In this document: in pieces, positions 1-20,669 of the stretch
Position numbering within the stretch: the first letter of the stretch is position 1
Layout: the number at the start of each line of letters is the position of its first letter
Virus record (IMG/VR): IMGVR_UViG_3300031758_000701
Span: 1-20,669 of that record
Origin: a virus
DNA: 20,669 bases
Direction: 5' to 3' (one strand)
Notes under the pieces: generated by a model
What the model saw: the letters and a program-made list of their open reading frames with translations, nothing else
Database searches by the model: none
Told to the model about the DNA's origin: nothing
Position numbers and translations under genes: made by a program

Positions 1-344
1 TCTTTAGCTTGTTTAAATAGCGTCTCTGCTACAGATGCGTTAGCTTCAATACGACCTTTGTCAAGTTCTTCTTTGTAATACTTGACAAGTGTATCATGTG
101 ATATGTTTAGTACGGAGGCTATATCCTCATGGCGTGTGCCTACTGTAGATAAAGTATAAACCTTATTTCGGGTGTCGTCACTTACAAGGTGTGGGGGTCT
201 TCCTACTTTACCGCCTTCTTCATTGTCTTTAGATAGATCGTCAACAGGGATTAACTCCTTGCTATCCTGTATAGTATTTATGTCATCGCTTATCATAGGA
301 GTGACCATATTGTCAACAGGGTTTATAGATACTTCTTCATTCAT
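1..344 (-). CDS. Small terminase-like DNA-binding protein (5' part only)
   Basis: The frame is open from an ATG at 344-342 to the left edge, so only the first 114 residues are visible. After an acidic, low-complexity N-terminus (residues 1-45) comes a GRPP motif and a helix-turn-helix (EDIASVLNISHDTLVKYY), followed by KGRIEANASVAETLFKQAK. This HTH plus the 'V-A-x-x-L-x-x-x-A' helix is typical of a phage family usually annotated as small terminase subunit, which recognises packaging sites. The leader carries AAGGAATA before the start. The gene runs leftward, like the virion genes at the other end of the window, which fits the head of the late cluster. A homeodomain-like regulator of another kind is the alternative. 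Confidence 0.6.
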   Translation of the reverse strand, partial: MNEEVSINPVDNMVTPMISDDINTIQDSKELIPVDDLSKDNEEGGKVGRPPHLVSDDTRNKVYTLSTVGTRHEDIASVLNISHDTLVKYYKEELDKGRIEANASVAETLFKQAK

Positions 345-384
345 TCGGATTATTCCTTATATATACATAACAAGTCTTTAGCTT

Positions 385-404
385 GTTACAATTTGTTACA
401 ATTT
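385..404. repeat. Tandem 10-nt repeat GTTACAATTT x2
   Basis: Two head-to-tail copies of GTTACAATTT lie between the terminase-like gene (leftward) and the small-gene cluster (rightward). They sit in the only divergent non-coding gap of this end and could be a regulator site for either side. No function can be read from the sequence. Confidence 0.5.
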
Positions 405-417
405 AATTATAGATAAT

Positions 418-428
418 ACTTGACAAGT
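418..428. promoter_or_regulatory. 11-nt palindrome ACTTGACAAGT, possible operator
   Basis: This is a perfect palindrome around a single central base (ACTTG-A-CAAGT) that covers the -35 box of the rightward promoter at 420-447. The same 11-mer occurs at 80-90 inside the terminase-like gene. A close variant, TCTTGTCAAGA, covers the -35 box of the leftward early promoter at 8688-8698. An operator for a phage repressor is an inference from this placement. Confidence 0.4.
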
Positions 429-447
429 TATTTACTAGAGATATTAT
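420..447 (+). promoter_or_regulatory. Sigma70-type promoter for the small-gene cluster
   Basis: TTGACA (420-425), 16-nt spacer, TATTAT (442-447). It lies about 40 nt upstream of the first small gene and points into the cluster. The -35 box is consensus and the -10 box is 5 of 6. Confidence 0.55.
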
Positions 448-451
448 TACA

Positions 452-467
452 TTGTCAATCTTGACAA
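452..467. repeat. Inverted repeat TTGTCAA-TC-TTGACAA
   Basis: This is a perfect 7-nt inverted repeat with a 2-nt centre, just downstream of the predicted -10 box and upstream of the first ribosome site (AGGAG at 473-477). Its position would suit a repressor site or a short leader hairpin. It carries the same TTGACAA core as the palindrome at 418-428. Confidence 0.45.
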
Positions 468-484
468 CTAACTAGGAGATAAAC

Positions 485-760
485 ATGCAAGTTAAAAACA
501 TGACAAGCCTTAAGTCTTATAACAATATACCTAATCAATTCATTATCACAGACGATAATAAGACTTACTTTCAATCTTATAAGTCTATTATCGTAAAGAT
601 TGAGAGACTAGAAGACAAGGTTATTACTTATCTTGACCCTGTATATTATAACTATTCTAGAACTACATCTAAATATCGCAATGCTTTTCTAGGAGAATCT
701 ACCAAAGAGATAGAATCAAAGATTAAACAGGGAGTTTATATCCTTGAGAATCTTAACTAG
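485..760 (+). CDS. Small phage protein, unknown function (91 aa)
   Basis: First gene of the rightward cluster, with a strong site (TAGGAGATAAAC-ATG). The protein is mixed alpha/beta and lysine-rich. Motifs FIITDDNKTYFQSYKSIIVKI and YNYSRTTSKYRNAFLG recall small conserved proteins seen in many phages of diverse bacteria, where the 'YFQSY...YSRTTxKYRxxFL' pattern recurs. It has no signal peptide, no membrane segment and no catalytic motif that I can see. Its place at the head of an early cluster suggests a host-interaction or regulatory role, but nothing in the sequence proves it. Confidence 0.75.
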   Translation: MQVKNMTSLKSYNNIPNQFIITDDNKTYFQSYKSIIVKIERLEDKVITYLDPVYYNYSRTTSKYRNAFLGESTKEIESKIKQGVYILENLN

Positions 761-836
761 TATATAGGGGAATTTATATATTCCCTTTTATAACTACGTT
801 TTATTTAAACTTGACAAATAACAGGAGTCTTATACC

Positions 837-986
837 ATGTATTATATATTATGTAAAGATCAACTTAATAACTTAATAGGAAGATCTGATAGAGTGTTCT
901 TCCCTTTTCAGATTGATTCTATTATAAAAGAACTCAATGCTAAAGAAGACGGCTATATCTATTATAAACAACTTGACAATGAATAG
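837..986 (+). CDS. Small protein, unknown function (49 aa)
   Basis: The start is set by ACAGGAGTCTTATACC-ATG. The product begins MYYILCKDQLNNL and ends YIYYKQLDNE. It is soluble and rich in Tyr, Lys and Asp. The stop codon TAG is fused to the ribosome site of the next gene (TAGGAG). No family recognised. Confidence 0.55.
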   Translation: MYYILCKDQLNNLIGRSDRVFFPFQIDSIIKELNAKEDGYIYYKQLDNE

Positions 987-998
987 GAGATTATTACC

Positions 999-1136
999 AT
1001 GTCAATAACTAGAAATTATAACGGGTCTTATACAATATCAGATATTAAAGATAACCAATATATTAAACAAACATATTACTTCTACACGCTTAAAGAAGCT
1101 AAAAGAATGTTTAAGGAATACTTGACAACATTATAA
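999..1136 (+). CDS. Small protein, unknown function (45 aa)
   Basis: Starts after TAGGAGATTATTACC. The C-terminal half (YYFYTLKEAKRMFKEYL) has the beta-strand then 'F-x-T-L-K-E-A' helix pattern common in tiny phage proteins. The gene at 2939-3118 has a similar stretch (YYFINTKKEAESIIKS), so the two may be distant relatives. No function can be assigned. Confidence 0.55.
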   Translation: MSITRNYNGSYTISDIKDNQYIKQTYYFYTLKEAKRMFKEYLTTL

Positions 1137-1171
1137 ACTTATGTATTATTACTTTATAAGGAGATTATACA

Positions 1172-1705
1172 ATGATTAATACCAATATACGCTTTAACGG
1201 CTTTTATGACTCTATTCATATGGATAACATTGACTACGCTATTGAGTCTTATTATTCAGATGATAACGGATTCTATGATTATGATTCGATAGCCGATAAC
1301 ATAGACTATAAGACAATCTTTAAAGATTATATAAACGTCTTTACAGATGAATTTAAGTCATGGATTCAAGATAACTATGATCTTGACATAGCTTTTAAGG
1401 ATTTAAACCTTATAAGCCCTAAATACTATAATTATTCAACAGATGTAATTAATTGCAATATATCAGAAAAAGACAATGCTTTATTGATGATAACCTTTAA
1501 ACGTGATAAAGACTTCATTAAGTATTTAGAGGAGAGAACTACGTCAAGAGACGGCTTTATCTCTCATTATACCTTTGGAGAGGCTTTATCAAATAAAGAC
1601 GATATTTTATCGGATTATATTTTAAATTATCTTGTCAATAAGTTTGAATCTGATAATCTATTCATGCTAGATAACTATGACTTTATTTATCAATCTTTAC
1701 ATTAA
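1172..1705 (+). CDS. Acidic phage protein, unknown function (177 aa)
   Basis: Largest gene of the small-gene cluster, preceded by AAGGAGATTATACA. The protein is strongly acidic, with many Asp in the first 80 residues (for example DYDSIADNIDYKTIF), and carries the central motif LISPKYYNYSTDVINC. Comparable 'SPKxYNxxTDxI' proteins occur in many phages next to other early genes. The high negative charge would also suit a DNA-mimic or antirestriction role, which is only a guess. The stop codon is fused to the next ribosome site (TAAGGAG). Confidence 0.75.
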   Translation: MINTNIRFNGFYDSIHMDNIDYAIESYYSDDNGFYDYDSIADNIDYKTIFKDYINVFTDEFKSWIQDNYDLDIAFKDLNLISPKYYNYSTDVINCNISEKDNALLMITFKRDKDFIKYLEERTTSRDGFISHYTFGEALSNKDDILSDYILNYLVNKFESDNLFMLDNYDFIYQSLH

Positions 1706-1717
1706 GGAGATTAAACA

Positions 1718-1804
1718 ATGAATAACTTGACAAAGAACTTCATTATATTACTATTAGGCTTTATCAACTTTTATATGTTCTTATTATTAATCTTATCTTA
1801 CTAG
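1718..1804 (+). CDS. 28-residue single-span membrane peptide
   Basis: Too short for usual gene callers, but it has TAAGGAGATTAAACA-ATG upstream and its stop TAG is part of the next ribosome site (CTAGGAGG). After MNNLTKN the remaining residues form one hydrophobic helix (FIILLLGFINFYMFLLLILS). It could be an inner-membrane peptide acting early in infection. No family recognised. Confidence 0.55.
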   Translation: MNNLTKNFIILLLGFINFYMFLLLILSY

Positions 1805-1815
1805 GAGGCTATAAA

Positions 1816-2061
1816 ATGATTAATGAAAATTTTAGCATTGGTTATAACGAGGGCTTAAACGCCCTTGAAAATATATCGCTTGTCAATGAAAACCCCGATC
1901 ATGAAATTTTAGCGGGTCTTTTATCATCTATTGCGAATTGCGTCTATTATTATGCACCTAGCGAAAAGGCTGCAAACGAGCTTTTTAAATTCGCTATGGA
2001 CTATGCAAAAGAAGAAAATGCCAAAATAGGCATGATCTTACCAAAGGAGACTACAAAATGA
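1816..2061 (+). CDS. Small helical protein, unknown function (81 aa)
   Basis: Starts after TAGGAGGCTATAAA. The product is predicted mostly helical, with alternating acidic and aromatic stretches (AGLLSSIANCVYYYAPSEKA, then FKFAMDYAKEENAK). Its stop overlaps the start of the following gene (AATGA), which implies translational coupling. No recognised domain. Confidence 0.65.
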   Translation: MINENFSIGYNEGLNALENISLVNENPDHEILAGLLSSIANCVYYYAPSEKAANELFKFAMDYAKEENAKIGMILPKETTK

Positions 2062-2231
2062 AGCGAGCCATAATAACACTTGACATTTCTTACAATGAAA
2101 CTAACTATAATAGACCTGATTCATGGATATTTTCAGAACTATTTGATTTAGATGCTGAAGAATCAGTATCAGTTATAAGTATTGAAGATGATTTACCATT
2201 ACAGGAGACTATATCATGCAAACAGAAATAG
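2058..2231 (+). CDS. Small acidic protein, unknown function (57 aa)
   Basis: Begins in an ATGA overlap with the previous stop, behind AAAGGAGACTACAAA, and ends 16 nt inside the next gene. The product (MKRAIITLDISYNE..., then FSELFDLDAEESVSVISIED) looks like a small alpha/beta fold with an acidic middle. Function unknown. Confidence 0.5.
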   Translation: MKRAIITLDISYNETNYNRPDSWIFSELFDLDAEESVSVISIEDDLPLQETISCKQK

Positions 2232-2398
2232 ACTATATAAAAGAGTTAAGCAAAGATTACGTTAAGCAAAATAAAGAGGGCTTATTCTATATTCCTAATT
2301 ATTGGGATAGAGAAGAGGCAAAATCTTATAATGTAGATTATCATAACGCTACAAGTTATTTTAAAACTATGATTAACAACCTTAATAAAGGAGGGTAA
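2216..2398 (+). CDS. Small protein, unknown function (60 aa)
   Basis: Preceded by CAGGAGACTATATC. Its N-terminus, MQTEIDYIKEL, is nearly the same as that of the next gene, MQIELDYITEA, and the DNA over the first ten codons is also similar. The two genes may share their 5' end through a local duplication. The rest (YIPNYWDREEAKSYNVDYHN) has no recognised match. Confidence 0.6.
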   Translation: MQTEIDYIKELSKDYVKQNKEGLFYIPNYWDREEAKSYNVDYHNATSYFKTMINNLNKGG

Positions 2399-2402
2399 TA
2401 CT

Positions 2403-2576
2403 ATGCAAATAGAACTAGACTATATTACAGAGGCTCTACACGCTATCGACCTCAATTTAGAAGATGTCAGTAGAGGCATTACACCCAGCGGTTATCTTAC
2501 AATTAATCAGTATTTAGATGATATGCGATATCAGTTATCAGAACTTAATACTGAAATTTCTAATTTGGAGGTTTAA
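2403..2576 (+). CDS. Small protein, unknown function (57 aa)
   Basis: Starts behind AAAGGAGGGTAATACT. It shares the MQxExDYIxE start with the preceding gene but then diverges (GITPSGYLTINQYLDDMRYQ). The C-terminal half is predicted as an amphipathic helix that could self-associate. No family recognised. Confidence 0.55.
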   Translation: MQIELDYITEALHAIDLNLEDVSRGITPSGYLTINQYLDDMRYQLSELNTEISNLEV

Positions 2577-2577
2577 T

Positions 2578-2781
2578 ATGTCTGATATTCAATATAAATA
2601 CAAATGTAGTGATATTGATAACCCTGATAATCATTATCATTATGGCATCGAATACTCTTCTGATTTAGAGGGTGTCTTTATAGACCATATAGAATGGTAT
2701 TTATCAGAAGAAGAACGAGACAAAAATTTTAATAATAGTGAAGCAATTGACGCTAACAAGATCATGGAGACCTTATTATGA
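2578..2781 (+). CDS. Small acidic protein, unknown function (67 aa)
   Basis: The ATG one base after the previous stop is chosen because TTGGAGGTTTAAT lies directly upstream. An in-frame ATG 60 nt earlier would overlap the preceding gene and lacks such a site. The protein is acidic and His/Tyr-rich near the N-terminus (NPDNHYHYGIEYSSDLEG). Its end overlaps the next start (TTATGA). Confidence 0.6.
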   Translation: MSDIQYKYKCSDIDNPDNHYHYGIEYSSDLEGVFIDHIEWYLSEEERDKNFNNSEAIDANKIMETLL

Positions 2782-2939
2782 ATAATTATTCCTATTCTTA
2801 TGACTCTGATACTAACCATTTCATGCTTTTTGTAGATGATTTGTTAGTATATGATATGTCTTATTGCGACCCTATGACCGATAACGAAGCCGAAGAGTTA
2901 GCTTTAGAGTTATTTATAGACTACAAGGAGAACAGATAA
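2778..2939 (+). CDS. Small acidic protein, unknown function (53 aa)
   Basis: ATGA overlap with the gene before and TAATG with the gene after. The product, MNNYSYSYDSDTNHFMLFVD and onward, is acidic and ends in an amphipathic helix (EAEELALELFIDYKENR). Many small phage proteins have a comparable 'DN-E-A-E-ELALELF' ending. Function unknown. Confidence 0.55.
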   Translation: MNNYSYSYDSDTNHFMLFVDDLLVYDMSYCDPMTDNEAEELALELFIDYKENR

Positions 2940-3118
2940 TGTATGTTATAGACTTTAAAAACAGAACTATTGCTAATTTTAACAATAAAAGGCTATCAGA
3001 ATTCTTAAATGATGTAATTATTTACAATCAATCTACAATTAAAAACTACTATTTTATTAACACTAAAAAAGAAGCTGAATCAATTATTAAAAGTCAAATG
3101 AAAGCTAACAATGGATAG
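2939..3118 (+). CDS. Small protein, unknown function (59 aa)
   Basis: Starts in a TAATG junction behind AAGGAGAACAGA. The first half is probably beta (MYVIDFKNRTIANFN). The second half contains YYFINTKKEAESIIKS, resembling the C-terminal part of the product at 999-1136. It overlaps the next start by 8 nt. Confidence 0.55.
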   Translation: MYVIDFKNRTIANFNNKRLSEFLNDVIIYNQSTIKNYYFINTKKEAESIIKSQMKANNG

Positions 3119-3233
3119 AGACCTAGAAAAAGTAATTATGGACTTCTTAATAGGGTTTGTTTTAGTCTCTATATTCTCGATCTTATTCAAAGTAATTGAA
3201 TTTACCCTGAAATGTATATTAAAACGATTTTAA
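3111..3233 (+). CDS. 40-residue membrane protein
   Basis: Last gene of the rightward cluster. The product MDRDLEKVIM is followed by a hydrophobic segment (FLIGFVLVSIFSILFKVI) and a short basic tail (CILKRF), so a single inner-membrane span is likely. It overlaps the preceding gene and its stop TAA is part of the terminator stem. There is no strong separate ribosome site, so it probably depends on coupling. Confidence 0.5.
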   Translation: MDRDLEKVIMDFLIGFVLVSIFSILFKVIEFTLKCILKRF

Positions 3234-3256
3234 GGCTCTTTTTAGAGCCTTTTTTA
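3232..3256 (+). terminator. Rho-independent terminator of the small-gene cluster
   Basis: 8-bp perfect stem AAGGCTCT / AGAGCCTT, TTTT loop and a run of six T. It immediately follows the last small gene and separates it from the convergent DUF6496-like gene. Confidence 0.9.
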
Positions 3257-3332
3257 TTTCTATGCTACCTGACTATATCTTTTTAAAGATAATGCGTCTA
3301 AATGCTATTGCATGCGTTTTACAGGTATGCTT

Positions 3333-3506
3333 TTACTTCTTTTTCTTCTTTGACATTCCTGCTTCTGATAAAGCGATTGCAATTCCTTGTTTTGTGGACT
3401 TGACAATATTACCGCTTTTACCTGAATGAAGCTTGCCTTTTTTGAATTCACTCATTACCTTGCCGACTTTAGCAAGTTTAGCTTTCTTTGTTGTAGGTTT
3501 TTTCAT
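3333..3506 (-). CDS. DUF6496-like small basic protein (57 aa)
   Basis: Leftward gene in the gap between the two gene blocks. The product starts MKKPTTKKAKLAKVGKVMSE and contains FKKGKLHSGKSG, a stretch with KSTKQGIAIALSEAG and a lysine tail. This 'KVMxEFKxGKLHSGKSG...VKSxKQAIAIALSEA' pattern is the DUF6496 family, common in phages and some bacteria. Its molecular role is not established. The high lysine content suggests nucleic-acid binding. It lies just after the terminator at 3518-3545, so it may only be transcribed when that terminator is read through, as expected for a late gene under Q-type control. Confidence 0.8.
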   Translation of the reverse strand: MKKPTTKKAKLAKVGKVMSEFKKGKLHSGKSGNIVKSTKQGIAIALSEAGMSKKKKK

Positions 3507-3517
3507 ATTTTACCCAT

Positions 3518-3545
3518 AAAAAAAGCCCTTTATTTACAAGGGCTT
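3518..3545 (-). terminator. Rho-independent terminator (tR'-like)
   Basis: Read leftward: stem AAGCCCTT / AAGGGCTT (8 bp), 7-nt loop, then a T-run (five T beyond the stem). It lies about 40 nt after the predicted start of the transcript from the promoter at 3590-3619 and before the DUF6496-like gene. It could end the leftward early operon and gate late transcription. Confidence 0.85.
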
Positions 3546-3583
3546 AAAACTACTACGGAAATGCTGGGCGAGACTATCCCAAC
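3518..3583 (-). ncRNA. Putative short leader/sRNA (about 65 nt), lambda 6S-like
   Basis: A strong promoter and a strong terminator bracket a stretch with no open frame. The predicted RNA starts near 3583 with a 6-bp hairpin (GUUGGG / CCCAGC, 9-nt loop) at its very 5' end and finishes with the terminator hairpin. The layout matches the lambda pR' transcript that terminates at tR' unless Q modifies RNA polymerase. A -10-like GATAGT at about +6 to +11 could act as a promoter-proximal pause signal, which is inference. It could instead be an independent small RNA or an attenuator of the DUF6496-like gene. Confidence 0.5.
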
Positions 3584-3589
3584 AACCGA

Positions 3590-3619
3590 ATTATAGCATA
3601 AAACATATTACTCTGTCAA
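3590..3619 (-). promoter_or_regulatory. Consensus sigma70 promoter (late, pR'-like)
   Basis: Leftward: TTGACA (3619-3614), 18-nt spacer, TGC-TATAAT (-10 at 3595-3590, with extended TGn). Both hexamers are perfect. The -35 box overlaps the stop codon of the Q-like gene. It is the best promoter match I found in the window. Confidence 0.75.
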
Positions 3620-3942
3620 GCGACAATACGCCTTGAAGCCATAGTTAGCATGTTATCAAAGGCTAGTGCTAATTGGTATTCATAATCATCGTATTTAGAG
3701 GTTTTAAGGTATCTAGCGTAAACTGCATCCTTTTGATCTGGCTCAAGACTGCTTATGATCGCATCAATGGTTCTGACATTGGTCATATCCATTTCTGATA
3801 CCATGTCTTCAAAGGCATCGCTAGTAGACTCTCCACCGCTAATCATACCTAATGACTTGCTAGGGTATCCTAACTTTGTGCTAGGTGCGTGCATCCACAA
3901 AGCCCAATCGTCTAGTATTTGCTTTAACCTGTCTATGTGCAT
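3616..3942 (-). CDS. Antitermination protein Q-like
   Basis: 108 aa, last gene of the leftward early operon. It begins MHIDRLKQILDDWALWMHAP. The W-x-x-W pair is followed by LGYPSKSLGMISGG, a helical linker (NVRTIDAIISSLEPDQKDAV) and YARYL, then a C-terminal helix with ASRRI. Phage antitermination Q-type proteins show the same layout: N-terminal W-x-x-W, 'GYP(S)', then 'D-A-I-x-x-L-x-x-x-x-x-A-x-x-x-x-Y'. Lambda Q loads onto RNA polymerase at the late promoter just downstream of its own gene. Here a perfect promoter overlaps the stop codon, which strongly supports that role. The family match is from memory of the pattern. Confidence 0.6.
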   Translation of the reverse strand: MHIDRLKQILDDWALWMHAPSTKLGYPSKSLGMISGGESTSDAFEDMVSEMDMTNVRTIDAIISSLEPDQKDAVYARYLKTSKYDDYEYQLALAFDNMLTMASRRIVA

Positions 3943-4260
3943 CTATTCCTCGCTTGAATGAATATAAATACTTTTAATCCTATCGCTAAAGTCTGGCATA
4001 GGGTGATATATGTCTTGTAGCATTGGCACTTTAACTTTTGAGAATATAAGAAATCTATTCTGCTTGTTGACATTTACTAGACCTGCTGCGTGCATATTAT
4101 ACAACACCCCCATAAGTCTTCTAGCATCAGTCTTTAATGCAACTGCTATTTGTGGAATAGTTAATGCGTCATTCTCGATGACATCTAAAATATGTATTCT
4201 AAACTTCTCTAGATTGACTGACTTGCCATGCACTTCGTATTGTCTTTGATGTGGCTTCAC
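3943..4260 (-). CDS. Winged-helix DNA-binding protein (105 aa)
   Basis: Residues 18-70 form a winged-helix pattern: FRIHILDVIENDALTIPQIA, then TDARRLMGVLYNMHAAGLVN and the wing VNKQNRFLIF. The Arg-rich recognition helix suggests DNA binding. The C-terminal 30 residues (HPMPDFSDRIKSIYIHSS) have no known match. It sits between the nuclease-like gene (ATGA overlap) and the Q-like gene, so it probably regulates early or late transcription. The exact target is unknown. Confidence 0.65.
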   Translation of the reverse strand: MKPHQRQYEVHGKSVNLEKFRIHILDVIENDALTIPQIAVALKTDARRLMGVLYNMHAAGLVNVNKQNRFLIFSKVKVPMLQDIYHPMPDFSDRIKSIYIHSSEE

Positions 4261-4571
4261 GATACATCCATCACTTTACATTCCCACTTTCTTCCAGATT
4301 TAACCCACCCATGAATATGTATTTTCATTCCACTCTTACGAACAGTTCCTACATGCTCACTATCTGCAATCTTATTAGCCCTTGCTGACATATTACTAGC
4401 TGATGTAGTTTGAACTGCAAGTATCTCACCATCTTTAATAGCAAGTAAATCTATAAATCCAAACATATCTTGTCTTATCTTTGCAAATGCGTTCCATCGT
4501 TCTGTAATGGCAACAAGGTATCCTTCTTCTCTTAACTTCTTAAGACTTAACTGCGTTGGGCTAGTTGCCAT
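4257..4571 (-). CDS. PD-(D/E)XK nuclease-like protein (104 aa)
   Basis: Residues 34-56 read QDMFGFIDLLAIKDGEI then LAVQTTSASN, the beta-hairpin layout of PD-(D/E)XK nucleases (Asp41 as the first acidic residue, E/Q-x-K on the next strand). At the second motif the sequence has Gln54-Thr-Thr56, so the usual Glu and Lys are not both present. Similar phage proteins keep the 'FGFIDLLAI...AVQ' core. It could be a VRR-NUC-type resolvase, a weak nuclease or a structural relative without activity. Starts in a TAATG overlap with the methyltransferase stop. Confidence 0.6.
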   Translation of the reverse strand: MATSPTQLSLKKLREEGYLVAITERWNAFAKIRQDMFGFIDLLAIKDGEILAVQTTSASNMSARANKIADSEHVGTVRKSGMKIHIHGWVKSGRKWECKVMDVS

Positions 4572-5119
4572 TATACTTCATTCCCCCATACATCCCATCC
4601 TTCAGACTTTTGTCTAGCAAATAATTCTATTCTAGGCAAGTCACCTACAAGCTCAATAATTCTTTGTTTGGTAATGTCAGGCTTTTTTGAATGTTTTTCT
4701 ATTGGTGTATCTATTACAGAGTGAACACCTGCATTAATTCTTTTTGGATTTCCCTTTGTTGCTAATAAACATATTTCAGCGTTAGCTCTAGTCCACCTAC
4801 CCATTCCCATAAACCAAGTAGTTGCTATTTTATTTCTTTTAACCCAAGTAAACGCACAAGTTTTATATTCAAAACCCCATTCTTTTATTAAGTCAAAACA
4901 TTCATTAAGTTTTGGCATGGTAACCCATAAAAATAAAATACAATCTTTATCGGCAATGTCTTTAACTGGTAATGAATTTATCCAATCAGCAGATTGTGTT
5001 GGGTATTTACAACCAGCACCTCTATTACCTGACAATGCTTTATCTTTATATGACCATGGTGGGTCTGCGTAAATGATATTATATTTTTTATTTGGAAATG
5101 GTATATGTTCAGATGTCAT
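4571..5119 (-). CDS. MT-A70 family adenine DNA methyltransferase
   Basis: Contains the catalytic DPPW motif at about residues 19-22 (YNIIYADPPWSYKDK), the ILFLWVTMPKL strand, TWFMGMGRWTRANAEICLLA, HSKKP and a C-terminal IELFARQ strand, all hallmarks of the MT-A70 class that methylates N6 of adenine. The start at 5119 (MTSEHIPF) is preferred because homologues begin close to the first strand and the overlap with the preceding gene is then only 11 nt. An upstream ATG at 5155 is also in frame. No partner restriction enzyme is seen, so it is probably an orphan enzyme that shields phage DNA from host restriction or alters expression. Confidence 0.9.
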   Translation of the reverse strand: MTSEHIPFPNKKYNIIYADPPWSYKDKALSGNRGAGCKYPTQSADWINSLPVKDIADKDCILFLWVTMPKLNECFDLIKEWGFEYKTCAFTWVKRNKIATTWFMGMGRWTRANAEICLLATKGNPKRINAGVHSVIDTPIEKHSKKPDITKQRIIELVGDLPRIELFARQKSEGWDVWGNEV

Positions 5120-5339
5120 CAAATTGACTTTCGTTAGGTTTAGATACTCCATCAAAAAAACGTTTTTCTACTTCACCTGTTGACTTGTTTAATTCGTATT
5201 CATAATGCAATCCATCATTACCATTTTGACCTACAGTATCAATGCGAGATTGTTTTTTCTTTCCAAATATTTTATTCCAATTATCTTCTGCTTCTTTTTC
5301 AGAAATTAATAATGGTCTTCTTCCAGAACCTTTACCCAA
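5109..5339 (-). CDS. Small phage protein with KGSGRRP motif, likely TTG start
   Basis: 76 aa. A TTG at 5339 is chosen because AAAGGAG lies 10 nt upstream and gives an N-terminus M-G-K-G-S-G-R-R-P that fits compact overlapping gene order (8-nt overlap with the nuclease stop). The only in-frame ATG (5414) would overlap that gene by 83 nt. The sequence continues LISEKEAEDNWNKIFGKKK, then a Tyr/Glu-rich C-terminus. This 'GKGSGRRP...W-x-x-IFGKK' type of protein is found beside nin-type nucleases in phages. Function unknown. Confidence 0.65.
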   Translation of the reverse strand: MGKGSGRRPLLISEKEAEDNWNKIFGKKKQSRIDTVGQNGNDGLHYEYELNKSTGEVEKRFFDGVSKPNESQFDDI

Positions 5340-5622
5340 TTTTAATGATCTCCTTTTCAAACAACCAACCAATAGTTTTACGATGAGCAGATTCCCATGC
5401 TTCAACTCGTTCATGCTTATCTAACTCTTTATGGTTGTCTATCATATCATGGCACATATAGCAAAGACTAGCGATTCTGTAATCATGTGCTTTAATTCCT
5501 GTGCCTTTGCCATCACGTTGCTGATTAGAATGAGCAGCACAAACTGTACCATCTTGTCTTCCACACATAGCACAAGGAAACTCACGAACTGCTTCTAACA
5601 ATTTCTTGTTTCTATAATTCAT
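5332..5622 (-). CDS. YbcO/DUF1364-like HNH-type nuclease
   Basis: 96 aa. Two CxxC pairs, one in FPCAMCGRQDG near the N-terminus and CYMCHDMID around residue 53, together with VCAAHSN, match the zinc-binding beta-beta-alpha nuclease fold of the lambdoid YbcO (DUF1364) family, small structure-specific DNases of the nin region. The C-terminal AHRKTIGWLFEK helix is also typical. It lies in the leftward operon between NinB-like and methyltransferase genes, in line with a recombination or DNA-repair role. Confidence 0.8.
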   Translation of the reverse strand: MNYRNKKLLEAVREFPCAMCGRQDGTVCAAHSNQQRDGKGTGIKAHDYRIASLCYMCHDMIDNHKELDKHERVEAWESAHRKTIGWLFEKEIIKIG

Positions 5623-5798
5623 TAAAAAGGTGCTTCCTCATAGTCGTTAGTATTAAATGGCTTAACAGGTTCTTTAGGTAATTCTATAACTTGCACATCT
5701 GGGTGAGTGTCTTTATACCATTTGGCTTCACGTCTAGACCAACGATGCTTACGAATAATCTCACCATCATCAACAACTGCATGAGTAAAATTAGTCAT
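5622..5798 (-). CDS. Small protein with acidic -EEAPF tail (58 aa)
   Basis: Fills the gap between two operon genes with TAATG-type junctions on both sides. The product has a basic middle (IIRKHRWSRREAKWYKDTHP) and a proline-rich acidic C-terminus ending NDYEEAPF. The final acidic residues followed by (x)PF recall the tip of single-strand-binding proteins, which recruits repair enzymes. That link is only suggestive. No family recognised. Confidence 0.65.
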   Translation of the reverse strand: MTNFTHAVVDDGEIIRKHRWSRREAKWYKDTHPDVQVIELPKEPVKPFNTNDYEEAPF

Positions 5799-6246
5799 CT
5801 TCTACCTCTAGTTTAATTTTGCCTATACATTTTGGAGGAACTTTTGGGTCCCATGTATCAATAACAATACCATTTTTATCTTGTGTAAATACTATTTTTC
5901 CAAATACATTCCATACATACAAATATTGTGGCTCTTTAGGTTGTGTAATAGGATTTTTATTTAACCAATCTTGTGGATATGTATAAGTTTTAATTGTTGA
6001 ATCACTACTCCTTGTTCCTCTATACACATTTCCATCACCATAACAATTACATTCAATACTAGGCTCTTTAGGTTGTGGTTTAATGCGGTATTCTTCATCT
6101 GCTATATCGTTGTTAAATTCAGGAAAATAATCTTCATCCCAAACTGACCAATCACTCCAAATACCTTTACCTAATTTTGTTCTGTATTCTATTTCACCGC
6201 CATCAGCTAAATGTTTTATTTCTTTATGCCATTTATGTTGTTTCAT
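5791..6246 (-). CDS. Conserved phage protein, unknown function (151 aa)
   Basis: The start at 6246 is selected because its ATGA overlaps the NinB-like stop. An ATG 33 nt upstream is less likely. The N-terminal half (WHKEIKHLADGGEIEYRTK, then GIWSDWSVWDEDYF and EEYRIKP) resembles a module often seen in phage proteins of unknown function, where 'H-A-D-G-x-x-I-E-x-R' precedes 'EYRIKP'. A PKEP linker and a second copy (QPKEPQYLYVW) separate it from a short C-terminal domain. Confidence 0.7.
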   Translation of the reverse strand: MKQHKWHKEIKHLADGGEIEYRTKLGKGIWSDWSVWDEDYFPEFNNDIADEEYRIKPQPKEPSIECNCYGDGNVYRGTRSSDSTIKTYTYPQDWLNKNPITQPKEPQYLYVWNVFGKIVFTQDKNGIVIDTWDPKVPPKCIGKIKLEVEDD

Positions 6247-6599
6247 AGTTCCCAACTCCAACCTAATTGACTCGCCCACTGCTCTATTGACTCTTGATAC
6301 CGAGCCATTTCGTGAGTAGAAAGTTTTGTAGTAGACTTAACTAACTCCACAGGGTTACCAGCTATTTCAGTTTGGTAACGTAAAAATTTATATCCCATTA
6401 AATCGTGAACAGTGCTAGGATCTTCACCAATGTAATTAGCTATTGACCCATATAGCGACCACAATCTTTCATTTTGCTCTAGTGAACGTACTGCTTTTTC
6501 TTCATTCACATTAACTCTCCATCGTTTAGATAAGTCTAAAGTCTTAATCTTTTCCAAGAAATTCTCTAGGTTGTATTTCGTTAAAACGAACCGAATCAT
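6243..6599 (-). CDS. ninB: NinB/Orf-family recombination mediator
   Basis: 118 aa. Residues 27-60 (WRVNVNEEKAVRSLEQNERL, then WSLYGSIANYIG) carry the signature 'RSLxQNxxxW' of the lambda NinB (Orf) family, which binds single-stranded DNA and helps load recombinases over host SSB. The C-terminal half, including a TTKLSTHEMARYQESIEQWA stretch, matches the family's helical end. A good ribosome site (GGAGAGATAGTT) supports the start. The neighbours (YbcO-like nuclease downstream, helicase upstream) fit a nin region, and the ERF/YqaJ pair is on the rightward operon. Confidence 0.85.
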   Translation of the reverse strand: MIRFVLTKYNLENFLEKIKTLDLSKRWRVNVNEEKAVRSLEQNERLWSLYGSIANYIGEDPSTVHDLMGYKFLRYQTEIAGNPVELVKSTTKLSTHEMARYQESIEQWASQLGWSWEL

Positions 6600-6714
6600 A
6601 ACTATCTCTCCATCCTTTAGATTTAAAAGTTACACCGTCTTTAGATGTCGCTTTGTATATTATATCATCACCGAATAGTTCCTTGCAACTTTTTATAAAA
6701 TCATTTATTGTCAT
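6544..6714 (-). CDS. Small protein, unknown function (56 aa)
   Basis: Begins in an ATGA overlap with the previous gene and fills an otherwise empty 110-nt gap, but runs 56 nt into the NinB-like gene. The product (MTINDFIKSCKELFGDDIIY..., then KSKGWRDSYDSV) looks soluble. Translational coupling supports it. The long overlap is the main doubt, and it may be a leader peptide-like or spurious frame. Confidence 0.45.
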   Translation of the reverse strand: MTINDFIKSCKELFGDDIIYKATSKDGVTFKSKGWRDSYDSVRFNEIQPREFLGKD

Positions 6715-6923
6715 TTAATTCCTAACTTTTTAAATTTAGCCCTTAAATATTTCCAATCAGCTAACATATCATCGCCACCTTTATTATAAATATCTAAAAG
6801 GTATTTACCAAATAATTTTTTAATAATTGGATTAAGAGATTGATTAAATTTTAATCTTGACTCAATAACCCTTATTTCAACCATTACTAAAACTTCTTTT
6901 TTTGTGTATTTTCTTTTTATCAT
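6711..6923 (-). CDS. Small basic helical protein (70 aa)
   Basis: Starts at the TAATG junction with the helicase stop, behind AAGGAGAGACCGTA. An in-frame ATG 51 nt upstream would lie inside the helicase gene. The product is lysine-rich (MIKRKYTKKEVLVMVEIRVI, then LNPIIKKLFGKYLLDI and LRAKFKKLGIK) and helical. No family recognised. Its place directly after the helicase is that of a helicase loader or replication accessory protein, which is inference. Confidence 0.6.
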   Translation of the reverse strand: MIKRKYTKKEVLVMVEIRVIESRLKFNQSLNPIIKKLFGKYLLDIYNKGGDDMLADWKYLRAKFKKLGIK

Positions 6924-7837
6924 TACGGTCTCTCCTTGTATGTTAGTCCTTTTTTGTCGAACCAAAATCCCCACTTACCCTCGACAGGATAGTTACGTTG
7001 CTTCTGTAAATACACCATGCAATCTGGTAAACCTTTTAATTCTTCTTCTGTCTTCTCACCTGTTTCAATATCATATTCCTTCTTCTTATTGCGGAACACA
7101 CAGAGGATGTTATCGCATAAATTGCGAATATGACTCGATCCTAAAATGTGAGTAGCATCTGGCACTTCATGTTCGTCTGCCATTTTTCTTGTGTGTGCGA
7201 CTAAAAAAATATGTATTTGTAAATCTCTGCAACAAGTAGCAAGTCTGTCTATAAAAAGTTTTTGTCTCTCGTAATTGTCTTCAGAAATATCTGACATTTT
7301 CATAAGAGAGTCGATAACAAATACTTCTACACCTAACACATGCTTACCCCAATACAATGTTGCTATCATGTCTTCACTAGATGTTGAACCTGTTTGATCG
7401 TACAAATATAATTTATCTTTTGCACGTTCACAAAACTTTATAATAAAATCATCCGTAGGTTCTGATGACTTTAATGTTTGTTGAACCATACGAGCAATAG
7501 TAAGCACAGGTCTCATCTCTAGTGATGCAATTAAACATTTAGTTTGTTGTTTCATTAATGATAAAATAACTTGCGACAAGAACATTGACTTACCATGTCC
7601 TGAAACTCCTGTCAATACAGTTAATTCAGCAGGTCTTATTTTGAAGTCATCTTCCGTTTTAATGAAGCCCAACGATTTACCGCTGTGTATTTCAGAATTA
7701 AAATATGAAACGACACTTTCAGTAAAAACATCCGTACTCTTAACAAGAAATTCTGCATTGTTATTTTCACCCTTGTAATATTCATTTATAATTTCCTTAT
7801 TGACCGTCAACTTCTCTAATGCTTCACCTATATTCAT
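6923..7837 (-). CDS. DnaB-like replicative helicase (RecA-fold ATPase)
   Basis: 304 aa, shorter than bacterial DnaB (about 470) because the N-terminal primase-interaction domain is largely missing. Walker A GVSGHGKS lies at residues 77-84, SLEM at 105-108, Walker B EVFVIDSL with Asp176 at the strand end, VAHTRK as motif 3, and a C-terminal QKQRNYP arginine-finger-type element. It would unwind phage DNA at the replication fork. It follows the O-like gene in the operon with an ATGA overlap, the position of lambda P or a helicase. No primase or DNA polymerase gene is in the window, so host enzymes or off-window genes must supply those steps. Confidence 0.9.
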   Translation of the reverse strand: MNIGEALEKLTVNKEIINEYYKGENNNAEFLVKSTDVFTESVVSYFNSEIHSGKSLGFIKTEDDFKIRPAELTVLTGVSGHGKSMFLSQVILSLMKQQTKCLIASLEMRPVLTIARMVQQTLKSSEPTDDFIIKFCERAKDKLYLYDQTGSTSSEDMIATLYWGKHVLGVEVFVIDSLMKMSDISEDNYERQKLFIDRLATCCRDLQIHIFLVAHTRKMADEHEVPDATHILGSSHIRNLCDNILCVFRNKKKEYDIETGEKTEEELKGLPDCMVYLQKQRNYPVEGKWGFWFDKKGLTYKERP

Positions 7838-8442
7838 TTAACACCATCCCATTGACTTCTGACTTTTTCAATTCCATCTTCCCATCGTTCTTGATTGATG
7901 TAAGTTAATGGTGCTGGATTAAATCCATCCTTCCATTGTTTAGATTGTTTCATTGCTTTAACATGAGTAATAATTTTATCTGCAATGCTATCCAACTTCT
8001 TATTAGCCCATTTATCCATACATGGTTTTTTACCTACTTTTCTATTGACTGGATACTCTTTCCAAAACTCTTCGAATCGCACAATAGATATTATCTTATC
8101 TTCTCTTATCTTATCTGGGGCGGATGTTGTCTGCCCATCGTCTGCACTTTGGGCGGAATTTGTGCAAAGCCATTCAGATAAAACTTCTAACATATTGATT
8201 ATATAGTCTTTGTCTTTACGCAATCTAAATGCTATAATATCAACACTAGGTAAATTACCTTCATCTTGACTAGCTAAACACCATAGCTCAAAAAGTGTTG
8301 CTTTTTGATCTGAAGTTAGTTTAAACCAATCTAAATTATTTAAAATATCTCTACCATAAATCTTAAACCATGTCATCTCTTTTCTGTATTTTGGATTAGA
8401 AACATTATAATAATTAAACTTGTCCCAATTTTTTATTCTCAC
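7834..8442 (-). CDS. O-like phage replication initiation protein
   Basis: 202 aa. The N-terminal half (IKNWDKFNYYNVSNPKYRKE, then a helical segment with TSDQKATLFELWCLASQDEG and a winged-helix-like stretch) resembles phage replication proteins that bind the origin. After a variable linker containing DKIREDKI, the C-terminal part has the FEEFWKEYPVNRKVGKKP motif that is shared by many phage and DnaT-like replication proteins and precedes helicase loading. It lies between the Cro-like gene and the DnaB-like helicase. Tandem repeats in the linker DNA (8091-8116) may belong to the origin. Confidence 0.75.
   Translation of the reverse strand: MRIKNWDKFNYYNVSNPKYRKEMTWFKIYGRDILNNLDWFKLTSDQKATLFELWCLASQDEGNLPSVDIIAFRLRKDKDYIINMLEVLSEWLCTNSAQSADDGQTTSAPDKIREDKIISIVRFEEFWKEYPVNRKVGKKPCMDKWANKKLDSIADKIITHVKAMKQSKQWKDGFNPAPLTYINQERWEDGIEKVRSQWDGVK
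8091..8116. repeat. Two 11-nt direct repeats TTATCTTATCT in the O-like gene
   Basis: Copies at 8091-8101 and 8106-8116, 15 nt apart, in an A+T-rich part of the linker (encoding DKIREDKI). Lambda places its origin iterons inside the O gene at a similar spot, so this is a candidate origin. Similar 'KIREDKI' runs are frequent in this protein class, so the repeats could be a coding feature only. Confidence 0.35.
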
Positions 8443-8443
8443 A

Positions 8444-8638
8444 TTATTCTCCTTGTGGAATAGTTTCGGCTTGTCTTCTCTTAATTAAAATTTCTTCAAT
8501 TTGCTCTGCACGTTTCTTTGGAATATCTTTAGTTGGTTCTTTAGCCCAATACTGAATAGCTTGAATAGAAATATCTAAAGCATATGCCATCTTGCGTCTT
8601 GAGTTATTAAAGTGTGATACAGCTTCCGTAAAGTTCAT
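8444..8638 (-). CDS. Cro/CI-like HTH repressor
   Basis: 64 aa, first gene of the leftward operon. The pattern TEAVSHFNNSRRKMAYALDI, then SIQAIQYWAKE and IPKKRAEQIEEILI, matches lambda Cro-type proteins ('hf-s-k-LA-LGIt-qAi-W....IP..RA.qIE..t'), with the recognition helix near residues 24-32. Its ATG follows AAGGAGACTTAA 22 nt or so after the predicted transcription start. It probably binds sites near the divergent promoters and adjusts early transcription. No CI-type long repressor or integrase is seen in the window, so lysogeny is uncertain. Confidence 0.8.
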   Translation of the reverse strand: MNFTEAVSHFNNSRRKMAYALDISIQAIQYWAKEPTKDIPKKRAEQIEEILIKRRQAETIPQGE

Positions 8639-8667
8639 TTAAGTCTCCTTATTAAAAATGAGACATG

Positions 8668-8696
8668 ACTATAACACCTATTTAAAATCTTGTCAA
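8668..8696 (-). promoter_or_regulatory. Leftward early promoter (cro-O-P-nin-Q operon)
   Basis: TTGACA (8696-8691), exactly 17-nt spacer, TATAGT (8673-8668). Transcription would begin near 8661, about 22 nt before the Cro-like ATG. The -35 box lies inside an 11-nt palindrome. Confidence 0.8.
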
Positions 8697-8698
8697 GA
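8688..8698. promoter_or_regulatory. 11-nt palindrome TCTTGTCAAGA over the -35 box
   Basis: Perfect around one central base (TCTTG-T-CAAGA). It has the same CTTG-N-CAAG core as the palindromes at 80-90 and 418-428 and lies exactly where a repressor would block polymerase. A likely ligand is the Cro-like protein encoded just downstream; this is inference. Confidence 0.45.
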
Positions 8699-8738
8699 AG
8701 TTAAAAGTCGGATAAATACCACCCTATTAAAATAGTTG

Positions 8739-8767
8739 TTGACAATAATACAAAGTAGGAGTATAGT
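8739..8767 (+). promoter_or_regulatory. Rightward early promoter (recombination operon)
   Basis: TTGACA (8739-8744), 17-nt spacer, TATAGT (8762-8767), identical in both hexamers and spacer length to the leftward promoter. It leads into the small membrane gene at 8792, whose ribosome site TAGGAG follows about 14 nt later. Confidence 0.8.
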
Positions 8768-8791
8768 GGCTGTTCTAGTTTAGGAGTTGAT

Positions 8792-8917
8792 ATGGAAAGA
8801 TTTATTCGTATTATTACTAATGAACGATTGCAAAAAAAGTTTACACAAAAGTTCTATTATGTGGTAAAGTGGTTTTTAGTAATATTTTGGGGGTATTTTT
8901 TATGGCATCTAATTTAA
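8792..8917 (+). CDS. 41-residue membrane protein, first gene of the rightward operon
   Basis: Starts behind TAGGAGTTGAT, close to the promoter. A basic N-terminal part (MERFIRIITNERLQKKFTQK) is followed by a hydrophobic aromatic-rich segment (WFLVIFWGYFLWHLI), so a single C-terminal membrane anchor is likely. It overlaps the next start by 16 nt. No family recognised. Confidence 0.55.
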   Translation: MERFIRIITNERLQKKFTQKFYYVVKWFLVIFWGYFLWHLI

Positions 8918-9087
8918 GACGAGTATCAGAAATATTGCATGACATGGTAGAAGAGTTTAAACAATCTAATGACGAATGGGAGAAGCGTTATGGATCAACA
9001 AATGTTTCACGATCAAGTAATGATGCAACAACAAATGAAAGAAGTAAACAAATACATAAAGGAGACAAGCAAGATGGGAGTTTATAA
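8902..9087 (+). CDS. Small charged protein, unknown function (61 aa)
   Basis: The start at 8902 (MASNLRRVSEILHDMVEEF) overlaps the previous stop. The upstream ATG at 8869 would lie deep inside that gene. Residues 1-30 look like a real amphipathic helix, but the second half (from about residue 31) is Ser/Asn/Thr-rich and low in hydrophobic residues. It ends 14 nt inside the ERF gene. A second frame, open from 8990 and joined to ERF, covers the same DNA, so only one of the two may be translated over 8990-9073. Confidence 0.4.
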   Translation: MASNLRRVSEILHDMVEEFKQSNDEWEKRYGSTNVSRSSNDATTNERSKQIHKGDKQDGSL

Positions 9088-9490
9088 AAAATTAATGAAA
9101 GCTAGATTAGCATTACAAAATACTAATCTTACTAAATCTGGGCATAATAAATTTGCTGGATATAAATACTTTGAACTAGGTGATTTTTTACCAGTTATTC
9201 AAAAAATATTTGATGATTTAAGTTTATGTGGAGTTGTATCTTTTGGTACAGAAATTGCTACATTAACTATCACAGATATTGAAGATGGTTCAGAAACACA
9301 AATTACAAGCCCTATGTCTACTGCTGCTCTTAAAGGTTGCCATGAGGTGCAAAATTTGGGGGCGGTTCAGACATACATTCGCAGGTATCTTTGGGTGGCA
9401 GCCCTTGAGATTGTTGAATCTGACGTGGTAGATGCTAGTGCTGGTGCTGTTATCAAAATGAAAGATACCAAAGCAGAGGACTTTATCTAA
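9074..9490 (+). CDS. ERF-family single-strand annealing protein
   Basis: 138 aa from the preferred ATG at 9074, which has AAAGGAG 9 nt upstream. The sequence GVYKKLMKARLALQNTNLTK, GHNKFAGYKYFELGDFLP, the GHE-like stretch KGCHEVQNLGAVQTYIRRYL and ALEIVESDV follow the ERF family ('N-x-x-x-x-YKYx', 'x-GA-x-x-x-Y-x-R-R-Y'). ERF proteins anneal complementary single strands in phage recombination and work with an exonuclease, here the next gene (start overlaps the ERF stop). An in-frame ATG at 8990 would add a Met/Gln-rich extension; homologues usually start close to MGVYKKL. Confidence 0.85.
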   Translation: MGVYKKLMKARLALQNTNLTKSGHNKFAGYKYFELGDFLPVIQKIFDDLSLCGVVSFGTEIATLTITDIEDGSETQITSPMSTAALKGCHEVQNLGAVQTYIRRYLWVAALEIVESDVVDASAGAVIKMKDTKAEDFI

Positions 9491-10092
9491 TGGAACAGCG
9501 TTCAGAAGAGTGGTTTCAAGCACGACTAGGCAAAGTTACGGCTAGTCGTGTAGCTGATGTTCTAGCAAAGATTAAGAGTGGTGAATCTGCGTCTAGACGT
9601 AACTACAAAATTCAGCTAGTAAGTGAAAGACTTACAGGTGAAAGGCAAGAAACATATGTAAACCAAGCGATGCAAGATGGAATTGATAGAGAGTTCTATG
9701 CTAGGGAAAGATATGTGCAACAATTCGGGGCAGTGGAAGAAGTAGGATTCATTAAACATCCTACTTTGGAAGCTGGTGCAAGTCCAGATGGTATGGTTGG
9801 AGATGATGGTATTCTTGAAATTAAATGTCCTATGGGAAGCACGCATACAGAAACATTGATGACTCAAGATATTCCAAGTAAGTACATACCGCAAGTGCAA
9901 TTTCAGCTTTTGGTGACGGGTCGTAAATGGTGTGATTTTGTTAGTTATAACCCAATGTTTCCAGAGCATTTACAGTTATTCGTAAAGCGTGTGGAAGCAG
10001 ACCCTGTTTACCAAAAAGAGTTAGAATCAGAAGTAAAGCAGTTTTTAGATGAAGTAGATGATGTAATCAACAAACTAAAGGAAATTAAATGA
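9490..10092 (+). CDS. YqaJ/lambda-exonuclease family recombination nuclease
   Basis: 200 aa. The N-terminal EEWFQARLGKVTASRVADVL, the central ASPDGM with Asp100, and LEIKCP with Glu110 and Lys112 make the catalytic D-x(n)-E-x-K of the YqaJ viral recombinase family. The YIPQVQFQLLVTG helix is also diagnostic. It digests one strand of double-stranded DNA to expose single strands for the ERF annealing protein encoded immediately upstream (ATG overlaps the ERF stop). The pair equals lambda exo-bet in function. Confidence 0.93.
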   Translation: MEQRSEEWFQARLGKVTASRVADVLAKIKSGESASRRNYKIQLVSERLTGERQETYVNQAMQDGIDREFYARERYVQQFGAVEEVGFIKHPTLEAGASPDGMVGDDGILEIKCPMGSTHTETLMTQDIPSKYIPQVQFQLLVTGRKWCDFVSYNPMFPEHLQLFVKRVEADPVYQKELESEVKQFLDEVDDVINKLKEIK

Positions 10093-10301
10093 GACTAACA
10101 GAAGAACAAAGACTAAAACTTATGATGGCTTCTAGTGGTTTAACGCCAAGAAAGTTTTGGGATTTAGGTGAGGAAGGACAAGCACCTTATATGGAAAAAC
10201 TACATGCGGCAATAGATGAAATATTAGAAGAAAATCCAGACGCATTTAGAGGGTCGGTAGTAAAAAGGCATTATACTAGACGTAAAAACGCAGTTAGATA
10301 A
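10089..10301 (+). CDS. Small phage protein, unknown function (70 aa)
   Basis: ATGA overlap with the exonuclease stop. The product has an N-terminal helical region (MRLTEEQRLKLMMASSGLTP), a central segment (GQAPYMEKLHAAIDEILEEN) and a basic end (KRHYTRRKNAVR) that could bind nucleic acid. It probably works with the recombination genes on either side. No recognised family. Confidence 0.65.
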   Translation: MRLTEEQRLKLMMASSGLTPRKFWDLGEEGQAPYMEKLHAAIDEILEENPDAFRGSVVKRHYTRRKNAVR

Positions 10302-10316
10302 CTTAAGGAGAAAAGA

Positions 10317-10553
10317 ATGGCAGAACAAAAGTATGATAACACTAACACCTTTACATTGTTTAAGAACGATCAGGGGGACAATCCTAAAAAGCCAAATTAC
10401 ACTGGGATTGCAAACGTAGATGGTATTGAGTTTAGGATTGCTGGTTGGATTCGTGAAGGAAAGAACGGTAAGTTTATTTCTGGAACAGTACAACTAAAAG
10501 ATGGTGATGTGAAGCCTAAACAGGCAGAGGTAGATGAGGATGTTCCTTTCTAG
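10317..10553 (+). CDS. Short SSB-like protein with DEDVPF tip (78 aa)
   Basis: Starts behind TTAAGGAGAAAAGA. The sequence NTFTLFKNDQGDNPKKPNYT, GIEFRIAGWIREGKNGKFIS and TVQLKDG reads as a small beta-rich (OB-like) domain. The C-terminus ends DEDVPF, the acidic-then-hydrophobic tip that in bacterial SSB (DDDIPF) recruits repair proteins. It follows the ERF and exonuclease genes, a usual place for a phage single-strand-binding protein. It is much shorter than E. coli SSB (177 aa). DUF736-like proteins are another reading of the same fold. Confidence 0.65.
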   Translation: MAEQKYDNTNTFTLFKNDQGDNPKKPNYTGIANVDGIEFRIAGWIREGKNGKFISGTVQLKDGDVKPKQAEVDEDVPF

Positions 10554-10573
10554 GAACACCCTCTCTAAATGTA

Positions 10574-10645
10574 TTACTTGTTCATAACGTACATTGTAAC
10601 TTCAAAGCCGAAACGCATTTCAGTTGCTGATGGTTTTGTCCACAT
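10574..10645 (-). CDS. pqqA: PqqA, PQQ precursor peptide (23 aa)
   Basis: ATG at 10645-10643, stop TAA at 10576-10574, ribosome site AAAGGA 7 nt upstream. The peptide begins MWTKPSATEMR and ends FEVTMYVMNK, with Glu15 and Tyr19 separated by three residues. In PqqA this Glu and Tyr are cross-linked by the radical SAM enzyme PqqE (with PqqD as carrier) and are the source of all carbon and nitrogen of PQQ. Length (22-24 aa), the Trp-x-x-Pro start, RxGFEVTMY and the basic end are typical of proteobacterial PqqA. No pqqB-E genes are in the window, so the host enzymes would have to process it. It runs against the flanking rightward operon, like an independently controlled extra gene, and its leader holds the repeats at 10656-10737. 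Methylotrophs need PQQ for methanol dehydrogenase. Confidence 0.92.
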   Translation of the reverse strand: MWTKPSATEMRFGFEVTMYVMNK

Positions 10646-10655
10646 GATTATGTCC

Positions 10656-10737
10656 TTTGTATGTAAAAATTAACGATTTTTGCTACACAAACATATTTGT
10701 ATGTAATAGATGCAAGACAAAGTAGTTTGTATGTAAT
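10656..10737. repeat. Three TTTGTATGTAA repeats in the pqqA leader
   Basis: Copies of TTTGTATGTAA at 10656-10666, 10696-10706 and 10726-10736. The second and third extend to TTTGTATGTAAT. Spacing is 40 and 30 nt, close to whole turns of DNA. In the pqqA direction they read TTACATACAAA, and the nearest copy abuts its ribosome site. No convincing -35/-10 pair was found in either direction, so regulator sites or a phage-specific promoter element are possible. Confidence 0.55.
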
Positions 10738-10809
10738 ATATTGCTCTTTTTGCAATACAAAAGCAACTAATAAACATTTATTTTACCCTAATGAAAATAC
10801 GGAGAGATT

Positions 10810-11172
10810 ATGGATTATGATGATGATGTAGTAGACTATGACGATAATAATAGGCTTTCAGAGCTTCCAGAAGCTAAACTATTGATAGCAATGCTATACC
10901 AAACAATAGATGACGCTATGTATGTTCCTAAAAAATATAAAAGAAATGCAACTGAAAGATCTATAACAACTTTAAAGTCTAAAAACAAATTAGCTTTACG
11001 AGACAAGGTAGATGCTATACAATGGTTATTTGATGATAACGATGTTTATGACCTGTGTTGTGATTTAGCTGGCATGAGCAAATACAACATTAGAGAAATG
11101 GTTATTAACAAAATAGGTGCTGATGTCATTATGCCTTTAGTTAGCGGATTCTATCAACCAAATGGACATTAA
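10810..11172 (+). CDS. Phage protein, possible HTH (120 aa)
   Basis: Preceded by ACGGAGAGATT. The N-terminus is very acidic (MDYDDDVVDYDDNNRLSELP). The C-terminal part, DAIQWLFDDNDVYDLCCDLA then GMSKYNIREMV, resembles a module seen in phage and bacterial proteins, 'A-x-x-W-(I/L)...F-x-x-x-C-x-x-L-x-x-x-x-x-x-(L/I)R', thought to be a helix-turn-helix. It may be a regulator of the downstream genes. The evidence is a pattern match only. Confidence 0.6.
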   Translation: MDYDDDVVDYDDNNRLSELPEAKLLIAMLYQTIDDAMYVPKKYKRNATERSITTLKSKNKLALRDKVDAIQWLFDDNDVYDLCCDLAGMSKYNIREMVINKIGADVIMPLVSGFYQPNGH

Positions 11173-11542
11173 TGCTTTAGAACTAGATATAGCGTGTTAT
11201 GCTACCGCTGTTTACCACGAAGTTAATACAAGAACATTGGAGGAAAAAATTGGAGTCATTAATACTATACGGAATAGGGTTCGTGATGGTCGTTGGGGTA
11301 ATTCTGTATGTGCTGTCGTTTATTCTAATAATCAGTTTGCTGTGCAAGATCAGTCCCACCATCCAGTTAATGAAAGGGCGTATTTGGAGACTAAACTATT
11401 GGTTATTGATACGATTGTTCATAATAAATATGCTAACCCAGTTGCAAATGCTTTATATTTCCATGATGACTCTATACCGCCAAAAAAAGAATGGTTTGGT
11501 AAAAGAAAAAAAACACATATAGGAAGGATGGTATTTTATTAA
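11162..11542 (+). CDS. SleB-type cell wall hydrolase
   Basis: 126 aa. Residues 10-70 read IACYATAVYHEVNTRTLEEK, IGVINTIRNRVRDGRWGNSV, CAVVYSNNQFAV, and later ANPVANALYFHDD, which is the Hydrolase_2 (SleB) pattern: catalytic Glu20, 'I-x-NRV', 'VCxVVY-x-x-x-QF', and 'A-x-x-F'. These enzymes cleave peptidoglycan glycan strands. No signal peptide is present, so it would need a holin or act late. It overlaps the preceding gene by 11 nt and ends on the next start. Its early-operon location, far from the holin-like block, is unusual for an endolysin. Confidence 0.8.
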   Translation: MDINALELDIACYATAVYHEVNTRTLEEKIGVINTIRNRVRDGRWGNSVCAVVYSNNQFAVQDQSHHPVNERAYLETKLLVIDTIVHNKYANPVANALYFHDDSIPPKKEWFGKRKKTHIGRMVFY

Positions 11543-11772
11543 TGAAACCTTTAGCGTGGCTTGTAGAAGAATTTGATGGAAATGGAACACTTGTATGGTC
11601 TGGAATTATGACATCAGAACCTAAAGAAATGTCATGGTTTAAAGACCTTAAATCTAAACTGCATAACGTTACAATCACGCCATTAATACCAGATACAAAG
11701 AATATTGTTAAAGTAACAAATGTTAAAAAATATGATAGCAAGAGATTAACAGAGGCAAATAATGGACTTTAA
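11542..11772 (+). CDS. Small phage protein, unknown function (76 aa)
   Basis: Directly follows the hydrolase (stop and start share a base). Residues 1-25 (MKPLAWLVEEFDGNGTLVWS) recall a short beta-rich module seen in other phage proteins, 'W-(L/V)-x-E-x-x-x-x-x-G'. The rest is basic (KVTNVKKYDSKRLTEANNG). Overlaps the next start by 11 nt. Confidence 0.6.
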   Translation: MKPLAWLVEEFDGNGTLVWSGIMTSEPKEMSWFKDLKSKLHNVTITPLIPDTKNIVKVTNVKKYDSKRLTEANNGL

Positions 11773-11908
11773 ACCACTTACACAGGAACAAATAATTGAT
11801 GCTTATAGTAAAGTTTTTCCAACACGATATGAGCCAATGACAATAGATAGAATGATACAATTTGCAAGAATTATAGAACAATTACATGGAGTAAGATATG
11901 AAACCTAG
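11762..11908 (+). CDS. Small protein, unknown function (48 aa)
   Basis: Starts inside the previous gene and ends 11 nt inside the glycosyltransferase gene, filling a gap that is otherwise unexplained. The product starts MDFKPLTQEQIIDAYSKVF and ends IIEQLHGVRYET. Many small phage proteins have a similar 'L-T-x-E-x-I...F-A-R-x-I-E' pattern between early genes. Function unknown. Confidence 0.65.
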   Translation: MDFKPLTQEQIIDAYSKVFPTRYEPMTIDRMIQFARIIEQLHGVRYET

Positions 11909-12623
11909 TTTATTTATAGCAACACCAATGTACGGAGGGCTGTGTTATGGTACATATCTAGAATCAATGTTAAAGCTACAGGCATGGCTTATCTCTAAAG
12001 ACATAGACGCATACTTTTCATTTCTTTATAATGAAAGCCTGATTACTCGTGGTCGTAACACATTAGTGAATGACTTCTTAAAAGGTGACGCATCTCATAT
12101 GATGTTCATAGATGCTGATATTAGTTTTGAGCCAAAACACTTTTTTAAAATGCTTGATGCTGATGTAGATATTATTTGTGGCGTGTATCCCAAAAAAGAA
12201 ATAAATTGGGCTGGTGTAAAGTTTGCTATTGACAAGAAAGTTCCAGAGCACCAACTAAAATACTTTACAGGAGATTATGTAGTTAATCTTGTAAATGAAA
12301 AAGACCTAGTTCCTACAGATAAACCTTTTGAAGTGAAGCATGGCGGTACAGGCTTTATGTTAATTAAACGTGAAGTGTTTGAGAAGCTAAAAGAAAAATG
12401 TCCATCATACACTCATAATATGAATGATACCAATGACAATTCTGATTTAGGCGATAAGATCACAGAATACTTTGCTACAAGTATAGATGAAAATAATCAC
12501 TTGCTATCAGAAGACTATCATTTCTGTAAACTAGCTCGTGACAATGGTTTAAAGGTACATGGTGCTGCTTGGACACAATTAGTCCATACGGGAACCTATC
12601 AGTATAGTGGAAGGCTTGTATGA
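11898..12623 (+). CDS. GT-A type glycosyltransferase
   Basis: 241 aa. LFIATPMYGGLCYGTYLESM at the N-terminus, the NESLITRGRNTLVNDFL helix, MMFIDADISFEP with the metal-binding DAD at residues 72-74, and later HGGTGFMLIKREVFEKL plus a SEDYHFCKLARDNG acid motif define a GT-A sugar transferase of the kind found in many phages. It uses nucleotide-sugars. It overlaps the FkbM methyltransferase start (ATGA), so the two probably modify the same substrate, for example a host surface glycan or phage DNA/protein. The acceptor is not visible. Confidence 0.85.
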   Translation: MKPSLFIATPMYGGLCYGTYLESMLKLQAWLISKDIDAYFSFLYNESLITRGRNTLVNDFLKGDASHMMFIDADISFEPKHFFKMLDADVDIICGVYPKKEINWAGVKFAIDKKVPEHQLKYFTGDYVVNLVNEKDLVPTDKPFEVKHGGTGFMLIKREVFEKLKEKCPSYTHNMNDTNDNSDLGDKITEYFATSIDENNHLLSEDYHFCKLARDNGLKVHGAAWTQLVHTGTYQYSGRLV

Positions 12624-13213
12624 TTATACCGAATAACATGATTAGCCATGTAGGCAAAATATTTCAAGGTGAATATGCAACACTTGGAGTTATAGAAAAT
12701 CCTTATATCATAGACATAGGTGCTAACGTAGGTGGCTTTGCGGTATGGGCACATGAGTTCTTTAAAAACCCAAAGATTGATTGCTATGAGCCTATAAATG
12801 CTAATTATGACCTATTAAGACAGAACATAGAAGGTACTGACATTGCCATTAGAAATATAGCAATAGGCAAAGAGGATGGTAAACGCATGATGTATTACGG
12901 TTTAGATAACTGTGGGGAATCTAGCCTGTTTCAAGGTGATAGGCAATTAGAAGAAGGTGAAATGGTTAAAGTAATGTCATCTAAACATTTGCCACGATGC
13001 GACATTATGAAGATAGATACAGAAGGTGCAGAGATTGAGATACTAGAAAATCTAGTAAATTTTCCACTTGTATTTTTAATAGAATTTCATTCTGCATATA
13101 ATAGACGTAAAATAGATCAATTATTACTTGACTATACGCTATTAGAGTGTACAATGCGAGGAAGAGATTATGGAATACTCAAATATATTAAATCATCTTT
13201 GGTAGAGGTTTGA
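12620..13213 (+). CDS. FkbM family SAM methyltransferase
   Basis: 197 aa. IIDIGANVGGF at residues 30-40 binds S-adenosylmethionine, with CYEP at 55-58, RNIAIG, IMKIDTEGAEIEIL and LIEFHS. These are the diagnostic motifs of FkbM methyltransferases, which O-methylate sugars or small molecules. Coupled to the glycosyltransferase by an ATGA overlap. A capping methylation of the added sugar is a fair inference. Confidence 0.9.
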   Translation: MIIPNNMISHVGKIFQGEYATLGVIENPYIIDIGANVGGFAVWAHEFFKNPKIDCYEPINANYDLLRQNIEGTDIAIRNIAIGKEDGKRMMYYGLDNCGESSLFQGDRQLEEGEMVKVMSSKHLPRCDIMKIDTEGAEIEILENLVNFPLVFLIEFHSAYNRRKIDQLLLDYTLLECTMRGRDYGILKYIKSSLVEV

Positions 13214-13214
13214 C

Positions 13215-13493
13215 ATGGGAGCACCAAAAAGTTATAATAGGCAATTTATAGATGAGATACAAGCATTTATAGATTCGCCTCAATGTAGAACTAATACAGA
13301 TGCTAGAAGGCATTTTAAGATGAATGGTATTAAGTTAAAAGAATTGCAAGCTAAAGGTTTATTAAAGTTAAAGCCAACATTAAGTAAGACTATGGTAGCA
13401 AGAATGGGTAATGCAGCAAATAAAGGAAAGCAAATGTTTCCTTTGCAAGATAGGTCAGTTATTAAATATCAAGGAGGAGTTAAGTATGGATAA
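13215..13493 (+). CDS. Basic phage protein, possible DNA binding (92 aa)
   Basis: Follows the FkbM stop by one base. The sequence SYNRQFIDEIQAFIDSPQCR, then TNTDARRHFKMNGIKLKELQ and LKPTLSKTMVARMG is helical and very basic, with a segment that could be a helix-turn-helix (AFIDS..NTDARRHFKMN). The end (NAANKGKQMF) is Lys/Gln-rich. It overlaps the DUF3310 gene by 8 nt. No family recognised. Confidence 0.6.
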   Translation: MGAPKSYNRQFIDEIQAFIDSPQCRTNTDARRHFKMNGIKLKELQAKGLLKLKPTLSKTMVARMGNAANKGKQMFPLQDRSVIKYQGGVKYG

Positions 13494-13764
13494 TGTAAAT
13501 CATCCAAAGCATTATTTGGTAGGTGGGTTAGAGGCAATAGATATTATTGCTAGTCGTTTAACAAAGGAAGAGTTTATTGGATACCTAAAAGGTTCTAAAT
13601 TGAAGTATGATTTAAGATACCCATTCAAAGGTAGACCAGAAGAGGATTTAGCTAAATCTGAATGGTATAAGAATAAACTTGTAGAAGTAATGCGTGATGA
13701 AGAAGCTATTAATCCGCCAGAGGTAACAGCTCAACTACAAAGGCTAGAGATGGTAGACGACTAA
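13486..13764 (+). CDS. DUF3310 protein (gp1.7-like)
   Basis: 92 aa from the ATG behind AAGGAGGAGTTAAGT; an in-frame ATG 75 nt upstream lies inside the previous gene. VNHPKHYLVGGLEAIDIIAS, the FIGYLKGSKLKYDLRYPFKG core and a WYKNKLVEVM end are the DUF3310 signature ('NxPxHYx...E-x-I-D-x-I...G-x-x-x-K-Y-x-x-R'). T7 gp1.7, of this family, is a nucleotide kinase. The reaction is not proved for most members. Last gene of the rightward operon. Confidence 0.85.
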   Translation: MDNVNHPKHYLVGGLEAIDIIASRLTKEEFIGYLKGSKLKYDLRYPFKGRPEEDLAKSEWYKNKLVEVMRDEEAINPPEVTAQLQRLEMVDD

Positions 13765-13771
13765 TCGTCTA
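13754..13771. repeat. Perfect hairpin across the convergent stop codons
   Basis: TAGACGA-CTAA-TCGTCTA: a 7-bp perfect stem with a 4-nt loop. The loop holds the overlapping stops of the rightward and leftward operons. There is no T-run on either side, so it is not a standard terminator. It may slow polymerases that meet here or protect the 3' ends of both mRNAs. Confidence 0.6.
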
Positions 13772-13928
13772 AATCTGGAATTTCAGAATAAACGGAAAGC
13801 CCATCACCACTAATCTCGATGTGGCTTCCGTCATCTAAAACTAAAATAAGCACATCTTCACCGTAGTAAGCTTCTGCTTCTACAATTTCTTTTCCTACAA
13901 TATGCTCACATAATTTTTCTAAATTCAT
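13761..13928 (-). CDS. Small acidic phage protein (55 aa)
   Basis: The start at 13928 (MNLEKLCEHIVGKEIVEAEA) is chosen for the AGGAAATATT leader; an in-frame ATG 84 nt upstream lies inside the exonuclease gene. The sequence continues YGEDVLILVLDDGSHIEISG and ends in DLDD. The 'VGKEIVxAE...L-x-L-x-DG-x-x-x-x-I' pattern is common in small phage proteins of unknown function. It overlaps the rightward operon's stop by 4 nt. Confidence 0.7.
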   Translation of the reverse strand: MNLEKLCEHIVGKEIVEAEAYYGEDVLILVLDDGSHIEISGDGLSVYSEIPDLDD

Positions 13929-13936
13929 AATATTTC

Positions 13937-14674
13937 CTATATGCTGATAACTGCTTCTTTTGCTACTTTTTCTGATTTTACTGCACGAGACCATGAACCA
14001 CATCCTTGACATTGAAAGCGTTGATAAACTTTAGATAAACTAACTTGAGTACCACGAGAATGTAATTTGCGTGAACCGCAATTTGGACAACATGTATTTG
14101 CGGAATACGCATTATGGTTTGGATGTGACTTAATCCATGCTTTAAACTTATCGTAAACTTTCTCTAAAAGCACAACATCGTTCTTGTTATATGCTTCCAT
14201 AGTTTTCCATGCTTTACGATCATTATTCATACACTTAACCCACAATGTATGACCTTCATGTTCTGTTTTACTACCAAGCCCTAAAGCTTGTGCTACATAG
14301 TCTAGTTTGTTAGAAACAAATCTAAACTGTCTTCTTGCTACTTGCAATAAATCTATCTGTTTAACAGGTGCTGGAGGGTTCATACCAGACAAGAGAAACT
14401 CTTTCTGTAAGATAGGTATATCAAATCTAGAGCCATTATAATGCACTACGGCATCAGCTTCGTCTAATAGCTTATGGACTGATTCAAGCATCTTTTTCTT
14501 ACCAGACTTTTGAATAGAGTCAAACATAATTTTAGATTCGCCATACCATTTAGCTGCATAGCATAGTGTATAAGATGATTCTAGTAATTGGTTAATTGAA
14601 ATGTTTTGGTCATAGATACCCCATACATGAGCTGTATTAGGTGATACTTCAATGTCAATCATTAAAATTTTCAT
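13937..14674 (-). CDS. DEDDy exonuclease with C-terminal zinc ribbon
   Basis: 245 aa. Asp7-Ile-Glu9 (MIDIEV), Asp85 in VVHYNGSRFDIPIL and Asp166 in YNKNDVVLLEKVY with Tyr162 four residues before it give the DEDDy set of the RNase H-like (YprB/RNase_H_2 type) 3'-5' exonuclease family. After the nuclease domain comes CPNCG (196-200) and CQGCG (222-226), a four-cysteine zinc ribbon that could bind DNA or RNA. Such two-domain proteins are frequent in phages. Could act in DNA turnover or proofreading; no DNA polymerase is in the window. Confidence 0.85.
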   Translation of the reverse strand: MKILMIDIEVSPNTAHVWGIYDQNISINQLLESSYTLCYAAKWYGESKIMFDSIQKSGKKKMLESVHKLLDEADAVVHYNGSRFDIPILQKEFLLSGMNPPAPVKQIDLLQVARRQFRFVSNKLDYVAQALGLGSKTEHEGHTLWVKCMNNDRKAWKTMEAYNKNDVVLLEKVYDKFKAWIKSHPNHNAYSANTCCPNCGSRKLHSRGTQVSLSKVYQRFQCQGCGSWSRAVKSEKVAKEAVISI

Positions 14675-14783
14675 AAGAGTCTCTAGTAATTAGATACCTT
14701 ATTATATACTAAATATAGCAATAAAAACAGTAATATATACTTAAAATGATCTATTGCACAAAGTATATCGCAGATTAAATACT

Positions 14784-15173
14784 CTACCATATTTTAATAG
14801 TTGCTTTTTTAGCTGCTTTAAGTTTTTCAAAGAATATATCAAAAGCGTTTTTAGAGTTACCTATGAAGTCTTTACCAGCATATGTAGCACCAAGTAATAT
14901 ACATCCTTCTGTGTGCTTTGATGTATTGCCAGAGTGTATCCTTACGCCTGTAAAGTTAGGTACATTAAGAATATGTGGCATTGGTCTACGAAAACGAACA
15001 GAATCATCAATAATAACATCGTAAGTTCCAGCAGGAATAGCTGTTTGTCCATTTACTTTTTTACCCTCTCTAACTTTATCTTCTAAAGTGTAGCAAAAAT
15101 ATAAATTGTTTATATACATACGACCAGCAGTGTAATTATCTTTAAAGTCGAATCTTTTTACTTCAATCAACAT
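14784..15173 (-). CDS. DUF5675 family protein (possible cell wall role)
   Basis: 129 aa. Residues 40-110 carry GQTAIPAGTYDVIIDDSVRF, MPHILNVPNFTGVRIHSGNT and HTEGCILLGA, the DUF5675 signature. The HSGN..HTEGC motif resembles the catalytic His...Cys of L,D-transpeptidase-like enzymes, but a hydrolase role is not proved. It follows a small membrane gene and a holin-like gene, so a part in lysis is plausible. Confidence 0.85.
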   Translation of the reverse strand: MLIEVKRFDFKDNYTAGRMYINNLYFCYTLEDKVREGKKVNGQTAIPAGTYDVIIDDSVRFRRPMPHILNVPNFTGVRIHSGNTSKHTEGCILLGATYAGKDFIGNSKNAFDIFFEKLKAAKKATIKIW

Positions 15174-15321
15174 AAGAGTTAATATATTCCAATGCGTATG
15201 TTAATTGTTCCATAGCTATCATAAATGCTAAAGAAAAGCCCATAGCAATAAATAATAAAGTTACAATAATTAATTTAAGAAAAGATAAACCAATAAAATT
15301 CATAAAGTGTAGAACTATCAT
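15163..15321 (-). CDS. 52-residue membrane protein of the lysis block
   Basis: Fills the gap between the holin-like gene and the DUF5675 gene, overlapping the latter by 11 nt. A hydrophobic segment (LSFLKLIIVTLLFIAMGFSL) with an acidic C-terminus (MEQLTYALEYINSYVD) indicates one or two membrane spans. It could be a second holin, antiholin or spanin-like partner. No family recognised. Confidence 0.65.
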   Translation of the reverse strand: MIVLHFMNFIGLSFLKLIIVTLLFIAMGFSLAFMIAMEQLTYALEYINSYVD

Positions 15322-15328
15322 ATGATCC

Positions 15329-15718
15329 TTATTTTTTAAGAGTTAGATACATTCTTTCGCCAATAACAAAAGACATACAAGCTCCAGTCATATCTAGAAA
15401 TACTGCCACTACACCAGCACCAACAACTTCTGGATTAAAGACTATAATGCCTGTGAATAACATTATAGCACTAATGATGATATATCTGAATGATGCTCTT
15501 AAATTAATAATCCATTTAGAAGGTTCACCATTGACACCATCTAATGCAGCTAAAGCCTGTAGTTTTGCAGCTTCAGCTTCCATAAGTTTTACTCGTTCTT
15601 CTACGTTTTGTGGTTGTCCACCAGCACCACCTGTAAATTTAGCTATGATACCTCTAACACCATCACTAAATGCAGGGACTAAAGCTGGTAGAATTAAAGA
15701 TGCGACTGAACTAATCAT
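15329..15718 (-). CDS. 3TM holin-like protein
   Basis: 129 aa. An N-terminal amphipathic/hydrophobic stretch (MISSVASLILPALVPAFSDG), a Gln/Glu/Ala-rich helix (VEERVKLMEAEAAKLQALAA), then two membrane segments (FRYIIISAIMLFTGIIVFNP and GVVAVFLDMTGACMSFVIGE) after the WIINLRASFRY motif. This follows the 3TM holin family known from gene transfer agents and marine phages. A holin opens the inner membrane for lysis enzymes. Neighbouring genes support a lysis block. Confidence 0.75.
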   Translation of the reverse strand: MISSVASLILPALVPAFSDGVRGIIAKFTGGAGGQPQNVEERVKLMEAEAAKLQALAALDGVNGEPSKWIINLRASFRYIIISAIMLFTGIIVFNPEVVGAGVVAVFLDMTGACMSFVIGERMYLTLKK

Positions 15719-16077
15719 TATAGCTCCTTTGGATCGTAACCGTATTTAGTGGCTACTCGTTTTTGAAGTTTTTTAAAGAGACCAGCATGCTTTACATAGC
15801 GTTCTGTATTAGGGTATTCTATGTAAATTGCCATGTGTATTAACTCGTGCATAAGAGTCTTGATGACTGTATCTAAATGACCACATTTAGCTGTGCTAAT
15901 AGTAATTGTATGAGGATCACCATGTTCTGGTGGTGAATATTCTCCATAAATTTCTGGATCATTATTGACTACAAAATCTACTTTAGATGCAGGTGGGAAT
16001 TTATATTCATCAAATACAGGGAACTCTATTAAAGCCGAATATAGATTAGCTATATTGTTCTCGGTAATGAATGTCAT
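15718..16077 (-). CDS. SprT-like zinc metallopeptidase
   Basis: 119 aa. HELIH at residues 77-81 gives the two zinc-binding His and catalytic Glu, and His97 (VKHAGLF) is a likely third ligand, as in SprT/Spartan proteases. The TMSTA-like ITISTAKC region before it forms the usual strand. In bacteria and eukaryotes this family cleaves DNA-protein crosslinks or acts on the cell surface. In a late gene block it could process a virion or lysis protein. It overlaps both neighbours by 1-4 nt. Confidence 0.75.
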   Translation of the reverse strand: MTFITENNIANLYSALIEFPVFDEYKFPPASKVDFVVNNDPEIYGEYSPPEHGDPHTITISTAKCGHLDTVIKTLMHELIHMAIYIEYPNTERYVKHAGLFKKLQKRVATKYGYDPKEL

Positions 16078-16403
16078 ATAGTTGAACGTGGTTTAAATAG
16101 TTGTGGATTGTAGACTGCTGTTGCATCTATTTCTGGAAAGTAAATTAATACTGATTCCATATTGTTTACAGATTCTTTCTTCCAGCAACCTTCATGGTTA
16201 GCATGACCATTTTCTGTGGCATACGCAGCATAAGGATAGCCACGCAAACCCATTTTAATAAATGTACATTCTTCTAGTGTCAATACTACTTCACCAGTTT
16301 CTGTAGCCATTGACATTTCTTTAGGTAACTCTTTACTTTCTGCATAACTAAATAACCAAGACCAAAATAAGGCAAGTATTACTATATACAGAAATGATTT
16401 CAT
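16074..16403 (-). CDS. Exported protein of the lysis block (109 aa)
   Basis: A signal peptide is clear: MKSFLYIVILALFWSWLFSY followed by A-E-S. The mature part has two cysteines (LEECTF and HEGCWK) that may form a disulfide in the periplasm. No family recognised. Its place between the coiled-coil membrane gene and the protease suggests a role at the envelope during lysis, perhaps as an outer spanin-type partner, although no lipobox is seen. Confidence 0.6.
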   Translation of the reverse strand: MKSFLYIVILALFWSWLFSYAESKELPKEMSMATETGEVVLTLEECTFIKMGLRGYPYAAYATENGHANHEGCWKKESVNNMESVLIYFPEIDATAVYNPQLFKPRSTI

Positions 16404-16404
16404 T

Positions 16405-16614
16405 TTATTTTCCTAAAATGTTGTGCATAAAGAATGTAGCTAAACCACCTAAAAATGAAGCTATTGTCATACCAGCCCAGAATCCACCTTTAGATTTGTT
16501 TGCAAGTTCTAGTAATAGGTCAATATTAGTTTCTAACTTTTCTACTTTATCTTGTAAATTTTGAACTTCAGCAATTAACTTGCCATATTGTATTGGATCA
16601 ATTTCATTACTCAT
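16405..16614 (-). CDS. Coiled-coil membrane protein, holin/hemolysin XhlA-like
   Basis: 69 aa. A heptad-rich N-terminal helix (YGKLIAEVQNLQDKVEKLET, then NIDLLLELA) precedes one membrane span (GFWAGMTIASFLGGLATFFM). This is the build of XhlA-type and related small phage lysis proteins. It opens the lysis block after the virion genes. Confidence 0.6.
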   Translation of the reverse strand: MSNEIDPIQYGKLIAEVQNLQDKVEKLETNIDLLLELANKSKGGFWAGMTIASFLGGLATFFMHNILGK

Positions 16615-16617
16615 TCT

Positions 16618-16680
16618 TTAAACCTTCGGTGCGTTATATAAGTTAATGGGAGGAAGTGTTAAATCATTCCATTCAATCAT
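16618..16680 (-). CDS. 20-residue micro-protein between virion and lysis genes
   Basis: Starts in an ATGA overlap with the stop of the virion protein at 16677-18044, so translation could pass directly from it. The product MIEWNDLTLPPINLYNAPKV is Pro- and Asn-rich. It resembles short 'WxDLTLPPINLxN' peptides seen in other tailed phages beside tail genes. Its size makes it easy to miss; it may also be chance. Confidence 0.45.
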   Translation of the reverse strand: MIEWNDLTLPPINLYNAPKV

Positions 16681-18044
16681 AGTAGACTCTTGTAGTCATC
16701 AGCTTCTGTCATGTATGGTGCTAACAATCCAGCAGCATTTAATGGAGTAGTATTGCCTTGTATAAGATTAATACCAGAATATGGTTGACCACCAGTTTTA
16801 ATATTATCAATTACATTTTGCAAGTTTTGTTTTCCTAATGTACCAGCAACTCTTCTAGATATTGCTTTGGATGCAGGAATTACATTTGCACCTAAAGCAG
16901 CACCAACTGGACCGCCAATTTTAAAACCAATTAAAGCTGGAATACTTAAAGCCGCTACATTTTGCCCTTGATTAATGTTAGCTTGCATTGGTCTACCAAA
17001 AGCTCGTAATGCGTTTTCAATTCTTCCACCTTGAGCAGCATCTTTAATAGCCTTAACCTCTTCAGCACTAAATCCACGAAGTTTATTTTTATTAGTGGCT
17101 AAATTTCTAAACTGATCTCTTAATTTAGTAGCAAATACAACATCATCATATTTTGCATTAGGCTGCATACCAGCTTTTTCATAAATTTCATCTAGCAATT
17201 CTGATTTTCTAGATTGTTTCCATAAATTTCTTGCTTGTGGAATTAATTTAATAGCATCTAAATCACCTTTAGCTGGAGAAACAAGTTTTGTTGCATCTAG
17301 CTTTTCAACAAAGTCATCTAATTGCTCTACAATTTGTCCAGCAAACATTCTATCTGAAGCTTCACTAGATTTTTTAAGGGTAGAAATGCTTGATCTTAAA
17401 TCTTGCATTTTTTGTAATGTTACAGGAGCATCTCTTACTTCATCTAATTCTTTAAAAACATCTACAATTTTAGGATTTCTAGCTTCACGAACTTTGCTAC
17501 CAACACTTGATTTGACATTATTTACAAATTCATTAAATGGATCTGATTTAATAACAACACCAGCATCATCTATTTGTTTGTATAGATTACTTGCTTGTTG
17601 TTTAATGTCTGAAGCAAGAGGAACTTTAGCTTTTGTTCTAAACCCAATATTAGCAGCACCAGTAATTGGAGTAGGTGCTATTTTAGATGCTTCTACAACA
17701 TTTTGTACATTTTGTAAGTATTCTGGAGCAACTTGACCTCTAGGTTGATATGTAAGTGCTTGTTGAACATTTGCAGCAGTTTTTTCAGCAGTTCCTTTAC
17801 CAAAGTCACCAGTAAGAAACTCTTTACCTACACCAGCAACGTTACCTACAAACTGACCGAAAGCACCTGTTCCTGCAGATAATGCAGCTTCACCTACACC
17901 TAACGCTTTTTGACCAATAGATGGTTGGGAAGGTTGACCAAAATTCTGTTGTGCATAAGCTAATACTTCAGCTTGAGATGCACCTTCTGGTGCTGTAACT
18001 TCAAATAATCTACCATCTGGAGCAGTTATTTCAAATCTAGCCAT
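16677..18044 (-). CDS. Virion structural protein, probably internal/tail-linked (455 aa)
   Basis: The first 40 residues (MARFEITAPDGRLFEVTAPE then GASQAEVLAYAQQNF) form a short beta-hairpin module often found at the start of phage virion proteins. The middle is long and helical (for example LKKSSEASDRMFAGQIVEQL), with Gly/Ala-rich membrane-like parts near residues 55-80 and 365-385 (IPALIGFKIGGPVGAALGAN). Such composition fits ejected internal proteins of podovirus-like particles. The function is inferred from composition and place. Confidence 0.6.
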   Translation of the reverse strand: MARFEITAPDGRLFEVTAPEGASQAEVLAYAQQNFGQPSQPSIGQKALGVGEAALSAGTGAFGQFVGNVAGVGKEFLTGDFGKGTAEKTAANVQQALTYQPRGQVAPEYLQNVQNVVEASKIAPTPITGAANIGFRTKAKVPLASDIKQQASNLYKQIDDAGVVIKSDPFNEFVNNVKSSVGSKVREARNPKIVDVFKELDEVRDAPVTLQKMQDLRSSISTLKKSSEASDRMFAGQIVEQLDDFVEKLDATKLVSPAKGDLDAIKLIPQARNLWKQSRKSELLDEIYEKAGMQPNAKYDDVVFATKLRDQFRNLATNKNKLRGFSAEEVKAIKDAAQGGRIENALRAFGRPMQANINQGQNVAALSIPALIGFKIGGPVGAALGANVIPASKAISRRVAGTLGKQNLQNVIDNIKTGGQPYSGINLIQGNTTPLNAAGLLAPYMTEADDYKSLL

Positions 18045-19396
18045 TATTTTATCTCCCTAATTCCCCAGTTTCCTTGCCCACCTGATTGAATATTTGATGG
18101 AACGTCTCTAGATGATGTTGGTGCTTTATAAGAACCACGAGTGTATAATGGGTCTACAATAAAGTCAGCTGGTCTATACGTTCTATTGTAAGCATTAGAA
18201 ATACGATTTTCAGCCAATGCAAGTTCTTTATCAATTCTTTCTAATTCAGCAACAATATCTTTAAATTTTTTCTTTTGTTGTAATGAGCCTCGAAGATTTT
18301 CAAATCTGCTACCTTCTTTTTCTGTGACGTTACCAACGGCAGCACCAGTTTGAGAAGCATTTCTCATATCTGTAATGCCTTCTACGAATAACTGATTCTT
18401 AAGTGTTTCTAATTCTGCAGCAGCACTTGCAGCTTCAGTATCAGGAATGTAAGATTTAATTGCTCCATCAACACCAAAAGCTGATGAAAACTTTGGGTTA
18501 TCTAAAATTCTATTTACAGTATTTCTAATTCTTCTTGTAGATCCCAAAGCATATTCTGTAGCTGTAGTAGCTTTAGGTTGCTCAATAATTAGTTGCTCTC
18601 TATTTTTTGGAGATATTGCAGAGCTTTCAACTAATGGAAGACCTTGCTTAACTTCTTTTTCTGGTTGTTTAAATCCAGTTGAGGTTTGACCTTGAACAGG
18701 AACTTTAGGCTGACCTGAAGGTTGACCTTGAGGTGTACCTGTAGGTTGACCTTGAGTTGACAATGAATTTAAAAATGTTTCTTTTGTTGTCATTGGAGTA
18801 AATGTAGCACCAGTGTCATAAGTAGCTCTTTTACGATTAACTTCTTCTTTTGCAGCATCTGCAGATGTTGGTAGTTGGCTATAAATATTAAAGTCTTTAT
18901 AGTCTTTATCTGTCCATTGATCTGGTGATTTATTAATAGATTTAGCAAACAAATTAACATCTTTATTAAATAATGGATCTGTAGCAGCTATAGCTTTAAC
19001 GCCTTCAGATGGATTTGCTAAAATTAAATTTTGGAATTGTGGATATTTATTTACCAATCCTAAAGTACCAAACTCTTCTCTTGCAAATCTTTTATTTTCA
19101 AACTGACCTTTTTGAATATCTTGCATTAATTTAGATAATTCAGTTTGAGTCATAAAGTTTTTAGTTGCAAAGTCAATAGGAGCTTGTCTACCTGCAGTTG
19201 CACCTGTAAAGCCACCTAAAGCAGCACCAACTGGACCTTGATTCCAATTTTGTGCAATACCAGTAGCTAAACCAACACCAGTACCAATTAGCTGTTGTGT
19301 TTTAAGTCTTTCTTGTTCTTCTGGAGACAAGAGACTTGCAACAGGGCTTTGTCTTGTAAGAAATAATGTATCTAATAGTCCTTGAATATCTGCCAT
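18044..19396 (-). CDS. Virion structural protein, internal virion-type (450 aa)
   Basis: The N-terminus has QLIGTGVGLATGIAQNW and a Gly/Ala-rich hydrophobic segment (GPVGAALGGFTGATAGRQ). A Gln/Gly/Pro-rich spacer with repeats (QGQPTGTPQGQPSGQPKVPV) lies around residues 215-235, and a long helical C-terminal half follows (coiled-coil-like FKDIVAELERIDKELALAEN). It shares its layout with the next protein downstream, as internal or tail-needle proteins often do. TAATG junction with that gene. No catalytic motif seen. Confidence 0.6.
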   Translation of the reverse strand: MADIQGLLDTLFLTRQSPVASLLSPEEQERLKTQQLIGTGVGLATGIAQNWNQGPVGAALGGFTGATAGRQAPIDFATKNFMTQTELSKLMQDIQKGQFENKRFAREEFGTLGLVNKYPQFQNLILANPSEGVKAIAATDPLFNKDVNLFAKSINKSPDQWTDKDYKDFNIYSQLPTSADAAKEEVNRKRATYDTGATFTPMTTKETFLNSLSTQGQPTGTPQGQPSGQPKVPVQGQTSTGFKQPEKEVKQGLPLVESSAISPKNREQLIIEQPKATTATEYALGSTRRIRNTVNRILDNPKFSSAFGVDGAIKSYIPDTEAASAAAELETLKNQLFVEGITDMRNASQTGAAVGNVTEKEGSRFENLRGSLQQKKKFKDIVAELERIDKELALAENRISNAYNRTYRPADFIVDPLYTRGSYKAPTSSRDVPSNIQSGGQGNWGIREIK

Positions 19397-19398
19397 AA

Positions 19399-20151
19399 TT
19401 ATACTATCCTTCTAACTTGCAAAAGGTTTCCAGTCATTGGACTAGATTGACCTTGCCTAATTGGTTGAGTTAATGCAACAGCATTTTTTAATCTTTCTTT
19501 ATTTGCCATTTCATTTTGTTGTCTAATGTTTAAAAGTGATTGACCACCACCCAATACCATCATAGGATTTTGTTGGGCATATGATACAGTATTAGGTATA
19601 ATATTAGAGCCAAAATCAGAAATTCTTTCTCCAAACGTGAGTGGTGTATCTACAACCATTCTTCTAGGATTTAATGCACTAATTTGAGCTTCTGTAAGAT
19701 CTTCTATAGGGTTAAATGGAATACCAGAAACAGATGAACTAGGTACAGCAAATCCTAAACCATCATCAGCTACATTAAGATATGGATTAATGTTTATTCC
19801 TGCACCACCACCGCCTAGTGCATTTGTTGGAAGTGATGTATTAAATGCGTTTTGAAGTGCTACGTCATCTACAGCGTTTAATGCTAATGAAGGATTTACA
19901 GCTGTAGAACCTAACTGAACACCAGTTCCAGTAGCAGAAGGTAATGCACTTTTAAATCCTGAAAACAAATTACCACCAGCACCACCAAAAATACCACCAG
20001 TAGCACCACCAAGTAATGCACCAGTAACAGGGCTTTTACCCATAGCAGCAGAACCTACAGCTCCAATAGCTGCTGGCACTAAAATTTCTGGACCAAGAGA
20101 TGGTTGCAAAAAGTTATTAATAATCCATAAGGGATTAAAATATTTAAACAT
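19399..20151 (-). CDS. Gly-rich virion structural protein (250 aa)
   Basis: An N-terminal hydrophobic region (LVPAAIGAVGSAAMGK, then ALLGGATGGIFGGAGGNLFS) resembles the membrane-active Gly/Ala repeats of ejected virion proteins. The middle is Asn/Pro/Ser-rich. The C-terminus (QSLLNIRQQNEMANKERLKN) is helical. It lies between the protein at the right edge and a second structural gene, all leftward with overlapping ends. Exact role unknown. Confidence 0.6.
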   Translation of the reverse strand: MFKYFNPLWIINNFLQPSLGPEILVPAAIGAVGSAAMGKSPVTGALLGGATGGIFGGAGGNLFSGFKSALPSATGTGVQLGSTAVNPSLALNAVDDVALQNAFNTSLPTNALGGGGAGININPYLNVADDGLGFAVPSSSVSGIPFNPIEDLTEAQISALNPRRMVVDTPLTFGERISDFGSNIIPNTVSYAQQNPMMVLGGGQSLLNIRQQNEMANKERLKNAVALTQPIRQGQSSPMTGNLLQVRRIV

Positions 20152-20669
20152 TATTTAGCTACCTTTCCTACTACATAGCAAATAGGTTCTAAAATAGCAC
20201 GATAAATCATGCCATAAACATCACGTTTTTTACCTCTTTTTTGTTTCCATATATCAGCAGTCCTATGTCTTGCGATATGCTCTAAAATACCCCTTAAAAT
20301 GCGTTGTAGGGTATTCTTTTCACCTGCTTTGTAGGCATAGTTTACTAATGGTAAGAATAGAGTATGATAACCTTTTTCGTATGCTGGGTCTAAATCTTTA
20401 GATTGTGCTAACCAGATAGCATTACGGAAGCTACCAAAGCCATATTCAGCGTTCATAGCTGTACATACAATCTTACCACCACCTGATTGAGTAGTTTTAG
20501 TAACTTGACCCATTGGAGCACCATATGCGGCACTTAAATAGGATTGTAGTTTTGTATATGGTTTGTTTTGTTCAAATTCGTATCTAGCAATAGCGTCTTC
20601 AAGAGCTTTTTGTGAGTAATCTTCTCTCACTTGACCAACATTCATAAGTTGGTTAATATCTTGATATCT
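20151..20669 (-). CDS. C-terminal part of a virion-associated protein (partial)
   Basis: The frame is open to the right edge: before the Met at 20645 the codons read RYQDINQL, so the true start is outside the window and at least 172 residues are present. The visible part includes EDYSQKALEDAIARYEFEQN, the linker TTQSGGGK, and a domain KIVCTAMNAEYGFGSFRNAI, then YEKGYHTLFLPLVNYAYK and LEHIARHRTADIWKQ. This last domain recurs at the C-terminus of tail-associated proteins in many phages. Its role there is unclear; host contact or assembly are possible. Confidence 0.7.
   Translation of the reverse strand, partial: RYQDINQLMNVGQVREDYSQKALEDAIARYEFEQNKPYTKLQSYLSAAYGAPMGQVTKTTQSGGGKIVCTAMNAEYGFGSFRNAIWLAQSKDLDPAYEKGYHTLFLPLVNYAYKAGEKNTLQRILRGILEHIARHRTADIWKQKRGKKRDVYGMIYRAILEPICYVVGKVAK

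Follow-up and report, generated by a model that had tools for sequence, protein, structure and literature searches.

Antitermination systems comparable with the locus

In phage lambda, the gene Q is followed by the constitutive promoter pR', a terminated leader of about 194 nt (the 6S RNA) and the terminator tR'. This leader also folds a 5' hairpin (+2 to +25) near lambda's -10-like sequence. Lambda Q belongs to a protein family (PF03589; PMC7171158) other than that of the phage 21 protein (Q21, PF06530), with little fold in common. In phage 21, the promoter lies directly after the Q gene and is followed by a short leader with a -10-like element in the transcribed region and by a terminator; the segment after the first helix of Q21 swings out and forms a ring in the RNA exit channel (PMC6606751). 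Its Q-binding element (QBE) consists of TGAGCA direct repeats 8 bp apart in the promoter spacer, which are seen again in the relatives phi458 and SE21 together with a leader of about 50 nt. AlpA of Pseudomonas aeruginosa is likewise a small Q-like antiterminator with a -10-like pause element and a terminator just downstream, but it controls a cell death operon and not phage late genes, and its binding element has been defined between -10 and -35 (PMC9371919). For both phage 21 and AlpA, pausing at the -10-like element, loading of the antiterminator and read-through have been described (PMC6606751, PMC9371919). Moreover, the terminated leader between pR' and tR' of Stx phages, StxS, is itself a stable RNA (PMC7873438).

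The locus studied here lies on the minus strand of an IMG/VR virus fragment of 20,669 bases with 34% G+C, analysed over its whole length and referred to as the window. It shares with lambda the gene order, an apparently constitutive promoter and a terminated leader, and the initial annotation had proposed a lambda-style arrangement of Q, pR', short RNA and tR'. This proposal is supported by the anatomy of the locus, by about 80 relatives and by two unrelated lineages; since the Q-like protein resembles Q21 and the leader is short, phage 21 and AlpA, not lambda, are the closer comparison. Unlike Q21, which has 162 aa, the window protein has 108 aa and falls under the Pfam cut-off. The TGAGCA repeats of phage 21 are absent from the spacer in the window's group of relatives (group A), and no element like that of AlpA is evident between -10 and -35. 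In addition, the terminator hairpin of phi458 begins close to the start, whereas group A has a separate conserved 5' hairpin. Homologues of the window gene have been annotated as 'phage antitermination protein Q' in Podoviridae sp. ctXG6705 (MW202481), where the promoter-leader-terminator element is not annotated, and as 'antitermination-like protein' in Methylophilales phage Venkman (MT375522), where no such element lies beside Q. Systems of this kind are therefore already known. What marks the present one as a variant is the compact, hairpin-bearing leader, the failure to detect a Q-binding element, and the block of opposed genes. The features are as follows.

3616 to 3942, minus: Q-like antiterminator gene, 108 aa; N-terminal helix, conserved disordered loop (21-39), sigma-region-4-like helices
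3614 to 3619, minus: -35 hexamer TTGACA, overlapping the Q stop codon; invariant in group A
3590 to 3598, minus: extended -10, TGC-TATAAT (TATAAT itself at 3595-3590)
3583, minus: predicted transcription start (+1), placed by spacing to the -10
3565 to 3581, minus: 5' hairpin of the leader RNA, TGGG..CCCA (+3 to +19), covarying to TGGA..TCCA
3573 to 3578, minus: -10-like GATAGT (+6 to +11), candidate sigma-dependent pause element
3554 to 3561, minus: second conserved leader block, TNTCCGTA (+23 to +30)
3518 to 3545, minus: tR'-like intrinsic terminator; 8-bp stem at 3545-3523, 7-nt loop, 7 T to 3518
3333 to 3506, minus: first ORF past the terminator, DUF6496, Lys-rich, 57 aa (PF20106, E 9e-9; synteny)
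485 to 3118, plus: small genes of the opposite strand, probably early, separating tR' from the late genes
3 to 344, minus: terminase small subunit-like gene (terS), putative start of the late operon (phrog_309, E 2e-8), cut by the window end

Promoter and terminator

The perfect promoter noted initially is present as described: it matches the sigma70 consensus at 12/12 positions, its 18-nt spacer ends in TGC, and the TGA of TTGACA doubles as the stop codon of Q. Two perfect promoters were observed in the window versus 0.06 expected. Among 1000 dinucleotide shuffles of the window, none contained a perfect promoter with a terminator behind it, while a perfect promoter alone occurred in 5.5%. A strong sigma70 promoter thus adjoins the Q gene, and an intrinsic terminator follows it shortly, ahead of the late genes, as in a Q - pR' - tR' switch. 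Given the terminator stem at 3545-3523, the predicted RNA is about 62-66 nt long, in line with the 8-bp terminator reported soon after the promoter. The intervening leader, correctly described as lacking a coding frame, has no ATG or GTG and a single internal TTG. Terminator stems vary in sequence among the relatives and still pair (AAGCCCTT, CCCCTG and TCCCTC types), so that the terminator has been preserved through compensatory as well as wholesale stem changes. A tandem pair of intrinsic terminators lies between the promoter and DUF6496, just past the leader, in four relatives (L018, L037, L043 and L078).

Conservation among relatives

A scan of viral_contigs found 134 relatives, of which 80 were kept; none was found in bacterial genomes (GTDB). 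About 80 IMG/VR relatives share the promoter-leader-terminator unit; the -35 and -10 are invariant, and TATAAT, which served as the alignment anchor, is present in all group A loci. In group A relatives with a complete downstream region, TTGACA overlaps the stop codon, TATAAT follows after a spacer of 17 or 18 nt, and the leader and a T-run come next. The promoter/leader pattern directly follows the 3' end of Q in 60 of the 61 viral_contigs that carry it, the remaining one being cut by the contig end, and the T-run is present in all pattern-bearing contigs with enough DNA.

Identity was compared across 61 distinct relatives, using the 1,795 pairs with diverged silent sites. Four-fold sites of Q were 57% identical and the spacer 43%, as against 87% for +1 to +19 and 89% for +23 to +30, falling to 49% for +31 to +38. 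Judged against the silent sites, selection acts on the promoter hexamers and on two transcribed blocks, and not on most of the spacer. The element is thus real and strongly conserved, and the leader RNA is itself conserved, a point that the initial annotation had missed. Outside the extended -10, no part of the unit is less conserved than the spacer; its one repeat is a degenerate TAT..TATG at offset 7 (z 4.8, from sequences that are related), and no Q-binding element like the TGAGCA repeats is evident in it, its conservation being below that of silent sites.

The leader RNA

Both leader features named initially, a 5' hairpin and a -10-like GATAGT at about +6, are in place. The context of GATAGT in the window reads TG-G-GATAGT, and TGGGATAGT occupies +3 to +11 in most group A sequences, about one fifth of the distinct variants deviating. 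The leader fold has a z-score of -2.9, and in the window's own RNA the 5' hairpin is extended to +1 to +21. At its innermost pair, 7/37 sequences have A-U in place of G-C, with both sides changed, and in 4/37 the pair is broken; for both helices together, 20 cells were changed on both sides versus 5.3 in shuffles. In the type represented by L056 and MW202481, GTTGGGATAG is kept and paired with a different 3' arm, giving a longer hairpin. When the register was tested per sequence, single P-values were modest (0.003-0.12) and two variants scored none, so the case for the 5' hairpin is made by covariation and recurrence. The hairpin ends at about +19 to +21 in all three lineages (groups A, C and D), and such a hairpin is absent at eight other window promoters and at one phage-21-type promoter.

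Possible roles of the conserved leader are in loading Q, in keeping the enzyme from backtracking to the pause, in RNA stability or as a small RNA. A more specific variant of the switch, which we put forward only tentatively and as rather doubtful, would place the Q-loading signal in the transcribed leader, in the 5' hairpin ending at about +19/+20 together with the TNTCCGTA block, and not in the promoter spacer; read-through would then also silence the opposed early genes by antisense transcription.

Could the unit instead be primarily a phage small RNA of the StxS kind, with conservation reflecting pairing with target mRNAs and Q read-through secondary or absent? The identity of the two leader blocks (87-89% versus 57% at silent sites) would fit, as would the anatomy of a 5' hairpin, a single-stranded C/U-rich stretch and a terminator, and StxS offers a precedent (PMC7873438). 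Furthermore, the gene at 10810 has a ribosome-binding site complementary to CTCTCCGTA, although this pairing has a mismatch in L082. Among the window's 49 start regions, however, no target was significant, shuffled leaders being as good in 52% and 25%; unlike for StxS, no target was thus found within the phage. No Rfam family matched the leader above threshold, sub-threshold matches being driven by the terminator, and groups C and D have different leaders in the same layout. We therefore regard this explanation as unlikely, and a small-RNA role would in any case not exclude antitermination. Within the window, no second copy of the leader block was found. The gene at 10810, which is uncharacterised and encodes 120 aa, is preceded by a conserved 5' leader of its own, CCCTAATGAAAATACGGAGA[GC] at 10785-10810 on the plus strand; it is complementary to the consensus leader block CTCTCCGTA, and not significant as a target.

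The Q-like protein

In Pfam, the window protein has a weak Sigma70_r4_2 match and no other, with no match to PF06530 at E<=1. Neither Pfam, PHROGs (only phrog_27007, E 0.012) nor NCBIfam gave a curated family match, and a sequence search of the PDB returned nothing. PF06530 was matched by 6 of 12 diverse relatives, the best at E 2e-4 and 21.6 bits versus the Pfam cut-off of 26, and hhalign to Q21/QuuD gave E 9e-5 and a probability of 60% over the N-terminal 66 columns. Because the window protein has no match and its relatives stay under the gathering score, it is called Q-like and not filed as a member of PF06530.

AlphaFold models were built for the window protein (pLDDT 77) and for an L246-type group C Q (pLDDT 78), with the window and IMG/VR sequences as the only input. 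The helix order is the same in both and fits an N-terminal helix, a mobile loop and sigma-region-4-like helices. A Foldseek search of the PDB alone gave no significant match, Q21 standing at rank 50. When the candidates were re-aligned, Q21 chains came first over the full length for the window model (6p18_Q, Z 7.6; 6jnx_P, 6.7; 6p1a_C, 6.3) and again for the second (Z 5.8, 5.8 and 5.5), with the AlpA-loaded complex fifth; this AlpA structure, 7xyb, matches the group C model over nearly its full length. All these VIA Z values (5.5-7.6) are under the tool's caution level of 8. Lambda Q was absent among the structural matches listed for both models. A fold unrelated to antiterminators, which had been named as the outcome that would speak against the Q assignment, was thus not what the models gave: Q21 is the best full-length match, and the fold is likely Q21/AlpA-like. 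The match is taken as support and not as proof, because Z is below 8 and the C-terminal half also fits a plain sigma region 4. The low confidence of the models falls on the invariant loop L24-G25-P27..G36-G37-T40, which appears comparable with the ring-forming part of Q21.

Since isolated sigma region 4 domains and Q21 fit the C-terminal half about equally well, and Pfam gave Sigma70_r4_2 alone, the protein might be thought another sigma-region-4-like regulator (an activator or anti-sigma), the terminator insulating the early operon and the promoter serving DUF6496 constitutively. This seems quite improbable: the full-length structural matches are Q21 and AlpA, the support from PF06530 and hhalign covers the N-terminal part, and insulation leaves a strong promoter just before a terminator unexplained.

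Gene order and other lineages

Upstream of Q, the minus strand encodes a P22 Cro-like protein, a DnaB-like helicase, NinB, an HNH nuclease (YbcO-like), an MT-A70 methylase and two small ORFs, a gene set that corresponds by predicted function to the right arm of a lambdoid phage. Neither integrase nor repressor was seen in the 20,669-base fragment. Downstream, group A has the order terminator, DUF6496, 2-4.5 kb of small opposed genes, and then terS on the Q strand; these late genes beyond the opposed block had also escaped the initial annotation. To our knowledge, it is in the opposed block that this gene order departs most clearly from the classical lambdoid one. No conserved consensus promoter was found upstream of terS, the best scores being about 8-10 and in AT-rich DNA. 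If pR' is the source of late RNA, its transcription would cross the opposed block antisense.

The same layout is found in unrelated DNA. In group C (L241-L251), whose Q is 55-59% identical to that of Venkman, the promoter after Q has TTGTTG and TATAAT; both the 5' hairpin (GGACA..TGTCC, GGGCA..TGCCC) and the terminator differ from those of group A, and next come a Zn-ribbon ORF and, further on along the same strand, the terminase large subunit (TerL, L244). In group D (EBPR podovirus 1 and two IMG/VR relatives), Q is followed by TTGACA-17-CAGAAT, a GGGC..GCCC hairpin and a terminator, and in EBPR podovirus 1 TerS follows directly on the same strand. Late genes are thus found downstream on the same strand in group C and in EBPR podovirus 1, while the co-directional terS of group A lies behind the opposed genes. 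An attenuator for the DUF6496 gene alone, with the leader sensing some signal and transcription reaching only that small gene, is highly unlikely in spite of the terminator lying about 10-20 nt ahead of the DUF6496 start codon in most group A relatives, given that there is no leader peptide and no competing antiterminator fold among the predicted structures, that other genes lie downstream in groups C and D in the same layout, and that the unit follows a Q gene.

Venkman (L083, MT375522) and L253 retain the Q gene without a promoter-terminator element after it. No convincing candidate for a pR'-like element was found elsewhere in Venkman; as the late genes of this phage occupy the opposite strand, its Q would need to act over a distance.

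Proposed mechanism

Processive antitermination of the Q21/AlpA type, driving a Q - pR' - leader - tR' late switch, is the explanation that we consider quite probable. It is favoured by the anatomy, the conservation in about 80 relatives, the repetition in two unrelated lineages leading into terminase genes and the Q21/AlpA-like predicted fold. The lambdoid order of cro-like gene, replication, NinB, HNH, methylase and Q supports it as well, and the lack of a consensus promoter upstream of terS counts for it. Against it stand the missing PF06530 match of the window protein, the non-significant Foldseek search, the lack of an evident Q-binding element, the position of the group A late genes behind the opposed block, and the Q genes of Venkman and L253 with no adjoining element. 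Late gene expression in this phage is therefore probably switched on in the manner of lambda, and dozens of uncultivated freshwater phages would have kept the same switch.

The elements, their conservation, the leader hairpins, the gene order and the likely fold come from sequence or computation, and the following course is proposed. Host sigma70 RNA polymerase would start constitutively at the promoter on the Q stop codon and, before Q is made, would terminate after about 62-66 nt, releasing a short structured RNA. The -10-like TGGGATAGT at +3 to +11 probably holds sigma, so that the enzyme may pause near +20. Once the early operon (Cro-like, helicase, NinB, HNH, MT-A70 methylase, Q) has supplied enough Q, the protein would join the paused enzyme via its sigma-region-4-like C-terminal part, and its conserved flexible loop (21-39) might narrow the RNA exit channel, where hairpins would no longer form. 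The terminator would then be read through into DUF6496 and subsequently into the terminase and structural genes. In group A, the enzyme would cross the opposed small genes and could help to shut them off through an antisense effect.

Such a switch would extend Q-type late control from enteric phages, and AlpA of Pseudomonas, to uncultivated environmental phages. In addition, the roughly 80 natural variants and two unrelated versions form a ready mutational set for asking which transcribed parts Q loading needs, and they also bear on why the 5' hairpin recurs in the same register.

Other sequence elements around the locus

At the end of the opposed block, a strong hairpin with a T-run (3232-3251) faces the plus strand, and late transcription would have to cross it too. 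Ahead of the small opposed ORFs lie five copies of ACTTGACAA (window 420, 811, 973, 1122 and 1727, plus), with TA[TC][TC]AT 16 nt past TTGACA, possibly repeated early promoters or operators; CTTGWCAAG is present upstream of terS too. Moreover, tandem ATTGTAA repeats about 10 bp apart, followed by TATATATAAGG, lie 5' of terS (window 344-480, minus) and in group A relatives; the window has two and some relatives more, and they could be a packaging or regulatory site. The Cro-like gene (window 8444-8767) adjoins divergent promoters that match at 11/12 positions (8696, minus; 8739, plus), an arrangement that resembles a lambdoid immunity region.

What the first reader, a model, noticed from the sequence alone, without database searches (positions are those of the whole stretch)
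10574..10645. A phage-borne pqqA: a metabolic gene for methanol oxidation
The 23-residue minus-strand frame has every hallmark of PqqA: W-x-x-P start, RxGFEVTMY core and Glu15/Tyr19 spaced by three. Tiny genes like this are missed by normal callers. The phage has no pqqB-E in the window, so it would supply only the precursor peptide, which is consumed stoichiometrically, for the host PQQ enzymes. Methanol dehydrogenases need PQQ, so the gene could keep methanol oxidation running during infection and points to a methylotroph host. I cannot say whether such genes have already been reported in phages.
Basis: partly seen in the sequence, partly recalled or inferred. Interest (0 to 1): 0.92.

Follow-up and report, generated by a model that had tools for sequence, protein, structure and literature searches.

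The report
Phage-borne PQQ precursor gene (pqqA)
This virus of methanol-eating bacteria carries a tiny, previously unannotated gene for the peptide that the host uses up to make PQQ, the cofactor of methanol dehydrogenase; the same gene sits in hundreds of related and unrelated viruses, which suggests that these viruses keep their host's fuel line running while they multiply.

Summary
Window 10574-10645 (-) encodes MWTKPSATEMRFGFEVTMYVMNK, scoring twice the curated cut-offs for PqqA (PF08042 E=3e-11, TIGR02107 E=2e-10). All 76 relatives of this phage with room carry it at the same antisense site, with pN/pS 0.11. All nine named Methylophilales phage records found in the GenBank phage collection carry it (at least five very different phage types), and none is annotated as pqqA. 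No pqqC, D, E or xoxF lies in 1.55 Mb around the copies from the first two screens. Ten of ten methylotroph genomes have one PqqE but 1-12 pqqA copies. Most likely the phage supplies only the consumable substrate of PQQ synthesis to host enzymes. Transcript, peptide and PQQ in infected cells remain unshown. Phage pqqA is not new: Coutinho et al. 2020 (PMC7678222) reported it in one T4-like Baikal contig with methanol dehydrogenase. New are its breadth, its solitary state, its fixation in two lineages (76/76; 58/60), its patchiness in two others, and its absence from annotations.

The parts
10574..10645 (-). pqqA, 23-residue PQQ precursor peptide MWTKPSATEMRFGFEVTMYVMNK, stop TAA included
   Evidence: PF08042 E=3.2e-11 and TIGR02107 E=2.3e-10; conserved in 76/76 relatives; pN/pS 0.11
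10653..10658 (-). Shine-Dalgarno-like AAAGGA, 7 nt before the ATG
   Evidence: read from sequence; all 115 distinct phage pqqA leaders carry an SD-like motif against 58% of other phage ORFs, whose starts were taken naively as the first M
10646..10809 (.). divergent intergenic region between pqqA and the gene at 10810; presumed to hold the pqqA promoter. No sigma-70 match stands out here
   Evidence: promoter scan not above shuffles; best match TTGTCT-19-TATGTT, 8 of 12
10317..10553 (+). ssDNA-binding protein gene, convergent with pqqA
   Evidence: PHROG 18154 E=3.5e-13; annotated as SSB in ctXG6705
9490..10092 (+). YqaJ-family exonuclease gene, used as anchor for the conservation test
   Evidence: PF09588 E=3e-24
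8969..9490 (+). Erf-like ssDNA annealing protein, same recombination operon
   Evidence: PHROG 155 E=5.5e-26
10810..11172 (+). gene of unknown function, divergent from pqqA
   Evidence: no Pfam match over cut-off
11162..11542 (+). cell wall hydrolase (lysis) gene
   Evidence: PF07486 E=2.3e-16; PHROG 938 endolysin

Best explanation
The gene is a real, selected pqqA carried as a one-gene auxiliary metabolic cassette. During infection of a Methylophilales host the phage would make extra PqqA peptide; the host's PqqE/PqqD crosslink its Glu15 and Tyr19, and PqqB, PqqC and the protease finish PQQ, which loads the periplasmic methanol dehydrogenase XoxF. Each PQQ uses up one PqqA, so the substrate is the part that must be replaced when host transcription fails, whereas the enzymes last; the phage therefore needs to bring only this gene. 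Shown: PqqA identity, conservation and protein-level selection, solitary state, host-linked distribution, presence of PqqE and multiple pqqA in the hosts, and XoxF-type dehydrogenase in the three host genomes searched. Inferred: expression in infection, processing by host enzymes, PqqA being limiting, and benefit through methanol oxidation.
For: Profile matches. 76/76 relatives of the window phage and 58/60 relatives of P19250A keep it at fixed but different sites. pN/pS 0.11 in the lineage and 0.165 over 141 phage sequences, as in host copies (0.18). All nine named Methylophilales phage records found in the collection carry it; no phage with another stated host does, with three PqqA query types, although nearest TerL relatives are pelagiphages and Vibrio phages. 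Invariant E15 and Y19, the residues that become PQQ. Hosts: PqqE over cut-off once in 10/10 genomes, pqqA 1-12 copies, agreeing with 3-12 pqqA copies and single pqqBCDE reported for Methylophilaceae (PMC4109929). PQQ-dependent alcohol dehydrogenase of the XoxF type in 3/3 host genomes searched, one of them a fragment at a contig end. No pqqC/D/E or xoxF in 1.55 Mb around phage pqqA, with positive control. Five IMG/VR contigs encode XoxF and three of these also carry pqqA within 8 kb. -10-like boxes at -60 to -51 in 21% of distinct leaders against 3% of other genes suggest dedicated transcription.
Against: No transcript, peptide or PQQ measurement. The gene is patchy in T4-like Melnitz relatives, even among contigs 99-100% identical in the neighbouring protein, and in MEP401 relatives (3 of 12 at that site), so it is not essential everywhere. 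Host cells already have several pqqA copies, and PQQ bound in methanol dehydrogenase may outlast a lytic cycle. In Acetobacter and Gluconobacter pqqA is only one of several genes whose overexpression raises PQQ (PMC7936290). The window itself shows no convincing sigma-70 promoter.
Confidence: 0.8

Rival explanations
1. The frame is a neutral passenger picked up from hosts and carried by chance, with no benefit to the phage.
For: Copies resemble host pqqA closely (median 90% nucleotide identity to the nearest host copy); patchy gain and loss in the T4-like lineage.
Against: 76/76 and 58/60 retention in two lineages; pN/pS 0.11-0.17; no nucleotide sequence shared exactly with a sampled host copy, and phage and host copies separate on the tree (17 label changes against 87 in shuffles), so copies are old and maintained in phages.
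Confidence: 0.03
2. Phage PqqA is a competitor or decoy that occupies PqqD/PqqE or a peptide-sensing partner and changes host physiology, rather than feeding PQQ synthesis.
For: Only the peptide is carried; position 4 and the N-terminal half vary more than the core.
Against: Reactive residues E15 and Y19 and the core are intact, and several phage peptides are identical to host PqqA, so they should be processed like host PqqA. Five XoxF-bearing IMG/VR contigs exist and three carry pqqA, which points to supporting methanol oxidation.
Confidence: 0.1
3. The conserved element works as RNA or DNA (leader hairpin, terminator or antisense transcript to the ssb/exonuclease operon) and the peptide is incidental.
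For: pqqA runs antisense towards the recombination operon in the window and in Venkman; leaders are enriched in hairpins (31% with stem of 7 or more against 6% shuffled).
Against: Position relative to other genes differs between lineages, while amino acids are kept and third positions vary. Peptide-level selection is clear.
Confidence: 0.03

Closest known systems
PqqA of Lake Baikal virus population VP_266 (Coutinho et al. 2020, PMC7678222)
   Same: Phage-encoded PqqA in a virus predicted to infect Methylophilaceae; the same role, support of methanol dehydrogenase, was proposed.
   Different: VP_266 is a T4-like contig that also encodes methanol dehydrogenase. The window phage is a podophage-type fragment with pqqA alone; distribution, conservation and selection were not examined there.
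Host pqqA of Methylophilaceae (multi-copy orphan pqqA)
   Same: Same 23-residue peptide class; some phage and host peptides are identical; hosts also carry extra pqqA away from pqqBCDE.
   Different: Phage copies have own leaders and positions, lower GC at third positions (0.38 against 0.47) and largely form their own groups.
Cyanophage psbA/psbD (photosystem AMGs; own knowledge)
   Same: Phage replaces the part of host energy metabolism that turns over fastest.
   Different: psbA encodes a protein subunit; pqqA encodes a substrate peptide destroyed in making a cofactor.
pmoC of methanotroph phages (own knowledge)
   Same: One gene of a host C1-oxidation system carried alone by phages.
   Different: pmoC is an enzyme subunit, pqqA a cofactor precursor.

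Membership tests
PqqA (PF08042 / TIGR02107) | Profile score above the curated cut-off | tested here: met
   43.3 against 21.1 bits; 40.0 against 20 bits
PqqA (PF08042 / TIGR02107) | Glu and Tyr separated by three residues in a G-x-E-x-T-x-Y core | tested here: met
   E15 and Y19 in the window and in all 141 distinct phage sequences collected by a pattern that includes them; independent retention in 76/76 relatives selected only by their nuclease
PqqA (PF08042 / TIGR02107) | Glu-Tyr crosslinking by PqqE/PqqD and conversion to PQQ | not testable with these tools
   needs biochemistry; host PqqE is present in 10/10 related host genomes
Auxiliary metabolic gene of a phage | Lies in a viral genome among phage genes | tested here: met
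   Erf, YqaJ, SSB, endolysin, head and ejection proteins in the window; isolates with complete genomes carry it
Auxiliary metabolic gene of a phage | Homologue of a host metabolic gene in a plausible host | tested here: met
   10/10 methylotroph genomes have pqqA and PqqE; window phage shares genes with Venkman of Methylophilales H5P1. Host of the window phage itself is inferred
Auxiliary metabolic gene of a phage | Kept by selection in phages | tested here: met
   76/76 and 58/60 retention; pN/pS 0.11-0.17
Auxiliary metabolic gene of a phage | Expressed during infection and changes host metabolism | not testable with these tools
   no infection transcriptome or metabolite data available
Complete viral PQQ pathway | pqqB-E encoded by the phage | tested here: not met
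   no pqqC, pqqD, pqqE or PqqB C-terminal match in 1.55 Mb of viral loci; no PqqE over cut-off in ten larger virus records of 53-340 kb

The most novel reading that the evidence does not exclude
Substrate-only auxiliary genes are a general and overlooked phage strategy: phages of PQQ-dependent bacteria well beyond Methylophilales (GFEVTMYF-type and GMEVTSY-type PqqA, including contigs of 144-340 kb) each carry a lone pqqA, below the size limit of gene callers and absent from PHROGs, to replace the one pathway component that is consumed in making the cofactor.
Probability: 0.5. Interest if true: 0.78.

Novelty: new member of a known kind. Interest (0 to 1): 0.63.

Why it matters
It makes an ecological hypothesis testable in cultured systems: OM43 and LD28 hosts with phages Venkman, MEP301, MEP401, Melnitz and P19250A exist, and every one of these phages carries the gene, unannotated. 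If the peptide is the limiting part of PQQ supply in infection, the finding explains why methylotrophs keep 3-12 pqqA copies beside single pqqB-E, identifies a cheap viral control point on methanol oxidation in sea and lakes, and shows that gene callers and phage family libraries miss a common metabolic gene because it is 72 bases long.

Tried and rejected
(1) Chance ORF or neutral passenger: rejected by profile score, 76/76 conservation and pN/pS. (2) Acinetobacter phage MD-2021a hits: host chromosome, since pqqB, C, D and E lie next to it; not counted. (3) search for related loci with the peptide: too short; replaced by degenerate DNA patterns. (4) Sigma-70 promoter and terminator for the window copy: no excess over shuffles. 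(5) Universal claim for all Methylophilales phages: not made. NCBI taxonomy lists MEP431-434, Venkman EXVC038S and others whose records did not appear in searches; guessed accessions in a gap of a series gave none of them. (6) ctOsX528 (MW202697), 74% identical to MEP401 in TerL, lacks the gene; its host is unknown, so it is no clear counterexample. (7) Melnitz relatives without the gene: checked for diverged copies; the sequences I compared show clean absence between the upstream stop codon and tRNA-Leu. (8) pqqA tree: 69 bases are too few for supported branches; only the label-change count was used. (9) Total number of pqqA contigs in IMG/VR could not be counted because the scan stopped at 120.

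Full report
What is there. The reverse-strand frame at 10574-10645 reads MWTKPSATEMRFGFEVTMYVMNK and has an AAAGGA motif 7 nt before its ATG. It matches the full Pfam PqqA profile and the NCBIfam equivalog for the PQQ precursor peptide at about twice their curated cut-offs. The window is a 20,669-base IMG/VR fragment with phage genes on both sides: Cro-like regulator, DnaB-like helicase, Erf, YqaJ, SSB, endolysin, head and ejection proteins. Its closest named relative is the complete genome ctXG6705 (MW202481, Manatee Spring): 29 ORFs shared at 74% mean identity, with pqqA at the same place. It also shares 10 ORFs with Venkman, a phage of Methylophilales H5P1.

Conservation in the lineage. Of 80 contigs that encode a relative of the neighbouring nuclease, 76 have room for the site and all 76 hold the frame on the opposite strand, with nuclease identity from 60 to 100%. 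Among 41 distinct coding sequences the differences are mostly synonymous (pN 0.044, pS 0.395, ratio 0.11). In an alignment of 57 members the frame is 91-95% conserved per 12-base step, above the 60-75% of most of the intergenic stretch upstream; the start region of the next gene and the end of ssb are also well conserved.

Distribution. tblastn of the peptide against 50,697 GenBank phage records finds nine named Methylophilales phage records (Venkman, MEP301, MEP401, MEP402, four Melnitz, P19250A) and ctXG6705, plus two records of one Acinetobacter assembly, of which the one inspected is host chromosome with pqqBCDE next door. Two other PqqA types as queries find no further phages. Five of the ten records have no feature at the place; in Melnitz-1 and ctXG6705 the annotated hypothetical protein lies on the opposite strand. 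These isolates share few genes: a long-tailed P19250A, a podophage group with Venkman and ctXG6705, MEP301, MEP401 (Zobellviridae) and the T4-like Melnitz (Kyanoviridae). The nearest terminase relatives of Venkman, MEP301 and MEP401 infect SAR11 or Vibrio and do not appear among the pqqA hits, so pqqA follows the host rather than the phage lineage.

IMG/VR. By shared genes the 120 contigs, the window and six reference genomes fall into 12 groups at a threshold of two shared ORFs and 23 at three, fragments included, so these are approximate numbers of contexts. Retention differs by lineage: 76/76 (window), 58/60 (P19250A relatives of at least 77% identity), 3/12 (MEP401 site), and 8 of the 58 Melnitz-anchor loci examined with the Melnitz-type peptide or 9 with any, counting loci that are distant or short. 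In the Melnitz group the gene is a clean insert between a stop codon and tRNA-Leu, with near-identical neighbours lacking it. So it is fixed in some lineages and a mobile accessory gene in others. A pattern for GFEVTMYF types gives 58 contigs (4 already in the first scan), and one for GMEVTxY types gives 6; sampled peptides of both types pass the PF08042 cut-off. Their hosts were not determined.

Surroundings and mechanism. No pqqC, pqqD, pqqE, PqqB C-terminus or xoxF occurs in 1.55 Mb of viral loci from the first two screens; the same queries find the host genes in control DNA. Ten larger records of 53-340 kb contain no PqqE over the cut-off. The hosts have it: ten of ten methylotroph genomes encode PqqE once over the cut-off, with 1-12 pqqA copies, consistent with the published 3-12 pqqA and single remaining genes in Methylophilaceae (PMC4109929). 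Host pqqA multiplicity is what one expects if peptide supply matters. XoxF was found in only five IMG/VR contigs with one host XoxF query, and three of these also carry pqqA within 8 kb; one, L346, additionally encodes a formate dehydrogenase alpha subunit over its equivalog cut-off. Thus far more phages carry the consumed precursor than the enzyme, although the two searches differ in sensitivity. That PqqA is consumed one per PQQ and that its Glu and Tyr form the PQQ skeleton is established chemistry (own knowledge; see also PMC7678222 refs 50-51). From this I infer that the phage replenishes the consumable and lets host enzymes do the rest.

Expression signals. Over 115 distinct leaders, -10-like boxes cluster at -60 to -51 (21% of leaders against 3% for other phage genes), although combined -35/-10 scores are only slightly above shuffles. 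Hairpins with a stem of at least 7 lie in the -60 to -10 stretch in 31% of methylophage leaders, against 6% in shuffles, 11% for other phage genes and 14% for host pqqA. This fits short single-gene transcripts with a structured 5' end, but is not proof, and the window copy shows no clear promoter.

Origin. No phage coding sequence is identical to a sampled host copy; the nearest host copy is 90% identical at the median, and phage copies have lower GC at third positions (0.38 against 0.47). On a tree of 263 sequences host and phage labels change 17 times against 87 in shuffles. The tree is weak at 69 bases, but it suggests long residence in phages with repeated exchange.

What is known. Coutinho et al. 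2020 reported PqqA with methanol dehydrogenase in Baikal population VP_266 and proposed the same role (PMC7678222). The papers on Melnitz (PMC9004378; PQQ appears only as a medium component), MEP301 (PMC8024684) and MEP401/402 (PMC10580990) do not mention pqqA in the text searched, though their phages carry it. PHROGs v4 has no matching family. The library holds open-licence papers only, so an earlier report elsewhere, for example in the P19250A paper, cannot be excluded.

Verdict. The kind is known from one report; the breadth, solitary state and fixation are new here. Function in infection is untested.

Noticed in passing
L346 (IMGVR_UViG_3300025120_009955), 8001-9872 xoxF, 9955-12792 formate dehydrogenase alpha, 15899+ pqqA: A viral contig with curli-type genes like those of Melnitz encodes XoxF methanol dehydrogenase (TIGR03075, 608 bits), formate dehydrogenase alpha (TIGR01591, 885 bits against cut-off 666) and pqqA: a possible phage methanol-to-CO2 energy module.
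   Followed up: partly
L347 (IMGVR_UViG_3300042891_000377), 8001-13570: 104-kb viral contig with XoxF, PstS phosphate-binding protein, phosphate-selective porin and pqqA in a row.
   Followed up: partly
leaders of phage pqqA, about -60 to -10, many loci (e.g. L103, L045, L060, L105): Hairpins of unrelated sequence lie before the SD, often just after a -10-like box, in about a third of phage pqqA leaders, far above shuffles; possibly an mRNA-stabilising 5' end or a regulatory element.
   Followed up: partly
L087 and L121, -57 to -25 before pqqA: A 12-bp stem followed by a run of T (intrinsic-terminator-like) directly before pqqA, ending the upstream unit or acting as an attenuator.
   Followed up: no
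window 10656-10666, 10696-10706, 10726-10736: Three direct copies of TTTGTATGTAA in the divergent region upstream of pqqA; possible operator sites. Read by eye; related leaders such as L254 and L294 hold similar TTTGTATGTA.
   Followed up: no
L499-L505, upstream of the OB-domain gene: pqqA is present or absent as a small insert beside tRNA-Leu in Melnitz-type phages whose neighbouring protein is 99-100% identical: a natural with/without pair.
   Followed up: yes
L355, L363, L399, L402 and other MYF-type loci: Contigs of 144-340 kb carry a lone pqqA of GFEVTMYF type; PqqE absent. Hosts unidentified.
   Followed up: partly
L341 (IMGVR_UViG_3300031566_004595): Contig with a T4 gp32-like SSB and an unusual PqqA, MKEWFKPQIMETESGMEVTSYLPAELDRA, just over the PF08042 cut-off; host unknown.
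   Followed up: no
window 11898-13213: Glycosyltransferase-like gene followed by an FkbM/RfbT-like methyltransferase in the phage: possible host surface modification.
   Followed up: no
L179 genome (Methylophilales LSUCC0135): Twelve pqqA copies in one host genome with a single PqqE.
   Followed up: partly
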